This document shows positions 1 through 64,000 of a stretch of 64,000 bases of DNA, one piece after another (within the stretch, counting starts at the first letter, position 1; the number at the start of each line of letters is the position of its first letter). Under the pieces are notes generated by a model that was not told the DNA's origin, searched no databases, and saw only the letters and a program-made list of their open reading frames with translations. Location of the stretch: NCBI GenBank assembly GCA_003597955.1, contig QZJU01000020.1, forward strand, positions 1 to 64,000. The letters run 5' to 3'. Position numbers and translations under genes: made by a program. The stretch is from Candidatus Parcubacteria bacterium. Its GTDB lineage: Bacteria > Patescibacteriota > Patescibacteriia > PEXW01.

Positions 1-96
1 ACCCGTATTCATTCGGTACTGAAAATGCCGCCGGTATTGTTTGCCCAACGGCTGCTCCCACTCGTCGAAAAAGTGTCTTAATTTTGGGGGTCTTGA

Positions 97-333
97 CAGT
101 CCGGTGGTTGCAGAAAAGCCGAACGAGATTTCTGTCGATCTAAATCGCTTGCGGGCCTGGTTTTTACCAGCCGCTTCATTAACTCTGGACGCCTAGGCTA
201 CCTCAACTATATTTCTGGGGTAAGCTCACGCTTAACCCTCTCGCGATTTTTGATATCCGCATTTTTAGGCCATCTCGTCTGGACCTGTTTGTACTTTTTC
301 GGCGCTTATTTCATTGGCCTAATCTTGGGCTGA
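97..333 (+). pseudogene. 3' remnant of a VTT/DedA-like membrane protein gene
   Basis: The frame ending in TGA at 331-333 encodes a hydrophobic C-terminal stretch (SRFINSGRLGYLNYISGV, then about two membrane segments ending GAYFIGLILG). This resembles the C-terminal part of VTT/DedA family membrane proteins. The same frame has stops at 79-81 and 94-96, and no start codon supports a complete gene. It is either the frameshifted end of a gene entering from the left or a decayed gene. The family assignment rests on a short stretch and is tentative. Confidence 0.4.
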
Positions 334-351
334 TGAAAATTCTTTACCAAA

Positions 352-387
352 AAGACTGTTTAAAATTTTTCAAACAGTCTTTTTTTA
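352..387. terminator. Bidirectional intrinsic terminator
   Basis: A perfect stem (AAAGACTGTTT with AAACAGTCTTT) is flanked by A-rich and T-rich tracts. It lies between the converging + remnant and the end of thyX, so it can serve both. Confidence 0.85.
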
Positions 388-403
388 TATCAAAAAAATT
401 TAT

Positions 404-1984
404 TTAGCGTTTGTAAAAATCCTTTTCAAAATCAATCTCGGAAATTCGAATATGTTTGACTAAATTCGGGTAAAAGGCCCTGACCTGTTCGTGCATATCT
501 TTAACGATCTGGCGGTAAGAAAGGTGGCCGCCGGAGCGGGAGCGCAGTTCCACCATGTGCGTCAATTCCCGGGCATTCATAAAAAACAATGTCCGCTTTT
601 TAGTGGCTAAGGGCAGAACATAACTAGCTTCGAATGGAAAGTCCGCTGACAAAATCCGGTAAGCGGCCGAGACTTGCTGACACACGGTTTCGAAAATATC
701 CAAGCCTCCGGCAGCGGCCAAGCCCATCGGTTCGGGCGGTTCTTCAAAACCGTGTTCCAAGCTCAAAGACTGATGGATCTGCGTACAAATTCGGTGCCTC
801 TGCAAATCCCGAAAAGCTCCAAAATCCATCAAGGTGTCAAAAATCAAACCGCCGACTTCAAAAGCCCGGCTGATCACATCATGATCACCGCGGTCTAAAG
901 TTGCGGATCTGATAATTTCGGCGCGCTGGTTGGCTGACAGATTCTCCACCACCTGACGGATCTGGCCATAGGCAAAGTGCGTTACTTCATAAAGCAAGGT
1001 AGTGACCAAATCAATCTCCAAATCCTGAACGGCAAAAAAACCTACCCGCGGTTCTGAATTCAAAACATGCAAATCGCCCAGATATGTTGCGGCGGCCTGC
1101 TGAAGCCGGCGCTTAGCTTCCCGGTTGTAGGGCGTGGGATCCGTATATTTAATCAAAGTCGGCGCGCCTTTTACTTGCAAACTTAAGGTTGCCCGGATTT
1201 GCGCCATTAAATCCCGCACTTTAGGGTCATCGCTTTTTTCGCCAGCATTTAAAAATGTTTCAACTTTAAGAGCTTGGGGGTTGTGGGCTGGTTCAGTGGC
1301 AGCTTCCTGGACTTCATGGGCAATCTGCCTGACTTCGTCCAGATCATTCTGTTTCATTTTAAAAATCGCCCGCCTTAAGCTCCGTGCTGAAGTAATCCAG
1401 CCCAGGTTGGTCAGAGTCGCGGCCGGCAAAACATACCGCGCCACATCCAAAGCCCGCGCCTTGAGTTTTGCGACGTAGGCCTTGTCGGTCATTTCGGAAA
1501 TTTTTGGATATTGCTGTTTATAGTATTCCTGCATCAAATCCGTCAAATCGCGGTAGGCATCAAACATTTTTTCACATGCGTCCTCATAAAGCTTGGAATG
1601 CACCGAGGCCATAATCGGCACGGGCCGGTAATATCGCCGGGACAGAACCGTTCCGTCAGCCAGCGGCTGTCTTTCGAAAGAAACATAACGCGTGGATTTT
1701 TCCTGATATGAAGCCAAGCGATGGTCTTCAATGGCTTTGCTGGCCAGAATGGAAACATTTTCACAGGCCAAAGCCACCACAGCCATATCCGCCACCGAAG
1801 CATCGCCGTAGCCCAAAACCCATTTTTCGTGAAATTCCGCGGACTTTTCTTCGGTCAGTTCCGCAATGGTTTCTTTTATAGAGGCCTGGGAACGGGAATA
1901 CTTGGCCATGCCCACGGCCAAAACCTCCGGCGCCAAACCGGTAATGGCAAAAATATCACGATCATTGCTTAAGAGGCTGCCCAT
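404..1984 (-). CDS. thyX: Flavin-dependent thymidylate synthase with two ThyX-like domains
   Basis: ThyX methylates dUMP to dTMP using methylene-tetrahydrofolate and FAD/NADPH. The protein is about twice the usual length (526 aa against ~220-250). The C-terminal half carries the family signature RHR-x7-S (RHRICTQIHQS) and the terminal pattern NARELTHMVELRS. The N-terminal half looks like a degenerate second copy, with YQEKSTRYVSFE and TSARSLRRAIFKM but no RHR motif. I chose the ATG at 1984; a TTG at 2029 would add 15 residues but lies against the upstream terminator. The gene is followed by pyrE, pyrF, dut and dCMP deaminase on the same strand upstream, so the region is a pyrimidine deoxynucleotide supply cluster. 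Which half binds FAD or dUMP is not settled by the sequence alone. Confidence 0.85.
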   Translation of the reverse strand: MGSLLSNDRDIFAITGLAPEVLAVGMAKYSRSQASIKETIAELTEEKSAEFHEKWVLGYGDASVADMAVVALACENVSILASKAIEDHRLASYQEKSTRYVSFERQPLADGTVLSRRYYRPVPIMASVHSKLYEDACEKMFDAYRDLTDLMQEYYKQQYPKISEMTDKAYVAKLKARALDVARYVLPAATLTNLGWITSARSLRRAIFKMKQNDLDEVRQIAHEVQEAATEPAHNPQALKVETFLNAGEKSDDPKVRDLMAQIRATLSLQVKGAPTLIKYTDPTPYNREAKRRLQQAAATYLGDLHVLNSEPRVGFFAVQDLEIDLVTTLLYEVTHFAYGQIRQVVENLSANQRAEIIRSATLDRGDHDVISRAFEVGGLIFDTLMDFGAFRDLQRHRICTQIHQSLSLEHGFEEPPEPMGLAAAGGLDIFETVCQQVSAAYRILSADFPFEASYVLPLATKKRTLFFMNARELTHMVELRSRSGGHLSYRQIVKDMHEQVRAFYPNLVKHIRISEIDFEKDFYKR

Positions 1985-2027
1985 TTGCGAATACTTTACT
2001 AAACTCCCGCCAATGTGGCAAGGCAAC

Positions 2028-2067
2028 AAAAAAGCGGCAAAGTCAAATTTTAGACTTCACCGCTTTT
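2028..2067 (-). terminator. Intrinsic terminator between pyrE and thyX
   Basis: On the - strand, AAAGCGG(TG)AAGTC pairs with GACTTTGCCGCTTT and is followed by a T-run. It would end the pyrF-pyrE transcript before thyX. Confidence 0.7.
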
Positions 2068-2076
2068 AATAAAAAG

Positions 2077-2718
2077 CTAATGGGACTTTTGCTGGGCGAG
2101 AAATTCCCGACCCTTCCCGATTTGGGTATTTATAGGCACATCGGCCCTACACATCGGACATATAGCTGGCTCCCAAGCCTCAAGCTGGATATTAACCAGA
2201 GAAAACAGCATGGGTGGATTGGCGACATCCGGCGGCGTCACATTGCCGCGATTACAGAGCACGGCCAGACCGACAACTTTACCGTCTAAGGCGCGAACTG
2301 CCTCAATGACTTTTTTGGCTGAACCGCCAGTGGTCAAGACATCTTCTACGACCAAAACTCTTTTACCGGGAATCAGCTTGTCATAGCCGCGGTTAAACTG
2401 GAAGCTCTCGCCTGTAGCAGATTTTTCTGCGTATACTGACACAGCCTTGTGGCCAAACTCAATATTCAACCAGTAGGCCAGCCAGGTACTGAGAATAACC
2501 CCGCCCACTGCCGGCGCAGCCACTACATCAATTTGCATTCCTGATGGAAGATCCTCAGCGATCTGGCGACACAGGTCAGAAGTGAGCTGCACATGCGGAT
2601 AAACCGCATCCTTATTTATGTAGGCCGAACCATGCTTGCCAGAAGTGTAAACAATGTGGCTGTCGGTGATAATTCCCCCAACCTGACTCAGTATTTCCAG
2701 AATCTCCTTTTGGTTCAC
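2077..2718 (-). CDS. pyrE: Orotate phosphoribosyltransferase
   Basis: It joins orotate to PRPP to give orotidine 5'-monophosphate, the fifth step of UMP synthesis. The PRPP-binding loop VLVVEDVLTTGGSAKKV is intact. The length (213 aa) is typical. The C-terminus carries a CxxC pair (ICPMCRADVP), an extension seen in some homologues. The start is GTG at 2718 with AGGAG 6-9 nt upstream. pyrF follows 12 bp upstream, so the two are very probably co-transcribed. No other de novo pyrimidine genes (carA/B, pyrB, pyrC, pyrD) are in the window. Confidence 0.92.
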   Translation of the reverse strand: MNQKEILEILSQVGGIITDSHIVYTSGKHGSAYINKDAVYPHVQLTSDLCRQIAEDLPSGMQIDVVAAPAVGGVILSTWLAYWLNIEFGHKAVSVYAEKSATGESFQFNRGYDKLIPGKRVLVVEDVLTTGGSAKKVIEAVRALDGKVVGLAVLCNRGNVTPPDVANPPMLFSLVNIQLEAWEPAICPMCRADVPINTQIGKGREFLAQQKSH

Positions 2719-2730
2719 TTTAGGCTCCTT

Positions 2731-3438
2731 TCATAAAACCGAAGCGATTTCTTCGTAAATTAACATTACCGCCTTAAGTGGCGAACCGATTTCTTTAGGC
2801 GGGTTGGTTATAGGCCGACCAATGACCAAAGCTGTAGCCCCAGCCTTAATGGCTTCGGCTGGAGTCATAACTCGCTTCTGGTCGCCTAAGGCAGCCCAAG
2901 GCGGTCTAACCCCAGGCGTCATCTTAAATAGGCTAGAAAGCTCATCGTTTTGACCCAAAAACTCAAGCTCTTGGGGTGAACAGATTATGCCATCGGCCTT
3001 GGCATCCAAAAGCATTTCAGAAAATTGCATGACTTTTACGCCGGGCGTATCGCCAAAAATCGAAATGCATTCGGTTTCGTCAATTGAAGTCAAGACAGTC
3101 ACGCCCAGAACCAAGCTTTCACCTTTGTTAGCCACCGCCGCTTCAACAGACTTGCGGCCAGATGAAGCATGGACATTAAACATCTTTACGCCCAAGTCAG
3201 ACACGGCTTTTGACGCGCCCGCGATGGTGTTTGGAATATCGGCAAACTTGCCATCAAAAAAGACTTCGCCGCCACGGCTATGCACAAAATCAACGACCCT
3301 TGGGGCCCCAACCGCAGTTAACAATTGCAAACCCACCTTAAAACATCCAACATATTCGGCCAGACTGTCCACCAGCGCCGCGGCTTTGGATAGATCATCA
3401 ACATCTAAAGCCACGATAATTCGATCTTTTGTTTCCAT
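2731..3438 (-). CDS. pyrF: Orotidine 5'-phosphate decarboxylase
   Basis: It decarboxylates OMP to UMP. The catalytic D-x-K-x-x-D-I block is present (DGKFADIPNT), along with the early IIVALDVDD strand and the late phosphate-binding TPGVRPP and ALVIGRPIT motifs of the TIM barrel. The ATG at 3438 is preferred over the one at 3453 because GGGAG stands 7 nt upstream. It is the first gene of the pyrF-pyrE pair. The ~380 bp region upstream is a repeat-rich spacer. Confidence 0.93.
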   Translation of the reverse strand: METKDRIIVALDVDDLSKAAALVDSLAEYVGCFKVGLQLLTAVGAPRVVDFVHSRGGEVFFDGKFADIPNTIAGASKAVSDLGVKMFNVHASSGRKSVEAAVANKGESLVLGVTVLTSIDETECISIFGDTPGVKVMQFSEMLLDAKADGIICSPQELEFLGQNDELSSLFKMTPGVRPPWAALGDQKRVMTPAEAIKAGATALVIGRPITNPPKEIGSPLKAVMLIYEEIASVL

Positions 3439-3539
3439 TAAATACTCCCACAAAAAGGGTTTAAGTTTTCAAAAAAACAAATTTGGCTAAACCTTATTAC
3501 AAGGCGGCTTGAAAGTCAATCAATATGAATAGAAGATTA

Positions 3540-3750
3540 ACCGCCATTGCGAGCGACGAGTCCGCGAGGAGCGCGGCAATCCTGCTATTTAAGAAAGATT
3601 GCTTCTCCCGCCAAGGCGGGATCGCAATAGCGGAAACCCAAAACCGTCCCACTATAACCATACCCTTGTCCGCCCCTGGCGGAAAGATACATAGAAAATA
3701 CTCCGCACCCGTAAGAACGGGAGATTCTTAGCTGCGCTCGCAATGACAGA
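3540..3750. repeat. Complex inverted-repeat spacer with CATTGCGAGCG ends
   Basis: The spacer between pyrF and dut starts with CATTGCGAGCG (3544-3554) and ends with its complement CGCTCGCAATG (3735-3745). Inside are further palindromes such as CCCGCCAAGGCGGG near 3608. Similar CATTGCGAG/GCAATC blocks recur at 16236-16282 and 16599-16626. I see no coding potential here; short reading frames in it only follow the repeat. The role is unknown. Confidence 0.7.
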
Positions 3751-3816
3751 TAATCCAAAACCCACTCACTACGACGATACTTAGAATGACAACGAAACCT
3801 ACCGACTGTACCAGTC

Positions 3817-4239
3817 CTATCTCCCCGTGCTGCCAAATGACCCTTCGCTTCTCTGTGATACCGCTAATTCAGAAACGACTTTAACTTCGACGCTTTGAAT
3901 CGGTTGAATTAACATTTGGGCAATGCGCTCGCCGGTTTTGACTTCCACTTCAGTTTCAGAAGTATTCAAAACCACAATTGCGTATTCGCCGCGATAGCCC
4001 GCGTCAATCACGCCGGCCAAATTTGTGAGGCCTTGCTTAGCGGCCAAGCCTGACCTGTCCCAAACCAAGCAAACATAGCCTGGTTCGAATTCGGCGCTAA
4101 AGCCTAATTTGAAAATATGGCGTTCGCCAGGTTTAAGAATATGATCTTCGCAGGCAAAAACATCCAAGCCGGCGTCACCCGGATGCGCGTACCTGGGCGG
4201 GATGGCTTTGGGATTTAAAATTTTAACTTTGAATTCCAT
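3817..4239 (-). CDS. dut: dUTP diphosphatase
   Basis: It hydrolyses dUTP to dUMP and pyrophosphate, which keeps uracil out of DNA and supplies the ThyX substrate. The trimeric dUTPase motifs are visible in order: GDAGLDVFA (1), DRSGLAAKQGL (2), GVIDAGYRGEY (3), GERIAQMLI (4) and a glycine-rich motif 5 at the C-terminus (SEGSFGSTGR). The length of 140 aa is normal. It overlaps the upstream kinase gene by 17 bp, so the two are translationally linked. Confidence 0.93.
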   Translation of the reverse strand: MEFKVKILNPKAIPPRYAHPGDAGLDVFACEDHILKPGERHIFKLGFSAEFEPGYVCLVWDRSGLAAKQGLTNLAGVIDAGYRGEYAIVVLNTSETEVEVKTGERIAQMLIQPIQSVEVKVVSELAVSQRSEGSFGSTGR

Positions 4240-4780
4240 TTCCGAGTTTTTTCATTAACTCATCAGCCTGCCCAAAAAGCTGCGGTTTGTCGCCATTGTT
4301 GTCCAACCGAAAATCTGCCCGCATAATCAGGCCGGGGATGGCTTGTTCGGTTTCAAATTCGTGCTGAAGCTTGAAATGCTCCAAAGTCAGATTCTGGTCG
4401 CCGGCATTTTCCGGCCGGAGTTTAATCCGGGCAAAGCGGTTTTCCAAGCTGGCCTCCACGGCCACAAAAATAAAATCTTCCCGCTTGCGGAAAAGCTGGT
4501 ATTCGTCTTCATAACGGAAACCGTCCAGAACGATTAGTTTCTGATTTTCGCGGCTTAAATCATTCAGCAAAGTTTCAGCGAAAATGTTCGGATTGAATTC
4601 CTTGCGCAAAAAAGACCCCAAGCCCTGCATGTGCTCTCGCGTGATGGGCTGGTACAAACGTTTAATAATGTCGCGGATGGGATCTGAAAATTTGCGGGTA
4701 ACGGCCCCGTATTTTTCTGACAAATATGCGGTGACCGTGCCTTTGCCGGCGCCAGGCAGGCCGGTTAAACCGATAATCAT
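4223..4780 (-). CDS. P-loop nucleoside/nucleotide kinase
   Basis: The N-terminus has a Walker A motif, GLPGAGKGTV, typical of small-molecule and nucleotide kinases. Next come a FSDPIRDII helix and a central strand KLIVLDGFRYEDE resembling Walker B. An arginine-rich lid-like stretch (RFARIKLR) follows. The fold resembles dephospho-CoA kinase and deoxynucleotide monophosphate kinases. Its position between dCMP deaminase (4 bp ATGA overlap) and dut suggests a deoxynucleoside monophosphate substrate, but that is inferred from context. Coenzyme A synthesis cannot be excluded. Confidence 0.75.
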   Translation of the reverse strand: MIIGLTGLPGAGKGTVTAYLSEKYGAVTRKFSDPIRDIIKRLYQPITREHMQGLGSFLRKEFNPNIFAETLLNDLSRENQKLIVLDGFRYEDEYQLFRKREDFIFVAVEASLENRFARIKLRPENAGDQNLTLEHFKLQHEFETEQAIPGLIMRADFRLDNNGDKPQLFGQADELMKKLGNGIQS

Positions 4781-5256
4781 GATTTTTCCAATTTTAAATT
4801 ATGCTGGGGAATGTATTGACGGTACTTAATGCCGGCCAAATCCAACATTTTTCGGGCGGCGATCCAGATGTCTTGATCGTGGTATTTGTCTGAAGCAAAA
4901 ATTATTTCGGTGATGCCGTTTTGGATAATGGTTTTCACGCATTCATTGCATGGGAAAAGCGTAGCGTACATTTTACAGCCCCGGGTGGATTTATTGGTAT
5001 TGTAAATGGCGTTTTCTTCCGCGTGCACCACATACGCGTACTTCGTCTCCAAAAATTTGCCTTCACGCTCCCAGGGCAACTCTTCATCGCTGACGCTGCG
5101 CGGAAAACCGTTATACCCCAAGCCAATAATAATGTTATTTTGGTCAACGATCACCGAACCAGCCTGGGTGTTCGGGTCTTTAGACCTTTGCGAAATCAAT
5201 TCGGCCATCAACATAAAACATTCGTCCCAGGACAAATAATTTTCTCTTTTTGGCAT
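4777..5256 (-). CDS. dCMP/cytidine deaminase family protein, probably dCMP deaminase
   Basis: Zinc-dependent deaminases carry HAE and PCxxC. Both are intact here: VVHAEENAI and LFPCNECVKTI. The proton-shuttling Glu sits beside the zinc-binding His. The N-terminal FMLMAELISQRSKDPNTQAG block is characteristic of dCMP deaminases such as ComEB. The product dUMP feeds ThyX. The gene leads the kinase and dut genes, with a 4 bp overlap to the kinase. Confidence 0.88.
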   Translation of the reverse strand: MPKRENYLSWDECFMLMAELISQRSKDPNTQAGSVIVDQNNIIIGLGYNGFPRSVSDEELPWEREGKFLETKYAYVVHAEENAIYNTNKSTRGCKMYATLFPCNECVKTIIQNGITEIIFASDKYHDQDIWIAARKMLDLAGIKYRQYIPQHNLKLEKS

Positions 5257-5267
5257 AGGCTTATTTC

Positions 5268-5951
5268 TTAAATTTGGACTTTTATCCCCGGCCCCATGGA
5301 AGAACTTAGGGTGACAGACTGAATAAATGTGCCTTTGACCGTCGCGGGTTTCACGCGTTTTATGGCGTCCAGATACGCTTCCGCATTTTCCAACAAAGCT
5401 TTTTCTTCAAAATCCATTTTACCGATTGCTTGGTGCAGATTTCCGGATTCGTCATTGCGGAAAGTAATCTTGCCGCCGGAAAGCTCTTTTACGGATTTTG
5501 CCACATCCGTAGTAATGGTTTCGTTTTTTGGATTAGGCATCAGGCCCCGGGGCCCCAAGATCTTCGCGACAGTGCTTAAAAATTTCATCATGTCCGGCGT
5601 GGCAATTACGACATCCGCGTCCAGGCCGCCCTTAGCTTTCACTTCCTTCACTAATTCTTCACCGCCCACCCGGTCTGCCCCGGCTTTTTTTGCCGCCTCG
5701 GCAGCCGGACCAGTAGCAAAAACCACAAGTTTTTTGGATTTACCAGTGCCATTAGGCAGAATTACCGAACCTCGGACTAACTGCTCGGCTTTTTTAGGGT
5801 CAATCCCCAATTTCAGGTGCAATTCCAAACTGCCGGTAAATTTGGTATTACCGGTTTTCTTAGCCAGGCTGACGGCCTCGGCCAAGGGGTATAACTTAGT
5901 CTTATCAATCAGCTCGGCTATGGCTTTGTATCTTTTTGAACGCTTATGCAT
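5268..5951 (-). CDS. rplA: 50S ribosomal protein L1
   Basis: L1 binds 23S rRNA at the mobile L1 stalk and in many bacteria represses its own operon. The sequence begins MHKRSKRYK and contains the L1 signature region around ILGPRGLMPNPK. The length (227 aa) is typical. It is the last gene of the secE-nusG-rplK set, but a membrane protein gene lies between it and rplK. The rplJ-rplL genes that often follow are absent here; dCMP deaminase follows 11 bp downstream instead. Confidence 0.96.
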   Translation of the reverse strand: MHKRSKRYKAIAELIDKTKLYPLAEAVSLAKKTGNTKFTGSLELHLKLGIDPKKAEQLVRGSVILPNGTGKSKKLVVFATGPAAEAAKKAGADRVGGEELVKEVKAKGGLDADVVIATPDMMKFLSTVAKILGPRGLMPNPKNETITTDVAKSVKELSGGKITFRNDESGNLHQAIGKMDFEEKALLENAEAYLDAIKRVKPATVKGTFIQSVTLSSSMGPGIKVQI

Positions 5952-6110
5952 AGTATGAATCTTGGTGTGGTTTTAACGCACCTTCGACATGGCGCTCCCA
6001 CGCTATTCCACTTGCCCCAAATGTTTAGTCCACTGGAAACTTTTTGTGGAATAGCGTCCCACAGGTATTTTGCTAAGCAAATAATTGCGGGACGATTAAA
6101 TAATAATTTA

Positions 6111-6998
6111 TTAATTTACAGATTTTTTCCGGTCTTTTTGAATAACCAACCAGTGTAGCCAAAACAACGGGATGCTTACCAATAAAAACGGGATTGAGGT
6201 AGCCAAGGTTCGCTGCCAGTCGTATTTGGTCTGATCTTCCGTTTCCGCTTTGGCCTGCGCATAATCCGCCTGCCAATTTTTTAGTTCCTGAACAATGCCG
6301 CTTGAAATCTGGCACTTGTCAGCGCATTTTAAAAGTGAATTTACGCCTTGGACATCCGATGTTTCGTTGCCGTTGACAACCCTGGCCGACGTTGAAACGC
6401 TGGTTTTGACATTCGCTTCTTTAATCACCCAGGTTTTTAAGACGGTGTTAATCGTCGCCCCCGCGGAAATAATGAACATCACCACGGCCGCCAATGCAAT
6501 CAAGTAAAAATAAATTGAATGCAAAAGCTTGGTGCCCCGGTTCGGCATATCACTGTTAGTCGTTTCACTGGCTTGGCGATGCTCTTTTTGCGCACTGCGG
6601 AAATGGAGAATAAAAAGCGGCAAAGCCACTATCAAAAACGATATGGCGTTAACCAAACCGCGCGCTCGATTGGTTTTTGCGGAAGGCTGTTCGCGCCAGG
6701 CTTTGTAATTTTCCTGCCAGTCTGAAATGCCCGTCCGGTCCGTCTCGGTCAAAGAACACTTATCCTGACAGCTGACTTCAAATGCCGGACTAGATTCTTC
6801 GACCTTGGCCGAGCCAACAAAAAGACCGGGCGGCGTACCACGGAAAGAAAAGTCGCCTTTTTGGAAAACTGAAACTTTGGCCACATAGTTCAAAAGGTAA
6901 ACCGTTGAGCCGACGATAAAACCCAAAGCGATAAAAGCAACGAGATAAAAATAAATGCCTCGAATCGTGTTGGTTGATTCTTTCATCTTATTTTTCAA
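6111..6998 (-). CDS. Membrane protein with a tandem duplication, DUF5671-like
   Basis: I recognise no function. The 295 aa protein consists of two similar halves. Each starts with a membrane segment ([20 protein letters not shown] and [20 protein letters not shown]), followed by an outer region with a cysteine pair (CQDKC, CADKC), a WQxxY motif and a second membrane segment. The IYFYL-starting repeat resembles DUF5671 proteins, a recollection I cannot check. The gene overlaps the end of rplK by 11 bp, so it is translated within the ribosomal protein operon. A cysteine pair facing outside suggests a disulfide in each repeat. Confidence 0.7.
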
Positions 6999-7413
6999 CG
7001 GTTATGCCCATATTCCGCGCCGTGCCTTCCACGATACGCATAGCACCTTCCAGGTCTTTGGCGTTTAAATCCGGCATTTTCTTTTCCGCGATTTCCCGAA
7101 TTTGCGCTTTGGTGACCTTGCCGACTTTTTCCTGCAAAGGCTTGCCTGAACCTTTTTCAAGTTTCGCGGCTTTTTTCAGCAATTCTGCGGCCGGCGGGGT
7201 TTTAAGGACAAATTCATAAGTCCGATCTTCATAAATAGTAATTTCCGCTGGCGTGACTTCGCCGATCCGGTCTTTGGTGGCGTCATTGAACTTCTTGCAA
7301 AACTCCGCCAAATTCAAACCGTGCGGACCCAAAGCCGTGCCAACTGGCGGGGCTGGATTTGCCTGGCCGCCAGGAATTTGAAGTTTAACGATCGCTTTTA
7401 CTTTCTTTGCCAT
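6988..7413 (-). CDS. rplK: 50S ribosomal protein L11
   Basis: L11 forms the GTPase-associated centre with 23S rRNA. The [20 protein letters not shown] start and [11 protein letters not shown] are diagnostic. The length of 141 aa is standard. The upstream spacer to nusG (7414-7526) is AT-rich and filled with ACGAAT-type repeats. Downstream it overlaps an inserted membrane protein gene. Confidence 0.97.
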
Positions 7414-7526
7414 ATACGAATTATTTACTTACGAATATACGAATTTTTTTACGAAATTACGAATGGTTTAATAAAATAATAAGTTTAATTATTCGTATAT
7501 TCGTACTAATTCGTAATTCGAATTTT

Positions 7527-8072
7527 TTAAATTTTCTTAATTTGCAAGAAGTCCAATTCTACCGGCGTTTCGCGGCCGAACATGGAAACCAAAACCTTAA
7601 CTTTACCGCGCGCTTCGTCCACTTCCGCCACCTTGCCTTCATAATCCTTGAACGGTCCGTCAACGATCTTAACCGGCGTCGAAACCATAACGTCAATTTT
7701 GAACTTCGGTTCGGCCACGCCCATGCGCCTTTGAATCTCTTTGACTTCCGTATCGGAAATCGGAGTCGGCGTGGTGCCCGCGCCCACAAAGCCAGTGACA
7801 TTCGGGGTGTTCCGAATGACATACCAAGAATCATCAGTGACGATCATTTCCACCAAAACATAGCCGGGAAAAATTTTTTCCGTCACCACCCGGCGTTTGC
7901 CGTTCTTGATCTTTATCTTGTTTTCCGTCGGAATCAGCACATTGAAAATCTTGTCCTGCATATCCATGGATTCGATTCTTTGGCGCAGGTTCCGGGCGAC
8001 ATTTTCTTCGTAACCCGAATAAGTGTGCAAGACATACCATTTACGGCCGTATTGGGTTGTTTGTTTTGGCAT
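7527..8072 (-). CDS. nusG: Transcription termination/antitermination factor NusG
   Basis: NusG binds RNA polymerase and links transcription to translation and Rho. The NGN domain starts with KWYVLHTYSGYEENVARNL and contains FPGYVLVEM. The C-terminal KOW domain has VKIVDGPFKDYEGKV. The length of 181 aa is normal. It sits directly downstream of secE (19 bp gap), the conserved bacterial order. Confidence 0.97.
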   Translation of the reverse strand: MPKQTTQYGRKWYVLHTYSGYEENVARNLRQRIESMDMQDKIFNVLIPTENKIKIKNGKRRVVTEKIFPGYVLVEMIVTDDSWYVIRNTPNVTGFVGAGTTPTPISDTEVKEIQRRMGVAEPKFKIDVMVSTPVKIVDGPFKDYEGKVAEVDEARGKVKVLVSMFGRETPVELDFLQIKKI

Positions 8073-8091
8073 AATTCTTTTTATTTAAACT

Positions 8092-8280
8092 TTACGGCTG
8101 AATTATTTTTTCCAAACCAAAGGTGAGGCCTAGGTCCAAAAGGCTCAAAAATATGGCGACGCCCAAAGACACGCCAATGACCACCAAAGTATCGCGGACT
8201 GTGTCCTTGCGGCTTGGCCATGAGACTTTTTTCAGCTCTTCGTAGGATTCTTTGAAATATTTTACCAACCAATTAGCCAT
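8092..8280 (-). CDS. secE: Preprotein translocase subunit SecE
   Basis: SecE is the small clamp subunit of the SecYEG channel. The 62 aa protein has the short form with an amphipathic helix (YFKESYEELKKVSWPSRKD) and one membrane segment (VVIGVSLGVAIFLSLLDLGL). The VSWPSR motif is diagnostic. It leads the secE-nusG-rplK operon. The 247 bp region upstream contains a dispersed repeat and no gene. Confidence 0.95.
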   Translation of the reverse strand: MANWLVKYFKESYEELKKVSWPSRKDTVRDTLVVIGVSLGVAIFLSLLDLGLTFGLEKIIQP

Positions 8281-8404
8281 TTTTCCGTTATTTTTAGCGA
8301 AATTTGATTCCTAAAAACAGCCCGTTCGGGCTGACTAAAATAAAATTATCACCCTTGAAAAATAAAGTCAACCCCGCACCAGACATATGAGTTTGGGTTT
8401 AATT

Positions 8405-8470
8405 GTGGTTTAAAACTTAATTTAAAAACTACACCCCTAAAACAATACCGATATCTACACCCAAAACCTC
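8405..8470. repeat. Dispersed ~66 bp repeat, copy 1
   Basis: This stretch is nearly identical in sequence and orientation to 45141-45207; both run from GTGGTTTAAA to ACC(C)AAARCCTC and share CAATACCGATATCTAC-like cores. Within it, GTGGTTT faces an AAAAC(T/C)AC arm. It lies between secE and gyrB. GTCAACCCCGCACC stands 34 bp to the left and recurs elsewhere as part of a hairpin family. Confidence 0.75.
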
Positions 8471-8527
8471 AAAACACAACTCTTCCAAAACACGCTTCAA
8501 TTTCCTTATTTAAAATTTAAAACCACA

Positions 8528-10570
<2,043 letters not shown>

Positions 10571-10614
10571 CTATTAATTCAAGGGTTAAAGATGCGAATT
10601 TTTACGAATTTTTT

Positions 10615-12939
10615 TTAAGAACGGAGTTCAGCCCCAAAATTCTTCTGCATTTCTTCAGCGATTTTATCTACGATTCTTTGCACTTCTTCATTCGTCAAAG
10701 TTTTGCCCGGGGATTGAAAAGTGATCTTCAGCGCCGCGCTTAAAAGCCCGTTTGGGAGTTTGTAACGATCAAACCCCCTGACTGATAAAATCAGCGGGTC
10801 GATCTGCCGAATAACTCTCACCAATTCAGCATGCGGGACGGATTTTGGCAAGGCAAAAGCTAGATCGCGAGTTACGGCGGGATAAACCGGCAGGGATTTT
10901 ATCCGCTTGGGAGTCCGTTGGGCCAAGGCTAATTGGCTTAAGTCTATTTCGGCAAAGGTGGCGGGTTTTTTCAGCTTGACCAATTTCGCATATTTTTCGC
11001 CGACTCGGCCAATGATGCCAATCGGTTCATTGGCAATGACTAACCGGGCCGAAGTCTGGGTGGATTGATGAATGCGAACATCCCGAAAATTAAAACTGGC
11101 CAACAGGTCTTCCAAAACCCCTTTAATGACCAGATAGGGTTCGGGCTGTTTCTGTACGCAGACTAAGCCGAGCATGATCGGTTCATCGGGTAACTTCCGG
11201 TTTTGTTCAGAGGGCCAGAAGACTTTGCCGATTTCAAAAATTTTTACGCTGTCCCGAGTAATGCCTGCCCGGCCAGCAATTTCCAAAAGCTGCGGCATAA
11301 TTGATCTTCGCAGTAAAGCTTGATCGGGATTCAAGGGATTAGCCACACTTAAATGCGTCTGGTCAGCCAAATCAAAGTCAGACGCGGTTTTTTGGCTGTA
11401 AAAGCTGTAAGTGGCGACTTCGGTAAAGCCCGCGGCCAAAAGGCGCTTGCGAGTAAAGCTGGAAACGCTTAAATTGACGGGCACAATTTTTAACTTTTGC
11501 GGGATCGCGGGCAAGCTCAAAGGAAAAGTGTTGTAATTCATCAGTCGGCCGATCTCTTCCACCAGATCTATGGGCGCTAGCAAATCCAATCGGAACGAAG
11601 GCGGCGTGACTTTAAACCGCTGGCCAGAAATTAAGACCTGGCATTGCAGGGCTTCCAGTTTTTGTTTAGCGGCCTTTATGCTCACTTTTACACCCAGCAT
11701 CCGGTTAACATAAGCGAGTTCCAAAACTATCGGCTTAGGTTTTGGCAATCTTTTTTGGCCGGCAATTGACCTGCCTTTTAAAATTTTGCCGCCACACCAC
11801 GCCGTGATTAATTCACAAACTCGGTCTGCCGCCTCCAAAGCCAAAGCCGGATCCAGGCCTTTTTCAAAACGATTGCTGGCTTCTGACCGCAAACCCAGAC
11901 GATTGGCGGTCAAGCGGATTTTTACTGGATCGAAACGCGCTGATTCAAGAATTATCTTTTGGGTGTTTCGGCTGACCTCGGTTTCGGCTCCGCCCATAAT
12001 CCCGGCAATGGCCAGGGATTTTTTGCCGTCAGTAATAACAATGTCGCTGACCTGCAAATTCCGGTTTTGGCCGTCCAGGGTTTTAATTTTCTCATTCGCC
12101 TTTGCTCTCCGAACCAATATCGTCTTTACTTTTTCCGCGTCAAAAGCGTGCATTGGCTGGCCGAGTTCCAGCATGACATAATTCGTGGCGTCGACAACGG
12201 CATTGATGGGCCGCACGCCGCAAGCTAAGAGCCGAGCTTGAATGTGTTCCGGCGAATCGCCAACTTTTATCCCTGTGACTACGCGAGCCACGTACTGTGG
12301 GCAATCTTTTAAATTTTGAATTTTGACTTTTAAATTGTTCCTTTCCGGAGCTTCACTCAGGCGAAATTTTTGAATCTTCAAGGCCGTGCCGGTGATGGCT
12401 GCCACCTCCCTGGCCATGCCGCGGATCGACAAACAGTCGCCCCGATTGGGCGTAATATCCAGCTCCAATACTATTTTTGGTTTAGGCAGCCATTTGGCGG
12501 CCGGTTCCCCAACTTCAGCCTCGGCCGGCAAAACGATTATGCCGCTGTGGTCAGCGCCCAAGCCCAGTTCGTCCCGGGCGCAGATCATGCCGTCGGATTC
12601 GACCCCCCGGATATTGGCCTTTTTTAATTCCAGACCATTGGCTAAAACCGTGCCAGGCAGAGCCACACAGACTTTTTGACCGGCGGCGACATTCGGCGCG
12701 CCGCAGACAATTTGCCGAGGCGCTTGGTCGTTAACCAACCTGACTTCACAGACTTTCAGACGATCGGCGTTAGGATGCTTAACGGCCGCCAGAACTTCAC
12801 CCACCACAATACCTGTCACTTCGGCCTGGGTTTCAATTTTTTCAACTTCCGAACCAGACACGGTTAAAGCTTCCGCCAATTTCGCCGGATTTAATCTGAC
12901 TGGAACGAATTCTTTTAGCCAATCTAAAGGTAAACGCAT
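10615..12939 (-). CDS. pheT: Phenylalanine--tRNA ligase beta subunit
   Basis: The beta subunit of the (alpha beta)2 enzyme binds tRNA and edits Tyr-tRNA-Phe. It starts MRLPLDWLKEFVPV, followed by the tRNA-binding OB fold (VVGEVLAAVKHPNADRLKV), the B3/B4 editing region (VVDATNYVMLELGQPMHAFD), the B5 domain and a C-terminal ferredoxin-fold anticodon-binding domain (PAVTRDLAFALP). The length is 774 aa. It lies downstream of pheS, separated by a small acidic protein gene only 4 bp upstream. Confidence 0.95.
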   Translation of the reverse strand: MRLPLDWLKEFVPVRLNPAKLAEALTVSGSEVEKIETQAEVTGIVVGEVLAAVKHPNADRLKVCEVRLVNDQAPRQIVCGAPNVAAGQKVCVALPGTVLANGLELKKANIRGVESDGMICARDELGLGADHSGIIVLPAEAEVGEPAAKWLPKPKIVLELDITPNRGDCLSIRGMAREVAAITGTALKIQKFRLSEAPERNNLKVKIQNLKDCPQYVARVVTGIKVGDSPEHIQARLLACGVRPINAVVDATNYVMLELGQPMHAFDAEKVKTILVRRAKANEKIKTLDGQNRNLQVSDIVITDGKKSLAIAGIMGGAETEVSRNTQKIILESARFDPVKIRLTANRLGLRSEASNRFEKGLDPALALEAADRVCELITAWCGGKILKGRSIAGQKRLPKPKPIVLELAYVNRMLGVKVSIKAAKQKLEALQCQVLISGQRFKVTPPSFRLDLLAPIDLVEEIGRLMNYNTFPLSLPAIPQKLKIVPVNLSVSSFTRKRLLAAGFTEVATYSFYSQKTASDFDLADQTHLSVANPLNPDQALLRRSIMPQLLEIAGRAGITRDSVKIFEIGKVFWPSEQNRKLPDEPIMLGLVCVQKQPEPYLVIKGVLEDLLASFNFRDVRIHQSTQTSARLVIANEPIGIIGRVGEKYAKLVKLKKPATFAEIDLSQLALAQRTPKRIKSLPVYPAVTRDLAFALPKSVPHAELVRVIRQIDPLILSVRGFDRYKLPNGLLSAALKITFQSPGKTLTNEEVQRIVDKIAEEMQKNFGAELRS

Positions 12940-12943
12940 TTAT

Positions 12944-13375
12944 TTATTCTTCTTCAGCGGTAGTCAAAGTATTTAAAATTTTTGCCAATTGAAAAGATGT
13001 TGATTCATAATCCCCTTTCGCTTCCCGAATCTGCCTCCGAGCCAACCGACCGAATTTCTGCCGGAAATACGGCGAAGGCTGTTTTTGAACTTGGGTGAAG
13101 GCATGGTAAAGCTCCAAATCTTCCGGCGTCAGGTCATCAATTTTAACCCCTCGAATGTACCTTTGGATCTCTTCAGGGTGGCTAGAGGCCTCCGCTTTCC
13201 ACTCTTTAATCCGCAAAGTTAATTCCGCCTTCCACTTCTCTTCTTCACCAGTCAATTTGGTTTCAGCTTCCAAAGCCAGATCCTCGGGCGAAGGTTGCAA
13301 TTCCTCCTCTTCTTCCCGCTCTTCAATTTGCTTTTCTTCTTCTGTAAAAATTATATCCTCCTCTTCGATGTTCAT
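12944..13375 (-). CDS. Small acidic protein encoded between pheS and pheT
   Basis: I do not recognise this 143 aa protein. It is highly acidic in its N-terminal third, with runs such as IEEEDIIFTEEEKQIEEREE, and helical with mixed charges afterwards (QKFGRLARRQIREAKGDY). There is no signal peptide or membrane segment. Lying 4 bp from pheT and 19 bp from pheS, it must be on the same transcript. A role linked to the PheRS complex or to RNA is possible from position only. Confidence 0.7.
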   Translation of the reverse strand: MNIEEEDIIFTEEEKQIEEREEEEELQPSPEDLALEAETKLTGEEEKWKAELTLRIKEWKAEASSHPEEIQRYIRGVKIDDLTPEDLELYHAFTQVQKQPSPYFRQKFGRLARRQIREAKGDYESTSFQLAKILNTLTTAEEE

Positions 13376-13394
13376 ATGTTTGATAAATTAATGC

Positions 13395-14411
13395 TTAAGT
13401 GAATTGTTCTAAAAATCTTAAATCGCCTGCTAAAAAAAGCCGGATGTCAGTTATGCCGTACAAAAGCATAACTAGCCGCTCTACGCCGATGCCAAAAGCA
13501 AAACCCGAATATCGATTCGGAGCGACTTTCATATTTTTTAACACTTTGGGATGAACCATGCCCGCACCCAGCATTTCCAACCAGCCGGAATACTTGCACA
13601 CCGGGCAGCCTTTTCCGTGGCAAAGCAGGCAAGCCATATCCAAATCCAATCCGGGTTCGACGAACGGATAATAGTGCGGTCGGAACCGAATTTTTACATT
13701 GCCAAAAAAATGTTGAAAGAAAGCGCTCAAAGTCCCAAGCAGGTCAGTCAGCTTTAAATTCTTATCAATGGCCAAGGCCTCGATTTGTGTGAAGGTAGTT
13801 TCGTGCCCGGCGTCCGTGGCTTCGTGCCGGTAGGTTCGGCCCGGCGCAATGATGAAAACCGGGGGTCGGTGCTTTTCCATATAACGAATCTGCACGGGCG
13901 AGGTTTGAGTCCTTAACAGCATTTGCGGACCGGAATTTTTCAGGTAGTAAGTATCCCACAAGTCCCGGCTCGGATGATTGGGTGGAATATTCAGCAGATC
14001 AAAGTTGTAGCGGCTGTATTCCACTTCTGGACCTTCCGCCACTTCATAACCTAAGCCGGAAAAAAATTTAATGGCGCTCTCGATAAAGGCTGAAATTGGG
14101 TGGGTATGTCCGACCTCAGGCAGAATCCCCGGCCAAGTTGGATCAAAATCCGCTGAGTCAGCGGCTTGGGGTTTGAATTTTAATTTCGCTTGGTCAAAGG
14201 CTTGCTGCAACTTGTTCCTGGTTTGATTCGCCAAAGTTCCCAAACCGGCTCTTTCGCCGGGTGGTAAATTCGGCAAACGCGAAAGCAGTTGGGCGAATTT
14301 TCCTTTCCGGCCCAAAACCGAAAAATACAAAGCTTGCAAATCCGACGAAGTTTTGACTGACTGGATTTGCCTTATGGTTTCCTGAAATAATTTTTCGATT
14401 TCGGTTCTCAT
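13395..14411 (-). CDS. pheS: Phenylalanine--tRNA ligase alpha subunit
   Basis: This catalytic class II subunit activates phenylalanine. Motif 2 (RTYRHEATDAGHETTFTQIE) and motif 3 (GFAFGIGVERLVMLLYGI) are intact, and the N-terminal coiled coil is present. Between them CLLCHGKGCPVCKYSGW gives four cysteines that could hold a zinc-like site. The length of 338 aa is typical. The start overlaps the upstream membrane protein gene by 4 bp. Confidence 0.96.
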   Translation of the reverse strand: MRTEIEKLFQETIRQIQSVKTSSDLQALYFSVLGRKGKFAQLLSRLPNLPPGERAGLGTLANQTRNKLQQAFDQAKLKFKPQAADSADFDPTWPGILPEVGHTHPISAFIESAIKFFSGLGYEVAEGPEVEYSRYNFDLLNIPPNHPSRDLWDTYYLKNSGPQMLLRTQTSPVQIRYMEKHRPPVFIIAPGRTYRHEATDAGHETTFTQIEALAIDKNLKLTDLLGTLSAFFQHFFGNVKIRFRPHYYPFVEPGLDLDMACLLCHGKGCPVCKYSGWLEMLGAGMVHPKVLKNMKVAPNRYSGFAFGIGVERLVMLLYGITDIRLFLAGDLRFLEQFT

Positions 14412-14803
14412 CGGGTTTGCCTTTCCAGAACGTTATCCTGGGCCAGGAAAAAGCCTTCAAGCAAAGTGAAAAAAAGGCCCAAGGGCACGACATTCCACCA
14501 TGCCAGCCAGCGCATGGCTTGCAAGGCCAACAAGGCTTCCATAAAAACCGCGACAATAACTCCTTGTCGAGTGGCCACCCGCAGGACGCGAAAAAGCACA
14601 GGATCCCGGCCAAACCAAGCCCGGACAGCAAAGCCCAGCAAGGATAAAGTCCCGGCAACGGCAAAACCTAAAGACACGGCAAAAGCAGTTACCGAAACCA
14701 GACGATTGGTTTCGGGATTTAATTGGGTAAAGACAATCGCCCATGCACCCCAGGAAATAAGCGTGGCAGAAGTAAAAATTATTAGATATTTTTTCAGACT
14801 CAT
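14408..14803 (-). CDS. Four-helix membrane protein, function unknown
   Basis: This 131 aa protein has about four hydrophobic segments: YLIIFTSATLISWGAWAIVF, VTAFAVSLGFAVAGTLSLLG, VATRQGVIVAVFMEALLALQ and VVPLGLFFTLLEGFFLA. The cytoplasmic RDPVLFRVLRVATRQG connection is conserved-looking. I recognise no enzymatic motif. Its stop overlaps the pheS start by 4 bp (ATGA), so it is the first gene of the pheS-acidic protein-pheT transcript. Confidence 0.7.
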   Translation of the reverse strand: MSLKKYLIIFTSATLISWGAWAIVFTQLNPETNRLVSVTAFAVSLGFAVAGTLSLLGFAVRAWFGRDPVLFRVLRVATRQGVIVAVFMEALLALQAMRWLAWWNVVPLGLFFTLLEGFFLAQDNVLERQTR

Positions 14804-14865
14804 AAGCCGCTAAAAAACCAATAAGTAATAAGGACCTTCCTTCATAAAATTTCTGGCGGGGGAAA

Positions 14866-14893
14866 TAAAAAAATGGGCTTTTTCGCCCTGTAA
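14866..14893 (-). terminator. Intrinsic terminator downstream of the DciA-like gene
   Basis: On the - strand GGGC-GAAAAA-GCCC is followed by ATTTTTTT. It separates the DciA-like gene from the pheS transcript. Confidence 0.7.
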
Positions 14894-14965
14894 ATATAAC
14901 ACATTTTTCGCGTTTTTGCCAGAGGTTTTTTGATGAAAAAACCGAAGTTTTTCCGGCTTAAAACC

Positions 14966-15283
14966 CTAGGCCAAGAACCGCAAACGCTCGACTAAATTCG
15001 CCTGCATTTTTTCATTGACTGCTTGGACGATTCTTGCTTCTTTCAATTTCAATTCTTGACCGATAATTGGGGAAACTACTGAAATGGTCAGGGTCCGGTT
15101 TTTCAAATACAAGGCCTTGGCTTTGTCCGCAAAATCTTCGCCAAAAAGGTCTTGGATAATCAACGCAAAAAGCTCAATGACTCTGGCGCCATCGACCTGG
15201 CTTTGCAGGCCCGAGGATTGGATGTTCCGATTTAAAGTGTATTTTATCGGGGTAAAACCCATGAGCCCGTTTCCTCCTTTCAA
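14966..15283 (-). CDS. DciA-like (DUF721) protein
   Basis: The C-terminal part, LTISVVSPIIGQELKLKEARIVQAVNE, follows the pattern of DUF721/DciA proteins, which help load the replicative helicase in bacteria without DnaC or DnaI. The 105 aa length fits a minimal DUF721 domain. I infer a replication-initiation role from family resemblance only. The start may be internal (MGFTPIKYTL). A terminator follows. The 167 bp upstream holds only hairpin-forming sequence (GTACAGG/CCTGCAC arms near 15400). Confidence 0.7.
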   Translation of the reverse strand: MKGGNGLMGFTPIKYTLNRNIQSSGLQSQVDGARVIELFALIIQDLFGEDFADKAKALYLKNRTLTISVVSPIIGQELKLKEARIVQAVNEKMQANLVERLRFLA

Positions 15284-15450
15284 CCTTAAAATAGCACGGT
15301 GTCGGTTGGGTTGTCGATTGCCGCATTGTTTAAGGGCGAAGGCTTAGGCTTGCGCGAAACCGTATTACTACACCGATTCTGTTTCCCCCGCACTACCCTG
15401 CACCATTTCGGTACAGGATGGCGCTGGGTTTACCACAACTAAAACTAAAC

Positions 15451-16215
15451 CTAAAACAATTTCTGCGCATCTAACCAACCGCTTAATTGGCTTTGGGTGC
15501 TGACATAACCTCTGTAATTTATTGAAGCGCCCAAGTGAATGCCCAGATGCAAATGCTTTCTTTCGCCGTCGGTTTCGGAAGAAAAACCTTTGCCCAAAAT
15601 CCCGATTTTATCTCCAGCCCTGATTTGCTGACCGACTTTCAAATTTATGCTGGCCAATTTCAAATGGCCGTATAAAATGGTCACAGCTTGATTGTTGATG
15701 GTCGCGCTTTGGATTAAAACCCCGCCATAACCTGAGACAAATTGCTTAACCAAAACTTTTCCGTTAGCGATGGCAATTATTGGAACCTCAACATCCGCTT
15801 CCGCGGCTAAGGTCTCAAAATCTACACCCGTATGGTAGCCGGAAAATTTTTCGGGCTGGACGGGCGAATTTTTGGGCGTGATGTAAATGCCAAAAGGTTT
15901 TTTGGTTATCCGGGATTTCGCATTTGAAATTGGGAGATTTATTTCAACAAACCCGAAATTAACATTTTTATTTTGGTTGATTACGCCTTGATTTGAATTG
16001 GAATTTTGGTTTTGATTCGCGATAGACTCGTTGACAATGGTCTGGTTTAAATTGTCGGCTTGATTGATATTGCTTGTGTTCAAATTCTGAACGGCCTTAG
16101 AATTTAGATTATTGTTAACTATGTTGACATTACCAGTGCTCGATTGGTGGGTAAAAACTAAAACCAATCCTACTGCTAAAATGATTATTATGATGATTGG
16201 CCAAAAAAATTTCAT
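15451..16215 (-). CDS. Membrane-anchored M23 peptidase
   Basis: M23 (LytM-type) enzymes cut peptidoglycan cross-links with a zinc ion held by HxxxD and HxH. Both are visible: HTGVDFE and KHLHLGIHLG. The N-terminus MKFFWPIIIIIILAVGLVLV is a membrane anchor. A low-complexity Asn/Gln-rich linker follows (repeats of NQN and NSNSN). I chose the ATG at 16215; the frame stays open to 16302, but that extension is encoded by the dispersed CATTGCGAG repeat and is unlikely to be protein. Confidence 0.88.
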   Translation of the reverse strand: MKFFWPIIIIIILAVGLVLVFTHQSSTGNVNIVNNNLNSKAVQNLNTSNINQADNLNQTIVNESIANQNQNSNSNQGVINQNKNVNFGFVEINLPISNAKSRITKKPFGIYITPKNSPVQPEKFSGYHTGVDFETLAAEADVEVPIIAIANGKVLVKQFVSGYGGVLIQSATINNQAVTILYGHLKLASINLKVGQQIRAGDKIGILGKGFSSETDGERKHLHLGIHLGASINYRGYVSTQSQLSGWLDAQKLF

Positions 16216-16235
16216 GTTTTTGTACTTTTTATCTG

Positions 16236-16282
16236 TCATTGCGAGGAATCCCGCAGCGCGGGATGACGCGGCAATCTCATCT
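16236..16282. repeat. CATTGCGAG repeat, left flank of the GIY-YIG gene
   Basis: GTCATTGCGAGG begins the block and CGGCAATCTCA ends it, with a CCCGC-AGC-GCGGG hairpin inside. It is the approximate inverse of 16599-16626 across the GIY-YIG gene. Confidence 0.75.
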
Positions 16283-16582
16283 CTTCTTGTCCCGATCCTC
16301 ACTCAAATCTTGCCATTTAGGATTAAGACTTTCAATTAACTCGATTTTCTTTTTTCTGGAACCAGCCTTGATTTGTTTCTCTCGGGCAATAGCATCCTGA
16401 ATATACTGAAATTCTTCATAGTAAACTAGCTTATTAATATTGTATTTTTTGGTAAAGCCTTCGACTTGCTTATGCTTGTGTTGAAATACCCTACTTTCAA
16501 GACCCCCGGTAACGCCCGTATACAGAGTGGTATTGTACTTATTAGTCATAATATAAACATAAAACCGTTTTGGTCTTGGCAT
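16277..16582 (-). CDS. GIY-YIG family endonuclease-like protein
   Basis: This 101 aa stand-alone GIY-YIG domain of the UPF0213 type starts FYVYIMTNKYNTTLYTGVTG, giving the YVYI and YTGVT core strands. RVFQHKH and the later EEF and QIKAGSRKKK elements follow. Such proteins are predicted metal-dependent nucleases; the physiological substrate is unknown. The gene is bracketed by inverted CATTGCGAG repeats, and its last codons run into the left one, suggesting the gene and repeats move or spread together. Confidence 0.85.
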   Translation of the reverse strand: MPRPKRFYVYIMTNKYNTTLYTGVTGGLESRVFQHKHKQVEGFTKKYNINKLVYYEEFQYIQDAIAREKQIKAGSRKKKIELIESLNPKWQDLSEDRDKKR

Positions 16583-16598
16583 AGTTGGGTAAATAAGG

Positions 16599-16626
16599 AG
16601 ATTGCTTCGCTACGCTCGCAATGACA
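16599..16626. repeat. CATTGCGAG repeat, right flank of the GIY-YIG gene
   Basis: GAGATTGCTTCG...CTCGCAATGAC is the inverse complement in outline of the left flank at 16236-16282. Confidence 0.7.
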
Positions 16627-16641
16627 ATATGAATGCAAAAC

Positions 16642-19600
16642 CTACCCTCGCCAACGGTCTTCACAAATCTCCCGAAAATCGCAGGCTGCGCAAGTGAATT
16701 TTGAGGGTGTGGCCGCAAAATCACTTTGTAAAATTTCTGAAATTGTCTCGGAAATTTCCGCTTTGGTTTTCTCAATGGCCTTTTTATCCACCTTATAGGA
16801 AAAAGGCTTCTCCGTAGCCAAGTAAATATAGGTGAGTTTTACCGGATTTAATTTCAAAGCCTCTCTGGCGGCAATGGCATAGATGTGTAATTGCTTCAGT
16901 TCCGCGTCTTTTTCTTCTTCCGGCGGCCTTTCCGAAGTTTTATAATCTATAATTTCAATGCCGCCAGCCGTGGGATCAATCCGATCGATTTTACCTTTGA
17001 TTTTTTGATTCCCGATGCTGATGGTGAATCCTTTTTCCAAATCCAGGGGTCTTGGCCAAGGCTTTGGTAAGTTTTCATAAAACCGTTTTAAATACTCGAT
17101 CCCCCGCTTTTTGTAGTCGTTTTTCTGGCGGACATCCTCATACCAGGAGTCAATCCAGGCAGCCTGGTAAAGCTGCTGCAATTCCGCCCAGGTGACCAGA
17201 GGTTCGGAATTTTCGGTTTTTTTGCCAATCGGGTTGCCGAAAAGATCCTGCTGATTGGCATTGCTCCGCTCCCTGACTAATTTAAAGAAATTCAAAAGCG
17301 TAGTGTGGATGGTCTGCCCAAAACTAAATGTCGCCCTGCCTTGAACCGGAATTTTCAAAAGGTGCGCGTACTTGTACTGCTTGGGACATTTTTCAAATGC
17401 CTTTAACTGCGTGAAACTGAAATACGGCGGCAAGGCTTTCTTGAGTAAAGCTAGATTGTTTTCTTTTTGCAATGGCCCGGTTTCCAATTTTTTTAAAAAG
17501 CTGGATTTTAATTTATGAACTCTGGATTTTAAGTCGAGTTCGAGTATAAACCTGGACGGTTTTTTCTTCCGTGTTCCGCCATAATCTTCAGCGGCGGTGA
17601 AAAATATGCCCCGCTTCGCCCGGGTAATGCCCACATACAGCAACCGCCTTTCCTCCTGCAAATGCCAATCCCCTTCCGGCAATCTTTCTTTTACTAACTC
17701 GTCCGGCAATTCGATTGGCTCCCGTCTTTCAATGGTCGGGAACCTTTTGTCGACCAAATTAACTATGAAGACATAAGCGAATTCCAAGCCTTTGGCTCCG
17801 TGGACAGTCATAATTTTCACGGCTTCCGGACCTTGTTCCCATTCGGGCGGGCGCAAACTGCCGCTGTCACCGGCTTCCTGGGCAAAAGCCAACTCTCTTA
17901 AAAAATTGCCAACCGTCGGTTCAGCGTGGCGGATTTGAAAATTATGAAAAATCTGAAAAAGCTGGTTGACATAATTAACCTGTTCCAAATGCTCCGCATC
18001 GGTTTTTTTTATTACTTCCTTAAGCAAGCCCGAGTCTTCCAAAAACCTTAAAGTGACCTCCCCAACTGGGTGGATCCTGGCTAATTGCGTATGCCGGTCT
18101 AGCCAGCTCAACAACCTCTCAATCGCAATTACGGTTTCGGGCTTTAACCCGCTTAGGACGCGGACATTTCGGAGTATTTCATAAAGCGACTTTGTCTCCC
18201 GCCGGGCAATAGACATCAAAGTCATGATATCCGGCAAGGAGATTTTTAAAAGCGGCAAGGTTAAGATCCGATAAAGGCTCGGGGTCTCGTGGTAATTATC
18301 CAGAAGTTTTAAATAATTCAAAATATCCAAAATAATCGGCTGGCGATACAAGCCGGCAGAAGCCAAAAATTGAAATGGGATTTTCAGGTTTTTTAATTTC
18401 TGAATGAAAGGCGCGGCATAGTCGTTGGCCCGGACCAAAATCGCAAAATCGTTGTAGGAAACCTTGCCCTTGCCGGCTTTTCTGACAGCTAGGATTTTCT
18501 CAATGACCGCCAAAACTTCCTGTTCCATCGCCGGCATAAGCCAATACTCGATTTCGCCACTGGCTTTGGTTTGGGCGACTAATTTCTTGTTGATGACCGG
18601 TTTTTTTGAATTTGGCGCTTGGTTTTGGCCGTTAAGCTGAACCTCCAGTCGATTGGGATTGTTGTTTTGTATGAATGTGTAGGCCAGATCCAGGATATTC
18701 TGGCAGCTTCGGTAATTTTCCGTCAAAACGACTTCCGTGGTTTCCGGAAAATCTTTTTTAAAGGCTAAAATGTTCGCCACGGACGCGCCTCGAAATTTAT
18801 ATATGCTTTGATCATCGTCGCCCACAACCGTCAAATTGTTGTTCGGCTTAGCCAAAAGTTTAACCAGTTCGTATTGGGCCCAGTTGGTGTCTTGAAATTC
18901 GTCGACTAAAATATATTCGAATTGCTGACGGAATTTATTTAGGATCTTTGGCCGGTTTTGGAAAAGATACAAAGTCTGGGTGATCAGATCGCCGAAGTCC
19001 AACGCGCCTTTTTCAAAAAGCAACTGCTGGTAGGTGTGATAGGCATTAGCGACCTCGTTAACGCGCTCGGCTTCAACTATCTGATCGGCTTCGGCTTCGG
19101 TTTTTCTTTTTCGACCATGAACTTCATCCAAATCCAATTTTAATTTTTCCGCGTACTGCAAATATTCTTCCGGCCGAATAGCCTCGTCTTTGCAGCGCGA
19201 GAAATGCTTGACCAGGCTGGCGACAAAGCGGGTCGGATTGCCTAAAGGCCGATAATAATTCAGATCAAAACGCTCCAAATTCTCCCGCATTAAAATTGCT
19301 TGGTCGGTTTCATCCAATAGTTTAAAGTCTGGATTTAAGCCGATGTCTAAAGCATGATCCCGCAAAATTCTTTCGCAAAAGGCATGAAATGTGGAAACCC
19401 ACAAATCCACGTAGCCCATGGGTAGAAGCTTGTCCACCCGCTCTTCCATTTCGCCGGCGGCTTTGTCCGTAAAAGTTAAGGCCAAAATATGATCCGGTTG
19501 AACCTTTCGCTCGGCAATCAGCCAAGCGATGCGCTGAGTGATGACCGTGGTTTTGCCTGTACCGGCTCCGGCCACAATCAAGAGCGGCCCACTTTTATGG

Positions 19601-19647
19601 GTAATCGCCTGCTTTTGGGCAGGGTTTAGAGATGGCATAAGAGTCAT
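16642..19647 (-). CDS. UvrD/PcrA-family ATP-dependent helicase with C-terminal Fe-S nuclease domain
   Basis: Superfamily 1A motifs are present in order: Q motif and Walker A (NPAQKQAI, AGAGTGKTTV), LALTFTDKAAGEM, ILVDEFQDTN (Walker B), VGDDDQSIYKFRGA, VLTENYRSCQ, MTVHGAKGLEF and RLLYVGITRAK. The C-terminal ~280 residues add a PD-(D/E)XK nuclease-like domain (KGKIDRIDPTAGGIEIIDYKT). Its cysteines (FEKCPKQYKY and CAACDFREIC) match the AddB/Cas4-type 4Fe-4S arrangement. A role in double-strand break processing is likely by analogy. At 1001 aa it could replace AddAB or RecBCD. The start may be the ATG at 19638 (MPSLNPAQ). Confidence 0.9.
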   Translation of the reverse strand: MTLMPSLNPAQKQAITHKSGPLLIVAGAGTGKTTVITQRIAWLIAERKVQPDHILALTFTDKAAGEMEERVDKLLPMGYVDLWVSTFHAFCERILRDHALDIGLNPDFKLLDETDQAILMRENLERFDLNYYRPLGNPTRFVASLVKHFSRCKDEAIRPEEYLQYAEKLKLDLDEVHGRKRKTEAEADQIVEAERVNEVANAYHTYQQLLFEKGALDFGDLITQTLYLFQNRPKILNKFRQQFEYILVDEFQDTNWAQYELVKLLAKPNNNLTVVGDDDQSIYKFRGASVANILAFKKDFPETTEVVLTENYRSCQNILDLAYTFIQNNNPNRLEVQLNGQNQAPNSKKPVINKKLVAQTKASGEIEYWLMPAMEQEVLAVIEKILAVRKAGKGKVSYNDFAILVRANDYAAPFIQKLKNLKIPFQFLASAGLYRQPIILDILNYLKLLDNYHETPSLYRILTLPLLKISLPDIMTLMSIARRETKSLYEILRNVRVLSGLKPETVIAIERLLSWLDRHTQLARIHPVGEVTLRFLEDSGLLKEVIKKTDAEHLEQVNYVNQLFQIFHNFQIRHAEPTVGNFLRELAFAQEAGDSGSLRPPEWEQGPEAVKIMTVHGAKGLEFAYVFIVNLVDKRFPTIERREPIELPDELVKERLPEGDWHLQEERRLLYVGITRAKRGIFFTAAEDYGGTRKKKPSRFILELDLKSRVHKLKSSFLKKLETGPLQKENNLALLKKALPPYFSFTQLKAFEKCPKQYKYAHLLKIPVQGRATFSFGQTIHTTLLNFFKLVRERSNANQQDLFGNPIGKKTENSEPLVTWAELQQLYQAAWIDSWYEDVRQKNDYKKRGIEYLKRFYENLPKPWPRPLDLEKGFTISIGNQKIKGKIDRIDPTAGGIEIIDYKTSERPPEEEKDAELKQLHIYAIAAREALKLNPVKLTYIYLATEKPFSYKVDKKAIEKTKAEISETISEILQSDFAATPSKFTCAACDFREICEDRWRG

Positions 19648-19780
19648 GAAGGTATTTTATAACAGATCAGAAATAAATAAAAAATCGCCACGATTATTTC
19701 CGGCTGCGTTTTTTTGCGCTTGCTCCCGCACCACCCTGTACCCGAGTGCAACGAGTGGTACGGTGCTGGTGTGGAGCTGA

Positions 19781-20524
19781 CTATTTTTCGGCTTTAAACT
19801 CGGTTATATTGATTTCGCTGGTGTGCGATACCGTGATGTAGGTCGGAGCGTGTTCGCCGGTCCAGCACCCGGCGTTGAAATAAACCACGCCATCCTGATT
19901 GAAGCTTTCGGCGATGTGCGTATGCCCGCAAAAAACCGCGTCCAAGCGGTAATTCCTCGACCGAGCGTACCTAACAATGCCTTCGGCCACGGATTTGTTT
20001 ATCCGCAGCCAAGTCTTGCTTTTGTCTTTTAAAAAACGGCTTAAATGGTGGCGTTTGCCATCGAATTTTTGAATAAAGTTGTAAATGTTTGAAGGAATCT
20101 TGCTGAATTTCGGCCAATTTTGAATCCATTTGTCAAACTGATCACCATGCATGGCCAAATACCGCTTTTCTCCGACTTGCCACTGGAATTCCTCATGCAC
20201 GGCCACACCCACCAGTTGCGACATTAAGTTCACGATGGCGCTATCATGGTTGCCCCGAATCCAAACGGCTTTGGCATTACTTTTTCGGTCGTTAATATTG
20301 CGAATCAAACCGATTATTTTCCATTCAAATTTCCGAAAACGGGAAAAATTAAGATCGTCAAAAATGTCGCCTAACAGAATTAGCTGGGTAAATTTGTATC
20401 TGAAACGATCCTGCTGCAAACTCTGCAAAAATGCAAAAAATTCTTCGGATCGGCTTAAGCGCGAGCCCAGGTGTAAGTCCGAGACCAGAATAGTGTGAAA
20501 ACCATTCGGATTTTGAAAATTCAT
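19781..20524 (-). CDS. Calcineurin-like metallophosphoesterase, LpxH-like
   Basis: The dinuclear metal motifs are complete: SDLHLGS, LLGDIFDD, RGNHDS, AMHGDQFD and FCGHTHIAE. The arrangement and the 247 aa length resemble UDP-2,3-diacylglucosamine hydrolase (LpxH) and its relatives. Most bacteria of this suspected group lack lipid A synthesis, so a different phosphoester substrate is more likely. The GTG/ATG choice does not matter for the motifs. A hairpin-rich spacer (19710-19775, GTACC/GGTAC arms) lies downstream. Confidence 0.85.
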   Translation of the reverse strand: MNFQNPNGFHTILVSDLHLGSRLSRSEEFFAFLQSLQQDRFRYKFTQLILLGDIFDDLNFSRFRKFEWKIIGLIRNINDRKSNAKAVWIRGNHDSAIVNLMSQLVGVAVHEEFQWQVGEKRYLAMHGDQFDKWIQNWPKFSKIPSNIYNFIQKFDGKRHHLSRFLKDKSKTWLRINKSVAEGIVRYARSRNYRLDAVFCGHTHIAESFNQDGVVYFNAGCWTGEHAPTYITVSHTSEINITEFKAEK

Positions 20525-20626
20525 ACTCGCCGGAAATTTCTAAAATCCACCCGGGTTTCTTGAGGGGTGAAAAAGCTGCTTCCAAATTTCATGTTTTAAT
20601 TTTAACCCAAAAACCTCTGACACGCA

Positions 20627-20658
20627 AAAAAATCCAGGGACTACAGTATCCCTGGATT
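20627..20658 (-). terminator. Intrinsic terminator
   Basis: On the - strand, AAATCCAGGGATAC pairs with GTAGTCCCTGGATTT and runs into seven T. It ends the transcript of the small nuclease-like gene. Confidence 0.85.
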
Positions 20659-20688
20659 TGGCCATAGGCCGACTTTCCATCGAACCGT

Positions 20689-20811
20689 TTAGATCGTCAC
20701 CTCACGCAATAACTTTTTCAAGTGACTAACCCTGCCTTTCTTTAACAGATCATCTTTTAGTTTTGCCTCATAAGCACTGGGCTTAGAGGGTTTAAGCGGC
20801 TGAATAAGCAC
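20689..20811 (-). CDS. Small basic ORF overlapping the end of the PD-(D/E)XK-like gene
   Basis: A 40-codon frame starts at GTG 20811, overlaps the end of the upstream gene in a different frame, and ends TAA at 20689-20691 just before the terminator. It encodes a charged, helical peptide (AYEAKLKDDLLKKGRVSHLK). It could be a small coupled protein or the true C-terminus of the upstream protein reached by frameshift. I cannot tell which. Confidence 0.35.
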   Translation of the reverse strand: MLIQPLKPSKPSAYEAKLKDDLLKKGRVSHLKKLLREVTI

Positions 20812-21256
20812 GAATGGGCTTCAGGGGTAAGCGACCTTTTTCTTGATAATAAGCAAGATCTTCACCAGTCAGAATAAGAATTGGGATGCCGTGTCGTTCA
20901 CAAAGCGCGATGGACTTCCGCATAACCTTGTGTTCAATAACTCGGCGTTTAACTTCAATACCGATGATTGCAGAGCCATTGCATGGACGCCGGCCGACCC
21001 ACCACCAGGGCTGGAAAAAGATAAAATCCGGACACCAAATTTTGGGCTGGCTGAATTCTTCTTCTTGAAAAACGAACTGAAGATGATGCAGAAATGGAAT
21101 ATCCATCTTAACCAAAAGGTTTGCGATTATTAACTCCTCATGAGTTTCAAATTTCATTGCGCCGAGTGTATACAACGAGCGTTTGGAATTGCATTTAATC
21201 GGCTTACACAGCAAACCATTAATGGTTAAAAAGCCATTTCCGGCTTCGACCTCCAA
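20792..21256 (-). CDS. Small PD-(D/E)XK nuclease-like protein
   Basis: The 154 aa product contains an early Glu helix (MKFETHEELIIANLL), then PDFIFFQP and IGIEVKRRVI. This is the order E...PD...ExK of PD-(D/E)XK nucleases. The later HGIPILILTGEDL strand fits the same fold. It is not a recognised restriction enzyme and no methyltransferase lies nearby. The start is uncertain: TTG at 21256 is used here, the first ATG would be MKFETHEE at residue 34, and a perfect AAGGAGGT site stands about 45 nt upstream of the TTG without an in-frame start close by. Confidence 0.6.
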   Translation of the reverse strand: MEVEAGNGFLTINGLLCKPIKCNSKRSLYTLGAMKFETHEELIIANLLVKMDIPFLHHLQFVFQEEEFSQPKIWCPDFIFFQPWWWVGRRPCNGSAIIGIEVKRRVIEHKVMRKSIALCERHGIPILILTGEDLAYYQEKGRLPLKPIRAYSAA

Positions 21257-21348
21257 TTGCCTTGAACTTTGATGACCTTCTGAAGGCTGGAAAGTACACC
21301 TCCTTATGTTAACAACGATTTAAATGAGCTTTTTCCCGGTTTTTCTAA

Positions 21349-21379
21349 TTTTAAAAAGCCCGCGAGGAGACGCGGGCAG
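21349..21379 (-). terminator. Intrinsic terminator after the FtsX-like ABC permease gene
   Basis: On the - strand GCCCGCG-TCTC-CTCGCGGGC is followed by TTTTTAAAA. Confidence 0.75.
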
Positions 21380-21576
21380 ACTTAGTGAGGTTTTCTGAAT
21401 TTCGGAGTGATGACAAGCCTTTGCATATTTTTATTTTATTCCTAAAAAAATCGACAGGCAACCAGTAAAACTGGTTTTATTTTACTTTTTTTAAAGGCTC
21501 TTGCTGAAGAAGAAAAAATTGCTTGTGGAAAACTCTCCCCAAACCGAAATCAGTCTATGCCCAACCGTTGCGGAGA

Positions 21577-22779
21577 TTACTTACCCCAAATCGCGTCCAG
21601 AATTTTTATGCGCGTAATCATAAAAGCGGGTATCAAGCCGGAAAGCACGGCCACGACAATGATGGCGAGTATGCGGATATTTATATCCAAAGCTTCAACC
21701 ATCAGCACGGAATCGCCTATTGGTAGTTCGAACGGGTGAGCTTTGAAATACGGCGCGACTCCACCAAAAAAAATCGCCAGGCCTAAGGCCACACCGGAAA
21801 CGGAATAAATTAAGGTCTGCAAGACATAGGTGGCCCTGATGAGATAAGGTCGAATACCGATTGCCCGCAAAATGCCGATTTGCTGGCGTTTACTGGAAAT
21901 ATCGATGTAAATTACAATAAAAATCGTGACTGCGGCAATCAGCACGGCTACAAAAGACATAATAAAATTGATGCTTAAAAAGCTGGTGGTTACGCTGGAC
22001 ATCAGCCCGGCCGCGTCTTCCCAGGTTAGATACTGTCCGGCGATATTTTGAACCTTCAGCGCCTGGACAATTCCGGCTTCTTCGCCGGTTTTCTGCGCCC
22101 GGATGACTACGCTAGTGGCCTTTGATTTCAAGCTGGGCGCTAGCGCTTCCAAGGCTTGGGCGGTAATGAAAGCTCTTTGGTCCGTATCCAAGAATTTGGT
22201 GTAAAAAATCCCCTTTATGGTAAATTCTTTTTGAATACCATCAAAGGCCAAAACCACCTTTTCGCCAACTTGCGCACCTTTGAAAGAAAAAGCGTTCATC
22301 TCCACATCCGGCCCGCCCGCAATTTGGCGGCCGACAATAATTTTATCAAGATCGTCCTGCGCTAAATATTCGCCCGCCAACATTTTTTCCGAGACATTCG
22401 TCACTTGCTTCTCCAATTGCGGGTCGATTGCCAAAATCTGCCAATTGCCTTTTATGTTTTTGTATTTTAAACTCGCGGAAACCAGCATTTGGGCGCTCGC
22501 CGCCTTAACGCCTGGGATATTTTCAATTTGCGGAAGCAAAATGTCAGTATGGTCGAGGAAGTCCTGGCCTTCAGCCGGGGTTATAAAAACATGGCCAGTG
22601 TAGGTGTTGATAATCTGCTTGTTGCTGTTGTCGATTATGCCGTTAAAAAGCGAGGCCACAAAAATCAAATTCACGAACGCCACAGCCATCAAGAAAATAA
22701 TCAGGCCCAAAGTCCATTTATTGCCGTGCAATAAATACCGGGCGGTCAGAAAAAAAGGAATTTTACCTTCGCCTCTCAT
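21577..22779 (-). CDS. ABC transporter permease, FtsX/MacB-like
   Basis: The topology is one N-terminal membrane segment (WTLGLIIFLMAVAFVNLIFV), a large extracytoplasmic MacB-PCD-like domain and three C-terminal membrane segments with the FtsX-type region (SSKRQQIGILRAIGIRPYLI). The length is 400 aa. It overlaps the ATPase gene by 4 bp and forms a complete MacB/LolCDE-type unit with it. Substrates of such systems include lipoproteins and peptides; none can be named here. Confidence 0.88.
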   Translation of the reverse strand: MRGEGKIPFFLTARYLLHGNKWTLGLIIFLMAVAFVNLIFVASLFNGIIDNSNKQIINTYTGHVFITPAEGQDFLDHTDILLPQIENIPGVKAASAQMLVSASLKYKNIKGNWQILAIDPQLEKQVTNVSEKMLAGEYLAQDDLDKIIVGRQIAGGPDVEMNAFSFKGAQVGEKVVLAFDGIQKEFTIKGIFYTKFLDTDQRAFITAQALEALAPSLKSKATSVVIRAQKTGEEAGIVQALKVQNIAGQYLTWEDAAGLMSSVTTSFLSINFIMSFVAVLIAAVTIFIVIYIDISSKRQQIGILRAIGIRPYLIRATYVLQTLIYSVSGVALGLAIFFGGVAPYFKAHPFELPIGDSVLMVEALDINIRILAIIVVAVLSGLIPAFMITRIKILDAIWGK

Positions 22780-23450
22780 ACGATTTTGCCGTCAGCTAAT
22801 TTAACAAGACGGTTTGCGTATTTGGTTTCCTCGGGTTCATGAGTAATCATGACGACTGTGTGCTTTTCGCTATTAAGCTTTTTAAAAATATTCAAAATGT
22901 CTTTGGCTGCCACACTGTCAAGATTGGCAGTCGGCTCATCAGCGAACAGAATCATCGGGTCGTTAATTAAAGCGCGAGCAATGGCGACTTTTTGTTGCTC
23001 GCCACCGGAAAGCTGCCTGGGCAGATTCCGGGCTTTCTTTTCCAGTCCAACTTTAGCCAGAGTTTCTAGAGCACGTTTTTGACAAATTTTGGTTTTTTCC
23101 AGCATCATGGCGGGCAACATCACATTTTCCAGGGCAGACAACTCCGCAATCAGCGCGTATTCCTGAAAAATATAACCCAATTTCAAGAGACGCAGGCGCG
23201 AGCGTTCAAGTTCATTCATTTTCGTGGTAGGCTGGTTTGCCAAAAAAATTTCACCTGTATCGGGTTTGTCCAGTAAGCCCAGCTGCCTTAACAGCGTGGA
23301 CTTGCCGGAGCCGTTGCGGCCGGTAATAACCAAGAAATCGCCCGGGTTTATCACCAGCGAGACCTCGCGCAAGGCTGGCACCTGGATTTCGCCTAAAGCG
23401 TAATTCTTGCAAATGTTTTTTACCTCGATCAAGCGGTTGGCAGCAGACAT
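22776..23450 (-). CDS. ABC transporter ATP-binding protein, LolD/MacB type
   Basis: The nucleotide-binding domain has Walker A (GRNGSGKST), Q-loop (YIFQEYALIAEL), signature (LSGGEQQKVAIARAL), Walker B (MILFADEPTANLDS) and H-loop (VVMITHEPE). The order and length (224 aa) are those of LolD/MacB subunits that drive mechanotransmission rather than transport across the membrane. It is the first gene of the pair. Confidence 0.93.
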   Translation of the reverse strand: MSAANRLIEVKNICKNYALGEIQVPALREVSLVINPGDFLVITGRNGSGKSTLLRQLGLLDKPDTGEIFLANQPTTKMNELERSRLRLLKLGYIFQEYALIAELSALENVMLPAMMLEKTKICQKRALETLAKVGLEKKARNLPRQLSGGEQQKVAIARALINDPMILFADEPTANLDSVAAKDILNIFKKLNSEKHTVVMITHEPEETKYANRLVKLADGKIV

Positions 23451-23501
23451 ATTTTGGTATTAGTTTAAAAAAAATTCAAAAATTTGTCTATTTTTTCTCG
23501 A

Positions 23502-23529
23502 TTGACAAAAACTGAAAATCTGCTAGGCT
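23502..23529 (+). promoter_or_regulatory. Sigma-70-type promoter
   Basis: TTGACA (23502-23507) and TAGGCT (23524-23529) are separated by 16 bp, upstream of the small + strand membrane protein gene. Confidence 0.65.
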
Positions 23530-23558
23530 TTAAGCAAAAGCCAAAGGAGGTTTGGGGC

Positions 23559-23738
23559 ATGGATTCTTTTAGTCGTTCGGTTTTGGCCAGCTGCCCAAAA
23601 GAAGCTTGGTCGGAAAGGCTCATAACACCTTTCGTTCTCCTGTTCTTATTTATCCTAATTGCGGTTGGCTTTTGCTTAAGCCCTTTCCTAACCATACTGG
23701 AAAAATTTCATGACGCCCTTTTAGGCAAAAGAGCCTAA
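23559..23738 (+). CDS. Small single-span membrane protein
   Basis: The 59 aa product begins MDSFSRSVLASCPKEAWSER, followed by one long hydrophobic helix (ITPFVLLFLFILIAVGFCLS) and a short basic tail (LLGKRA). I recognise no family. The ATG at 23559 is chosen because AAAGGAGG stands 8-9 nt upstream; a promoter and a terminator frame the gene exactly. It is a free-standing + strand unit between two - strand operons, which supports it being a real gene despite its size. Confidence 0.65.
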   Translation: MDSFSRSVLASCPKEAWSERLITPFVLLFLFILIAVGFCLSPFLTILEKFHDALLGKRA

Positions 23739-23763
23739 CTAAAGACTCGGCCGCCAAAAATCA

Positions 23764-23797
23764 AAAGCCTGGTTTATTAAAAACCCGGCTTTTTTAT
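23764..23797 (+). terminator. Intrinsic terminator
   Basis: AAAGCCTGG and CCCGGCTTT form a stem with one mismatch, followed by a T-run. It follows the small membrane protein gene and faces the end of the carbonic-anhydrase-like gene. Confidence 0.75.
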
Positions 23798-23804
23798 TTT
23801 AAAT

Positions 23805-24233
23805 TTAACTTAACTCTTCAAAGTCAATCAGATTTTCGCCCCCCTTTTCCTGAATTCTGGCAATTACTTTCTTTACGTCCAAATTTGGAAACTTTGCCTG
23901 AATTAATTCTTTGGCATAGGCCAAATCCCCAGCCTGTTTTTCGCCTTCGGCGGCTAAACTATCAAAAGCTTTGTGGCCACCGTAAGCCCCACAATCCAGG
24001 TGGTGAATTAGCAGAACTTCCTTTATGCCGTGAAGGTTATGGGAAATATCGATCTGTTTTAAAATTATTTCCGAGCAGGCTTTATCCCCTTCCACCAGGC
24101 CTTTGGTAACGCCGGCGAGGCTGACCAAATCGTAATTATCTTTCAAACTATTGGATACCAAAAAATCCCTTATGGCCGAATGGAAACGGAAATCAATGCA
24201 AGTAAAAACTATGGCTTGGCAGGAATGGGACAT
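23805..24233 (-). CDS. Beta-carbonic-anhydrase-like protein
   Basis: Beta-type carbonic anhydrases hold zinc with C-x-D-x-R and H-x-x-C. Both are visible: C12-I-D14-F-R16 and H78-L-D-C81 (HHLDCGAYGG). At 142 aa it is shorter than classical enzymes (~200 aa). CO2 hydration is plausible but not certain, since several zinc proteins of this fold have other roles. A second protein with the same motifs is encoded next on the strand, separated by a repeat element. Confidence 0.75.
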   Translation of the reverse strand: MSHSCQAIVFTCIDFRFHSAIRDFLVSNSLKDNYDLVSLAGVTKGLVEGDKACSEIILKQIDISHNLHGIKEVLLIHHLDCGAYGGHKAFDSLAAEGEKQAGDLAYAKELIQAKFPNLDVKKVIARIQEKGGENLIDFEELS

Positions 24234-24324
24234 ATTTTTTTCGGTTTAAAGTTAAGGATTTAAAAATATCAAAAGTTTTATAAAAAGAAAAGCCGCTAGT
24301 CCTTTTAACTAACGGCCAAATTTT

Positions 24325-24430
24325 ATCCCGCACCACTTTCCAGCAAAACGTTGTTATACACTTTAAGATATTCATCCGGGCAAATATCTTCAAAATTAAT
24401 TCGAGATTTAAGTGAAAAGTGGTGCGGGAT
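24325..24430 (-). repeat. ~107 bp terminal-inverted-repeat element, copy 1
   Basis: It starts CCCGCACCACTTTCCAGC and ends AAAGTGGTGCGGG. Its left end matches the complement of the right ends of copies at 25056-25162 and 35749-35855, so it lies in the opposite orientation. The interior is diverged. It ends immediately at the stop codon of the gene at 24432. Confidence 0.75.
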
Positions 24431-24431
24431 T

Positions 24432-24974
24432 TCATGGTGAAAGATTGTAGACTTCCTCCGGGGTTTTGGCGCGGATGAAATAGGTCCGCATTTTTATCTG
24501 GTAGTCAACGTGCAAAAGCGGCACAATCCGCTTTCGATCCCAGCCGGTTTTTTCGGCGATCAACCTAGCTGTCGTAACCGCGTTGGCCACGACTTGAAAA
24601 ATATCCATGTGAACTTCGCTGGCCATGCCGCACGGCCAATGAGCCAACAGAAAAATCGTCGGGATCTTTTTTAGGCCGCGAGTTTTTACCAAACCCGAAA
24701 GCAATTGTTCATGGGCCCGAAATTCCCGCGGGATCGGGATCTCCGGGTTCAAACGCAAGGGTCCGCCATTGTAGGCTTTAAGATGTATTCGAGGGTTTGG
24801 TAATTGCCGCCTGACAAAATCAAACATATCACTGGAGCGGTCACAATCACCGCACATAACTAAAATTGTTCCGTTGTAAGCCGCCGCCTGAAGCTTGTCT
24901 GCTTTCACATTGGCAATGACGCCAGCAGTTTGCCACCAACTAATCGTTGACTTCTCATTGTCGGAAATAACCAC
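24432..24974 (-). CDS. Divergent beta-carbonic-anhydrase-like protein
   Basis: The 180 aa protein has a strand ending in a metal-site-like motif, ILVMCGDCDRSSDM (C41, D43, C44, R46), and a later AHWPCGM (H112, C115). This corresponds to CxD..R and HxxC of the beta-carbonic anhydrase fold. The doubled cysteine and spacing are unusual, so catalysis is doubtful. The start is GTG at 24974 with GGAGG 6 nt upstream. The gene is bracketed by inverted copies of a repeat element (24325-24430 and 25056-25162). Confidence 0.65.
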   Translation of the reverse strand: MVISDNEKSTISWWQTAGVIANVKADKLQAAAYNGTILVMCGDCDRSSDMFDFVRRQLPNPRIHLKAYNGGPLRLNPEIPIPREFRAHEQLLSGLVKTRGLKKIPTIFLLAHWPCGMASEVHMDIFQVVANAVTTARLIAEKTGWDRKRIVPLLHVDYQIKMRTYFIRAKTPEEVYNLSP

Positions 24975-25055
24975 GCTTTCCTCCGTGAAAAAATGATTTT
25001 TAAAAAACGATGTTGATTTTGAAAAACCAGTTTATCAGAAATCCAAAAAAAGTCA

Positions 25056-25162
25056 ACCCCGAACCACTTTCCAAATAAAACCTTAAGTTTAGTGTAAGGT
25101 TATTTGCCTAATGAACATCTTGGTACTAAGTGTTGGCGTTTTGCTGGAAAGTGGTGCGGGGT
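25056..25162 (+). repeat. ~107 bp terminal-inverted-repeat element, copy 2
   Basis: It begins ACCCCGAACCACTTTCC and ends GGAAAGTGGTGCGGGGT. It aligns along its whole length with 35749-35855 in the same orientation (shared interior TAAGTGTTGGCGTTTTGC). Confidence 0.85.
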
Positions 25163-25198
25163 CAAGGCCAACTAAATCTGACTTGAAAATTCTTTGAC

Positions 25199-26383
25199 TT
25201 AATCCCTGAATAAAATCCCCTCTTTGGAATAAATCTTGCTGGCGGCGATTACAGCGATGACGGCGTAAATAATCAGCGAGCCAAAAGTTATGAATATGTG
25301 AGCAGAATCAAAAGTTTTTATCAGGACTTCTTTCATGACAAAAACTGCATTGACGCCCGGGATGAAAAACATGCCCAGGCTTGGCTTCAAGCCGGGAAGC
25401 TGGGCGAAAATCGCCACCGGTAGTATAGCCAGCAAATAAAAAGGCGTGATGTAATTCTGCGCTTCTTTGTAGCTTTTGGCGAAAATCGCCACGGATAAAA
25501 GCAGGCCCGAGAACATAATGGCCATAATTACCCCAACCAAAAGCATTATGCCAATCGCGCCCAAAGTTAAATTAATTTCCACGACTTCGGTGCCGAATTT
25601 GGGCGGGAAAAACTTAAAAGCGAAATACAGGGAAAACATCGAAAGGATAATGCTGGCACTGGCTGTCGCGGCCACGGCGGCAAATTTTCCGGCCACCAAT
25701 TGTAATCTTGACGCCGGGCTTAACAACAGCGCTTCCAAAGTTTTCCTTTCTTTTTCTCCGGCGGAAACATCAATAGCGATGTACATTCCGCCGGCAATGG
25801 CGAATACCACGATGAACATCGGCAAAAGCAAGCCGATGAAAAATCCACCTCGTTCTTGAGCTGTGGCAATGTCTACGCTAACGGGCTTGAGTGCGCTCAG
25901 GGTTTCTGTAGCCAGGCCTTTTTGGCTTAATCTTATTCTGGCTTGTTCTTGATTAAAAGCTTGCAATAAATTTATGACTTTTGAATAAGCCGTGCTGGAA
26001 TCCACATTTGAACTTTTTTGCACGACTCTGACTTCTGTCGGCTTTTGTGTTTTTAAATTGGCTTCAAAGTCCGTTTCAACATTCAAATACACATTTATCG
26101 TTCCGGCTTCAATGCCCTGATCGAAATTCTCAACCTGCTTAAGCTCAACTTGCTTTTGCTTATTTAGAAAATCCAATAACGTCGGCGCGGACTGCTGATT
26201 TTCCACGGCCAAAAGCACGGGTTTTTCCGCAGCCTTGGTAATTTGCGCCTCCTGAAATTTCACGCTGCCGATCATAATGGCCGGCATCAATACGATTGGC
26301 ATGACCACGGCCGTCAGCAAAGTCCGCCGGTCGCGTAGGCTGTCTAAAATTTCTTTTTTGAAAACCGTAAAAACTTTATTCAT
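25199..26383 (-). CDS. ABC-2 type permease, NatB-like
   Basis: The 394 aa protein starts with a cytoplasmic FKKEILDSLRDRRTL segment typical of ABC-2 exporters. A first membrane helix (LLTAVVMPIVLMPAIMIGSV) and a large extracytoplasmic loop follow, then five or six C-terminal helices with the conserved SAGEKERKTLEALLLSPASR loop. This is the organisation of NatB, the Na+ efflux permease of Bacillus. The substrate here is unproven. It overlaps the ATPase gene by 4 bp. Confidence 0.88.
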   Translation of the reverse strand: MNKVFTVFKKEILDSLRDRRTLLTAVVMPIVLMPAIMIGSVKFQEAQITKAAEKPVLLAVENQQSAPTLLDFLNKQKQVELKQVENFDQGIEAGTINVYLNVETDFEANLKTQKPTEVRVVQKSSNVDSSTAYSKVINLLQAFNQEQARIRLSQKGLATETLSALKPVSVDIATAQERGGFFIGLLLPMFIVVFAIAGGMYIAIDVSAGEKERKTLEALLLSPASRLQLVAGKFAAVAATASASIILSMFSLYFAFKFFPPKFGTEVVEINLTLGAIGIMLLVGVIMAIMFSGLLLSVAIFAKSYKEAQNYITPFYLLAILPVAIFAQLPGLKPSLGMFFIPGVNAVFVMKEVLIKTFDSAHIFITFGSLIIYAVIAVIAASKIYSKEGILFRD

Positions 26384-27177
26384 AAACCAAAGCGTTTATG
26401 CTTTTTTGAAAGCCAACGCAATTCAAATGCTTCTTTGGCTTTTAAGGCAGACTTAGCCGCGTCCGCGCCGAGGATTTTCAAGAATGCGTCTTCTAAATTA
26501 TCCGCCTGGGTTTGCTGATAAATCTTGGCTTGCGAATCAACCGCGATTATCTTGCCTTGGTGCATTATGGCCACGCGGTCGCAAAGTTTCTGTGCGTGCG
26601 CCATATCGTGCGTGGATAAAACCACTAATTTGCCTTCTTTTCTGGCGGTCTGCATATAATCAATGACGGTTTGCGAGGCTAAAACGTCCAAGCCCGCCGT
26701 AGGCTCGTCAAAAATAATGACCTTAGGATCATGGATAATTGAACGGGCAATCGCCACTTTTTGCTTCATCCCCGTAGAGAATTTACCCGCGCGCCGGTCG
26801 GCAAACTTTTGCATATCTAAAATTTCAACCAGATAATCTATGCGGTCTTCCAAAGCCTGGCCGGCCAAACCGTACAAATTTCCGAAGTACCGCAAATTCT
26901 CCCGGGCCGTAAAACGGTCATAAAGGCCGATCTCCGAAGTCAACAAGCCCAGATTTTGCCTGACTTTCTCTGGCGCTTTTAAAATGTCAAAACTCGCGAC
27001 TTCAGCCGTGCCACTGGTCGGCGTCAGAACCGTGGCAATAACCCGAATGGTGGTGGTTTTGCCCGCGCCGTTCGGCCCCAAAAGCCCGAAAATTTCACCG
27101 CCATTGGCTTGAAAAGAAACCTCCTTAACCGCGGCAAAACCATTAAAAAATTTCGACAATTGCTTAACTCTAAGCAT
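26380..27177 (-). CDS. ABC transporter ATP-binding protein, NatA-like
   Basis: Motifs include Walker A ([15 protein letters not shown]), signature ([15 protein letters not shown]), Walker B ([15 protein letters not shown]) and H-loop ([12 protein letters not shown]). The STGMKQK form of the signature is typical of NatA/CcmA-type exporters. The length is 265 aa. It forms an operon with the permease downstream, and the pair is a complete ABC-2 exporter. Confidence 0.92.
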
Positions 27178-27226
27178 GCCGTAAGTTTATCAATTATTTT
27201 AGGCTAATCAAACTGACTAAATTAAC

Positions 27227-28549
27227 TTAATTGGCTAACAAATCCGTTACCGCTGCCGGAGGCGTGGTGTCGCCGGTCGGGGGCAGGTTTTCGGGCGCGC
27301 CAGGCGAAACGCTGATTCTTTGAGACATTATCGTAAACGGACTGGCGCAATTTACGCTGGCCGTCCAAACCATTGGAATAAAATCCGCCTGGGCATTAAC
27401 CACGGCCGGGCCTTGGGGGAAGCGGTTACAAATGCCGTCCGAAGTCAGTGCGATGCGGTCGCTCCAGGCTTGGGTGTCTTTATTCCATTTTCGGTAATAA
27501 ATGTTGTTGTTATTTCCGGTTGAGCTCTCTTGCCTGACATAAAACAAATACAAATCATTGCCGTGCTTGGATAGCGAAGCGTGCCAGTCCAAAGGATCAT
27601 AAGGTAAAACTTCGATGTCGGCGTGCTGCCATGTGCCTTGGCCATTATTGTAAGTTTTCCAGGCGTGACGCAGTTTAGTGCGGTTGTTATAAACCAAATG
27701 CAATTCGCCGTTGACATAGGTCATGCTGAATTCTCTTTCGGCGCCAGTGGCTTCATTGCTGACAGCGATTGAATCGTCATTGGGCACAAAAGCCGAACCG
27801 TTCCAAATAAAATAGCGGTAATCCAAATTTTGGCCGGGAGTCGCGGAAATGTAATGAATAACCACGGCTGGCTGGTTACCGATCATGAATGAACCGACGC
27901 GGACATCTTCAATATTCAACTGGGCAACCCAGCCTTCCTGATCAAACGACGCCCCGCCATTCGTGGAGCGAAAATAGCGAACATTGCCGACCGGACTGTT
28001 GCTGGTGCGGTAAAAAATCCAGATATTGTTGCTATCTTGCGCCAAGATGTTAGAACGCGTCCAGATATTTGCAGGAATGAACGAGGAAGTCAAAGTAATC
28101 GGGCTGTTTAAATCCGTCGCGGTTTCGCCGGGCGCCCGGATTTTCCTAAACCAGACAATGCCTGCGCTGGGACCGGGATCAGTCAAATATAAATTATCTT
28201 GGCTGTCACCAGAAATGGAAGCGTGAAAATCCATATAACCTTTTACTGTCAGAGCGTCAGGCTCGGTGGCGTTCCAGGTCAAACCGCCATCATTAGACTT
28301 TTTAAAATCATTGTACCGGCTGTTAGGAAAAGCCAGCCAAAGATCATTCGGATCGTTTTGTGACATAAACAGTCGGTAGCGCGGTATGGTTAAGGTACAG
28401 CTGTAATTTGAACAAGTACTGACCTGCACGGGCGCGCTGACCGCGTCCCAAACAAAAACCCCATACAAAAAGAATAAGCCCCCAACTAAAGCTGCTAAGC
28501 TTGAGATTTTAGAGACTAATAAAAAATAATTTTTTGTTTTAATTTTCAT
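27227..28549 (-). CDS. Secreted beta-propeller-like protein with Asp-box repeats
   Basis: A signal peptide or anchor (LAALVGGLFFLYGVFVWDAV) leads an extracellular region. Asp-box motifs of the S-x-D/N-G-G-x-T/S-W/F type appear twice (KSNDGGLTWNAT, STNGGASFDQEG), as in sialidase-fold propellers. There is no recognisable catalytic sialidase Arg triad, so binding or structure is as likely as hydrolysis. The protein ends at GDTTPPAAVTDLLAN, which is the usual linker leading into a fibronectin type III domain. That domain is missing, so the gene may be 3'-truncated. Confidence 0.7.
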   Translation of the reverse strand: MKIKTKNYFLLVSKISSLAALVGGLFFLYGVFVWDAVSAPVQVSTCSNYSCTLTIPRYRLFMSQNDPNDLWLAFPNSRYNDFKKSNDGGLTWNATEPDALTVKGYMDFHASISGDSQDNLYLTDPGPSAGIVWFRKIRAPGETATDLNSPITLTSSFIPANIWTRSNILAQDSNNIWIFYRTSNSPVGNVRYFRSTNGGASFDQEGWVAQLNIEDVRVGSFMIGNQPAVVIHYISATPGQNLDYRYFIWNGSAFVPNDDSIAVSNEATGAEREFSMTYVNGELHLVYNNRTKLRHAWKTYNNGQGTWQHADIEVLPYDPLDWHASLSKHGNDLYLFYVRQESSTGNNNNIYYRKWNKDTQAWSDRIALTSDGICNRFPQGPAVVNAQADFIPMVWTASVNCASPFTIMSQRISVSPGAPENLPPTGDTTPPAAVTDLLAN

Positions 28550-28579
28550 ACTTATTATTATTTTAACACAAAATCACAA

Positions 28580-28629
28580 AAAAATCAAATCTAAAAAGCT
28601 TTTTTCAAGAGTTTTTAGATTTGATTTTT
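28580..28629 (-). terminator. Long AT-rich intrinsic terminator after rmuC
   Basis: An 18 bp perfect stem (AAAAATCAAATCTAAAAA with its complement) around a 14 nt loop, followed by T on the - strand. It lies 7 bp beyond the rmuC stop. Confidence 0.8.
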
Positions 28630-28636
28630 AATTTGC

Positions 28637-29695
28637 TTAAACATCTTCTTTTGGTTTTTCCAGCTCCAATGGCTCAATTTTTCCGCCCACTTCGGCGATT
28701 TTCAAAACATCTTTGTCGACTTTTTTAAATTCCTTGTAGGCCGTGTTGTATGTATTCACCGTCGTGCCCAAATGGTTGCCCAATTTCTGCATATAAGCAT
28801 CGTAATTTCCAATATGCTTGCCTAGCAATTCCACATTTTTCCGGATTTCCTTGGCTGATTCTTCAATCTGCATGGCGCGCAAGCCTTCCAGCACGGTTTG
28901 TAAATAAGCCAGGAATGAAGTTGGCGAAACGATTATCACATGGTACTTAGAAGCGGCGCGCTGGATCAAATTCTCCGTATCATCGGTAATCGCCCCGATT
29001 TTATTGACCAGTAAATCATAATAAATTGCTTCGGAGGGGATGAACATAAACGCGAAATCCATGGTGTCTTCGTTCGGCCGGATGTATTTGGCAGTTTCCT
29101 GAATCCGCATTTTTAGATCATTAACAAAAGCTTTCTCTAAAACTTTTCGCTCGCTCTCCACGCGCGTGGCCGCCAAGCGATTATAATTCTCCAAACTGAA
29201 CTTAGAATCGACCGGCACCAACTTGCCTTTGATTTTCACCACCGCATCGACTATCTCCCCGTCTTTGAACTTATATTGCATTTGGTAGGAATTTGGGGGC
29301 AAGACATTTTTTAGGACCGTATCCAAAAAATATTCGCCTAAAATACCCCTTTGTTTGGGGTTTGTCAAAATATCCTGCAAGTTTCTTAGCTGATCGGAAA
29401 AATTCAAAACCTGCTTGTTTGTTTCATCCAGCCGGGTCAGGCGCTCGGTCACATCTTTGACAATCTTAGTCGAATGGCCGAATTGCTCTTGCATGGCCCG
29501 AGTGGATTCGCCTAATTTGGAATCCATCACCCGGGTCATTTCCGTATTTTTTTCGTTTAACTGAGCCAGTCTTTCTTCCAAACGAATCAGTTTTTCGTTA
29601 CTGCCGCTATCGGTACCGCCGCGGCTTTGACGGAAAATAATAATCCCGATTCCGGTCAAGACTAAAACTATTAAAACAATCAATAGGATTTCCAT
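28637..29695 (-). CDS. rmuC: RmuC-family DNA recombination protein
   Basis: RmuC proteins limit inversions at short inverted repeats and carry a predicted PD-(D/E)XK-like nuclease domain. The N-terminus is a membrane anchor (MEILLIVLIVLVLTGIGIII), followed by a coiled coil. The conserved RmuC core follows: QRGILGEYFLDTVL, IVDAVVKIKGKLVPVDSKFS and FMFIPSEAIYYDLL. The ATG at 29695 is chosen because GGAG stands 5 nt upstream; the frame stays open to 29740. A repeat-rich genome such as this one may have particular need for it. Confidence 0.9.
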   Translation of the reverse strand: MEILLIVLIVLVLTGIGIIIFRQSRGGTDSGSNEKLIRLEERLAQLNEKNTEMTRVMDSKLGESTRAMQEQFGHSTKIVKDVTERLTRLDETNKQVLNFSDQLRNLQDILTNPKQRGILGEYFLDTVLKNVLPPNSYQMQYKFKDGEIVDAVVKIKGKLVPVDSKFSLENYNRLAATRVESERKVLEKAFVNDLKMRIQETAKYIRPNEDTMDFAFMFIPSEAIYYDLLVNKIGAITDDTENLIQRAASKYHVIIVSPTSFLAYLQTVLEGLRAMQIEESAKEIRKNVELLGKHIGNYDAYMQKLGNHLGTTVNTYNTAYKEFKKVDKDVLKIAEVGGKIEPLELEKPKEDV

Positions 29696-29846
29696 AAGCT
29701 CCATTTTAAGCCAAAAACCAAGTTTCGTCCAAACCCGCATTATTTTTTAATAATGACCACAACGATACTGATTCCCACAACCAAAACTAACCCTCTTTTT
29801 GAAAGTGACGGGGACAAGCTTGATTTTTTTTGGTAAGGGTGTTAAT

Positions 29847-29874
29847 TTGGTTTTACCCTAAAAATCAATATAAA
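29847..29874 (+). promoter_or_regulatory. Sigma-70-type promoter
   Basis: TTGGTT (29847-29852) and TATAAA (29869-29874) are 16 bp apart, 26 bp ahead of a small + strand gene. Confidence 0.5.
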
Positions 29875-29900
29875 ACCCGTCTTAAACCATGGAGGTTTGA

Positions 29901-30098
29901 ATGCCTGGTCAAAGTGCTTCTGGTTCAAAAACCCTCACCGACCAAAAACCACAAGACCATCCCGAGAAGGAGCTCAACCTTGGCCCGCCAAAAAAAGGAC
30001 GCGGGAAAAAAACTTCTGAAAGACGCAAACAAACCCGGGCTTGGACCACGGGCGGCGGCACTAAAATTACCCGCCACAGCGGCAATGGCCACCGGTAA
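29901..30098 (+). CDS. Small basic protein, unknown function
   Basis: The 65 aa product is hydrophilic and strongly basic in its second half (GPPKKGRGKKTSERRKQTR), ending GNGHR. A nucleic-acid-binding role is conceivable but unproven. The ATG at 29901 has GGAGG 6 nt upstream. A promoter precedes the gene and a terminator follows within 30 bp, giving a self-contained unit on the strand opposite its neighbours. Confidence 0.6.
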   Translation: MPGQSASGSKTLTDQKPQDHPEKELNLGPPKKGRGKKTSERRKQTRAWTTGGGTKITRHSGNGHR

Positions 30099-30126
30099 AA
30101 CCAAATTTTTTTGAACCTTTATTCAT

Positions 30127-30164
30127 CCGCCTGCTTCTTTGGAATAAGCGGGCGCTTTTTATTT
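30127..30164 (+). terminator. Intrinsic terminator
   Basis: CGCCTGCTT pairs with AAGCGGGCG and is followed by CTTTTTATTTT. It overlaps the last codons of the convergent gene at 30159. Confidence 0.75.
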
Positions 30165-30974
30165 TGGTTCTGGATGTGACTTAAATGCTTTGACAAAATT
30201 ATTATGGCACTCAACGCTTAGCTTAAAAAATTTCTCAACTTCAGTCTCATTAAAAGCCAAGCGATGGTAAGAAAAAAACCCATATTTGTTTTGTTTAAAA
30301 ATCAACGAATTATACTGGAAATCATTAAACAAACAAATTAATTTTGGATCAAAAATTTCAGTTAGCATTTTACGCTCACTGCCATTTAGCCTGAATCTTT
30401 TATTGAAATATCTCGATTCTAGATCATGATCAAATTTTGATTCAAAGGCTCCTTCAGATTCAAGCGAAAACCAATGCCGGGTTGGTTCGACTGGAAAGTG
30501 ACAAAAAATTACCCCCCTTACCTTGCCGGTTTTATGATTCGAAAAATAGATGGGCAAGAAAAACACCTTGACTGGCCCCATGGCCGTCAAACCGCTTGCG
30601 ATCCACGCAAACCTTATTGGCGCGCGATAGTCATCAGAATCGCTGTAGTAATAGATAAAGGTAGAAGAAAAATCTGGTTGTAAAAGTAAAGTTGATAATG
30701 ATATCCAATAAATTATTCTGGGTCTTGGCTGAAAATCAACTCTTGGCGAAGATAAATTTTTAGAAAAATCATTCTTTCCTTTGGGAGTAAATAATTCAAA
30801 TCTTTCAATGTTTAAATCATTTCTTTTCGCAAAATATAAAACCTGCTGATTTAAAGGCTCAAACCTCTCAATATAAATTTCAATTTGTTTTTTTCGTTCT
30901 TTTTCATAAAATTTAACGCCAAACCAAATTGCTACTGAGCCGATTAATAAAATAATCAAAACAAAAATAATCAT
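30159..30974 (-). CDS. Membrane-anchored protein of unknown function
   Basis: The N-terminus MIIFVLIILLIGSVAIWFGV is a membrane anchor. The remaining ~245 residues are soluble, rich in Phe, Tyr and Asn and predicted to mix alpha and beta structure. I see no catalytic motif or family signature. Its start overlaps the tatD stop by 4 bp, so the two are co-transcribed; the codon use is more AT-rich than that of tatD. Confidence 0.65.
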   Translation of the reverse strand: MIIFVLIILLIGSVAIWFGVKFYEKERKKQIEIYIERFEPLNQQVLYFAKRNDLNIERFELFTPKGKNDFSKNLSSPRVDFQPRPRIIYWISLSTLLLQPDFSSTFIYYYSDSDDYRAPIRFAWIASGLTAMGPVKVFFLPIYFSNHKTGKVRGVIFCHFPVEPTRHWFSLESEGAFESKFDHDLESRYFNKRFRLNGSERKMLTEIFDPKLICLFNDFQYNSLIFKQNKYGFFSYHRLAFNETEVEKFFKLSVECHNNFVKAFKSHPEPK

Positions 30975-31813
30975 ATTGTTAATTTAAAAAGTTTAACGGC
31001 GTTCTCCGTCGTCTGTCTTTCCACTTCCTCGTAAGACAAATCCTTAATTATTGCAATCCGCTCCGCCACATACTTAACATTTATAGGCTCATTTCGCTGG
31101 CCCCTGACCGCCTGGGGCGCCAAATACGGGGCATCAGTCTCCACCATTAATTTATCCAAAGGGACGGATTTCACGACTTCAGCCAAGCTTTTGGTATTGG
31201 GAAAAGTTATAATGCCGGTAAAAGAAATGAAAAAACCCGCCTCTAGAAATTTTTTGGCGACTCCCAAACTGGCACTGAAACAATGGACCACTCCCCGGTT
31301 AAAATTTTCGTGTTTTAAAATTTCCAGCATCTCCAAGTAAGCGCGATCGGGTTCGGCTCTGGTCGAGCGGCAATGTAAAATTATTGGCAAATTTAATTTT
31401 TTTGCTAGGGTAATATGCTCCTCAAAAACTTCTTTCTGTTTTTTTATAAAGTCAAGCTCGGAAACGCTGGCAGGTAAATGAAAATAATCCAGGCCGCACT
31501 CCCCGATAGCCACCACGCCTTTTTCTTTGGCTAAGGCTTCGTACTTTGCGGCCGCAAAATCCTCAGCCCGGCTTTTAAACGGAATCTCCACTTCGTCCAC
31601 AAAAGTTTCGTGCAAATGAATGGGGTGTAAGCCTATGGCCGCGAACATTTGCCCAGGATATGCCTGGGCGATTTTAACCGCCCTAAGGCTGGTGGAAAAT
31701 TGCGAGCCGACATTAATTACCTTCATGCTTTCAGCCAAAGTCCGCTTAATAACCGGCTCAAGGTCGTCTTTATAAGCGTTAAAATTTAGGTGGGCATGGG
31801 TGTCTATCAACAT
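30971..31813 (-). CDS. tatD: TatD-family metal-dependent deoxyribonuclease
   Basis: The amidohydrolase-type metal ligands are all visible: THAHLN at the N-terminus, AIGECGLDYFH, ILHCRS, VVHCFS and MVETDAPYL. TatD proteins act as 3'-5' exonucleases on single-stranded and damaged DNA. The length of 280 aa is slightly above average. It is divergently oriented from the hydrogenase genes, with a 62 bp shared intergenic region. Confidence 0.93.
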   Translation of the reverse strand: MLIDTHAHLNFNAYKDDLEPVIKRTLAESMKVINVGSQFSTSLRAVKIAQAYPGQMFAAIGLHPIHLHETFVDEVEIPFKSRAEDFAAAKYEALAKEKGVVAIGECGLDYFHLPASVSELDFIKKQKEVFEEHITLAKKLNLPIILHCRSTRAEPDRAYLEMLEILKHENFNRGVVHCFSASLGVAKKFLEAGFFISFTGIITFPNTKSLAEVVKSVPLDKLMVETDAPYLAPQAVRGQRNEPINVKYVAERIAIIKDLSYEEVERQTTENAVKLFKLTI

Positions 31814-31841
31814 AAAATTTTTGGATTTGGCCTTATGCTGT

Positions 31842-31847
31842 TATAAT
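31842..31847 (+). promoter_or_regulatory. -10 element for the hydrogenase genes
   Basis: TATAAT lies 28 bp ahead of the hydrogenase small-subunit ATG, with TTGGAT 15 bp upstream as a possible -35. The start codon lacks a clear Shine-Dalgarno site (CTTCCAAAATT precedes it). Confidence 0.5.
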
Positions 31848-31875
31848 ACACTTAATTAACTCGGCTTCCAAAATT

Positions 31876-32358
31876 ATGGCAAACAAGAAATTGCGCATTG
31901 GTTGGTTCACCTTCTCCTGCTGCGAAGACAGCACGATTATTTTTACGGAACTGCTGAACGACCATTGGCAGGAATGGAAAAAACTCTTGGACATCCGCCA
32001 CGCACGGGTTTTGCAGGACAAAAATGTTCTGGACGAGCTGGATGTGGCTTTCATTGAGGGCGCTTTAAATTCCCAAAAACAAGTGGACATGGCCAAGGAA
32101 ATCCGTTCTAATGCCAAAAAGGTGGTGGCGATCGGCGCTTGTGCCTGCACCGGCCTGCCTTCGGTCCAAAGGAACACTTTTCCAGAAAAGGAAGCCAAAG
32201 AAATCAAACCCTTAGTGAAAAAATTCAATTTCCTGCCCAAAGGCCTGAAATTAGCCGAGGCGATCAAGGTTGATGTGAATGTCCCGGGCTGTCCCATGGA
32301 CGAAAAAGTCTTTTTAAACGCCTTGGATAGTCTTCTGAAAGAATTCAAAATAATTTAA
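31876..32358 (+). CDS. [NiFe]-hydrogenase small-subunit-like protein
   Basis: The 160 aa protein corresponds to the N-terminal, proximal-cluster domain of [NiFe]-hydrogenase small subunits (also the 20 kDa subunit of complex I). Candidate 4Fe-4S ligands are C15/C16 in FTFSCCEDS, C89/C91 in IGACACTG and C139 in VPGCPMDE. The first pair is adjacent (CC) instead of the usual CxxC. No ligands for medial or distal clusters and no Tat signal are present, so it is a cytoplasmic, minimal small subunit as in group 3/4-type enzymes. The large-subunit gene follows after 3 bp. Confidence 0.88.
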   Translation: MANKKLRIGWFTFSCCEDSTIIFTELLNDHWQEWKKLLDIRHARVLQDKNVLDELDVAFIEGALNSQKQVDMAKEIRSNAKKVVAIGACACTGLPSVQRNTFPEKEAKEIKPLVKKFNFLPKGLKLAEAIKVDVNVPGCPMDEKVFLNALDSLLKEFKII

Positions 32359-32361
32359 TTT

Positions 32362-33663
32362 ATGCATACCGTTGATTTATCCCTAACCAAAGAAATCACT
32401 AAAGTCGAAGGCTCAGCCACCCTGGACGTAAAAATCAAGGGCGGGCAAGTGGAATATTGCCGATTTGGCATTACCGAATACAAGCGTTTTTACACCCAAG
32501 CTATGCGCGGTAAGCCTTATCGCGGTTTGCCTGCCTTGTTGGCGCGAATTTGCGGCACCTGCTCAAATGCCCACCTACTCTGCAGTATTGAGGCTTGCGA
32601 GCACGCTTTAAGCGTCCAGCCCAGTAAACAGACGCAAATTCTGAAACACTTAACCATGTATGGCCTGAATCTTCGCGACCATGCTTTGCACCTATACCTT
32701 TTCGCTTTGCCAGACATGTACGGAAAAGATTCTTTTCTTTCTTTTGACGAAAATGATTCGGAGCAACATCAAATTTTACACGACGCTTTTGATATTAAAG
32801 CGGCTGGCAATTATCTTTCCATTATCGTTGCCGGACGGAGCGTGCACGCGGTGAATCCCAGCATCGGCGGTTTTTTAAAAGTTCCCTCCGAGTCCGAAGT
32901 TCAAGAAGCTATCCACAAACTCGAGCATGTTAGACCGGCTATCTTGCGCACTGTGGAAAGGTTTGAAAGGTCCGAGTTTAAGTTTGACCGCAAAACCCAC
33001 TTTATGGCCTTGATAAACAATCCCTTTTCTTTTCTCGATGGCGAAATTGCCAGTGACTTGACCCCTGAACGCATCCCGGAAACAGATTTTCGGAACCATT
33101 TGGAGCGCGTCGTTATACCCTATTCCCAAGCTTCAGGCTATGAATTTAAAGCGGAAACTTACATGGTCGGCGCTTTAGCCAGAATCAATTTAGCCAAAGA
33201 CTCCTTGCACCCCAAAACCAAAGCTGCTTTGGAATCAACTTTAAGAAAATTCCCATCAACCAACATCTTCCATAACAATCTCGCCCAAGCCGTTGAATTG
33301 CTCCATTGTGTTGACCAATCTTTGGACTATCTACAAAATACTAAGTTCACCAAAGAGCCTTTGGCTTTACCCCGGCGCAAGTCGGGCGTGGGCGTCGGTG
33401 TGATTGAGGCGCCGCGCGGGACTTTGTACCACAAAGTAGAAATTGGCGAAAACGGGCTGGTTATCAAGGGTGAAATTGTGGTACCGACCGGCCAAAACCA
33501 GATAAATATCGAGCAGGATATGGCCAGGCGCTTGCAAGAAATGCTGCCCGCCGATCCAGACAAAGAAGCCATCCAGCTGGAATTGGAAAAAATCATCCGG
33601 GCTTATGACCCGTGCATGAGTTGCGCTTCGCATTTCCTGAAAATCAAATTGCAGACAGCTTAA
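32362..33663 (+). CDS. [NiFe]-hydrogenase large subunit
   Basis: Both Ni-binding motifs are intact: L1 RICGTCSNAH (C64, C67) and L2 DPCMSCASH (C418, C421). This means a true hydrogenase rather than a Ni-free relative. The sequence ends nine residues after H424, the usual cleavage point of the maturation protease, so it should be processed. The length of 433 aa fits group 3 or 4 large subunits. There are no genes for diaphorase, ferredoxin or membrane subunits nearby, nor for HypABCDEF, so the electron partner is unknown. Confidence 0.93.
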   Translation: MHTVDLSLTKEITKVEGSATLDVKIKGGQVEYCRFGITEYKRFYTQAMRGKPYRGLPALLARICGTCSNAHLLCSIEACEHALSVQPSKQTQILKHLTMYGLNLRDHALHLYLFALPDMYGKDSFLSFDENDSEQHQILHDAFDIKAAGNYLSIIVAGRSVHAVNPSIGGFLKVPSESEVQEAIHKLEHVRPAILRTVERFERSEFKFDRKTHFMALINNPFSFLDGEIASDLTPERIPETDFRNHLERVVIPYSQASGYEFKAETYMVGALARINLAKDSLHPKTKAALESTLRKFPSTNIFHNNLAQAVELLHCVDQSLDYLQNTKFTKEPLALPRRKSGVGVGVIEAPRGTLYHKVEIGENGLVIKGEIVVPTGQNQINIEQDMARRLQEMLPADPDKEAIQLELEKIIRAYDPCMSCASHFLKIKLQTA

Positions 33664-34015
33664 GTTGGAGTTCGGTTAAGGCCTGGTTTAAATCCATCTC
33701 CGGCGGAACGCCGAAAATTTTGAATTTTGGCAGTTTTTTTAATTTCTGCAAAAAAGCCAGATTGGAAAATAAATCATAATCGTGCATGGTCACCCTGGGC
33801 GAGTTTTCGAATTGACCCAATGAATCAAAGACCTCGACTTTTCCCAAACCCTTGATCGTATCAATGATCAATAATTCTTTGGGCATTTCCCATTCGTCCA
33901 AAGGGTCCTTGATTAAAAACTGGTGTTGGGGAAATCTTCTTTGCAAAACCGGCAGAAGTTTTATGGGCAAACTGTCTTCCGGCAAATCCGGGTTGCCGAA
34001 TATCCAAATTTCCAT
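33644..34015 (-). CDS. Probable hydrogenase maturation endopeptidase (M52-like)
   Basis: The 123 aa protein begins IWIFGNPDLPEDSLPI, matching the GN...D/E start of HybD/HycI proteases. It has the second acidic position in LLIIDTIKGL and a histidine in RVTMHDYDL. These correspond to the three nickel-sensing ligands of the family. It is short and divergent, so the call leans partly on position: it converges on the hydrogenase large-subunit gene and overlaps its 3' end by 20 bp. Its job would be trimming the nine-residue tail of that subunit. Confidence 0.7.
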   Translation of the reverse strand: MEIWIFGNPDLPEDSLPIKLLPVLQRRFPQHQFLIKDPLDEWEMPKELLIIDTIKGLGKVEVFDSLGQFENSPRVTMHDYDLFSNLAFLQKLKKLPKFKIFGVPPEMDLNQALTELQLKLSAI

Positions 34016-34019
34016 AGGT

Positions 34020-34823
34020 TTATAAAGTTCGGTTGGCTAATTCAAGATGCTTGTGCGTGTAAAATTCCAGCCATTTTATGTTTTCCGGCTGCACTATTTC
34101 GCAAGCTTGGTACCAATGCAGGGTCACTAGATCCCCGGCTTTCAACTCGTCAAAAGTATTGTCGGCCTCCAAACGCCGGTGCAGCGTAAAAGCTTCGGGT
34201 TCGGCCAAAACTAACTTTTGGTTTAGTAATTTCAGAGGCTTTCTTTTTAAAATTACTTTCGGCCCGTCAATCTTTTCCACCCTGCCCCAACTGACGCGGC
34301 AGGCGTCCATGCTTTCTAAAGTGTGCAGAACCTCAAGATGGCCCGTGCGCTTGTAGACATTAAAGACATGGAACGAGTGGTGCATACGGGCGCCCTGAGG
34401 TAATTTTTGGATTAGCTCATCAAAATTTTTCGGGTTGCTTTTCTTTTTCAATTCCAAATTATCACGCAAGTGCTTATAAAAATCTTGGTTTGGCACGCTC
34501 TCCAAAAGCGAATTGCCCAACCAATAGGCTTCCACCACCCGATCATCAAAAGGATCGCGGATGTGGTTGGCCCTGGCAATCGAACGCAAATACGGAAAAA
34601 GTGTCTGGAATTTCTGCAAGATATGGGTGAGGCCCGCATCGGTCGTGCCTTCTTTAAGGTAGGCAAAAACTTCGCGGTTCGCTTCGGGTCCGCACATATG
34701 AAGCTTGTTTGGGCCAAATGCGTATTTCGCGCAACGCGCCACACCATCACGCCATGTCGGCATGACATGGGCCTGCCCAGTTTTCAAGTCAGGCTCACGC
34801 CCAGGGCTGGGTTTGGCTGACAT
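34020..34823 (-). CDS. Hydrogenase-adjacent protein, DUF6390-like
   Basis: I recall similar proteins as DUF6390, but cannot verify this. Visible features are CAKYAFGPNKLHMCGPEANR near the N-terminus, VVEAYWLGNSLL, and a His-rich RMHHSFHVFNVY, which could hold a metal. The protein is soluble. It lies 4 bp upstream of the protease gene on the same strand, so the two are probably co-translated and both linked to the hydrogenase. The start is uncertain: 34859, 34823 and 34763 are possible, the first two overlapping the transporter gene. Confidence 0.6.
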   Translation of the reverse strand: MSAKPSPGREPDLKTGQAHVMPTWRDGVARCAKYAFGPNKLHMCGPEANREVFAYLKEGTTDAGLTHILQKFQTLFPYLRSIARANHIRDPFDDRVVEAYWLGNSLLESVPNQDFYKHLRDNLELKKKSNPKNFDELIQKLPQGARMHHSFHVFNVYKRTGHLEVLHTLESMDACRVSWGRVEKIDGPKVILKRKPLKLLNQKLVLAEPEAFTLHRRLEADNTFDELKAGDLVTLHWYQACEIVQPENIKWLEFYTHKHLELANRTL

Positions 34824-35721
34824 TGACTTTGGAGAACTTGGATTTTCGATGGTTGACAATCAGCAAGATTATCCCGGCCGCAAATAATACTCCGCTCAAA
34901 TTATTCAGATTGGTTAGGGGTGATTTTAAGAAAATCGTTGATAAGATCGTTGTCACAAATGTCGCCGGCACCAACAAACTAGCCACTACCGAAGCGGGCG
35001 CATGTTTTAAGGCCGTGTACCATGTTAAAACATATGCCAAAAGCAGCATCGAGGGAATCAGAGTCCAAAGCCATTGCTGGCCTGAAAGCCCGGCGACTAA
35101 ACCGACATTCCCCTGCCAGGCAACGACCGCGAATAAAATTATTGAACCAAAAACCATCCGCGCCGAAGCCACGGCGACGCTGGAAACCTCCCGTAAAACT
35201 TTTTTGGCGATTATATTCTCCGCAGCCCAAAGCAGGGTCGCGGCTAAAATCATAATTTCGCCTTTGCCAAAATGAAAATTCTGAAAACCGCCCAGCAAGA
35301 AAGTGCCACCTAAAAATAAACCTAAAGCGCCGATTTGCAGCTTGGTTATTTTCTCCTTTAAAAACCAAACCGCCAAGATTGCCACCCAGATAAACAAGGT
35401 TTTATGGATAAAGCTGGCGGCCAAGGCTGAAGTCAAAGACAGGCCGGTAAAAAACAAGATAAAAGGCGCACTCCCGCCGATTACGCCAACGGTTAAAAGT
35501 TTAAGCCAAGTTTTTCTGTTTAGGGATTTAAATTCTTTCATTTTGCCCAAAAAAAGCACCAGGCCGATTAAGAAGACGGCGACAAGCGAATTTTTAAGGG
35601 TGGTAAAGACAACTGGATTTTTTACGGCCGTCACGCCGATTTTGGTGATGAAGTTTGCGATACCGGAAATCAAGGCGGTGGTTAAAGCCAGGCTCATGCC
35701 TAATTTTAAATTTTTATTCAT
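34795..35721 (-). CDS. EamA-family drug/metabolite transporter
   Basis: The 308 aa protein has about ten membrane segments in two EamA repeats; each half ends in the conserved pattern with a proline-containing helix (SLTSALAASFIHKTLFIWVA, and ALKHAPASVVASLLVPATFV). DMT transporters carry metabolites or small organic molecules; the substrate is unknown. It precedes the DUF6390-like gene on the same strand and overlaps its likely start. A dispersed repeat element lies directly upstream. Confidence 0.88.
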   Translation of the reverse strand: MNKNLKLGMSLALTTALISGIANFITKIGVTAVKNPVVFTTLKNSLVAVFLIGLVLFLGKMKEFKSLNRKTWLKLLTVGVIGGSAPFILFFTGLSLTSALAASFIHKTLFIWVAILAVWFLKEKITKLQIGALGLFLGGTFLLGGFQNFHFGKGEIMILAATLLWAAENIIAKKVLREVSSVAVASARMVFGSIILFAVVAWQGNVGLVAGLSGQQWLWTLIPSMLLLAYVLTWYTALKHAPASVVASLLVPATFVTTILSTIFLKSPLTNLNNLSGVLFAAGIILLIVNHRKSKFSKVNVSQTQPWA

Positions 35722-35748
35722 AATGCTGATATTTTAGCATAGACCTTG

Positions 35749-35855
35749 ACCCCGCACCACTTTCCAAAATAAACTTTAAGTTTTTTGTAAGGCTATTTAC
35801 CTAATAAACATATTAGTGATAAGTGTTGGCGTTTTGCTGGAAAGTGGTGCGGGGT
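35749..35855 (+). repeat. ~107 bp terminal-inverted-repeat element, copy 3
   Basis: It runs from ACCCCGCACCACTTTCC to GGAAAGTGGTGCGGGGT with an AT-rich interior matching copy 2. Its right end abuts the -35 box TTGACA of the next + strand gene. Confidence 0.88.
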
Positions 35856-35883
35856 TGACAAAAACCAAAAAATCCTTTAATAT
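35855..35883 (+). promoter_or_regulatory. Strong sigma-70-type promoter
   Basis: TTGACA (35855-35860) and TAATAT (35878-35883) are separated by exactly 17 bp. The -35 box begins at the last base of the repeat element. Confidence 0.75.
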
Positions 35884-35965
35884 CATCAGCTAAGTCTGCT
35901 CAAAAATTCTTTTAAAATTTGAGCCTAATAAACCGATCATTACATAAACCACTGGAGGTTTTCGA

Positions 35966-36652
35966 ATGGATGTTGAGACAAAATGGGGTTTCCCAGTAGT
36001 CAATGCGGAAAACATTTTCCAATATTTGGAAAGTGTTAACATTAAGCCTTGGCCTCAAATCGAGCCAACGGTCTCACTCGATGAATACCTAAAGCGAGAC
36101 TTGACAGATGATCAAAAAGGCGAGCTCCGCTTCGCGCCCAAAGCAGAAGTAATGTTCTTAGAACAGCCGAATGGCCAACCTTACACGGCCTTTCGTTCCA
36201 CCCAAAAACCTTGGGCCACGACCTTCTGCCTATTGCCCGGCGACCTAATCCCGATCGTGGCTGAATGGAAGCACGGCGCCGAATGCATCTCTTTGGCTCC
36301 GCCTTCAGGCTCGCTTGGCAAAGCAGACAATGGCTCCATGAAAAATTGCGCCAAACGGGAATTTGAAGAAGAAACCGGTATTGAGCTATCGGGGATTATT
36401 CCTTTAAGCCAGGCTGGGATCGCTGTCAACTGTCGAAGCTCCGGCCAGAGATTCTTCCCCCACCTTGGCATCGCAGCCACGCCAATTTCCCCAGGCCCAA
36501 CTAAACTTGACCAAACCGAAAACATCAGCTTAGTTTTAATACCCCTGAAGGATTGGCTAATGCTGATTGAAGAGGGCGGAGTGGTTGAAAATTGCTCAAT
36601 CTCAACGACCCTTATGGCTCTTCAGTACTTACAGCGCCTCGAGCTGAAGTAA
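35966..36652 (+). CDS. Nudix-domain protein with an incomplete Nudix box
   Basis: Nudix hydrolases cleave nucleoside diphosphates linked to another moiety, using G-x5-E-x7-REUxEExGU. The second half of the box is perfect here (AKREFEEETGIEL), but the upstream Glu position is Gly. The REFEEETG glutamates that bind magnesium remain, so activity is possible. An N-terminal ~90 residue region is unassigned. The 228 aa gene has GGAGG 8 nt before its ATG, its own promoter and a terminator. It is an isolated + strand unit. Confidence 0.75.
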   Translation: MDVETKWGFPVVNAENIFQYLESVNIKPWPQIEPTVSLDEYLKRDLTDDQKGELRFAPKAEVMFLEQPNGQPYTAFRSTQKPWATTFCLLPGDLIPIVAEWKHGAECISLAPPSGSLGKADNGSMKNCAKREFEEETGIELSGIIPLSQAGIAVNCRSSGQRFFPHLGIAATPISPGPTKLDQTENISLVLIPLKDWLMLIEEGGVVENCSISTTLMALQYLQRLELK

Positions 36653-36665
36653 TTGCTATTTTTAA

Positions 36666-36695
36666 AAACCCTGTTCATGATACAGGGTTTTTTAT
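36666..36695 (+). terminator. Intrinsic terminator
   Basis: AACCCTGT and ACAGGGTT form the stem, followed by TTTTATTTT. It overlaps the 3' end of the convergent RAYT gene. Confidence 0.8.
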
Positions 36696-37321
36696 TTTAA
36701 CATCTTATAAACAATGGTGTTTAAATATTGATATGGAGCCCTTGAAAATTTTTCATTTAAATCAGTTGCCAGTGGGTTATTTTGAACATATTTAATGGCC
36801 ATTTTCACAGATTCATCAGAATTTAAGATTTTAGCGTGAAATCGCGCTTGCCATGAAAAATTATCTATTTTATAAATAACCCTTAATTGTCTCACAAAAT
36901 AGGATTTAATGCCGTGCATCAGGTCAGAAATTGTAAAAACCTTCGAGTTTATTAAATTGTCTAACCTGCTCTTCTGGAACCCAGCGCGGGCGGCTCTGCC
37001 CGCGCCTGGATGCAACAAAATTTTTCCAATCGCAGGCACAGCGGCCTGCGCTCGAGACAAATTAATATTTGATAATTTCGTGGCCGCCCGCGCTGGGTTA
37101 GTTTTTAATGATCTTAGATCTTGCCAAACAATCAAATGAACATGATCCGGCATTATGCAATAAGCAATTAACAAGAATCCTTTTTTCATGCTAGTGCCAA
37201 TAATAATTTTGCTCAATAAATCCGCATATTTATCATGAATAAAAAACGCTTTATCGCCTTTAATATTTGTGGTGATAAAGTAAGGAAATTCTCCCTGGTG
37301 GATTCGCCGTTGAGTCATCAA
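36692..37321 (-). CDS. REP-associated tyrosine transposase (RAYT/Y1 family)
   Basis: RAYTs are single-strand HUH-type transposases linked to REP palindromes. The HUH pair is in YCIMPDHVHLIVW and the catalytic Tyr in AIKYVQNNPL. The opening GEFPYFITTNIKGDKAFF is also typical. Between residues ~74 and ~115 the protein has an insertion rich in Ala, Arg and Gly that is encoded by a GC-rich palindrome (36978-37099). The frame stays open across it. Whether the protein remains active is uncertain, as the insert lies between the HUH motif and the Tyr helix. Confidence 0.88.
   Translation of the reverse strand: MMTQRRIHQGEFPYFITTNIKGDKAFFIHDKYADLLSKIIIGTSMKKGFLLIAYCIMPDHVHLIVWQDLRSLKTNPARAATKLSNINLSRAQAAVPAIGKILLHPGAGRAARAGFQKSRLDNLINSKVFTISDLMHGIKSYFVRQLRVIYKIDNFSWQARFHAKILNSDESVKMAIKYVQNNPLATDLNEKFSRAPYQYLNTIVYKMLK
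36978..37099. repeat. Palindromic insertion inside the RAYT reading frame
   Basis: 17 bp perfect inverted ends (AACCCAGCGCGGGCGGC and its complement) enclose 88 bp that hold two further hairpins: GCGCGGGC/GCCCGCGC (36985-37006) and CGCAGGC/GCCTGCG (around 37032-37052). The unit resembles a REP/BIME-type element. Confidence 0.85.
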
Positions 37322-37324
37322 TAA

Positions 37325-38671
37325 TCACTCCGTAAGTTTTTCGTCCAGATATTCCATTAAATCCCCTATTTCCACCCGGTCTTGTCCCATAGTGTCCCTA
37401 TCCCTGACTGTAACTTTCTTGTCTTCCAGACTTTCAAAGTCCACGGTCACGCAATACGGCGTGCCGATTTCGTCTTGACGGCGGTAACGGCGGCCAATCG
37501 AGGAAATTTCATCATAAGCAGTCATAAAGTGCTTCTGCAGATTTTGATAGATCTCCAAAGCAGGCTTGCTTAACTGTTCTTTTTTGGACAAAGGCAGAAC
37601 CGCCACTTTATATGGCGCCAAAGACTTGTGCAAGCGCAAAACAACTTCCACTTCTTTATTACTTTCCGTCGTGGTTGTCCGGCCGCCTTTAATTTCTTCG
37701 TAAGCGTCCAGCAGGATTGCCAACATGGCTCGATCCACGCCGGCCGAAGGTTCGATGACATATGGCACGAATTCCTGGTTATTTTCGTCTTTGTAAATAA
37801 AGTCGTGGGCTTTTAAATCAAAATCCGTACGGTTGGCAATGCCCATCAATTCCGCCCAGCCCTTTTCGCCGCCTTTGGCCGAGAAAGGAAAATTATATTC
37901 AATGTCCGTGGTGGCCTTGGAATAATGCGCCAATTCTGATTTGGGCTGTTTGTAAAGACGCAAGTTCTCTTTTTTAATGCCCAGATCAATAAACCACTGA
38001 TGACTTTCAACAACCCACTTTTCAAACCACCTTTCGTCATTTTTTGGTTCCACGAAGTATTCAATTTCCATCTGCTCAAATTCCCGCGAGCGGAAAATGA
38101 AATTGCCGGGCGTGATTTCGTTGCGGAAAGCCTTGCCGATCTGGGCGATGCCAAAAGGCACTTTTAATCTGGTGGCTTGTCTGATATTTTCAAAATTTAC
38201 AAAGATGTTTTGAGCGGTTTCGGGACGCAAATACGCCGTGGCCGAAGAATCTTCCACTGGACCGACAAAAGTCTTAAACATGGTATTAAAATCTTTTGCC
38301 TTCGTTATTTTCTCACTATGACAATACGGGCATTTCAAGGGCCCTGGTTCACTGCCGTCTAAATCGGCATCTTTAAATCTACGATTACAGTCTTTACACT
38401 CAATTAATTTATCCGAAAATCCCTGCACATGTCCACTTTTTTCCCACACTGTGGGATTGGTAATAATACTGGAATCCAAACCGACAATGTCATTCCTTTC
38501 CTGCACGAACCTTTGCCACCAGGACTTTTTTAAATTATTTTTGAGCTCCACGCCCAAAGGCCCAAAATCCCAAAAACCCTGCAAGCCGCCGTATTTTTCG
38601 GCGGATTGAAAAATAAAACCGCGCCTTTTGCACAAAGAAACCAACTTTTCCATTTTTGAATTCTGATTCAT
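37325..38671 (-). CDS. glyQS: Glycine--tRNA ligase, single-chain class II
   Basis: This is the alpha2 eukaryote/archaea-type GlyRS found in many bacteria, not the alpha2beta2 GlyQ/GlyS form. It starts with KLVSLCKRRGFIFQSAEKYGGLQGFWDFGPLG and contains a zinc-type region (CKDCNRR and CPYC), motif 2 (IGKAFRNEITPGNFIFRSREFEQ) and motif 3 (EPSAGVDRAMLAILLDAY). The C-terminal anticodon-binding domain follows. The length of 448 aa is typical. The RAYT gene follows 3 bp downstream, and two aberrant tRNA-like sequences lie upstream. Confidence 0.95.
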   Translation of the reverse strand: MNQNSKMEKLVSLCKRRGFIFQSAEKYGGLQGFWDFGPLGVELKNNLKKSWWQRFVQERNDIVGLDSSIITNPTVWEKSGHVQGFSDKLIECKDCNRRFKDADLDGSEPGPLKCPYCHSEKITKAKDFNTMFKTFVGPVEDSSATAYLRPETAQNIFVNFENIRQATRLKVPFGIAQIGKAFRNEITPGNFIFRSREFEQMEIEYFVEPKNDERWFEKWVVESHQWFIDLGIKKENLRLYKQPKSELAHYSKATTDIEYNFPFSAKGGEKGWAELMGIANRTDFDLKAHDFIYKDENNQEFVPYVIEPSAGVDRAMLAILLDAYEEIKGGRTTTTESNKEVEVVLRLHKSLAPYKVAVLPLSKKEQLSKPALEIYQNLQKHFMTAYDEISSIGRRYRRQDEIGTPYCVTVDFESLEDKKVTVRDRDTMGQDRVEIGDLMEYLDEKLTE

Positions 38672-38710
38672 GGTGCTTTTAGCTTACGATTTTTTGCTCA
38701 AAAACACAAG

Positions 38711-38741
38711 AAAAAAGCGGACCTTAATTGATCCGCTTTTA
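38711..38741. terminator. Hairpin with terminator features
   Basis: AAAAAAGCGGA and TCCGCTTTT form a stem flanked by A- and T-tracts. It lies between glyQS and the tRNA-like sequences and would end transcripts from the latter. Confidence 0.65.
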
Positions 38742-38760
38742 AAAACTAAAGAACGCTTTA

Positions 38761-38834
38761 TGCGGGCAGGTGGAATTGCACCACCGACGTTCGGGTTAAT
38801 AATCCCCGACATTCTACTCCTGAGTTATACCCGC
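38761..38834 (-). tRNA. Aberrant tRNA-like gene with a 9-nt anticodon loop
   Basis: Read on -, 74 nt fold as a cloverleaf: acceptor GCGGGTA with TGCCCGC, D arm ACTC-AGGAGTA-GAAT (one mismatch), anticodon stem TCGGG/CCCGA, and T arm GGTGG-TGCAATT-CCACC, then discriminator A without CCA. The anticodon loop is GATTATTAA (9 nt rather than 7), so the anticodon cannot be assigned (TAT, ATT and TTA are readable). Position 55 of the T loop is G. It resembles a tRNA-Gly in its acceptor and D arm. It may be functional and unusual, or degenerate. Confidence 0.45.
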
Positions 38835-38843
38835 AATTTTTAT

Positions 38844-39009
38844 AGCCCCGGGCTGGATTTGTCCCGCCATAGAGGCGGGATGCCGCCGACTTTTGTTGAC
38901 TTCAATAGATGGCGGCAAACCAGCAACCTTCGGTAAATTCCTGCACATGCCCATTAATACTGAGGCTCCCTGCCTGTCGCCAGGCAGGTACCGACTAAGC
39001 TACCGGGGT
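38844..39009 (-). tRNA. tRNA-like sequence interrupted by hairpins in its loops
   Basis: Read on -, the parts of a tRNA appear in order: acceptor ACCCCGG, TA, D arm GCTTAGTCGGTA...GAGC, anticodon stem TCAGT...ACCGA, variable AGGTT, T arm GCTGGTT...CAAATCCAGC, acceptor CCGGGGC. Extra segments split the D loop (20 nt, perfect hairpin CCTGCCTG-GCGA-CAGGCAGG), the anticodon loop (about 17 nt) and the T loop (56 nt, two perfect 7-bp hairpins). Removing them leaves 73 nt, a normal tRNA length. The first pair would be A-C. No anticodon can be assigned. It could be a tRNA with loop insertions or a pseudogene. Confidence 0.4.
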
Positions 39010-39064
39010 GACTTTTTTGCGAATTTTCACCTTAGCATACGCGCCGTTTTCAAGTCAAAAAACT

Positions 39065-40258
39065 CTAAATCAACTTGATGGTATTGCTAAAAGTGCCGTG
39101 CGCTTTTTGGATGTCAAAAATCTCCAAACAAATGATCACCTGACGCAGGCCCGCAGTAATCACGATTTTGTCGAAGTCCCGCATCTGGGAGGTGTCCCAG
39201 CTGTTCAAAATGGCGATATTGATTTCCAGCCTGCTTATGGTTTCTGAAAAATCAAAATCGGTTTTGGGAAAGCGCCTTTTTCGGCTGACCGCGAACATCA
39301 GCTTTTCTAGTTCAATGCGCAAATCCCGCAATTGAAAACCGGCGTAAGTGGTTTTTAGAAGCGCATGCGCTTCGGCCACCTTGTTGGTTTTCAAAAACTC
39401 TGCCGCGTGTTTGAATTCGTCCGTCGAATACAAAAATGTCGGGCGGAAAGGCTGAATATCAATGCCTTCAAAAACTCGCGCGTAAATTTCCAGCTGCTCC
39501 GCGACTCGAATACGGCGCAGAATCGAAACTTCATGCCAGTTGTCCAAAACTTGCTTCAAGTAATCCGCCGCGGCTTTGACTTGGAATTCTAAAATTTCTA
39601 AACACATTGAAACCACTCGTCGGCGCAAGGCCCAAACCGCATTTATGTCAACAGCATCAGCTTCCCGACGCATAGTTCTTTCTCTAATCGCCACCAGCCG
39701 TGCCAGCAAAGCCCCGTTGTTCACCCGCCCCAGACTGTCTTCGATATTACCGATGGCGGTAAACTGATTAAGAATTTCTTTTTTTAAACTATTGGTCGCG
39801 TTTGGGTTCACGTCCAATATAGCCTTTTCCACCATGCCCACGATGATCACGATTAATTCATCGACATTTCCTTTTCGCAAGCCTAAAAGCACGCCGTTTA
39901 AACGATGGCAGACTTCCAATACCTGGTTCAATCTGGGAATCTCGCCGCTTTCCTCCTGAAGGTAAAAGCTGTCGCCATGTTTTAGGGCCCGATTTAAAAA
40001 ATACAAATCAGCAAAAACAATGTAACGCAAAACTTTTGCCACTCGCTTGCGATTGAAAAATCTCAAGTCTTTTTCAGTTGGTACATTTGACCAGCGCGGC
40101 ACGGCTAAGCACCCCAACAGTCGTCTTTCCGGCGCCTGGGTTATGACATAAATTCGACTTTTAAATAATGCCCGTGCCCTGACTGAATAGCAGACATCCC
40201 CTTCCCAAACGGCTAGATCTTCTTCTTGACTTCCACCAATTTTTTCCAAAACTGGCAT
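39065..40258 (-). CDS. Large helical protein of unknown function
   Basis: I do not recognise this 397 aa protein. It is soluble, mostly helical and rich in Arg, Leu and Glu, with no signal peptide or membrane segment. The last ~120 residues could form a separate helical bundle (TDEFKHAAEFLKTNKVAEAH onward). There are no cysteine clusters or nucleotide-binding loops. GGAGGT stands 4-5 nt upstream of the ATG at 40258. It stands alone on its transcript between the tRNA-like sequences and the cupin gene. Confidence 0.7.
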   Translation of the reverse strand: MPVLEKIGGSQEEDLAVWEGDVCYSVRARALFKSRIYVITQAPERRLLGCLAVPRWSNVPTEKDLRFFNRKRVAKVLRYIVFADLYFLNRALKHGDSFYLQEESGEIPRLNQVLEVCHRLNGVLLGLRKGNVDELIVIIVGMVEKAILDVNPNATNSLKKEILNQFTAIGNIEDSLGRVNNGALLARLVAIRERTMRREADAVDINAVWALRRRVVSMCLEILEFQVKAAADYLKQVLDNWHEVSILRRIRVAEQLEIYARVFEGIDIQPFRPTFLYSTDEFKHAAEFLKTNKVAEAHALLKTTYAGFQLRDLRIELEKLMFAVSRKRRFPKTDFDFSETISRLEINIAILNSWDTSQMRDFDKIVITAGLRQVIICLEIFDIQKAHGTFSNTIKLI

Positions 40259-40371
40259 TTTACCTCCTGTTTCATTTCATTTTCAAATGGCAATTTTACT
40301 TTTCCCCTAACCCTAAATGCTTTTTTAGAAAAAGTCAACTCCGCCCTGCCGCTCGTGACGGGTCAAGCCCC

Positions 40372-40400
40372 AAAAAGCCAGGGCTTACCTGGCTTTTATT
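40372..40400 (-). terminator. Intrinsic terminator after the cupin gene
   Basis: AAAAAGCCAGG and CCTGGCTTTTATTT form a stem usable in both directions; it lies 15 bp beyond the cupin stop. Confidence 0.75.
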
Positions 40401-40414
40401 TACTGTTTTGATTT

Positions 40415-40813
40415 TTACTCCGTTGTCACGCCGTCAAATTCTTCAGCATCGGCTTCGGCTTGGGCTTTGGTGGCGTGCCGAACCTTATCGCGATGGTGTG
40501 CCGGCGAATAAATCGTGTACATTTTCAAGGATTCGTTATTTGAACTGTTAATGACATTATGCCGAGTTCCGGCCGGAATTATGACAGCCATTCCGTCACC
40601 GACTTCATGCTCAATTCCGGCAATCACGACTTTGCCCTGGCCAGCCTCAAAGCGGAAAAACTGATCGTTTTCTTCATGGACCTCTTCGCCGATCTCCTCC
40701 CTCGGCCTTAGGGCCATAAGCACTAATTGGCTGTGCGGGGCCGTGTAAAGCACCTGACGAAAGTCTTCGTTGGCTAAGGTTAACTTTTCGATATTTTGTA
40801 CAAAACCTTTCAT
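40415..40813 (-). CDS. Cupin-domain protein
   Basis: A single cupin barrel. Motif 1 is visible as IGEEVHEENDQFFRFEAGQG, giving an H-x-E-x6-E-type metal site, and motif 2 as IIPAGTRHNVIN. The 132 aa length and the VHEENDQFFRFEAG pattern match stand-alone cupins annotated as mannose-6-phosphate isomerase-like. The substrate is unknown. The C-terminus is acidic. It is monocistronic. Confidence 0.85.
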   Translation of the reverse strand: MKGFVQNIEKLTLANEDFRQVLYTAPHSQLVLMALRPREEIGEEVHEENDQFFRFEAGQGKVVIAGIEHEVGDGMAVIIPAGTRHNVINSSNNESLKMYTIYSPAHHRDKVRHATKAQAEADAEEFDGVTTE

Positions 40814-40918
40814 AAATTTAATAGTTTAAGAATGAAGCTTGCTTAGTATAGCAAACCCGTACTAAGTTTTGCGAGTTTTCGTAAAATCAGAACTGAAGCT
40901 TAGGTAAATGCGGCCGAA

Positions 40919-40946
40919 TTGACAAATTCTGGTCGAGTGCTAGTCT
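40919..40946 (+). promoter_or_regulatory. Sigma-70-type promoter
   Basis: TTGACA (40919-40924) and TAGTCT (40941-40946) are 16 bp apart, upstream of the + strand gene at 40975. Confidence 0.65.
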
Positions 40947-40974
40947 GATCAGAAAATCAAAACCTAGGAGGCAA

Positions 40975-41550
40975 ATGGATAGACCTTTAATAATTCAACC
41001 CCGCGCCTTTAGTTTGGGGGGGCGAATGTATGAGTTGGGCGCAACTCCTCGTTATGACTTTGATAGCGCTGTGCCAACGGCTCTGGTCTGCCGAAATCTG
41101 GCCGCGTGTATTTTTACTATCACTGAAGTTATTGCCAAAAATTCTGTGACACCCTATGTAAATATTGATTTTGAGGAAACCAATCCCCACATTACCCTGC
41201 TTTTGGATATTTCCCGATCTGAAGGCTGGTCATTTAATCTAGAAACCTTGGATCAGCATTTCACAGTCGGGTGGCGGCCGAAAGATTTTCAAGAAATACA
41301 AAAACTAGATTGGCTGATCTTTGGAGGCACCCTGCCGGTGAGCCCAGAAAAATGCGACCGATTTTTAAAACATTTCGCGTTTGCAAAGAAATTTTGTCTG
41401 ACCATCGGCTATCCAGCACCAAATAACGCTGGCACCATGCTGCCCGCCCCAGATTTGGTCAAACCGATTTTGGCCGAAACCTACACCACATTAAAAACCG
41501 AGGCAATGCTCCCCTATGTAATTGCCATTCACCAAGCCGGTCAAAATTAA
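40975..41550 (+). CDS. Protein of unknown function in a solo + strand unit
   Basis: The 191 aa soluble protein has no motif I recognise. It looks alpha/beta, with strands such as PYVNIDFEETNPHITLLLDI and a C-terminal MLPYVIAIHQAGQN. AGGAGG lies 4 nt before the ATG. A TTGACA promoter precedes it and a terminator overlaps its end. Like the genes at 23559, 29901, 35966 and 56086, it is a self-contained + strand unit between - strand genes. Confidence 0.7.
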   Translation: MDRPLIIQPRAFSLGGRMYELGATPRYDFDSAVPTALVCRNLAACIFTITEVIAKNSVTPYVNIDFEETNPHITLLLDISRSEGWSFNLETLDQHFTVGWRPKDFQEIQKLDWLIFGGTLPVSPEKCDRFLKHFAFAKKFCLTIGYPAPNNAGTMLPAPDLVKPILAETYTTLKTEAMLPYVIAIHQAGQN

Positions 41551-41562
41551 CCGGCTTTTTTA
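41533..41562 (+). terminator. Intrinsic terminator
   Basis: AAGCCGGT and ACCGGCTT pair around CAAAATTA, followed by a T-run. It lies between the converging genes ending at 41550 and 41564. Confidence 0.85.
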
Positions 41563-41563
41563 T

Positions 41564-44296
41564 TTAAATTTTCCTGGCTTTTTCCACCCGGACTATACCT
41601 CCCGGCTCAAGGATTGCCACATCCCTTCTGGCCAATTTGCCGGTCAACAAAGCGTTTGCCAGCGCATTATCAACATGCTCCTGCAAAGCTCGGCGCAAGG
41701 GCCGGGCACCAAACTGCGGATCAAAACCTTTTTCCGCCAATTCCACGATTGCTGGCTCCGTCACTCGCAAAAACACACCTTTTTCCTTTAAAATCTCACT
41801 TAGCTGTTTTAGCATCAGCTTGGCAATCGCGATAACCTGTTCAAATGTCAGAGGCTTAAAAACGATTATGGCGTCGAACCGATTTAAAAATTCTGGGCGA
41901 TAGTATTGAGCCAGCTCTTTTTCAATCAATCTCTGCTTGATGTTTTCCAATGACTCTTTCGCCTGAATCCCGGCCTGAATAATTGCCGTACCGGCATTGG
42001 AGGTGGCAATCATAATGATGTTCGTAAAATCGATTGTCCGGCCAGTGCTGTCTGTCAGGCGGCCGTCATCCATAACTTGCAAGAACACGTTTAAAATATC
42101 TGGGTGGGCTTTTTCCAATTCGTCCAAAAGCAAAAGCGTAAAAGGGTTCTTCCGAATAGCTTCGGTTAAAAATCCGCTCTCCCCGGATTCGGGATTGCCG
42201 ATTAGCCTGGCTAAGCTCGATTGAACTTGGTATTCGGACATATCCAAACGAATCATGCTTTTTTCGTCTCCAAAATAGACTTCGGCAACGGCTTTAGCCA
42301 ATTCGGTTTTGCCCACGCCCGTGGGGCCCAAGAACAGGAAGTTGGCTATCGGCCGACGGGCGTCTCGCAATTCTGCGCGCGCCCGGCGCAAGGCCGCGGC
42401 TACGGCTTTGACGGCTTCTTCCTGGCCAATAACGCGTTCATGAATTTTTTCTTCCAGATGCAGTAATTTTTCCGTTTCGGCTTCGGTCACTTGGGTGACG
42501 GGTATGCTGGTGCGTTCGGCTACGATCGCTGCCACATCCTCGGCCGTCACAATGCTGCCTTTGCCGTGGGTTTTGTGAACATAAACGGCGGCTTCTTCAG
42601 CCAGGCTCACGGCCTTTTCCGGCAAATAGCGATCATGGATGTAGCGCTGAGCCAAAACCACGGCTTTTTCTAAGGCGCCATAGCTGAATAAAACCTGCTG
42701 TTTATGCTCGATGGCATTGGCTTTGCCTTCCAAAATCTGGATGCCGCCATTGGTATCGACTTCATTCACCGGCACGCGCTGAAAAACCGAAACCAGTCCG
42801 GATTTTTCCAAATACCGATGTTCGTCAACCGGGTTGGTCGTGGCAATGGCCAAGAACGCGTGACGACCTAGGGCTTGGGCCAACATTTCCGCCAAATCCA
42901 TTTTTACCGAACCTTCGGTGGAGAGACCCATCAAATTTTGAATGTTATCAATGAATAGGGCAATGTTGCCTGACCGCGCGATTTCGTTAAGGATGATATT
43001 AAAACGCTCCTCCAATTCGCCTTGGCGGCCCGAAGCACCGACCAAAGAAGCCACTGACAGACTAACCAGTCTTTTGTCTTGCAGGACCGGCGGCACTTCG
43101 TCCGCGACCATCCGATGCGCCAAACCTTCAACAATTGCGGTCTTGCCCACGCCGGGCAAACCCACCAAAACCGGATGCTGCCGACCGCTTTCAAAAACCC
43201 GGAAAACTTCTTCAAACTCTTTTTCCCGGTCTAGACATAAATTCAAAAGCCCAGCCCGGGCTAACTGGGTCAGATCATGACTAAATTGATCGAGCATAGG
43301 CGTGGCTATGGCGGTAAAAGCCCGGTTCATGACGCCTTTAGAACGATATTTGGCTTTACTTCGCCAATTCTGGTAGCTGCGGGAAAGTCTTTTAGTAATA
43401 TGAATCCAAGCCACGACATTCCGCAATTTAATCTCATCAATCGCCAAATCCGCCAGAATTTCATTCACCGTTTCGTCGTGTCCGACCGCGACAATAAGCT
43501 CGGTCACATCCACCACGGGCCGACTGGCAAATACCGCTTCCAAATAGGCGCGCAAAAGTGTCTCCACCGAGGCATGACTTAAAGCCGGCGGCTGCGCTTC
43601 AGTCGGTAATTTTGACAAAGCCCGGTTTACCCTTTGGCTTAAAGCCTGGCTGCTTATACCCAGCCGGCCGAAAACCACCTGCGTATCGTTAAACGCAAAA
43701 AGCGCGGCGAATAAGTGCAGCGGTTCGACCTTGGGATTTTTTAAACGCTCGGCTAACGCCCAAGCGCCCTCCACGGCTTTTTGCGCTGATTCTAAAAACG
43801 CCGGGGCGATGTTTTCAAATCGCCCGGCCTCCCGAATGACATCTGGCCAGGCTAATTCAGGCGCGGGCACGGCTAGCAATTCGCTATCCCGATGTGCTAC
43901 CAAAAGCCTTTCCTGCCGGGCTTTTAAGATTCTAGATATTACTATCAGATCGCCGACAAAAGAAATTGAGACCAATGCGTTCCAAAAATTTCTAGCGCCC
44001 AAAAATTCCAAAATGGAATTTAAGTCCAACAAGACTTTAGTCGTCAGCGCCTGCCAAACTAAAATTGCAAGGCCGGCTAGGCCAAAAATAATCAAAAGCG
44101 CGTTAAAGCCTTTGTGTAGACCGCGCTGCAATTTTTCTTCAGCGATTTGCCAACGATCAACTTTTTTGTCCCAGACAAAATAACGGCCCATTAGCCACAT
44201 GGCCGCGCGCCGATCCTGGCAAGCCGGACAAACACCTTCGGTCTGGAAGCACGCCGGGCAAACAATTATGGAAAATGGCGGTTGGGCTTTGAGCAT
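41564..44296 (-). CDS. Membrane-anchored ClpA/ClpC-like double AAA+ ATPase
   Basis: The N-terminus has a CxxC-x6-CxxC zinc knuckle (CPACFQTEGVCPAC), then two membrane helices (about 64-84 and 105-122). Clp N-type repeats and two AAA+ modules follow. AAA1 has VLVGLPGVGKTA; its Walker B reads LFIDNIQ, with Asn replacing the catalytic Glu. AAA2 has LGPTGVGKTELAK, LLLLDELEKAHP and the arginine-finger region. Neither pore loop has its aromatic residue: AAA1 has VGASGRQGELEERF where KYRG is expected, and AAA2 has GNPESGESGFL where GYVGY is expected. Classical substrate threading is therefore doubtful. clpP is not in the window. Confidence 0.88.
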   Translation of the reverse strand: MLKAQPPFSIIVCPACFQTEGVCPACQDRRAAMWLMGRYFVWDKKVDRWQIAEEKLQRGLHKGFNALLIIFGLAGLAILVWQALTTKVLLDLNSILEFLGARNFWNALVSISFVGDLIVISRILKARQERLLVAHRDSELLAVPAPELAWPDVIREAGRFENIAPAFLESAQKAVEGAWALAERLKNPKVEPLHLFAALFAFNDTQVVFGRLGISSQALSQRVNRALSKLPTEAQPPALSHASVETLLRAYLEAVFASRPVVDVTELIVAVGHDETVNEILADLAIDEIKLRNVVAWIHITKRLSRSYQNWRSKAKYRSKGVMNRAFTAIATPMLDQFSHDLTQLARAGLLNLCLDREKEFEEVFRVFESGRQHPVLVGLPGVGKTAIVEGLAHRMVADEVPPVLQDKRLVSLSVASLVGASGRQGELEERFNIILNEIARSGNIALFIDNIQNLMGLSTEGSVKMDLAEMLAQALGRHAFLAIATTNPVDEHRYLEKSGLVSVFQRVPVNEVDTNGGIQILEGKANAIEHKQQVLFSYGALEKAVVLAQRYIHDRYLPEKAVSLAEEAAVYVHKTHGKGSIVTAEDVAAIVAERTSIPVTQVTEAETEKLLHLEEKIHERVIGQEEAVKAVAAALRRARAELRDARRPIANFLFLGPTGVGKTELAKAVAEVYFGDEKSMIRLDMSEYQVQSSLARLIGNPESGESGFLTEAIRKNPFTLLLLDELEKAHPDILNVFLQVMDDGRLTDSTGRTIDFTNIIMIATSNAGTAIIQAGIQAKESLENIKQRLIEKELAQYYRPEFLNRFDAIIVFKPLTFEQVIAIAKLMLKQLSEILKEKGVFLRVTEPAIVELAEKGFDPQFGARPLRRALQEHVDNALANALLTGKLARRDVAILEPGGIVRVEKARKI

Positions 44297-44299
44297 GAA

Positions 44300-44692
44300 T
44301 TAAAAATTAGGCCACGGCAGATTAAATACTTGGTGGAGAAAATAGTACACCACGGCGATAGGCAAAGCTAAATACCCTCCAAAGAAAATTAGAAAGCCAA
44401 ACAGATACAGAATAAAGACGACTGACAAGACTAAAGCAACCACCAATCTGACAAAGAAGCTGATGGCACGGCCGCTCCGGCTGTAATCGCCGTACATGGG
44501 CACGAACAAATTTTGAAACCAGACTTTGGGGCTTAACCGACTCCGGTTGGTAAACTCACCCACTTTGTTCAAACAAAAAGTGCTGAATCTGGCCAGGCCT
44601 TTCAGGTACCACCAAAACGGAAACAGTAAAATGTCGCCAAGGAATTCGCGTAAGATGAATTTAGTCGCATTTTTGGTCAGACTTTCAGCCAT
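44300..44692 (-). CDS. Membrane protein encoded with the Clp-like ATPase
   Basis: The 130 aa protein has a C-terminal hydrophobic hairpin (FVRLVVALVLSVVFILYLFG and LIFFGGYLALPIAVVYYFLH) and an N-terminal amphipathic part with LLFPFWWYLKGLARF. I recognise no family. Its stop is 3 bp from the start of the Clp-like ATPase gene, so the two are translated together; a membrane partner for that ATPase is a reasonable inference. Confidence 0.7.
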   Translation of the reverse strand: MAESLTKNATKFILREFLGDILLFPFWWYLKGLARFSTFCLNKVGEFTNRSRLSPKVWFQNLFVPMYGDYSRSGRAISFFVRLVVALVLSVVFILYLFGFLIFFGGYLALPIAVVYYFLHQVFNLPWPNF

Positions 44693-44715
44693 GCTTAAAG
44701 TATATCATCTGATTA

Positions 44716-44750
44716 TTAAAAAATCCCGCCTTTTTTGAAAAGCCGGGATT
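44716..44750 (-). terminator. Intrinsic terminator
   Basis: On -, AATCCCGGCTTTTC pairs with GAAAAAGGCGGGATT (near match), followed by TTTTTAA. It ends the small gene at 44749. Confidence 0.75.
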
Positions 44751-44982
44751 AGTCGTTTAAAAAATTCTCCTGGTGATTAAGTTTTAAAATTTCAATCACC
44801 TGCTCGGGCGTTAGGTGGTTACCATTGCGGTTGTCGTAAGGAAAACGCAACTCCCGCGTGGAAGCATGCACCAAGCGGTTGACCAGGCCGCCAAAAGGGT
44901 GGGCACTGATATCATAAGCCGCGCGGTAAATGCCGATCATCCCCTCCTCTTCGTAAATACAGCAGCCAATAACCCTGTGCAT
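44749..44982 (-). CDS. Small protein of unknown function
   Basis: The 77 aa product (MHRVIGCCIYEEEGMIGIYR...) is soluble, with two adjacent cysteines and a C-terminal helix (LTPEQVIEILKLNHQ). I do not recognise it. The ATG at 44982 is chosen because AGGAGG lies 8 nt upstream. A terminator overlaps its end, so it is a monocistronic unit. Confidence 0.6.
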   Translation of the reverse strand: MHRVIGCCIYEEEGMIGIYRAAYDISAHPFGGLVNRLVHASTRELRFPYDNRNGNHLTPEQVIEILKLNHQENFLND

Positions 44983-45140
44983 TTTCAAAACCTCCTGTTT
45001 TAAAAAGTGCGGAATTTTTTGCTTTACTGACTTAATTTTAAAACAAGTCGGGTATAAAAAAACCGTTTGTCAACCCCGCATGCCTTTTTAGAGCGGGGTG
45101 GTTTTAGGTGTAGCGCTCAGTATTGTTGTGGTTATTGGTG

Positions 45141-45207
45141 GTGGTTTAAAGCTTAATTTAAAAACCACATCCCCAAAAACGATACCGATATCTATACCCA
45201 AAGCCTC
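45141..45207. repeat. Dispersed ~66 bp repeat, copy 2
   Basis: Same orientation and nearly the same sequence as 8405-8470. It sits in a 256 bp gene-free spacer together with a GTCAACCCCGC/GCGGGG hairpin at 45069-45101. Confidence 0.75.
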
Positions 45208-45238
45208 TAACTACAACCATTTATCCGCTGGCAAGCCT

Positions 45239-47317
45239 TCATTGCGCTGGCGCCACCAGACCTTTGCCTTGGCCGGCAACATCATTGGTTAAATCGGTGG
45301 TTAAAATTGGTTTTTCGATGCGCAAATCCTGACTGGTGAATTCATCGCGGGCCGTTACTGAAGTCTGATTCAATAGAACCAGCAATTTTCCCAGATCCGC
45401 CGCCGTGGGGGTTATGGAAACTTCAAACTTGGCTTCCAGACTGGCAAACAGACTGCCAGTGCCCGGCGGCACGCGGTTAATGCGCCAAACCACTTCCCGA
45501 GTTTCAGCGTTAAATACAACGGTCTGACCCGCAGTTACGCTCTGCTTGCCGGTCCAAGTGACGCCGTCAGGTAAAGTGGCGCTGACCACTATCTGTGAGG
45601 CTTCGTTGGTTGGATTGGTCAAATTCCAGCTTAGTTGGTAAAAAGTGGTCTGACCGACCTGCGGCGGCAATGGCCCTGAACCAACTGGCAGCTGCTCTTC
45701 GCTGTAATAACGGGCTTCGGGTTCGACATTCAATTTCGTTGTGATGTTGGTCTGCAGATTCTGCGCCTGGGTTTCAAAATTCTTGCCCTCCACATCTGCG
45801 ATGCTGGCCACCGATGCCCGGGCCGAAGTGATAATGACGAAATTCCGGTCCTCTTGAGTCTTTATTTCGGGTCCGGATTTCAAAGCCACTCGCAACAAAA
45901 TATCGCCGCTTTCGCCAGGTTTGACTTTGGCTAATTTCGGCACTTCCTGTTTAGTCCAAGTTATGGTCCGGCCATCCAACTTACCGGGCGTGGCGCCCGA
46001 ACGGTTATCCAGATCCAAAATGCTGACATCCTGATTGCCAGCGTTCTTTTGGATAAATTCCACGGTCAGGCTAATATCTTGCATTTCACCATCACTCTCA
46101 TTTTTATAAGTCAGCATATAGTTCAAGGTTTCGCCCCAAGCCGCAACCGTGCCTTTGCCGGGATTGGTGATGGCGGCCCCCAAAGTTAAACCGGCTTTAA
46201 CAATCGTGCCAATACCGCTGGCTTCGGCCTGGACCTCAAATTCTTTAAGGCCTTCGCGGCCGGCGCGGAATTTAAATTCCGGCGTTTCGCCCGGCGAACC
46301 GCCAAGGCTCCCGCTAATGACCACTTTTATTTTGCCGCCGGCCGCAAGCTCGGGAAAAAGCCAAATGTTCTCTTTTTCAGCGGGCTTGGGATCAGCCGAG
46401 GTGTATTTAAAGACTTCGGGATAATCAACAATCAACTTCACCTCGGTCAATTTATCCGCACCGGTATTCTCCAAAGTCACGGTGAATTCCGTGGGCGTGC
46501 CGGCAATGATGCGCAAAGGCACCTCAGGAGTGACTTTGAGCACCGAGCTGGAAATCTTTATTTTCAGCTCCGTGGTTTTCTGAAAATCATAGTTAAAATT
46601 CGCGGGGCGGTAACCCAAGGTGAAATTGAAAATCTTTTCTTCGTCCTGGTTGCCAACCAGCCGGCCCACAATAGTCACGGTCGCACCGGAATTTTTGTTA
46701 AGCGTGCCCAAATCCCAGGCGTTGTTAAATTCATTACTGGGCGCCGGTGTGGAAGATTTGAAAGTAAAGCCTTCGGGCGGCGTAAAAGTCAGTTCAGAAT
46801 TCCGGATGGCAATTTTTTCGTTGTTTTTGATGGTAATGGCAATGTTGACTTCGTCCCCGGCCGCCGTTGCCGCGGGCGCCACTAAATTTAGATCAATCCG
46901 TTCGTTGAATTGATTGTTTTTTCGGCTAAAAACCAAAAAACCGGCAGCGCTAGCTACGGCCAGTAACAATAAGACGCCCAAAGCCCAAAAAAGTTTTTTG
47001 GTTTTGCGGTTCTTTTTAACGATCTTCTTCACGTCCTGAATCTTTGACTCTGGGCTTTCCGGATTGTAAATGGCGTCTAAAACTTCTTCCCTTAATAATT
47101 TTACCTTTTTAGACTTGAACGCCGGCTGGTTTTCGGATTTTTGGGTTGCGTTGAATTTGTCCCCCGCCTCCGCCGGGGTTTCCGCTAAATCTCCGTCCTG
47201 CTTAACCTCGGCATCAGCTTCTGGTTGCTGAACTTCTTCGGTCTCTGGCTCCGGTTCAGTTTTCCTTATGTAAATTTTTTTTGATTTTTCGTGACCGGAA
47301 GGTCTTGCTTTGGGCAT
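45239..47317 (-). CDS. Membrane-anchored surface protein with DUF11/CARDB-like repeats
   Basis: The cytoplasmic N-terminus is charged (TEPEPETEEVQQPEADAEV, then KKIVKKNRKTKK). One membrane helix follows (LFWALGVLLLLAVASAAGFL). The ~560 extracytoplasmic residues are beta-rich, with repeated units of the kind NTGADKLTEVKLIVDYPEVF and NPTNEASQIVVSATLPDGVTW. These resemble DUF11/CARDB-type Ig-like repeats of surface adhesins. There is no sortase motif. A cell-surface structural or attachment role is inferred. The gene lies downstream of recO with a 56 bp gap. Confidence 0.75.
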   Translation of the reverse strand: MPKARPSGHEKSKKIYIRKTEPEPETEEVQQPEADAEVKQDGDLAETPAEAGDKFNATQKSENQPAFKSKKVKLLREEVLDAIYNPESPESKIQDVKKIVKKNRKTKKLFWALGVLLLLAVASAAGFLVFSRKNNQFNERIDLNLVAPAATAAGDEVNIAITIKNNEKIAIRNSELTFTPPEGFTFKSSTPAPSNEFNNAWDLGTLNKNSGATVTIVGRLVGNQDEEKIFNFTLGYRPANFNYDFQKTTELKIKISSSVLKVTPEVPLRIIAGTPTEFTVTLENTGADKLTEVKLIVDYPEVFKYTSADPKPAEKENIWLFPELAAGGKIKVVISGSLGGSPGETPEFKFRAGREGLKEFEVQAEASGIGTIVKAGLTLGAAITNPGKGTVAAWGETLNYMLTYKNESDGEMQDISLTVEFIQKNAGNQDVSILDLDNRSGATPGKLDGRTITWTKQEVPKLAKVKPGESGDILLRVALKSGPEIKTQEDRNFVIITSARASVASIADVEGKNFETQAQNLQTNITTKLNVEPEARYYSEEQLPVGSGPLPPQVGQTTFYQLSWNLTNPTNEASQIVVSATLPDGVTWTGKQSVTAGQTVVFNAETREVVWRINRVPPGTGSLFASLEAKFEVSITPTAADLGKLLVLLNQTSVTARDEFTSQDLRIEKPILTTDLTNDVAGQGKGLVAPAQ

Positions 47318-47373
47318 AAGTTATTTTAGTATACGAACTTTTCCTGATTTGGGAAAGCCTGAAATCTGTAAAC

Positions 47374-48135
47374 TTAAGCCGTTCGAATGAAATTTACGAA
47401 TTTTTCCGCGGGCAACGGTCTTTCCAAAATTTGATGAAGTTGGGCCTGGGTAATACGGGCGACAACGGTTTCCGTCGCCACATCAATCTCAAAACTTTCT
47501 AGTTCCTCCCAAGTTAAGCGGTTAAGAGCGTGGATAAAACTTCGGGCTTGGGTATTAACAATCGGCGCTTGGGCGTCAAAAGCCTGGCATTCCAAGCCCA
47601 ACCATCCGCCTAAAATCGCGGAAAACCTCACGCCGCTTTCGGTTAAGGCTTTCCGACAATGCACGCAGGTGTCCAATTCCGGACCCAGACCCAGCAGCCG
47701 AAAAATTCGCCAAGCGAACCATAGTCGAAAACGCGCCAGATTGGTTTTTCTTGCTTGCAAAATTTCCAAGCGATCAATAACTTCCTGCAAAAAAGAAGCC
47801 AGCATAGGGTCGGGCGCTTCAGTCTTGGTGGCCGAATCGATTAAGTTTAAAACAAAACCCAGGCTGGCTAATTTCTCCAAACTTTGCATGATGTCGTTTG
47901 GGTAATGCCGGCGCTCCACAGCCGTAAGGGTTTCGCCCATTTTGCCCCGCACCAAAGTCAGTTTAACGGTTGCGCCCGGTTCCATATGACCGCCCAATTT
48001 TGCTTTTGGCTTCTTAATGCCGCGGGCAAAAACTTCCAATTTCCCGCGTTCGTGCGTAAAGACGCTGTAGATCCGGCTGTCTTCCCGCACATCACGGCGA
48101 TTTAATATCACGCCAGTGACTTCATGCAAACTCAT
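47374..48135 (-). CDS. recO: DNA repair protein RecO
   Basis: RecO helps load RecA onto SSB-coated DNA with RecR. The OB-fold start is clear (VTGVILNRRDVREDSRIYSVFT, with ARGIKKPKAKLGG). The zinc-type region shows CVHCRKALTE and GLEC. The length of 253 aa is normal. The start overlaps the ileS stop by 4 bp, so it is translated from the ileS transcript. Confidence 0.93.
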   Translation of the reverse strand: MSLHEVTGVILNRRDVREDSRIYSVFTHERGKLEVFARGIKKPKAKLGGHMEPGATVKLTLVRGKMGETLTAVERRHYPNDIMQSLEKLASLGFVLNLIDSATKTEAPDPMLASFLQEVIDRLEILQARKTNLARFRLWFAWRIFRLLGLGPELDTCVHCRKALTESGVRFSAILGGWLGLECQAFDAQAPIVNTQARSFIHALNRLTWEELESFEIDVATETVVARITQAQLHQILERPLPAEKFVNFIRTA

Positions 48136-51100
48136 CTTTTCACGCCAATTAACACCCGCGCCTTACCAATGATTAGATCCTTTTTGAAATCCACTTCTTC
48201 CACTCTCCCCTTTTTTATACTGCGGCACCGAGTTAAATCACGCAGAACAGGCGCGTGCTCGGTGAAAACATGATTCAGGGTTTCGTCCGCCGTCTGCCAT
48301 TCGATCTCAACCAAATCTTTTATGGTCAAGCCCGCGGCTTTTCGCAGGTCGTTCACCTGTCTGGCCATTTCCCGCACCAAACCTTTATGTCTCAATTCCT
48401 CGGTAATTTCCTTGGTTAAACCAACCTTCAAACCCGTATTGTCGGTTTCCTCGCTCCATTGAACATCCGCACCCGCCTTGGCAATTTCCTGTTCACCCGA
48501 TCTGACCGTTTCGACATTCAACTCTTCGGCAATAATTTTTTCGTATTCCAAGGATAGTTTGGTTGAGACCAATGCCATTAAGAGCGGTTGTCTAACTTTT
48601 ATATCCAGTAATCGCCTGAGGGCATGGCCTTTTTCAACCGCTCTTCTGACCACGGCCATCTCGCTTAAGGATTTTTCGTTGAAACTAAAATCAGTCGGCC
48701 AGGCAGCCAAATGCACGCTCATTTCAGCGCTGGTTTCTTTGATCTCTTGATAAATTTTCTCGGCCAAAAACGGCGCGAACGGCGCCAGCAAGACGCAGGT
48801 TTTTTGCAAAACTGACTTGAGCACCGAGGCGGTGATTGGATCAAAATTTTCGCCCGGCCGTAATTTTTCACGGCTGCGGCGCAAATACCAGGTGGAAAGC
48901 TCGGTTATAAAATTTTGAAGTTCGCGAACAGCGGAAGTCGGATCAAAGGCTTCCATTTTTGCCGTGACTGATTGGGTAGCTTGCGCCAGCCTGGCCAGAA
49001 TCCACTTATCCATCAAGTTCTCCGGCTGCAAATCTCTGGCGGCCGGTTTAGCCTCGGCCACATAGGTCTGATAAAAAATGAAAATGTTCCAAAAAATCAA
49101 TATGGTTTTTTTAACGGTTTCCTCCACGCCCTTCAGATCAAAAAGCTTAGGTTCGCCCGGCTGGCTCATGGCGAACAAATGCAAACGTAAGGCATCCGCG
49201 CCAAATTCGTCAATCACGGCTTTGGGTTCCACGACATTGCCCTTGGACTTGGACATTTTTTGGCCAGATTTATCTAAAATCAAACCCAGAGAAATGACAT
49301 TCTTGAATGGCGCGCCCTTGCCTAAAAGCGTGGAAATTGCCAACAGGGTGTAAAACCAGCCTCGAGTTTGATCAATGCCTTCGGAAATGTAATCCGCTGG
49401 AAAATTTTTGTGCTTATCAATTCGGTCGGCATTTTCAAAAGGATAATGCCACTGGGCAAACGGCATAGCGCCGGAATCAAACCAAACATCCAGAACTTCA
49501 GGCACGCGACGCATCTCGCCTGAACATTTTTCGCAAGTCAATTTAATTTCGTCCACGAAAGGACGGTGCGGATCAAACTGAATCGGCACGGTTAACTCTT
49601 CAAATTCGCCTTTTTTTGGATATGGGGTTTCAAAATAGTTTTCTTCGGGCAAACCGGAATACGACCATTTTAAAATCCAGAGAGGATCTCCGTGGGAAAC
49701 GATCAAAATGCGTTTATTTGTAAAATTCCGGATTGCGTTTTGCACTGCCCTTTGCATTCGGGTTTTAACTTGATAATAATTCTCTCCGCCGCCCAAATTT
49801 AAATCCAGGGGTGGGTATTTGGTTTTAAGCTGCGATTCCAATTCCGCCTGCACCTCTTTCACCGGCCGGCCTTCGTAATCTGGTTCGTAAATTTCCCTTA
49901 AATCCCGATCATAAACGATCTTGGCGCCCGTAATTTGACTCACAATTTCCGCCGTTTCCCGGGTCCGCTGAAAGTCAGAGCTGATAATAATATCAATTTC
50001 CCCTTTTAATTTTTCGGCTGTTTCTTTGACATTTTTTTTCCCCTCCTTGGTTAAAATATGTTTGTGATTATCCTCAATCCGGCTTTGGACGATGGAAGGA
50101 AAATTCTTGGTTGAAACGCCGTGCCGCATTATTAAAATCTGCGCTGACCGCTTTTCCGCTTTTGAACCCCTGGCTTCTTGCAGGTCCTTAAAACTTCCAA
50201 CGACTTTGACGGCTTTGCATTTTTCACAAACCCAAATGGGCAAAGGCGTCCCCCAATATCTTTCTCTGGAAATAGCCCAATCCTTTACCTCCTTCAGCCA
50301 CTCGCCAAATCGACCGGTTTTTAAATATGCCGGCACCCAATTGATATTTTGATTATTCGCTAATAATTCCGAACGCAAACTTGACATCCGAATAAACCAG
50401 CTGTCTTTGGCATAATATAGCAAGGGCGTTTCGCAACGCCAGCAAAACGGGTATTCGTGGGTGTAATTTTCCAGTTTCAGCAAAAGCCCGCGATCCTGCA
50501 AATCTTGGATTATCCCCGCTTCCACATCCTTGGCTTTCACGAATTGGCCTGCCCATTTTTTCACGCTTGGTAAAAATCTTCCAGTTTGATCAACTGTATG
50601 TTGAGTTGGCAGGCCTGCGGTTTTGCCAAGCTGATAATCTTCTTCGCCGTACATAACCGCGGTGTGAACCACGCCCGTGCCGTCAGCCGTGGTGACAAAA
50701 CCCGCAGGCAAAACCGTCCAAGCGGTTTGGGAATTTCCCCGGTTAACCGCCCCGGCAAACAACGGCTCATAGCTTAAGCCGATTAAAGCTTTGCCCGAAA
50801 TCTCGCCTAAAACCTTATAATCTTCCAAGATGCTCAAACGATCTTTGGCCAAAATATAATATTCATCTGCTTTTTTAACGACGGCGTAGTTTATGTCTTC
50901 GCCTATTGCCAGCGCCACATTGCCCGGCAAGGTCCAGGGCGTGGTCGTCCAGGACAAAACATATACCGGCTCATCGGTTTTAATAAACTTTTTCAAAGCT
51001 GAAGAACCCTCCAGTGAGGCTTTTTCTATTTTAAATTTCAAGTAGACCGAGGTTTCGGTCACGGTCTTGTAGCCCTGCGCAACCTCGTGGGAAGACAGCG

Positions 51101-51725
51101 CGGTCTCGCAACGCGGGCAGTGCTGAACGACTTTATGGCCTTGAAACAACAAAGGCTGGCCCTGACTGTCGACATTTTGCGAAATTTGTTTTATTATCCA
51201 CCAAACGCTTTCAATATATTCGGGTGTGTAAGTAATGTAAGGGTTTTCCAAATCCAGCCAAAACCCGATCCGGCTGGTTATCTGCTCCCAATCCTGGCGG
51301 TAACGCATTACGCTGGTTTTGCATTCCGAATTGAATTTGATTATGCTGGCCTTTTTGTCGCCGGAAATCAAACTCTCAATCTCTTGTTTGCCGGAAATTT
51401 TTAAAGCTTTTTCAACCTGCAATTCTACGGGCAGGCCATGCGTGTCCCAGCCGGCCTTTCTTTCCACAAAAAAACCCTGCATGGTCTTAAAACGCACGAT
51501 TGCGTCTTTATAAATTCGGGCGAGGACATGGTGGATGCCGGGCTGGCCATTGGCAGTGGGCGGGCCTTCAAAAAACACAAAAGGCTTTCCGGCTTTGGTC
51601 TGCTCAAGCGTTTTTTTAAAAACTCCGGCTTTATTCCAAAAATCCAAAATTTCCTCTTCCATTCTTGGAAAGGGATTTGGTAATGTTTCTTCTGATTTTA
51701 ACTTCCTGGGTTTTTTGGCACGCAT
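48132..51725 (-). CDS. ileS: Isoleucine--tRNA ligase with an inserted histidine-phosphatase domain
   Basis: Class I motifs are intact: the HIGH-type motif (PPTANGQPGIHH, residues 55-66), KMSKS (824-828) and the WTTTPWTLPGN editing domain (259-269). The unusual part is about residues 525-715. ILIMRHGVSTKNF, ISSDFQRTRETAEI and ILIVSHGDPLW are the RHG, arginine and second-histidine motifs of a phosphoglycerate-mutase/histidine-phosphatase domain. It sits between two zinc knuckles, CEKC (500-503) and CEKC (731-734), which normally lie close together. The total of 1197 aa exceeds the usual ~930-1050. The phosphatase catalytic residues look intact, so it may be active. Confidence 0.95.
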   Translation of the reverse strand: MRAKKPRKLKSEETLPNPFPRMEEEILDFWNKAGVFKKTLEQTKAGKPFVFFEGPPTANGQPGIHHVLARIYKDAIVRFKTMQGFFVERKAGWDTHGLPVELQVEKALKISGKQEIESLISGDKKASIIKFNSECKTSVMRYRQDWEQITSRIGFWLDLENPYITYTPEYIESVWWIIKQISQNVDSQGQPLLFQGHKVVQHCPRCETALSSHEVAQGYKTVTETSVYLKFKIEKASLEGSSALKKFIKTDEPVYVLSWTTTPWTLPGNVALAIGEDINYAVVKKADEYYILAKDRLSILEDYKVLGEISGKALIGLSYEPLFAGAVNRGNSQTAWTVLPAGFVTTADGTGVVHTAVMYGEEDYQLGKTAGLPTQHTVDQTGRFLPSVKKWAGQFVKAKDVEAGIIQDLQDRGLLLKLENYTHEYPFCWRCETPLLYYAKDSWFIRMSSLRSELLANNQNINWVPAYLKTGRFGEWLKEVKDWAISRERYWGTPLPIWVCEKCKAVKVVGSFKDLQEARGSKAEKRSAQILIMRHGVSTKNFPSIVQSRIEDNHKHILTKEGKKNVKETAEKLKGEIDIIISSDFQRTRETAEIVSQITGAKIVYDRDLREIYEPDYEGRPVKEVQAELESQLKTKYPPLDLNLGGGENYYQVKTRMQRAVQNAIRNFTNKRILIVSHGDPLWILKWSYSGLPEENYFETPYPKKGEFEELTVPIQFDPHRPFVDEIKLTCEKCSGEMRRVPEVLDVWFDSGAMPFAQWHYPFENADRIDKHKNFPADYISEGIDQTRGWFYTLLAISTLLGKGAPFKNVISLGLILDKSGQKMSKSKGNVVEPKAVIDEFGADALRLHLFAMSQPGEPKLFDLKGVEETVKKTILIFWNIFIFYQTYVAEAKPAARDLQPENLMDKWILARLAQATQSVTAKMEAFDPTSAVRELQNFITELSTWYLRRSREKLRPGENFDPITASVLKSVLQKTCVLLAPFAPFLAEKIYQEIKETSAEMSVHLAAWPTDFSFNEKSLSEMAVVRRAVEKGHALRRLLDIKVRQPLLMALVSTKLSLEYEKIIAEELNVETVRSGEQEIAKAGADVQWSEETDNTGLKVGLTKEITEELRHKGLVREMARQVNDLRKAAGLTIKDLVEIEWQTADETLNHVFTEHAPVLRDLTRCRSIKKGRVEEVDFKKDLIIGKARVLIGVKR

Positions 51726-51825
51726 AAAAAGCCTGGCATGAATGCAACCCCTACTTTAATGTAAAATCCGATTTTTGGCAAGACTTAAGGCTTACAAAAA
51801 AATCCAAAAATTAAAATGTTATCCT

Positions 51826-52968
51826 TTATTTATTGGCGACTGTCTTTCGATAAACCTTCATGGTCTCCCGGGCGCAGACCTCCCAAGAAAAATTCTTGGC
51901 TTGCGCCTGGCCGGCGGTGGAAAGTTTTTTGGCTAAACCGGGTTTTTCCAAAATATCCCGCATGGCTTTAGCCAGGGCCTCCAGATTCAGAGGGTCCACA
52001 AAAATGGCGGCCCGACCGGCGATCTCCGGCATGGAAGAAACCGGGCTGGTAATCGTGGGCGCACCCAGGGCTAAGGCTTCTAAAACCGGCAAACCAAAAC
52101 CTTCGTATAAAGAAGGAAAAACAAAAGCGGAACAATTTTTGAGCAATTCGACCTTTTCATTATGGGAGACATAGCCTAAATACCGAATGTTACGTTTTAA
52201 GCCCAAGTCCAGAATTTTCTGCATCACCTCTTCCGAATGATAACCGACCTGGCCGGCAATCACTAAAATTGCATCGCGGCATTCTGGATTCTTGTCTAAC
52301 AACATTTTAAATGCCCGCATCAGGCTGATCACATTTTTCCGCGGTTCTAGCGTGCCAACAAAAAGCACGTACCGTTTGGGCAATTTAAATTTGGCCAAGG
52401 TTTCCTGGTTGCTACGCTTCAATGGAATCTTCTCCACATCATAGCCGTTGTACACCACATCCACTTTTTGGCTTTTAATATTAAAAAGTTTTTTTAAGTC
52501 TTTGGCCGTGCTGCGGGAAACCGCAATGATCCGATCGGCTTTGCGCAAGCTTTGCGGTACCAAAATTGAACGCGAAATGAATGACGAAGGGAACCATTCA
52601 GGATTCCGATAAATGGCCAGGTCATGAACCGTATAAACGACTTTCTTAGGGTAAGTCAGCGGTATCACGCCAGCCGGAACGTGCAAAATATCCAAGCCCT
52701 CTTTTAAAAGGTACGCGGAAATAAGCATATGCGAATAGCCAAAAGACAAAAACCGGCCGTATTGGGAGAAGGGAAAATGTTTCAGTCTGACATTTGGCTT
52801 TTTATACACATTGACATCTCGGTTTCGGTAATCGAAATACAAAACAAACTCTTCTTTAGGGTATTGCTCAAGCAAGGCCATGACCAGGCCTTCCACATAA
52901 TGACCGACCCCGGCGCGTTCGCCTGATTCCGGGTTTAGAATGGTTCGGCAGTCTATGCCAATCTTCAT
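51826..52968 (-). CDS. Glycosyltransferase, GT4 family
   Basis: GT-B glycosyltransferases use nucleotide sugars to build polysaccharides or glycolipids. The N-terminal domain starts MKIGIDCRTILNPESGERAGVGHYVEGL, a GT4 opening, and the C-terminal half has KRYVLFVGTLEPRKNVISLM and the E-x7-E motif in SLYEGFGLPVLEALALG. The length of 380 aa is typical. The protein is cytoplasmic or peripheral. It is monocistronic; acceptor and donor are unknown. Confidence 0.9.
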   Translation of the reverse strand: MKIGIDCRTILNPESGERAGVGHYVEGLVMALLEQYPKEEFVLYFDYRNRDVNVYKKPNVRLKHFPFSQYGRFLSFGYSHMLISAYLLKEGLDILHVPAGVIPLTYPKKVVYTVHDLAIYRNPEWFPSSFISRSILVPQSLRKADRIIAVSRSTAKDLKKLFNIKSQKVDVVYNGYDVEKIPLKRSNQETLAKFKLPKRYVLFVGTLEPRKNVISLMRAFKMLLDKNPECRDAILVIAGQVGYHSEEVMQKILDLGLKRNIRYLGYVSHNEKVELLKNCSAFVFPSLYEGFGLPVLEALALGAPTITSPVSSMPEIAGRAAIFVDPLNLEALAKAMRDILEKPGLAKKLSTAGQAQAKNFSWEVCARETMKVYRKTVANK

Positions 52969-53049
52969 AAAGCTTTTTAGTTTATCTAACCGTCTGGTTT
53001 ATTATACCTTCATTTCATTGTGCCGAGGACATTTATTGTTGCTGCGGGA

Positions 53050-53105
53050 TGAAACTCTGCAACCAGCCAAGTCTTTATTTTAACGATAATACCAGCAGAG
53101 TTTCA
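53050..53105. repeat. Inverted repeat at the 3' end of argS
   Basis: TGAAACTCTGC (53050-53060) and GCAGAGTTTCA (53095-53105) are perfect complements around a 34 nt AT-rich centre. The right arm includes the argS stop codon. There is no T-run, so it is not an obvious terminator. Confidence 0.7.
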
Positions 53106-54728
53106 CATTTTTTCGGGTGCGGAAATTCCAAGGACATTCAGTATATCAGCTAAAACTTGTTTTGTCGCTTTAATCAATTTCAAGGGCAGTTCTTGCGTCT
53201 GATCCTCAGAAATTACCCGGACCAGAGTGTAAAATTCATGAAATGTCCGGGCCAGGCTCAAAGCATATTGCGGAATGCGATGCGCGCCGCAGTCCTGACT
53301 GACATCGGCCAAAACCTCCGGCCACTGGATCAATTTCAAAAGAAGTTTTCTTTCCGGGTCAACCAATTTCGACGATTGAATTTTCTGAATTTTCAAACCC
53401 TGCGCCTTTTTTAAAATGCTGCATATCCGAGCGTGGGCGTATTGCACATAGTAAACAGGGTTTTTCTCGTTCTGGGCTTTAGCCAGATCCAAATCAAAAT
53501 CCAAGTGCGTGTCTGCGGCTCGCAAAAGAAAGAAAAACCTGGCCGCATCCAAGCCAACTTCTTTGATGACTTCTTCGGCTTCCACATAAGTTCCGCGGCG
53601 TTTTGACATCTTTATTTCCTCGCCGGCTTTTAGCAGGCGGACAAATTGAATTAAAATCACTTCTAAGCTGCCTTTGACCGCCAAGGACTTTAAAGCGGCC
53701 TGCAACCTGGCGACATAACCATGGTGATCGGCGCCTAATATGTTAATTGCCAAATTGGCTTTGTGTTTGGAAAATTTCAGCCAATGGTAAGCGATGTCCG
53801 GCAAGAAATATGTCATCTCCCCGTCGGCTTTAATCAGCACGCGGTCTTTGTCGTCCCCATACCGTGTGGTGGCCAGCCAGGTTGCGCCGTCCTTTTCGTA
53901 AATCGCCTGCTGGGCTTTTAATTGAGCCAGGACTTGCGTGACAATTTTGGAATCTTCCACCAAGGCTTTTTCCGAAAACCAATTGTCAAAATGAATTTGC
54001 ATCACATTCTCAACTACTCTCTGGATTTCCTTCAACATTTTCGCCACAATTTTATCTTTTAGTTTGTCCCTAATTTCGGCAATTTTGTTGAGGTCAGAAA
54101 GCTTATAATTCGGCAAATGCAGCTTGCCGGCCAGCTCGTCAATATAAGCGCCCTGGTAGCATGTTTCGGGAAAATCAATGGTAATGCCTTGGCGTTGCCA
54201 ATAGCGCCTTAAAACCGATTCGGCCAGAATCGCCACTTGGTTGCCGCGATCATTTACGTAATACTCGGAAAAAACCTTATAACCAGCGCTTTTAAAAACT
54301 CTGGCCAAAACATCACCCAAAAATCCGCCGCGGGCATTGGCCAAGGTCAAAGGCCCGGTCGGGTTGGCAGAAATGAATTCCAAATGGATTTTCTGCCCCT
54401 TACCGAAATCCGATTTTGCAAAATTTCTGGCCGAATGGCTTAATTGCTCAAGTTGTGCCAGCAGCCATTCGTCATTCAAAGTGAAATTCAAAAAACCCGG
54501 GCCAGCTAATCGGGCGCTGGCGATTATTTTGGATTGCGTTTGGGACAGGTGCGCAATCAGGCCCTCGGCGAGCTTTTTTGGATTTTGGTTGGTGGCTTTG
54601 GCTAACTTTAAAACTAAATTAGTGGAATAATCGCCAAAATTAAGATTTTCCGGTATTTCAACCTGGAAATCGATTTTGGCATCTTGGAATTTCTGCAGTA
54701 AAGCCCGAATTTCGTTTTTGACATTCAT
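53103..54728 (-). CDS. argS: Arginine--tRNA ligase
   Basis: Class I enzyme that charges tRNA-Arg. The HIGH-type motif lies in FISANPTGPLTLANARGGFLG (HxGH replaced by LTLANA-type). KMSKRRG (EIKMSKRRGTYV) and the C-terminal DALR anticodon domain (HARICSILKKA, YALSLARTFHEFY) are present. The N-terminal additional domain is intact. The length of 541 aa is typical. It is monocistronic, and the strand switch follows upstream. Confidence 0.95.
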   Translation of the reverse strand: MNVKNEIRALLQKFQDAKIDFQVEIPENLNFGDYSTNLVLKLAKATNQNPKKLAEGLIAHLSQTQSKIIASARLAGPGFLNFTLNDEWLLAQLEQLSHSARNFAKSDFGKGQKIHLEFISANPTGPLTLANARGGFLGDVLARVFKSAGYKVFSEYYVNDRGNQVAILAESVLRRYWQRQGITIDFPETCYQGAYIDELAGKLHLPNYKLSDLNKIAEIRDKLKDKIVAKMLKEIQRVVENVMQIHFDNWFSEKALVEDSKIVTQVLAQLKAQQAIYEKDGATWLATTRYGDDKDRVLIKADGEMTYFLPDIAYHWLKFSKHKANLAINILGADHHGYVARLQAALKSLAVKGSLEVILIQFVRLLKAGEEIKMSKRRGTYVEAEEVIKEVGLDAARFFFLLRAADTHLDFDLDLAKAQNEKNPVYYVQYAHARICSILKKAQGLKIQKIQSSKLVDPERKLLLKLIQWPEVLADVSQDCGAHRIPQYALSLARTFHEFYTLVRVISEDQTQELPLKLIKATKQVLADILNVLGISAPEKM

Positions 54729-54897
54729 GGCATTAGTATATCACTTCGGCCTTTTGGAAATTTCTTGAAATCTTCAGTACTTAAAAACATTTTTATGCCT
54801 CGATGCTGGAGATGCGATGGAAAGGTCATGGCCCCACCCACGCGCCCATTGACATTTCCTCCCAAATACATTATTCTGACTTATTCTTTGACAATAT

Positions 54898-54940
54898 CCC
54901 GAGTAATAACCTCGGGCCGAAATCTCGCCGGGACGCGAGA
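54898..54940 (+). promoter_or_regulatory. Two-hairpin 5' leader
   Basis: CCCGAG/CTCGGG (54898-54916) and TCTCGC/GCGAGA (54923-54940) form consecutive hairpins between a TTGACA at about 54888 and the Shine-Dalgarno site of the next gene. The function is unknown; an attenuation or mRNA-stability element is possible. Confidence 0.4.
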
Positions 54941-54976
54941 AAACAAACAGTAATCCTGAAAAGGAGGATGAAGACG

Positions 54977-55879
54977 ATGTCACAGAAGACATTGATCCCG
55001 TCCAGAGTCACCCGTGATTCCAAGAAGGGCCAGAGAATTCTGGACCTCGTGGGTGCCGTCATCAACAAGCTTGGCCTTGATGAAGACCAGGCCCAGCGGG
55101 TAATCGAGAATCCCGAATTCCCGCCAGCTGTCGAAGCCGTATTGCGAACCTACGCGATTCCGAATGAGTACGCCGATGAAGAGGTCTCCTCGAATTATGG
55201 CTACTTGTCCGGCTATCGCGAGGCAGCACCGATCGCTGACCAGATGCGCATCTTGCGCGAATACTTCCCGAACCTTGGTGATCCGGATGAAAGCTTCGCC
55301 AAGCAGGAACGTCCGGCAAACAGCGAAGGGTACTTCTGTATCCCGCGCTGGAAGCTGATCGCCCCGACCTACAACGAGGCTGTCGAGAGGGTGCTCGAAG
55401 CGCTCAACAAACAACGCAAGGGCAAGTTCGTCAACTACCACAAAGGTGAACTCGGCCCGGATCGTTTGAGGCAGGGCGAACGGAAGCGTCTCGCTTTCGA
55501 GCGGCTCACCGTAGAGCAGGGACGTGACGTCCTTGTGGTGGCTGCCCAGTTCGGCTTCCAGCATCACGGACGTTCGGTTCGCAGAGCTCGTGCAGTCATG
55601 CCTGGCATCGAGTTCGGCCTTGGTGCCTTCGAGATCGGCATCATGCTGCTGACGCATGCGATCCGTCTCCAGCATCTCGACGACCTCTGGATCGACTGCC
55701 CTGGTGATGAGTACTCACCTGACGCTGGTGGCCGCTTCGGCGACGCCCCGTACTTCTACTTCGGCAATGGCAAGCTCGAGTTCGGCACGGACCTCGTCGG
55801 CAATGCCAGCGGCCGCTGTGGGTCGGCGTCCGGGTTTTTACCCGCCGAAGCAACTGCGAAGGCGGGCTCTCCGCAGTAG
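54977..55879 (+). CDS. GC-rich gene of unknown function
   Basis: I do not recognise this 300 aa soluble protein. It begins MSQKTLIPSRVTRDSKKGQR and contains EVSSNYGYLSGYREAAPIAD and a C-terminal DLWIDCPGDEYSPDAGGRFG. The latter is rich in Asp, Gly, Cys and aromatic residues and could bind a ligand or metal. The ATG at 54977 follows AAAGGAGG by 9 nt, with an in-frame ATG at 54968 too close to the site. Its codon use is markedly more GC-rich (many CTC, ATC, CGC and GAC codons) than its neighbours, a sign of transfer or of special expression. Confidence 0.7.
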   Translation: MSQKTLIPSRVTRDSKKGQRILDLVGAVINKLGLDEDQAQRVIENPEFPPAVEAVLRTYAIPNEYADEEVSSNYGYLSGYREAAPIADQMRILREYFPNLGDPDESFAKQERPANSEGYFCIPRWKLIAPTYNEAVERVLEALNKQRKGKFVNYHKGELGPDRLRQGERKRLAFERLTVEQGRDVLVVAAQFGFQHHGRSVRRARAVMPGIEFGLGAFEIGIMLLTHAIRLQHLDDLWIDCPGDEYSPDAGGRFGDAPYFYFGNGKLEFGTDLVGNASGRCGSASGFLPAEATAKAGSPQ

Positions 55880-55976
55880 AGTTGAGAATTGAACATTGGT
55901 TCCCCGCACCAGAACGAAGTTCGGTGCGGGGCAAGCTTGAATCTCTTGATCTATTGATTCTTGAGTTAGTTTTTTG

Positions 55977-56010
55977 GGGTTATCCTTACATGGATAACCC
56001 TCTTTTTTAT
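55977..56010 (+). terminator. Intrinsic terminator
   Basis: GGGTTATCC and GGATAACCC pair around TTACAT, followed by TCTTTTTTAT. A GC-rich hairpin without a T-run (CCCCGCACC/GGTGCGGGG) precedes it at 55903-55932. Confidence 0.85.
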
Positions 56011-56018
56011 TAACGGCC

Positions 56019-56047
56019 TTGACAATGACCTAAATTTACGGTAAGCT
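56019..56047 (+). promoter_or_regulatory. Sigma-70-type promoter
   Basis: TTGACA (56019-56024) and TAAGCT (56042-56047) are separated by exactly 17 bp. Confidence 0.7.
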
Positions 56048-56085
56048 ACCGGGTAAAAATCAAACACCAAAAAAGGAGTCTTTTT

Positions 56086-56490
56086 ATGCAGATCAACTAC
56101 TTCTTTCAGGCTGTCTGGAATAATATCCGGCTCTTGACTAATGTCGTTCCGAGCACAGATTCGGTTCCGGAAAGAATTTACAAATTGACTGACGAGGTCG
56201 ATCCGATCCGGGTGGAAGAAGCCCTACTTTGGATAGCAGACGCGACCATCGGCCGGGAGGGCTTGTACATACATGACGGCGGCGATCCTGCTCAGGTCGT
56301 CGGCCAGCTAAATTTGATCGCCCAGCAATTTCGAGTTCTTTATCCCAGCAAACTTGAATGCACTGACCTAAGGCTCTGGAGCGATCTTCTCGCCGGTCTG
56401 GCGCTGGCCTACCTGGCACCGAAAAGTTCGGTTTTTCTTGACACCGTTGCCAAAAAACCGAATTCCATCTATGAGCTTGTGGCTGCCTAA
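56086..56490 (+). CDS. Small protein of unknown function in a solo unit
   Basis: The 134 aa soluble protein starts MQINYFFQAVWNNIRLLTNV and is mainly helical. It has a hydrophobic central helix (DLLAGLALAYLAPKSSVFLD) that is too polar for a clear membrane span. No family is recognised. AAGGAG stands 7 nt before the ATG. It has its own promoter and a GC-rich terminator at 56498-56536, like the other solo units. Confidence 0.65.
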   Translation: MQINYFFQAVWNNIRLLTNVVPSTDSVPERIYKLTDEVDPIRVEEALLWIADATIGREGLYIHDGGDPAQVVGQLNLIAQQFRVLYPSKLECTDLRLWSDLLAGLALAYLAPKSSVFLDTVAKKPNSIYELVAA

Positions 56491-56497
56491 GACTTTG

Positions 56498-56536
56498 CCC
56501 GCGTCGAATTGAATTAACGACGCGGGTTTACTTTTT
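56498..56536 (+). terminator. Intrinsic terminator
   Basis: CCCGCGTCG and CGACGCGGG pair, followed by TTTACTTTTT. Confidence 0.8.
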
Positions 56537-56553
56537 CTATATACTGACTGTAT

Positions 56554-57006
56554 ATGCCGCAATTGACCAAAAACCGCAAAGCCAATTTTAATTACGATGT
56601 CCTGGAAAAGTACGAAGCCGGCATTGTTTTAACCGGACCTGAAGTCAAATCGGTAAAAGCCGGAAATTTAAGCCTCCAAGGCGCTTATGTTAGTTTGCGG
56701 GAAAATTCCTTGTGGCTGGTGCACGCCTTTATCGCGCCTTACAAGCCTGCTAGGACTTTTCAAACCAATTACAATCCCGAAAGGGAAAGAAGGCTTCTGC
56801 TAACGAAAAATGAAATTTCCGGACTGGTCGGCAAAATGCACAGCGCCGGGTTGACTTTAATCCCTCTAAGCTTCTATACTCAGCGGGGTTTGGTGAAAGT
56901 TGCTTTAGGCTTAGCCCGGGGCAAAAAAGCCCACGATAAAAGAGCCAGCATTAAAAAACGCGAAATTGCCCGGGATATTGGGAGAGCCTTAAGAAATAAG
57001 ATTTAG
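56554..57006 (+). CDS. smpB: SsrA-binding protein SmpB
   Basis: SmpB delivers tmRNA to stalled ribosomes. The sequence has the diagnostic NRKANFNYDVLEKYEAGIVLTGPEVKS start, the GAYV strand and the C-terminal basic tail (GKKAHDKRASIKKREIARDI). The length of 150 aa is normal. A TATACT box ends only 8 nt before the ATG and no Shine-Dalgarno site is visible, so a leaderless mRNA is possible. Its partner ssrA begins 114 bp downstream. Confidence 0.96.
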   Translation: MPQLTKNRKANFNYDVLEKYEAGIVLTGPEVKSVKAGNLSLQGAYVSLRENSLWLVHAFIAPYKPARTFQTNYNPERERRLLLTKNEISGLVGKMHSAGLTLIPLSFYTQRGLVKVALGLARGKKAHDKRASIKKREIARDIGRALRNKI

Positions 57007-57120
57007 CTGTAGTTGATTGCAATAGCGTGATTATTAGTTTTGTTTCCAAGCCCAAAGCCACAAAAACTTTTTAAATCCTAAAGAACGTCAACATAAGAAA
57101 ATTTCAAACACTTTTCTCAT

Positions 57121-57527
57121 GGGGATGTTCATAAGTTGATAGTTTGCTTTGACAATTAGCCTGCGGACCGCCTTTTTCGGGAATGGCGTAAAACTTTCTG
57201 AAAATTAGACAAATGCCAATTCATTTGTCAGCAAAGTGAAGACTGCATTGGCCAAAACCTTTGCCGTCCCAGCTTTCGCTCCGGTTGTTGCTTAAAAACC
57301 AATAACCCATTCGCCCCGCAGCCTGATGCGGGATTCGCGAGTGTTAAATTTCAGGCTGGATATTTTTCACCGCGCGCTGAAAAATATTGAGAAACTTGCG
57401 CGCTTTGGCGTTTTGCGATCTTGGTTGTTCCCTGCGCAAAATGTCGAAAACCCTTGAACAACCTATGTCCGAAGAAAGTTAATTGCCGGTAAACTAGACA
57501 GGGGTGCAAGACCCCTCATCTCCACCA
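57121..57527 (+). ncRNA. ssrA: Transfer-messenger RNA (tmRNA)
   Basis: The tRNA-like ends pair: GGGGATG (57121-57127) with CATCTCC (57517-57523), followed by A and an encoded CCA. The T arm is AGGGG-TGCAAGA-CCCCT with G at position 55 of the loop. A tag frame fits from GCC at 57215 to TAA at 57293-57295: 26 residues starting ANSFVSKV and ending FAPVVA. This is longer than the 10-11 residue tags of model bacteria; the resume codon is inferred. GC-rich pairing between 57310 and 57460 fits the usual pseudoknots. The gene lies next to smpB. Confidence 0.9.
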
Positions 57528-57622
57528 TGAACCATTCGCTTCGCTCATGTTCATGGCAAGCCATAAATATGTCAGATTGAAAAAGTATTTGTCGTAGAGT
57601 CAAGTCTTGCGAATGGTTCATG
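57526..57622. repeat. Inverted repeat starting at the tmRNA 3' end
   Basis: CATGAACCATTCGC (57526-57539) and GCGAATGGTTCATG (57609-57622) are perfect 14 bp complements. The left arm begins within the CCA of ssrA. A second hairpin (CCCTGTACC/GGTACAGGG, 57623-57655) follows before the GIY-YIG gene. Confidence 0.8.
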
Positions 57623-57676
57623 CCCTGTACCCGAGCTTCGCGGGTGGTACAGGGAAAGAGTAAAAAGGGACAAACT

Positions 57677-57943
57677 ATGAACTTCAAATTTGTTTACATT
57701 TTGCAAAGCTTAAAAGACCACCGGCTCTATATTGGATTTACCGAAAAGCTCAAAACTCGGATGAAGGCACATGCAGCCGGTCAAAATCAATCTACCAAAA
57801 ACCGAAGACCATTGAAATTAATTTATTTCGAAGGCTTTTTATCCGAAATTGATGCTCGAAGACGAGAAAAGTACTTCAAGTCCACCAAGGGGAAAACCAC
57901 TCTCAAAATAATGCTTAAAGATCATTTTAGAACCCAAGAGTAA
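57677..57943 (+). CDS. GIY-YIG family endonuclease-like protein
   Basis: This 88 aa stand-alone GIY-YIG domain starts FKFVYILQSLKDHRLYIGFTE (YIL and YIGFT strands), with KTRMKAHAAGQ and a YFEGF strand and an ARRREKYFK helix. Catalytic Tyr, Arg and Glu positions look intact. The start is ATG 57677; the in-frame upstream stretch is repeat-derived. It lies just downstream of ssrA behind nested inverted repeats, similar to the repeat-flanked GIY-YIG gene at 16277. Confidence 0.85.
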   Translation: MNFKFVYILQSLKDHRLYIGFTEKLKTRMKAHAAGQNQSTKNRRPLKLIYFEGFLSEIDARRREKYFKSTKGKTTLKIMLKDHFRTQE

Positions 57944-58041
57944 AACATCTGATTTAAAAAACATTAATGCTTTTGCATTCAACTTTACTTGGCTACTCAA
58001 TATTTAAGAATAAACGAATTTTTCCGGGTAGGTTTTTGATG

Positions 58042-58050
58042 TGATATAAT
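58042..58050 (+). promoter_or_regulatory. Extended -10 promoter of the infC operon
   Basis: TGATATAAT (TATAAT at 58045-58050 with an upstream TG) lies about 31 bp ahead of the inferred infC start. No good -35 box is visible, as expected for extended -10 promoters. Confidence 0.55.
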
Positions 58051-58081
58051 ATCCCTATCTCGCCCTTAAAAACTCAAGATC

Positions 58082-58594
58082 ATTAGCACAAAAAGATTCC
58101 GCATAAATGAGCAAATCCGGCTGCCGGAAGTTCAAGTTATTGGCCCGGACGGCAAGTTCCTGGGGCAGATGCCCACTTCGCACGCCCTGGACCTGGCCCG
58201 AGACCAGGAATTAGACCTGGTGGAAGTGAATCCTGTCGCCCGCCCCCCGATCTGTAAAATCATCAATTGGGGTTCCTACCTGTACCAGCAGGAAAAGGCC
58301 GAGCGCAAACAAAAAGCCAAACAAAAGAGCGCTGAAGTAAAGGGTTTAAGACTTTCGCTTAAAATCGGGACGCACGATTTGGAATTGCGTAAAAATCAGG
58401 CTTTAAAATTTTTCGAACAGGGTGACCGGGTCAAAGTGGAAATGATTTTGCGAGGTCGGGAAAGAGCGAGAATGGATCTAGCGAAAAAAATCATCAGCGA
58501 TTTTATCGCGAGTTTAGGCGACGGCGTTATGGTCGACTCCCCGATCAGCGCCATGGGCGGCCGCTTGACCGTTCTGCTAAGGCAGAAAAAGTGA
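58082..58594 (+). CDS. infC: Translation initiation factor IF-3 with a non-canonical start codon
   Basis: IF-3 keeps subunits apart and checks start codons. The N-terminal domain (FRINEQIRLPEVQVIGPDGKFLG), the lysine-rich linker (AERKQKAKQKSAEVKGL) and the C-terminal domain are all present. In this frame there is no ATG, GTG or TTG between the stop at 58067-58069 and an ATG at 58169 that would delete the conserved N-terminus. The start must therefore be ATT (58082) or a neighbouring ATC. AUU is the start of infC in E. coli, where IF-3 represses itself through it. The product is 170 aa. Confidence 0.92.
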   Translation: MSTKRFRINEQIRLPEVQVIGPDGKFLGQMPTSHALDLARDQELDLVEVNPVARPPICKIINWGSYLYQQEKAERKQKAKQKSAEVKGLRLSLKIGTHDLELRKNQALKFFEQGDRVKVEMILRGRERARMDLAKKIISDFIASLGDGVMVDSPISAMGGRLTVLLRQKK

Positions 58595-58625
58595 AGCGCT
58601 CCCCGGGCTAACTATCTGGAGTTTC

Positions 58626-58745
58626 AACTCTTGTCGGCTTTCGGGGCGCGGAACCCCGCACCATCACACAAAATTCGGGACTGGTGCGTGGGTAAGCCCA
58701 ACCTTATCCAGACACTTGACGCATCGGCAAAAAGCCGATAGAGTT
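58626..58745 (+). promoter_or_regulatory. Possible L20-type leader before rpmI
   Basis: AACTCTTGTCGGCTTT (58626-58641) can pair with AAAGCCGATAGAGTT (58731-58745) over ~90 nt. The 3' arm can instead form a local hairpin ATCGGC-AAAAA-GCCGAT (58723-58739). The rpmI ATG is 22 nt downstream without a Shine-Dalgarno site. Alternative pairing ahead of rpmI-rplT is the known logic of L20 autoregulation; assignment here is inferred. Confidence 0.45.
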
Positions 58746-58766
58746 TAACTCACCTTTAACGATTTT

Positions 58767-58964
58767 ATGCCAAAACTCAAGACCCACAAAGCCACTCTTA
58801 AGCGCTTTCGCCGTTCAGGCAAAGGCAAAATTTTGCGGCGGAGGGCCGGGCAGGATCACTTTAACGCGCGGGAATCAGGCAAAATCACCCGCAATAAAAG
58901 ACGGGATGTTTTAGCGCACGAAACCAATTTAAAAGCCATCCGAAAACTTACTCCTTATTCCTAA
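58767..58964 (+). CDS. rpmI: 50S ribosomal protein L35
   Basis: The 65 aa sequence starts MPKLKTHKATLKRFRRSGKGK and continues with the RRRAGQDHFN region, diagnostic of L35. It is the middle gene of the conserved infC-rpmI-rplT operon. No Shine-Dalgarno site is seen, and a structured leader lies upstream. Confidence 0.96.
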   Translation: MPKLKTHKATLKRFRRSGKGKILRRRAGQDHFNARESGKITRNKRRDVLAHETNLKAIRKLTPYS

Positions 58965-58977
58965 TTCCTAAAAAACC

Positions 58978-59319
58978 ATGCGGGTCAAGCGCGGCACCAG
59001 CCACATCAAGCATCGGAAGAATTTGCTTCAAAGAGCCAAGGGTTTTCGTTGGAAAAGAAAGTCCAGCGTTAAACTGGCCAAAGTCGCTGTGCGGAAGGCC
59101 GGCCGCTATGCCTACATCCACCGGCGTTTGAAAAAGCGAGAGAATCGCCGGCTTTGGCAAATCAAAATCAACGCGGCCGCTCGGGCAAATGACCTGAACT
59201 ACAGCAAATTAATAAGCAACCTCAAAAAAGCCAAGATTGATCTTGACCGAAAAATCCTAGCCCAATTGGCTGAATTTCATCCGGAAGCTTTCCAAAAAAT
59301 CCTGAACCAGGCTAAATAA
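58978..59319 (+). CDS. rplT: 50S ribosomal protein L20
   Basis: L20 binds 23S rRNA early in assembly and represses rpmI-rplT translation in several bacteria. MRVKRGTSHIKHRKNLLQRAKGF and RLWQIKINAAARANDLNYSKLI are diagnostic. The length of 113 aa is normal. It follows rpmI by 13 bp. Confidence 0.97.
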   Translation: MRVKRGTSHIKHRKNLLQRAKGFRWKRKSSVKLAKVAVRKAGRYAYIHRRLKKRENRRLWQIKINAAARANDLNYSKLISNLKKAKIDLDRKILAQLAEFHPEAFQKILNQAK

Positions 59320-59344
59320 ACAACCGAATTCCGAATGCAAACAC

Positions 59345-59373
59345 CCGGGCGGAAAAACCGCCCCGCTTTTTTA
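59345..59373 (+). terminator. Intrinsic terminator of the infC operon
   Basis: GGGCGG and CCGCCC pair around AAAAA, followed by CGCTTTTTT. Confidence 0.8.
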
Positions 59374-59400
59374 ATGCCGAAATTCTGTTAAAATTATTTT

Positions 59401-60996
59401 ATGCCCGAATCAAAAAAACTGCTTTTTAGCTTCTTGGCCGTTGGGCTTTTGGCCGGCGGTTTCTTCTTTTGGCAGCTAGGCAAAAACCCTCTGGAAAAAT
59501 GGGATGAGGCCATACACGCCCAAGTCACACACGAAATGCTGACTTCGGGTAACTGGCTGGAGCTGACCTGGAATCACGAGCCGTATTACCGAAAACCGCC
59601 TTTAAGATTCTGGCTGCAAGGCGCGGTTTCCGGACTTGTTGGTGAAAATGAATTTACCATCCGCTTTTGGTCGGCAACGGCTGGAGTCTTAACAACTTTG
59701 CTGATTGCCCTCTGGGCCTGGCAGGCACTTAGAAAATTGCCCGCAGTCTGGTTTTCGGTTTTGGGATTTTTATCGGGCAAATACCTTTTCTACCACGCTT
59801 TCCGTACGGGTGAGACTGACGGCCTCTTGGCTTTTTTTACGCTTTTGGCTTTGTGGCTGTATTGGCAAAGCTGGAAAAAGCCTAAATATATTTACTGGCT
59901 AGCGCTGATTTTGGGTCTGACTTTTTTAACCAAATTTTCCGCGGCGGCTTTTGCCGGCCTGGCCATTCTGCTCCATCTGATTTTTACAAAAAAATTCAAA
60001 AGTTATTCTGGAAGAAATTGGCTCATCGCTGCCGGCGTTGGCCTATTATCAATTGCGCCGTGGGTAATCATCCAGCTGATTTTCCGAGGCCAGGCTTTTA
60101 TCCAGGAATACTTCCAGGCCGACATTATTGAAAGAGCCACGACGAATTTGTACGGTTTTGTGGCTGGACCGGATTTTTACTGGGAAGTGTTTATTAAAAG
60201 ATTCTTTCCGCTCGCCTGCTTTGCTGTGCCGGCGATACTATGGTCGGCTTGGCGTGGTTGGAAAGAAAAAAATCAACTACTGTTTTTATGGCTGATTTTT
60301 TTGGTCACCACCGCCGCGATTCTAACGCTCAATGCCAGCAAGACAAATTGGTATCTTTTGCCGCTTTATCCGATCATTGCCCTCGTGCTTGGAAACTGGC
60401 TGTCCAGTTGGCCCAGCTTGACCAAGCGGGCTTGGGAACTGCTGTTAATCGCACTGGGCTTAAGTTTTTTTGCCTATCGCCTACCCAGCATGATTGATGC
60501 CACCAGCTCGCTAAGATATTTTGTTCCGCAAAATTATCTGCCACAATTTCTTCCCAAGCCGGGCCGGTGGCTCTGGGCGATTTTCTTGGCTGGGTTATTT
60601 TTGGCGATTTACTGGCTGGCCAAAAAACACCATTTTAAAAAACTCTGGCAAGCCGCAATCGCTCTTGTTCTGCTTTGGCTTTTTGGCTTGGGTTTAGGCG
60701 GCCAAATCGCCGAACTTAGGCTGAAACGCAGTGAAACGCTTTTGCCGGAAATCCGCGCTTACCTTCGACACAACAATGTTTCCGAGCTTTATTTTTACAA
60801 TATTTACTTACCGCACGAGCCCAGTGTTGTTTACTACTTGGGCAATGAAAAAAATTCGCGACTTATTCCCCTCGATGCCCCGGCTTCAGCCAAGCCTGAC
60901 AGCCTGGTTTTGGAAAAAATCCTGAATAAAGAAAAAATTATTGCGGGAAAAGCCGTTATGGAGTCGCCGGATTTCCAGTTGGTGGAAATAAAGTGA
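59401..60996 (+). CDS. GT39/ArnT-like polytopic glycosyltransferase
   Basis: The 531 aa protein has about 10-12 membrane helices. The first loop holds the acidic motif of the family (KWDEAIHAQVTHEMLTSGNW) and the YYRKPPLRFWLQ segment, as in dolichyl-phosphate-mannose mannosyltransferases and ArnT. These enzymes transfer a sugar from a polyprenyl carrier to proteins or lipids on the outer face of the membrane. The acceptor is unknown. The soluble C-terminal part (about 440-531) is shorter than in ArnT. Confidence 0.85.
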   Translation: MPESKKLLFSFLAVGLLAGGFFFWQLGKNPLEKWDEAIHAQVTHEMLTSGNWLELTWNHEPYYRKPPLRFWLQGAVSGLVGENEFTIRFWSATAGVLTTLLIALWAWQALRKLPAVWFSVLGFLSGKYLFYHAFRTGETDGLLAFFTLLALWLYWQSWKKPKYIYWLALILGLTFLTKFSAAAFAGLAILLHLIFTKKFKSYSGRNWLIAAGVGLLSIAPWVIIQLIFRGQAFIQEYFQADIIERATTNLYGFVAGPDFYWEVFIKRFFPLACFAVPAILWSAWRGWKEKNQLLFLWLIFLVTTAAILTLNASKTNWYLLPLYPIIALVLGNWLSSWPSLTKRAWELLLIALGLSFFAYRLPSMIDATSSLRYFVPQNYLPQFLPKPGRWLWAIFLAGLFLAIYWLAKKHHFKKLWQAAIALVLLWLFGLGLGGQIAELRLKRSETLLPEIRAYLRHNNVSELYFYNIYLPHEPSVVYYLGNEKNSRLIPLDAPASAKPDSLVLEKILNKEKIIAGKAVMESPDFQLVEIK

Positions 60997-61166
60997 GCTT
61001 GGCATAAAATAAAACCCGTGATACAATCGCCTGTGCATTTAACAAATGGACCCGTAGTGCCTGCCCGCCACTACTAATTATTAGGCGATGGCAGGCGGGT
61101 AGCGGTTAACCCCGCACCATTCCTCGCTAACGCTCGGATGGTACGGGGCAAGCACGCCAAGTTTTT

Positions 61167-61245
61167 GGGCTCGTGGTGTAGCCCGGTCTAACACGTCTCC
61201 CTGTCACGGAGAAGATCGCCGGTTCAAATCCGGTCGAGCCCGCCA
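61167..61245 (+). tRNA. tRNA-Asp (GTC)
   Basis: Acceptor GGGCTCG pairs with CGAGCCC; the anticodon arm TCTCC-CTGTCAC-GGAGA gives anticodon GTC; the T arm is GCCGG-TTCAAAT-CCGGT (last pair G-T). Discriminator G and an encoded CCA follow. The fold is regular, unlike the two tRNA-like sequences near 38.8 kb. Confidence 0.95.
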
Positions 61246-61300
61246 GAAGTAAGCCTTCCTGCCTGCCCCGCAAACACGAACGAAGTGAGTGTTGTGTGGG

Positions 61301-61346
61301 GTCACGGAGAAGATCGTCCCGCCGAATGGCGGGGTCAGGTCCGCCA
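61301..61346 (+). repeat. Partial duplicate of the 3' half of tRNA-Asp
   Basis: GTCACGGAGAAGATCG (61301-61316) is identical to 61203-61218 in the tRNA-Asp anticodon arm. The following T arm is replaced by a CCCGCC-GAAT-GGCGGG hairpin and the copy ends CCGCCA. Confidence 0.75.
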
Positions 61347-61483
61347 AGAAAATTAAGTATCAAATAGACTCGATAGCCTTAACATAACTCAAGTGTAGAA
61401 TATGGTTAGATAATAGCCAATATTCGTATAAAAACGAGTTGTGCGAAATTTGGCCTCAAACTTAACGATTAAACCTTTAAAAT

Positions 61484-61660
61484 ATGAGCAATGATAACAA
61501 CAATTCTTTGGAAGTGTTTTGTACTAACTGTGATTTCAAAGGGGCTATTACCCTTCTGGAACTTATGCTACTAGAGGACTTCGAGTGCCCAAAATGTAGA
61601 CACAAAGAACTTAGAAAAAGGTCGAGGGCGGGAAGAATACTTCCTGGTTCCGGAGAATAA
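61484..61660 (+). CDS. Small zinc-ribbon-like protein
   Basis: A 58-codon frame encodes two CxxC knuckles, VFCTNCDFKG and FECPKCRHKE, about 22 residues apart, followed by a basic tail (LRKRSRAGR). This is the layout of a zinc ribbon. No partner is indicated. Codon use is AT-rich like the following genes and unlike the housekeeping region. There is no strong Shine-Dalgarno site. Confidence 0.5.
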   Translation: MSNDNNNSLEVFCTNCDFKGAITLLELMLLEDFECPKCRHKELRKRSRAGRILPGSGE

Positions 61661-61734
61661 TCACATTTGAGATGTTCGGCCAAAAATCGCACAACACGGG
61701 CTAGCCGGTTCGTAAAGTTACTAATAATATTTTT

Positions 61735-61929
61735 ATGAAAAAATATCTTCACATTATTGTGATTTTTATACTCCTGATCGTAACAATAGTATTCTGGGAA
61801 GAATACTCTTTTCGTAAAAAAATTCAGGCAATAAACTACGAAAAGTGTCTTGCTAGTGTCCCAGATGACGCTAACTGGTCGATGTTACAAGAGGTTACCT
61901 TTCCACACTGTCTTCAAATTACAAAGTAA
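61735..61929 (+). CDS. Small membrane-anchored or secreted protein
   Basis: The 64 aa product starts MKKYLHIIVIFILLIVTIVF, a signal anchor, followed by ~40 polar residues with two cysteines (KCLASV and FPHCLQ) that could form a disulfide outside the cell. No family is recognised. It sits in the AT-rich tail of the window. Confidence 0.5.
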   Translation: MKKYLHIIVIFILLIVTIVFWEEYSFRKKIQAINYEKCLASVPDDANWSMLQEVTFPHCLQITK

Positions 61930-62108
61930 CTCACCCAAATTGCTCGCTCTCTTACGCGGTCGGCTCCGCCGCAATGATACCGCGACGTTCGCTCGCAACT
62001 TCGGCTAGCCCGAAACGTTAACGAACCGCAGTTCCTCAACTTTGTTCAATTCTCATTTCCCAACCCCTACCCACCTGCCTCAAGTCCCACAAAAAATTTT
62101 TATACACT

Positions 62109-62140
62109 AAAACTCCCATCTGCGAAGATGGGAGTTTTTT
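62109..62140. terminator. Strong intrinsic terminator
   Basis: AAAACTCCCATCT and AGATGGGAGTTTT pair around a GCGA tetraloop, with T- and A-tracts on the two sides. Confidence 0.85.
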
Positions 62141-62178
62141 AAATAAACTTTAGAAATACTTTCTGGGTTTACCCGCAA

Positions 62179-62241
62179 CTAATTGCTTATCCGGAAATAG
62201 GTTTTGGGGATATTGCCTTTGCTGTCAGTGATGGCAAAATT
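62179..62241 (-). pseudogene. C-terminal fragment of a paralogue of the right-edge gene
   Basis: On - the frame reads NFAITDSKGNIPKTYFRISN and then TAG, closely matching AFAITDSKGNIPRKFFRISE at the end of the gene at 63777. An in-frame stop lies just upstream, so only the last ~20 codons remain. The rest of 61930-62338 holds the terminator and the next promoter, with no gene. Confidence 0.75.
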
Positions 62242-62265
62242 CCAATATCATTTATAGAAATTTGC

Positions 62266-62294
62266 TTGACTTATACAAGAATTTAACCTAAGGT
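62266..62294 (+). promoter_or_regulatory. Sigma-70-type promoter
   Basis: TTGACT (62266-62271) and TAAGGT (62289-62294) are separated by 17 bp, 45 bp before the next start codon. Confidence 0.55.
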
Positions 62295-62338
62295 CAAGAA
62301 AATCAAAAAATAAAGTACTTTAAAAAGAAGGAGATAAA

Positions 62339-63271
62339 ATGCTAAATAGTCAAATCGCTTTAGGTAGCGTAATTCATACAAGCGATGATGCGTTTTGGTA
62401 TTGTGCTGGGCACTGGAAAATTAACAATATCCAAGATGCATGCCCTTGTATTTTGGCATACATTCCATTAGAAGAGGCAAGAAGCAATTCTCTTAAGGTA
62501 GAGAAAACTCTCGAATTTAATGGCCGTATATATGTTAAAGTTTTTGGCCGCTATGGGCAAACTCTTGAAATATATAGAAAGGTATTAATTGCCACACGGC
62601 ATAAGCTTATTTGGCCTTTACACCTAGGAAGATCGGCATTTGTAAAATATTCAGCAATAGTGGAAGTCCGCGATCCAAGGAGTTTTCTCCACGTCTTTAC
62701 GGCAAATTTGGATGATGCAGAAGAAATATTTTCAGAGTTATCAAAAATATTACAAGTCCCTTTAAATCAAATGGGACTCAGTGGAAGCAACTTAGTCATT
62801 AATGTGCCTATGTGGAGACATGAGAATGATTTTGTTATTTACGGTACCTCTACGAGTCGAAACGCTTTTAATCTAATTGAAGCCAACCGTGATGAAAAAA
62901 CATTTTCTCGAAGTGCATTACCGCCATTCCACACCCAATTTAAATTTAAAAACATGTGGTTTGACCCAATATTTAGCCCAGAAGTAGAAACTAGGCATTT
63001 CTTTGATGGATGTTTATTGGAAGTTGGGGAATCAATCGGAGAAGTGACCTCCATTATAAGTGAGGATAAAGATGGAATTTTCTTTCCGGCGGTATATACA
63101 TTACAAAACGGGATTAGGCTATTTTCTTTTCGAATTAGCCATAGAGGATTATTTACAAAAAATAGGCCGGTCTCCTTTTCTTCTTTATCACGAATAATAC
63201 TGACATACCCCGACGGTCACAAAGAAGACGCTTATGGTATACTTGACGATGAATGGGCCACACCCGGATAA
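62339..63271 (+). CDS. Protein of unknown function, first gene of an AT-rich two-gene unit
   Basis: I do not recognise this 310 aa soluble protein. It appears beta-rich with scattered aromatic residues (ALPPFHTQFKFKNMWFDPIF). No membrane segment or catalytic motif is visible. AAGGAG lies 6-8 nt before the ATG, with a promoter upstream. Its end overlaps the start of the Nudix gene by 19 bp in another frame, so the two are coupled. The base composition is distinctly AT-rich relative to the housekeeping genes. Confidence 0.7.
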   Translation: MLNSQIALGSVIHTSDDAFWYCAGHWKINNIQDACPCILAYIPLEEARSNSLKVEKTLEFNGRIYVKVFGRYGQTLEIYRKVLIATRHKLIWPLHLGRSAFVKYSAIVEVRDPRSFLHVFTANLDDAEEIFSELSKILQVPLNQMGLSGSNLVINVPMWRHENDFVIYGTSTSRNAFNLIEANRDEKTFSRSALPPFHTQFKFKNMWFDPIFSPEVETRHFFDGCLLEVGESIGEVTSIISEDKDGIFFPAVYTLQNGIRLFSFRISHRGLFTKNRPVSFSSLSRIILTYPDGHKEDAYGILDDEWATPG

Positions 63272-63759
63272 GTCCACAAGTTGTCGTACTTCGTCATAAC
63301 CAACAAGGCTATGAAGAGGTATTGTTAATCCAACGAGCTGATACGGGAATTTGGACAATACCCGGCGGCACTGTTGAAACTGGAGAATCTTTGGAACAAG
63401 CTGCGATTCGGGAGACCAAAGAAGAAACTGGGTATGATGTAAGTTTAATTCACCAAGTCGGAAAATATAGCCTCCCCCATATGCAATTCTTGGGAGAGGC
63501 TATTGTTTTTGTTGGAAAAATTAACGGCGGCGAATCTAAAATTGGCCTTGAATCCACTCAGGTTGTTTGGTTCAATGTTAACCGCTTGCCATATAAATTA
63601 CTGCCTTTCCAAAAACCAAAAATTAAAGACGCCCTGGCGGGTAAAACCAAAATAAACAAAGAATTACCAACCACGACTTGGCAGGTTTTAAGGCATTACC
63701 TTATTTTCCCGCGAATTTTCTTCAGGCTCTTAAAGTTTTACCGGAAATACAAAAAGTAA
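63253..63759 (+). CDS. Nudix hydrolase
   Basis: The Nudix box is perfect: G-TVETG-E-SLEQAAI-RETKEETGY, giving all metal-binding glutamates. The PGGTVETGESLEQAA context resembles MutT/ADP-ribose-type hydrolases, but the substrate cannot be read from the sequence. The C-terminus is basic (FFRLLKFYRKYKK), perhaps for membrane or nucleic acid contact. The length is 168 aa. It is translationally coupled to the unknown gene upstream. Confidence 0.88.
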   Translation: MGHTRISPQVVVLRHNQQGYEEVLLIQRADTGIWTIPGGTVETGESLEQAAIRETKEETGYDVSLIHQVGKYSLPHMQFLGEAIVFVGKINGGESKIGLESTQVVWFNVNRLPYKLLPFQKPKIKDALAGKTKINKELPTTTWQVLRHYLIFPRIFFRLLKFYRKYKK

Positions 63760-63776
63760 AACTTGTGAATGCTGAA

Positions 63777-64000
63777 TTACTCACTAATCCGGAAAAATTT
63801 TCGGGGTATGTTTCCCTTGCTATCGGTAATGGCAAACGCGCCTTTTTTGATTACTTGCTGGGTGTCGCGATTGACGATTTTCACATCATAAAGACCCGGC
63901 TGCATTTTGCCGTATGGGATCAACATATTTATGTTCGTGCTGCTTTTAACAAAAGTTTTCAAACGGTAAGGTCCAATTGTTACTTGGGTGCCGTTTCGGA
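63777..64000 (-). CDS. C-terminal part of an IPT/TIG-like surface protein, cut by the window edge
   Basis: The frame is open to the right edge, so this is the 3' end of a longer gene. The ~74 visible residues form a beta-sandwich-like unit: TQVTIGPYRLKTFVKSS, then NMLIPYGKMQPGLYDVKIVN. The IP.G..PG.YDV pattern resembles IPT/TIG domains of extracellular proteins. The end AFAITDSKGNIPRKFFRISE is also found as a fragment at 62179-62241. Family assignment is tentative. Confidence 0.55.
   Translation of the reverse strand, partial: RNGTQVTIGPYRLKTFVKSSTNINMLIPYGKMQPGLYDVKIVNRDTQQVIKKGAFAITDSKGNIPRKFFRISE

Follow-up and report, generated by a model that had tools for sequence, protein, structure and literature searches.

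Positions 38844 to 39009 of the window (the whole 64,000-nt stretch of DNA analysed, from a Candidatus Parcubacteria bacterium) hold a tRNA-like sequence whose loops contain perfect palindromes. It belongs to a pattern that recurs in many uncultured bacteria, in which redundant copies of a tRNA have REP-like palindromes in their loops, always at set positions. The window feature is probably a dead tRNA gene copy, not a live tRNA, and we lean toward the explanation that this dead or dying copy was entered, at the level of DNA, by palindromic elements of the REP/REPIN kind. Its parts, and two features close by, are:

38844 to 39009, minus strand: the whole tRNA-like sequence with its loop insertions, 166 nt (from sequence and fold)
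39003 to 39009, minus strand: 5' strand of the acceptor stem, ACCCCGG, making six of seven pairs with 38845 to 38851
38969 to 38988, minus strand: D-loop palindrome, CCTGCCTG-GCGA-CAGGCAGG, flanked by GGTA and GAGC
38925 to 38964, minus strand: anticodon arm and variable region, 40 nt where about 23 is usual, with the stem damaged
38918 to 38924, minus strand: 5' strand of the T stem, GCTGG, plus TT
38881 to 38917, minus strand: T-loop palindrome 1, TGCCGCC-23 nt-GGCGGCA, with a 7-bp stem
38862 to 38880, minus strand: T-loop palindrome 2, TCCCGCC-TCTAT-GGCGGGA
38852 to 38861, minus strand: remainder of the T loop, CAAAT, and 3' strand of the T stem, CCAGC
38760 to 38835, minus strand: a second tRNA-like gene without CCA, called as Ile(TAT) at low score
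36692 to 37321, minus strand: Y1_Tnp (RAYT/IS200-like) transposase gene, 209 aa (Pfam PF01797, E 5e-10), the candidate mover

Read from 39009 down to 38844, the minus strand runs ACCCCGG, TA, GCTT, AGTCGGTA, the D-loop palindrome and GAGC, and then a 40-nt segment (CTCAG...GGTT), GCTGG, TT, the two T-loop palindromes, CAAAT, CCAGC, CCGGGGC and T. The acceptor stem has one mismatch (A1xC72) in its seven pairs, the D stem has four of four, one of them G-T, and the T stem five of five. The anticodon stem is damaged; no anticodon, and hence no amino acid, can be assigned. An earlier note had described this layout, and its coordinates, stems and hairpins prove correct: the perfect palindromes, one of 8 bp in the D loop and two of 7 bp flanked by TT and CAAAT in the T loop, are exact, about 17 extra nt do lie in the anticodon arm, and subtracting 20+17+56 nt from 166 does leave 73. 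Folded as RNA, the feature has a z-score of -4.3, and none of the shuffled sequences folds equally low. When non-overlapping, G+C-rich, perfect hairpins (stem at least 7, loop at most 24) are counted over the 64-kb window, three of the 25 fall within the 166 nt (Poisson P about 4e-5), a probability that is indicative only, the region having been singled out beforehand.

The D-loop palindrome has relatives. Searching with the window region recovered its D-loop half, together with the palindrome, from other families, where the CCTGCCTG..CAGGCAGG palindrome occupies the same spot, GGTA^GAGC, in tRNA 5' copies. The exact arrangement GGTA-palindrome-GAGC occurs in eight of 285 genomes of the class, the source genome among them, and its reversed control in none. 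Most of the D-loop inserts examined are in tRNA head copies with a matching intact tRNA downstream (about seven cases: Lys, Thr, Asn, Phe, Met). The exceptions are the window feature and L006, which have no matching neighbor, and L079, which resembles a whole tRNA. At L009/L074 (G035:C17), one tRNA 5' end is present in adjoining copies whose D loops hold two distinct palindromes.

The T loop receives a second family, a double palindrome (for example, TCCGCCAAAGGCGGATCCGCCTTTGGCGGA) made up of a unit followed by its inverse. When the genomes of about 85,000 species were scanned, it was found at TT^CRA in 28 places on 24 contigs, mostly of Patescibacteria and Omnitrophota, a count defined in part by the query, which built in the flanks GGTT and CRANTCC and part of the pairing of the two 6-bp hairpins between them. 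Full hairpin pairing and nearness to tRNAs were not built in; nor were the T stem, which has four or five of its five pairs in most of the 28 places, and the match to the tail of an upstream tRNA, which extends to 13-18 of 18 positions in 20 of them. The counts come from the stricter pattern only; a wider one gave non-tRNA matches and three control matches. A loose scan for any T arm with a hairpin insert was dropped, its matches being mostly due to chance. The stems of the double palindrome vary among genomes yet stay paired, which, as the query partly required pairing, is not independent evidence of compensatory change.

The window's own T-loop pair fits the doublet approximately. Palindrome 2 resembles its 15-nt units; palindrome 1, with a 23-nt loop, lies outside the strict 30-nt consensus and is tied to the family by its location and by two further copies, about 80% identical. 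The window pair is a longer variant of the doublet; those two copies, elsewhere in the source genome (80-82%), both lie between GTT and CAAGT, and both are near tRNA-Pro genes. Elsewhere in the window, at 55902-55931, a palindrome CCCCGCACC..GGTGCGGGG lies between GGTT and CAAG, outside any recognized tRNA.

Both families are dispersed. Sought without tRNA flanks, the double palindrome is present in 82 of 285 genomes and the single one in 34 of 144, with no reversed-control matches for either, in searches whose required flank letters sampled just part of the copies. Within the source genome, copy number is low. The window palindromes belong to, or resemble, dispersed families whose members occupy the same loop positions in several genomes. 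The earlier note's suggestion of palindromic elements in tRNA loops is borne out, at positions that recur in unrelated genomes; its further suggestion, that a working RNA tolerates them, is taken up below.

The two families choose their targets differently. The single palindrome prefers hairpin loops: when the flanks of the CCTGCCTG family are joined, they form stems across the junction (mean 3.77 versus 3.05 +- 0.13; 0 of 2000 permutations), and for the double palindrome the excess of hairpin loops is not significant (reached in 150 of 2000 permutations), in both cases by controls that ignore relatedness and with many contexts from the same genomes. The double palindrome prefers TN^NA, most often in the form TT^CA, as present in T loops. 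Of 148 ends read inward, 83% have T at -2; the background is 31%. The TT^CA site is used in tRNA-Glu-like anticodon loops, too. A single rule, that palindromes enter hairpin loops, therefore had to be given up: it holds for the CCTGCCTG family, but for the double palindrome, whose guide is TT^CA, it falls short of significance. Nor was it borne out that T loops attract beyond their TT^CA; by a rough mental reckoning, the non-coding TTCA sites available would account for a similar share.

These are habits reminiscent of REPs and REPINs. REPINs are inverted REP doublets (PMC3116915), and REP dimers inserted within palindromes, as well as REP insertions in genes, have been described (PMC3733652). 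As in those systems, the palindromes here are short, G+C-rich and dispersed in multiple copies, apparently outside genes (class-wide, for both families), in genomes with Y1 transposase genes, and the double palindrome is an inverted doublet able to fold as one long hairpin or as two (PMC3116915; PMC3733652). The differences are the preference for TT^CA and the recurrence in tRNA loops, and that neither a GTAG/CGTC tag nor a linkage to a transposase is established here; the flanks of the double palindrome, judged by composition only, have T at -2 and no apparent tag.

The transposase connection is loose. Three Y1_Tnp genes are present in the source genome, and no palindromes of either family flank any of them; the hairpins there are of other sequences. 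Because none of these elements flanks a Y1_Tnp gene of the source genome, we file the palindromes as REPIN-like, not as REPINs. Among the genomes compared, Y1_Tnp genes and palindromes are weakly associated (odds ratio 2.2, P 0.047), and in 13 genomes that carry the double palindrome no Y1_Tnp match was obtained. As we picture the process, the CCTGCCTG..CAGGCAGG family would enter the D loop at GGTA^GAGC, and the second family, of two adjacent palindromes, would enter the T loop at TT^CAA. Insertion might act on single-stranded DNA hairpins by way of a Y1/HUH transposase of the RAYT kind, a step that we infer rather than observe, because the association is weak and the genome's own Y1_Tnp genes lack flanking palindromes of the families. 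Hits in a sole tRNA gene would presumably be lethal, leaving insertions to be seen solely in redundant copies. The Y1_Tnp reading frame of the window itself contains two perfect G+C-rich hairpins (36984-37005 and 37031-37050), comparable to palindromes in protein-coding sequence.

Rickettsia palindromic elements differ in being best known from protein genes, in frame; and for the repetitive hairpin-forming elements of mitochondria we know of no transposase. So far as the available text of the sources goes, the former are likewise palindromes inserted inside genes (cited in PMC3733652), and the latter likewise come as single and double hairpins that are apparently mobile, with one copy inside an rnl gene, but they are organellar and no fixed tRNA loop position is mentioned for them (PMC2800124). 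A literature search combining Patescibacteria with repetitive extragenic palindromes, mostly among open-access papers, returned nothing. Insertion of REP-like elements, then, is already known; the targeting of tRNA loops, with polarized partial tRNA copies, was not found in the literature searched. The lineages are ones in which that literature does not describe REP-like palindromes, and here these come with a readable target rule. The sequence of a tRNA, moreover, is known beforehand, so that a site with an insert can be set against its vacant counterpart nucleotide by nucleotide. For REPs in ordinary intergenic DNA this is hard to do, and it makes the target choice and entry of REPINs directly testable. 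There is a practical side as well: the partial copies may be overlooked or wrongly labeled when tRNAs are annotated in these genomes.

One such comparison is at hand. The tRNA-Val gene at C6:83917-83993 and a copy at C6:84004-84100 agree over 49+21 nt at 100%, interrupted by a 30-nt insert at GGTT^CAAATCC, with nothing duplicated or lost at the junction. For this pair, insertion was clean and without target duplication; elsewhere, it may have been the same. The earlier note had proposed looking for a trimmed homologue of the window tRNA. None was found, and the note's own grounds for refutation apply in part, but because the exact empty and filled tRNA-Val pair exists in the same genome, the loop-insertion reading stands.

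Elsewhere, most inserts are found in a redundant partial copy, head or tail, with an intact tRNA next to it. In a set selected by palindrome and a 500-nt window, with frequencies and spacer lengths biased accordingly, all 22 rows with a matching tRNA have the T-loop insert in a tail copy, the intact tRNA standing upstream (two rows, L125 and L150, being the same locus). Homology mostly starts 3-7 nt before C56, in about a third of cases 12 nt or more, up to 49, and most of the 22 copies run to the tRNA 3' end or finish no more than about 2-3 nt away. Several continue past it, by 24, 34, 43 and 60 nt, two of them in tandem repeats. Among the tRNA loci of the source genome, which were not so selected, exact tail copies number three and lie downstream in each case, and the single head copy lies upstream; in two of the three tails (Val, T loop; Tyr, anticodon loop) a palindrome is present at the interrupted loop. 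Intact tRNA-Ala, tRNA-Trp and tRNA-Tyr genes each apparently lie nested within an older, split copy of the same tRNA, in its anticodon loop (L057:1366-1568, L058 (C10:24906-25150) and L049:1447-1695, respectively). The window feature differs from most loop-insert copies found elsewhere in being a whole tRNA with both types of insert.

REP/REPIN-like insertion into redundant tRNA copies explains the presence and dispersal of the palindromes as well as their TT^CA rule. Simple REP insertion does not predict copies that start near the loop and stop near the tRNA 3' end; these could be relics of integration or products of template switching. A bolder generalization, which we offer tentatively and with more doubt than conviction, is that Patescibacteria and Omnitrophota harbor tiny palindromic mobile elements for which tRNA loops are landing sites and whose insertion is coupled to the making of a partial tRNA copy, a head for the D loop and a tail for the T loop, with the host tRNA left intact: a miniature counterpart of tRNA-targeted integration.

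Might the copies be relics of attachment sites? Small or decayed integrative elements would have used a tyrosine recombinase in the T or anticodon loop, restored the tRNA and left behind a tail copy (attR), with the palindromes belonging to the attachment arm. The extent of most of the 22 tails, from around the T loop to the tRNA 3' end or some 2-3 nt short of it and always downstream, is what this leads one to expect, and tandem 68-bp units in one genome resemble accretion. Partial tRNA copies beside the complete gene of the same tRNA are, besides, a well-known outcome of integration (PMC9897764). We nevertheless consider the idea unlikely. The supposed elements span just about 56-300 bp (in spacers biased by the 500-nt search window), whereas kilobases of DNA separate integration copies, about 9-23 kb in the archaeal cases, and the available text of that source mentions no palindromes at the junction (PMC9897764). 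The same palindromes are dispersed far from tRNAs, the D-loop cases are head copies located upstream, and several copies overrun the tRNA end. Partial copies beside an intact copy of the same tRNA do occur at other loci; comparison of the window feature with its neighbors revealed no intact relative beside it, the adjacent tRNA being unrelated (7 of 18 positions match).

Template switching at tRNA hairpins during replication, which would yield partial duplications and palindromes together and need no transposase, strikes us as less likely again. Heads, tails and the tRNA-in-tRNA nests (Ala, Trp, Tyr) do resemble repeated local duplication, and the weak Y1_Tnp association is in keeping with it, but the palindromes have family-specific sequences, a target motif and genome-wide dispersal, all of which count against it.

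That the window feature is a working structured RNA, or a tRNA from whose transcript the inserts are removed, is very improbable. Three of its four stems are intact, its fold is very stable, and some tRNA genes of the source genome appear, by eye, to bear introns. Yet neither ARAGORN nor Rfam calls the feature; at low threshold, Rfam gives weak, unrelated matches only. Removing the D- and T-loop inserts does not bring about a tRNA call. Trimming a further 12-19 nt from the anticodon region does so in 101 of 132 variants, which, the trimming having been free, is consistency rather than proof. The feature lacks CCA, although the genome encodes it in nearly all the other tRNAs that ARAGORN calls, and the called set appears near-complete without it (tRNA-Trp and an interrupted tRNA-Thr having been read by eye). 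No Rfam intron match was obtained, and the main inserts are in the D and T loops rather than in the anticodon loop, where a group I or bulge-helix-bulge intron would be sought; we know of no splicing system for such inserts. A search upstream turned up no promoter-like match, itself weak evidence. A genome of the same genus has the same neighbors at that place and neither the window feature nor the Ile(TAT)-like gene. The missing CCA, damaged anticodon arm, A1xC72 mismatch and absence from the same-genus genome also weigh against the earlier note's two proposals for the RNA, as does the finding that inserts elsewhere are mostly in tRNA fragments that could not function: tolerance of the inserts, and their excision from the transcript, for which no support emerged. 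The window copy, we infer, makes no working tRNA.

Chance hairpins in a decaying pseudogene are scarcely credible: the feature is a degraded tRNA, but its hairpins are perfect and their loop positions recur from genome to genome, with reversed-pattern controls at zero, which contradicts the idea.

The source genome is about 0.99 Mb in 21 contigs. Within the window, the feature is situated between an ORF that ends at 39065 and the weak tRNA at 38760-38835, with a synthetase gene downstream that we take, from its sequence, to be glycyl-tRNA synthetase. Phage records contain no match to the region. Two tRNA-Thr-like genes, at L056 (C19:49000-49270) and L058 (C10 near 25468), have an anticodon loop apparently interrupted by about 200 nt; by eye, we presume these interruptions to resemble a group I intron. 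In several tRNA genes of L055 and L057, the complementarity of leader and trailer continues, by eye, some 10 bp past the acceptor stem. The window also contains a 107-nt direct repeat (25056-25162 and 35749-35855, 88% identity) and, at 57121-57527, a rather diverged tmRNA adjoining an ORF that is presumably smpB-like, to judge by its sequence.
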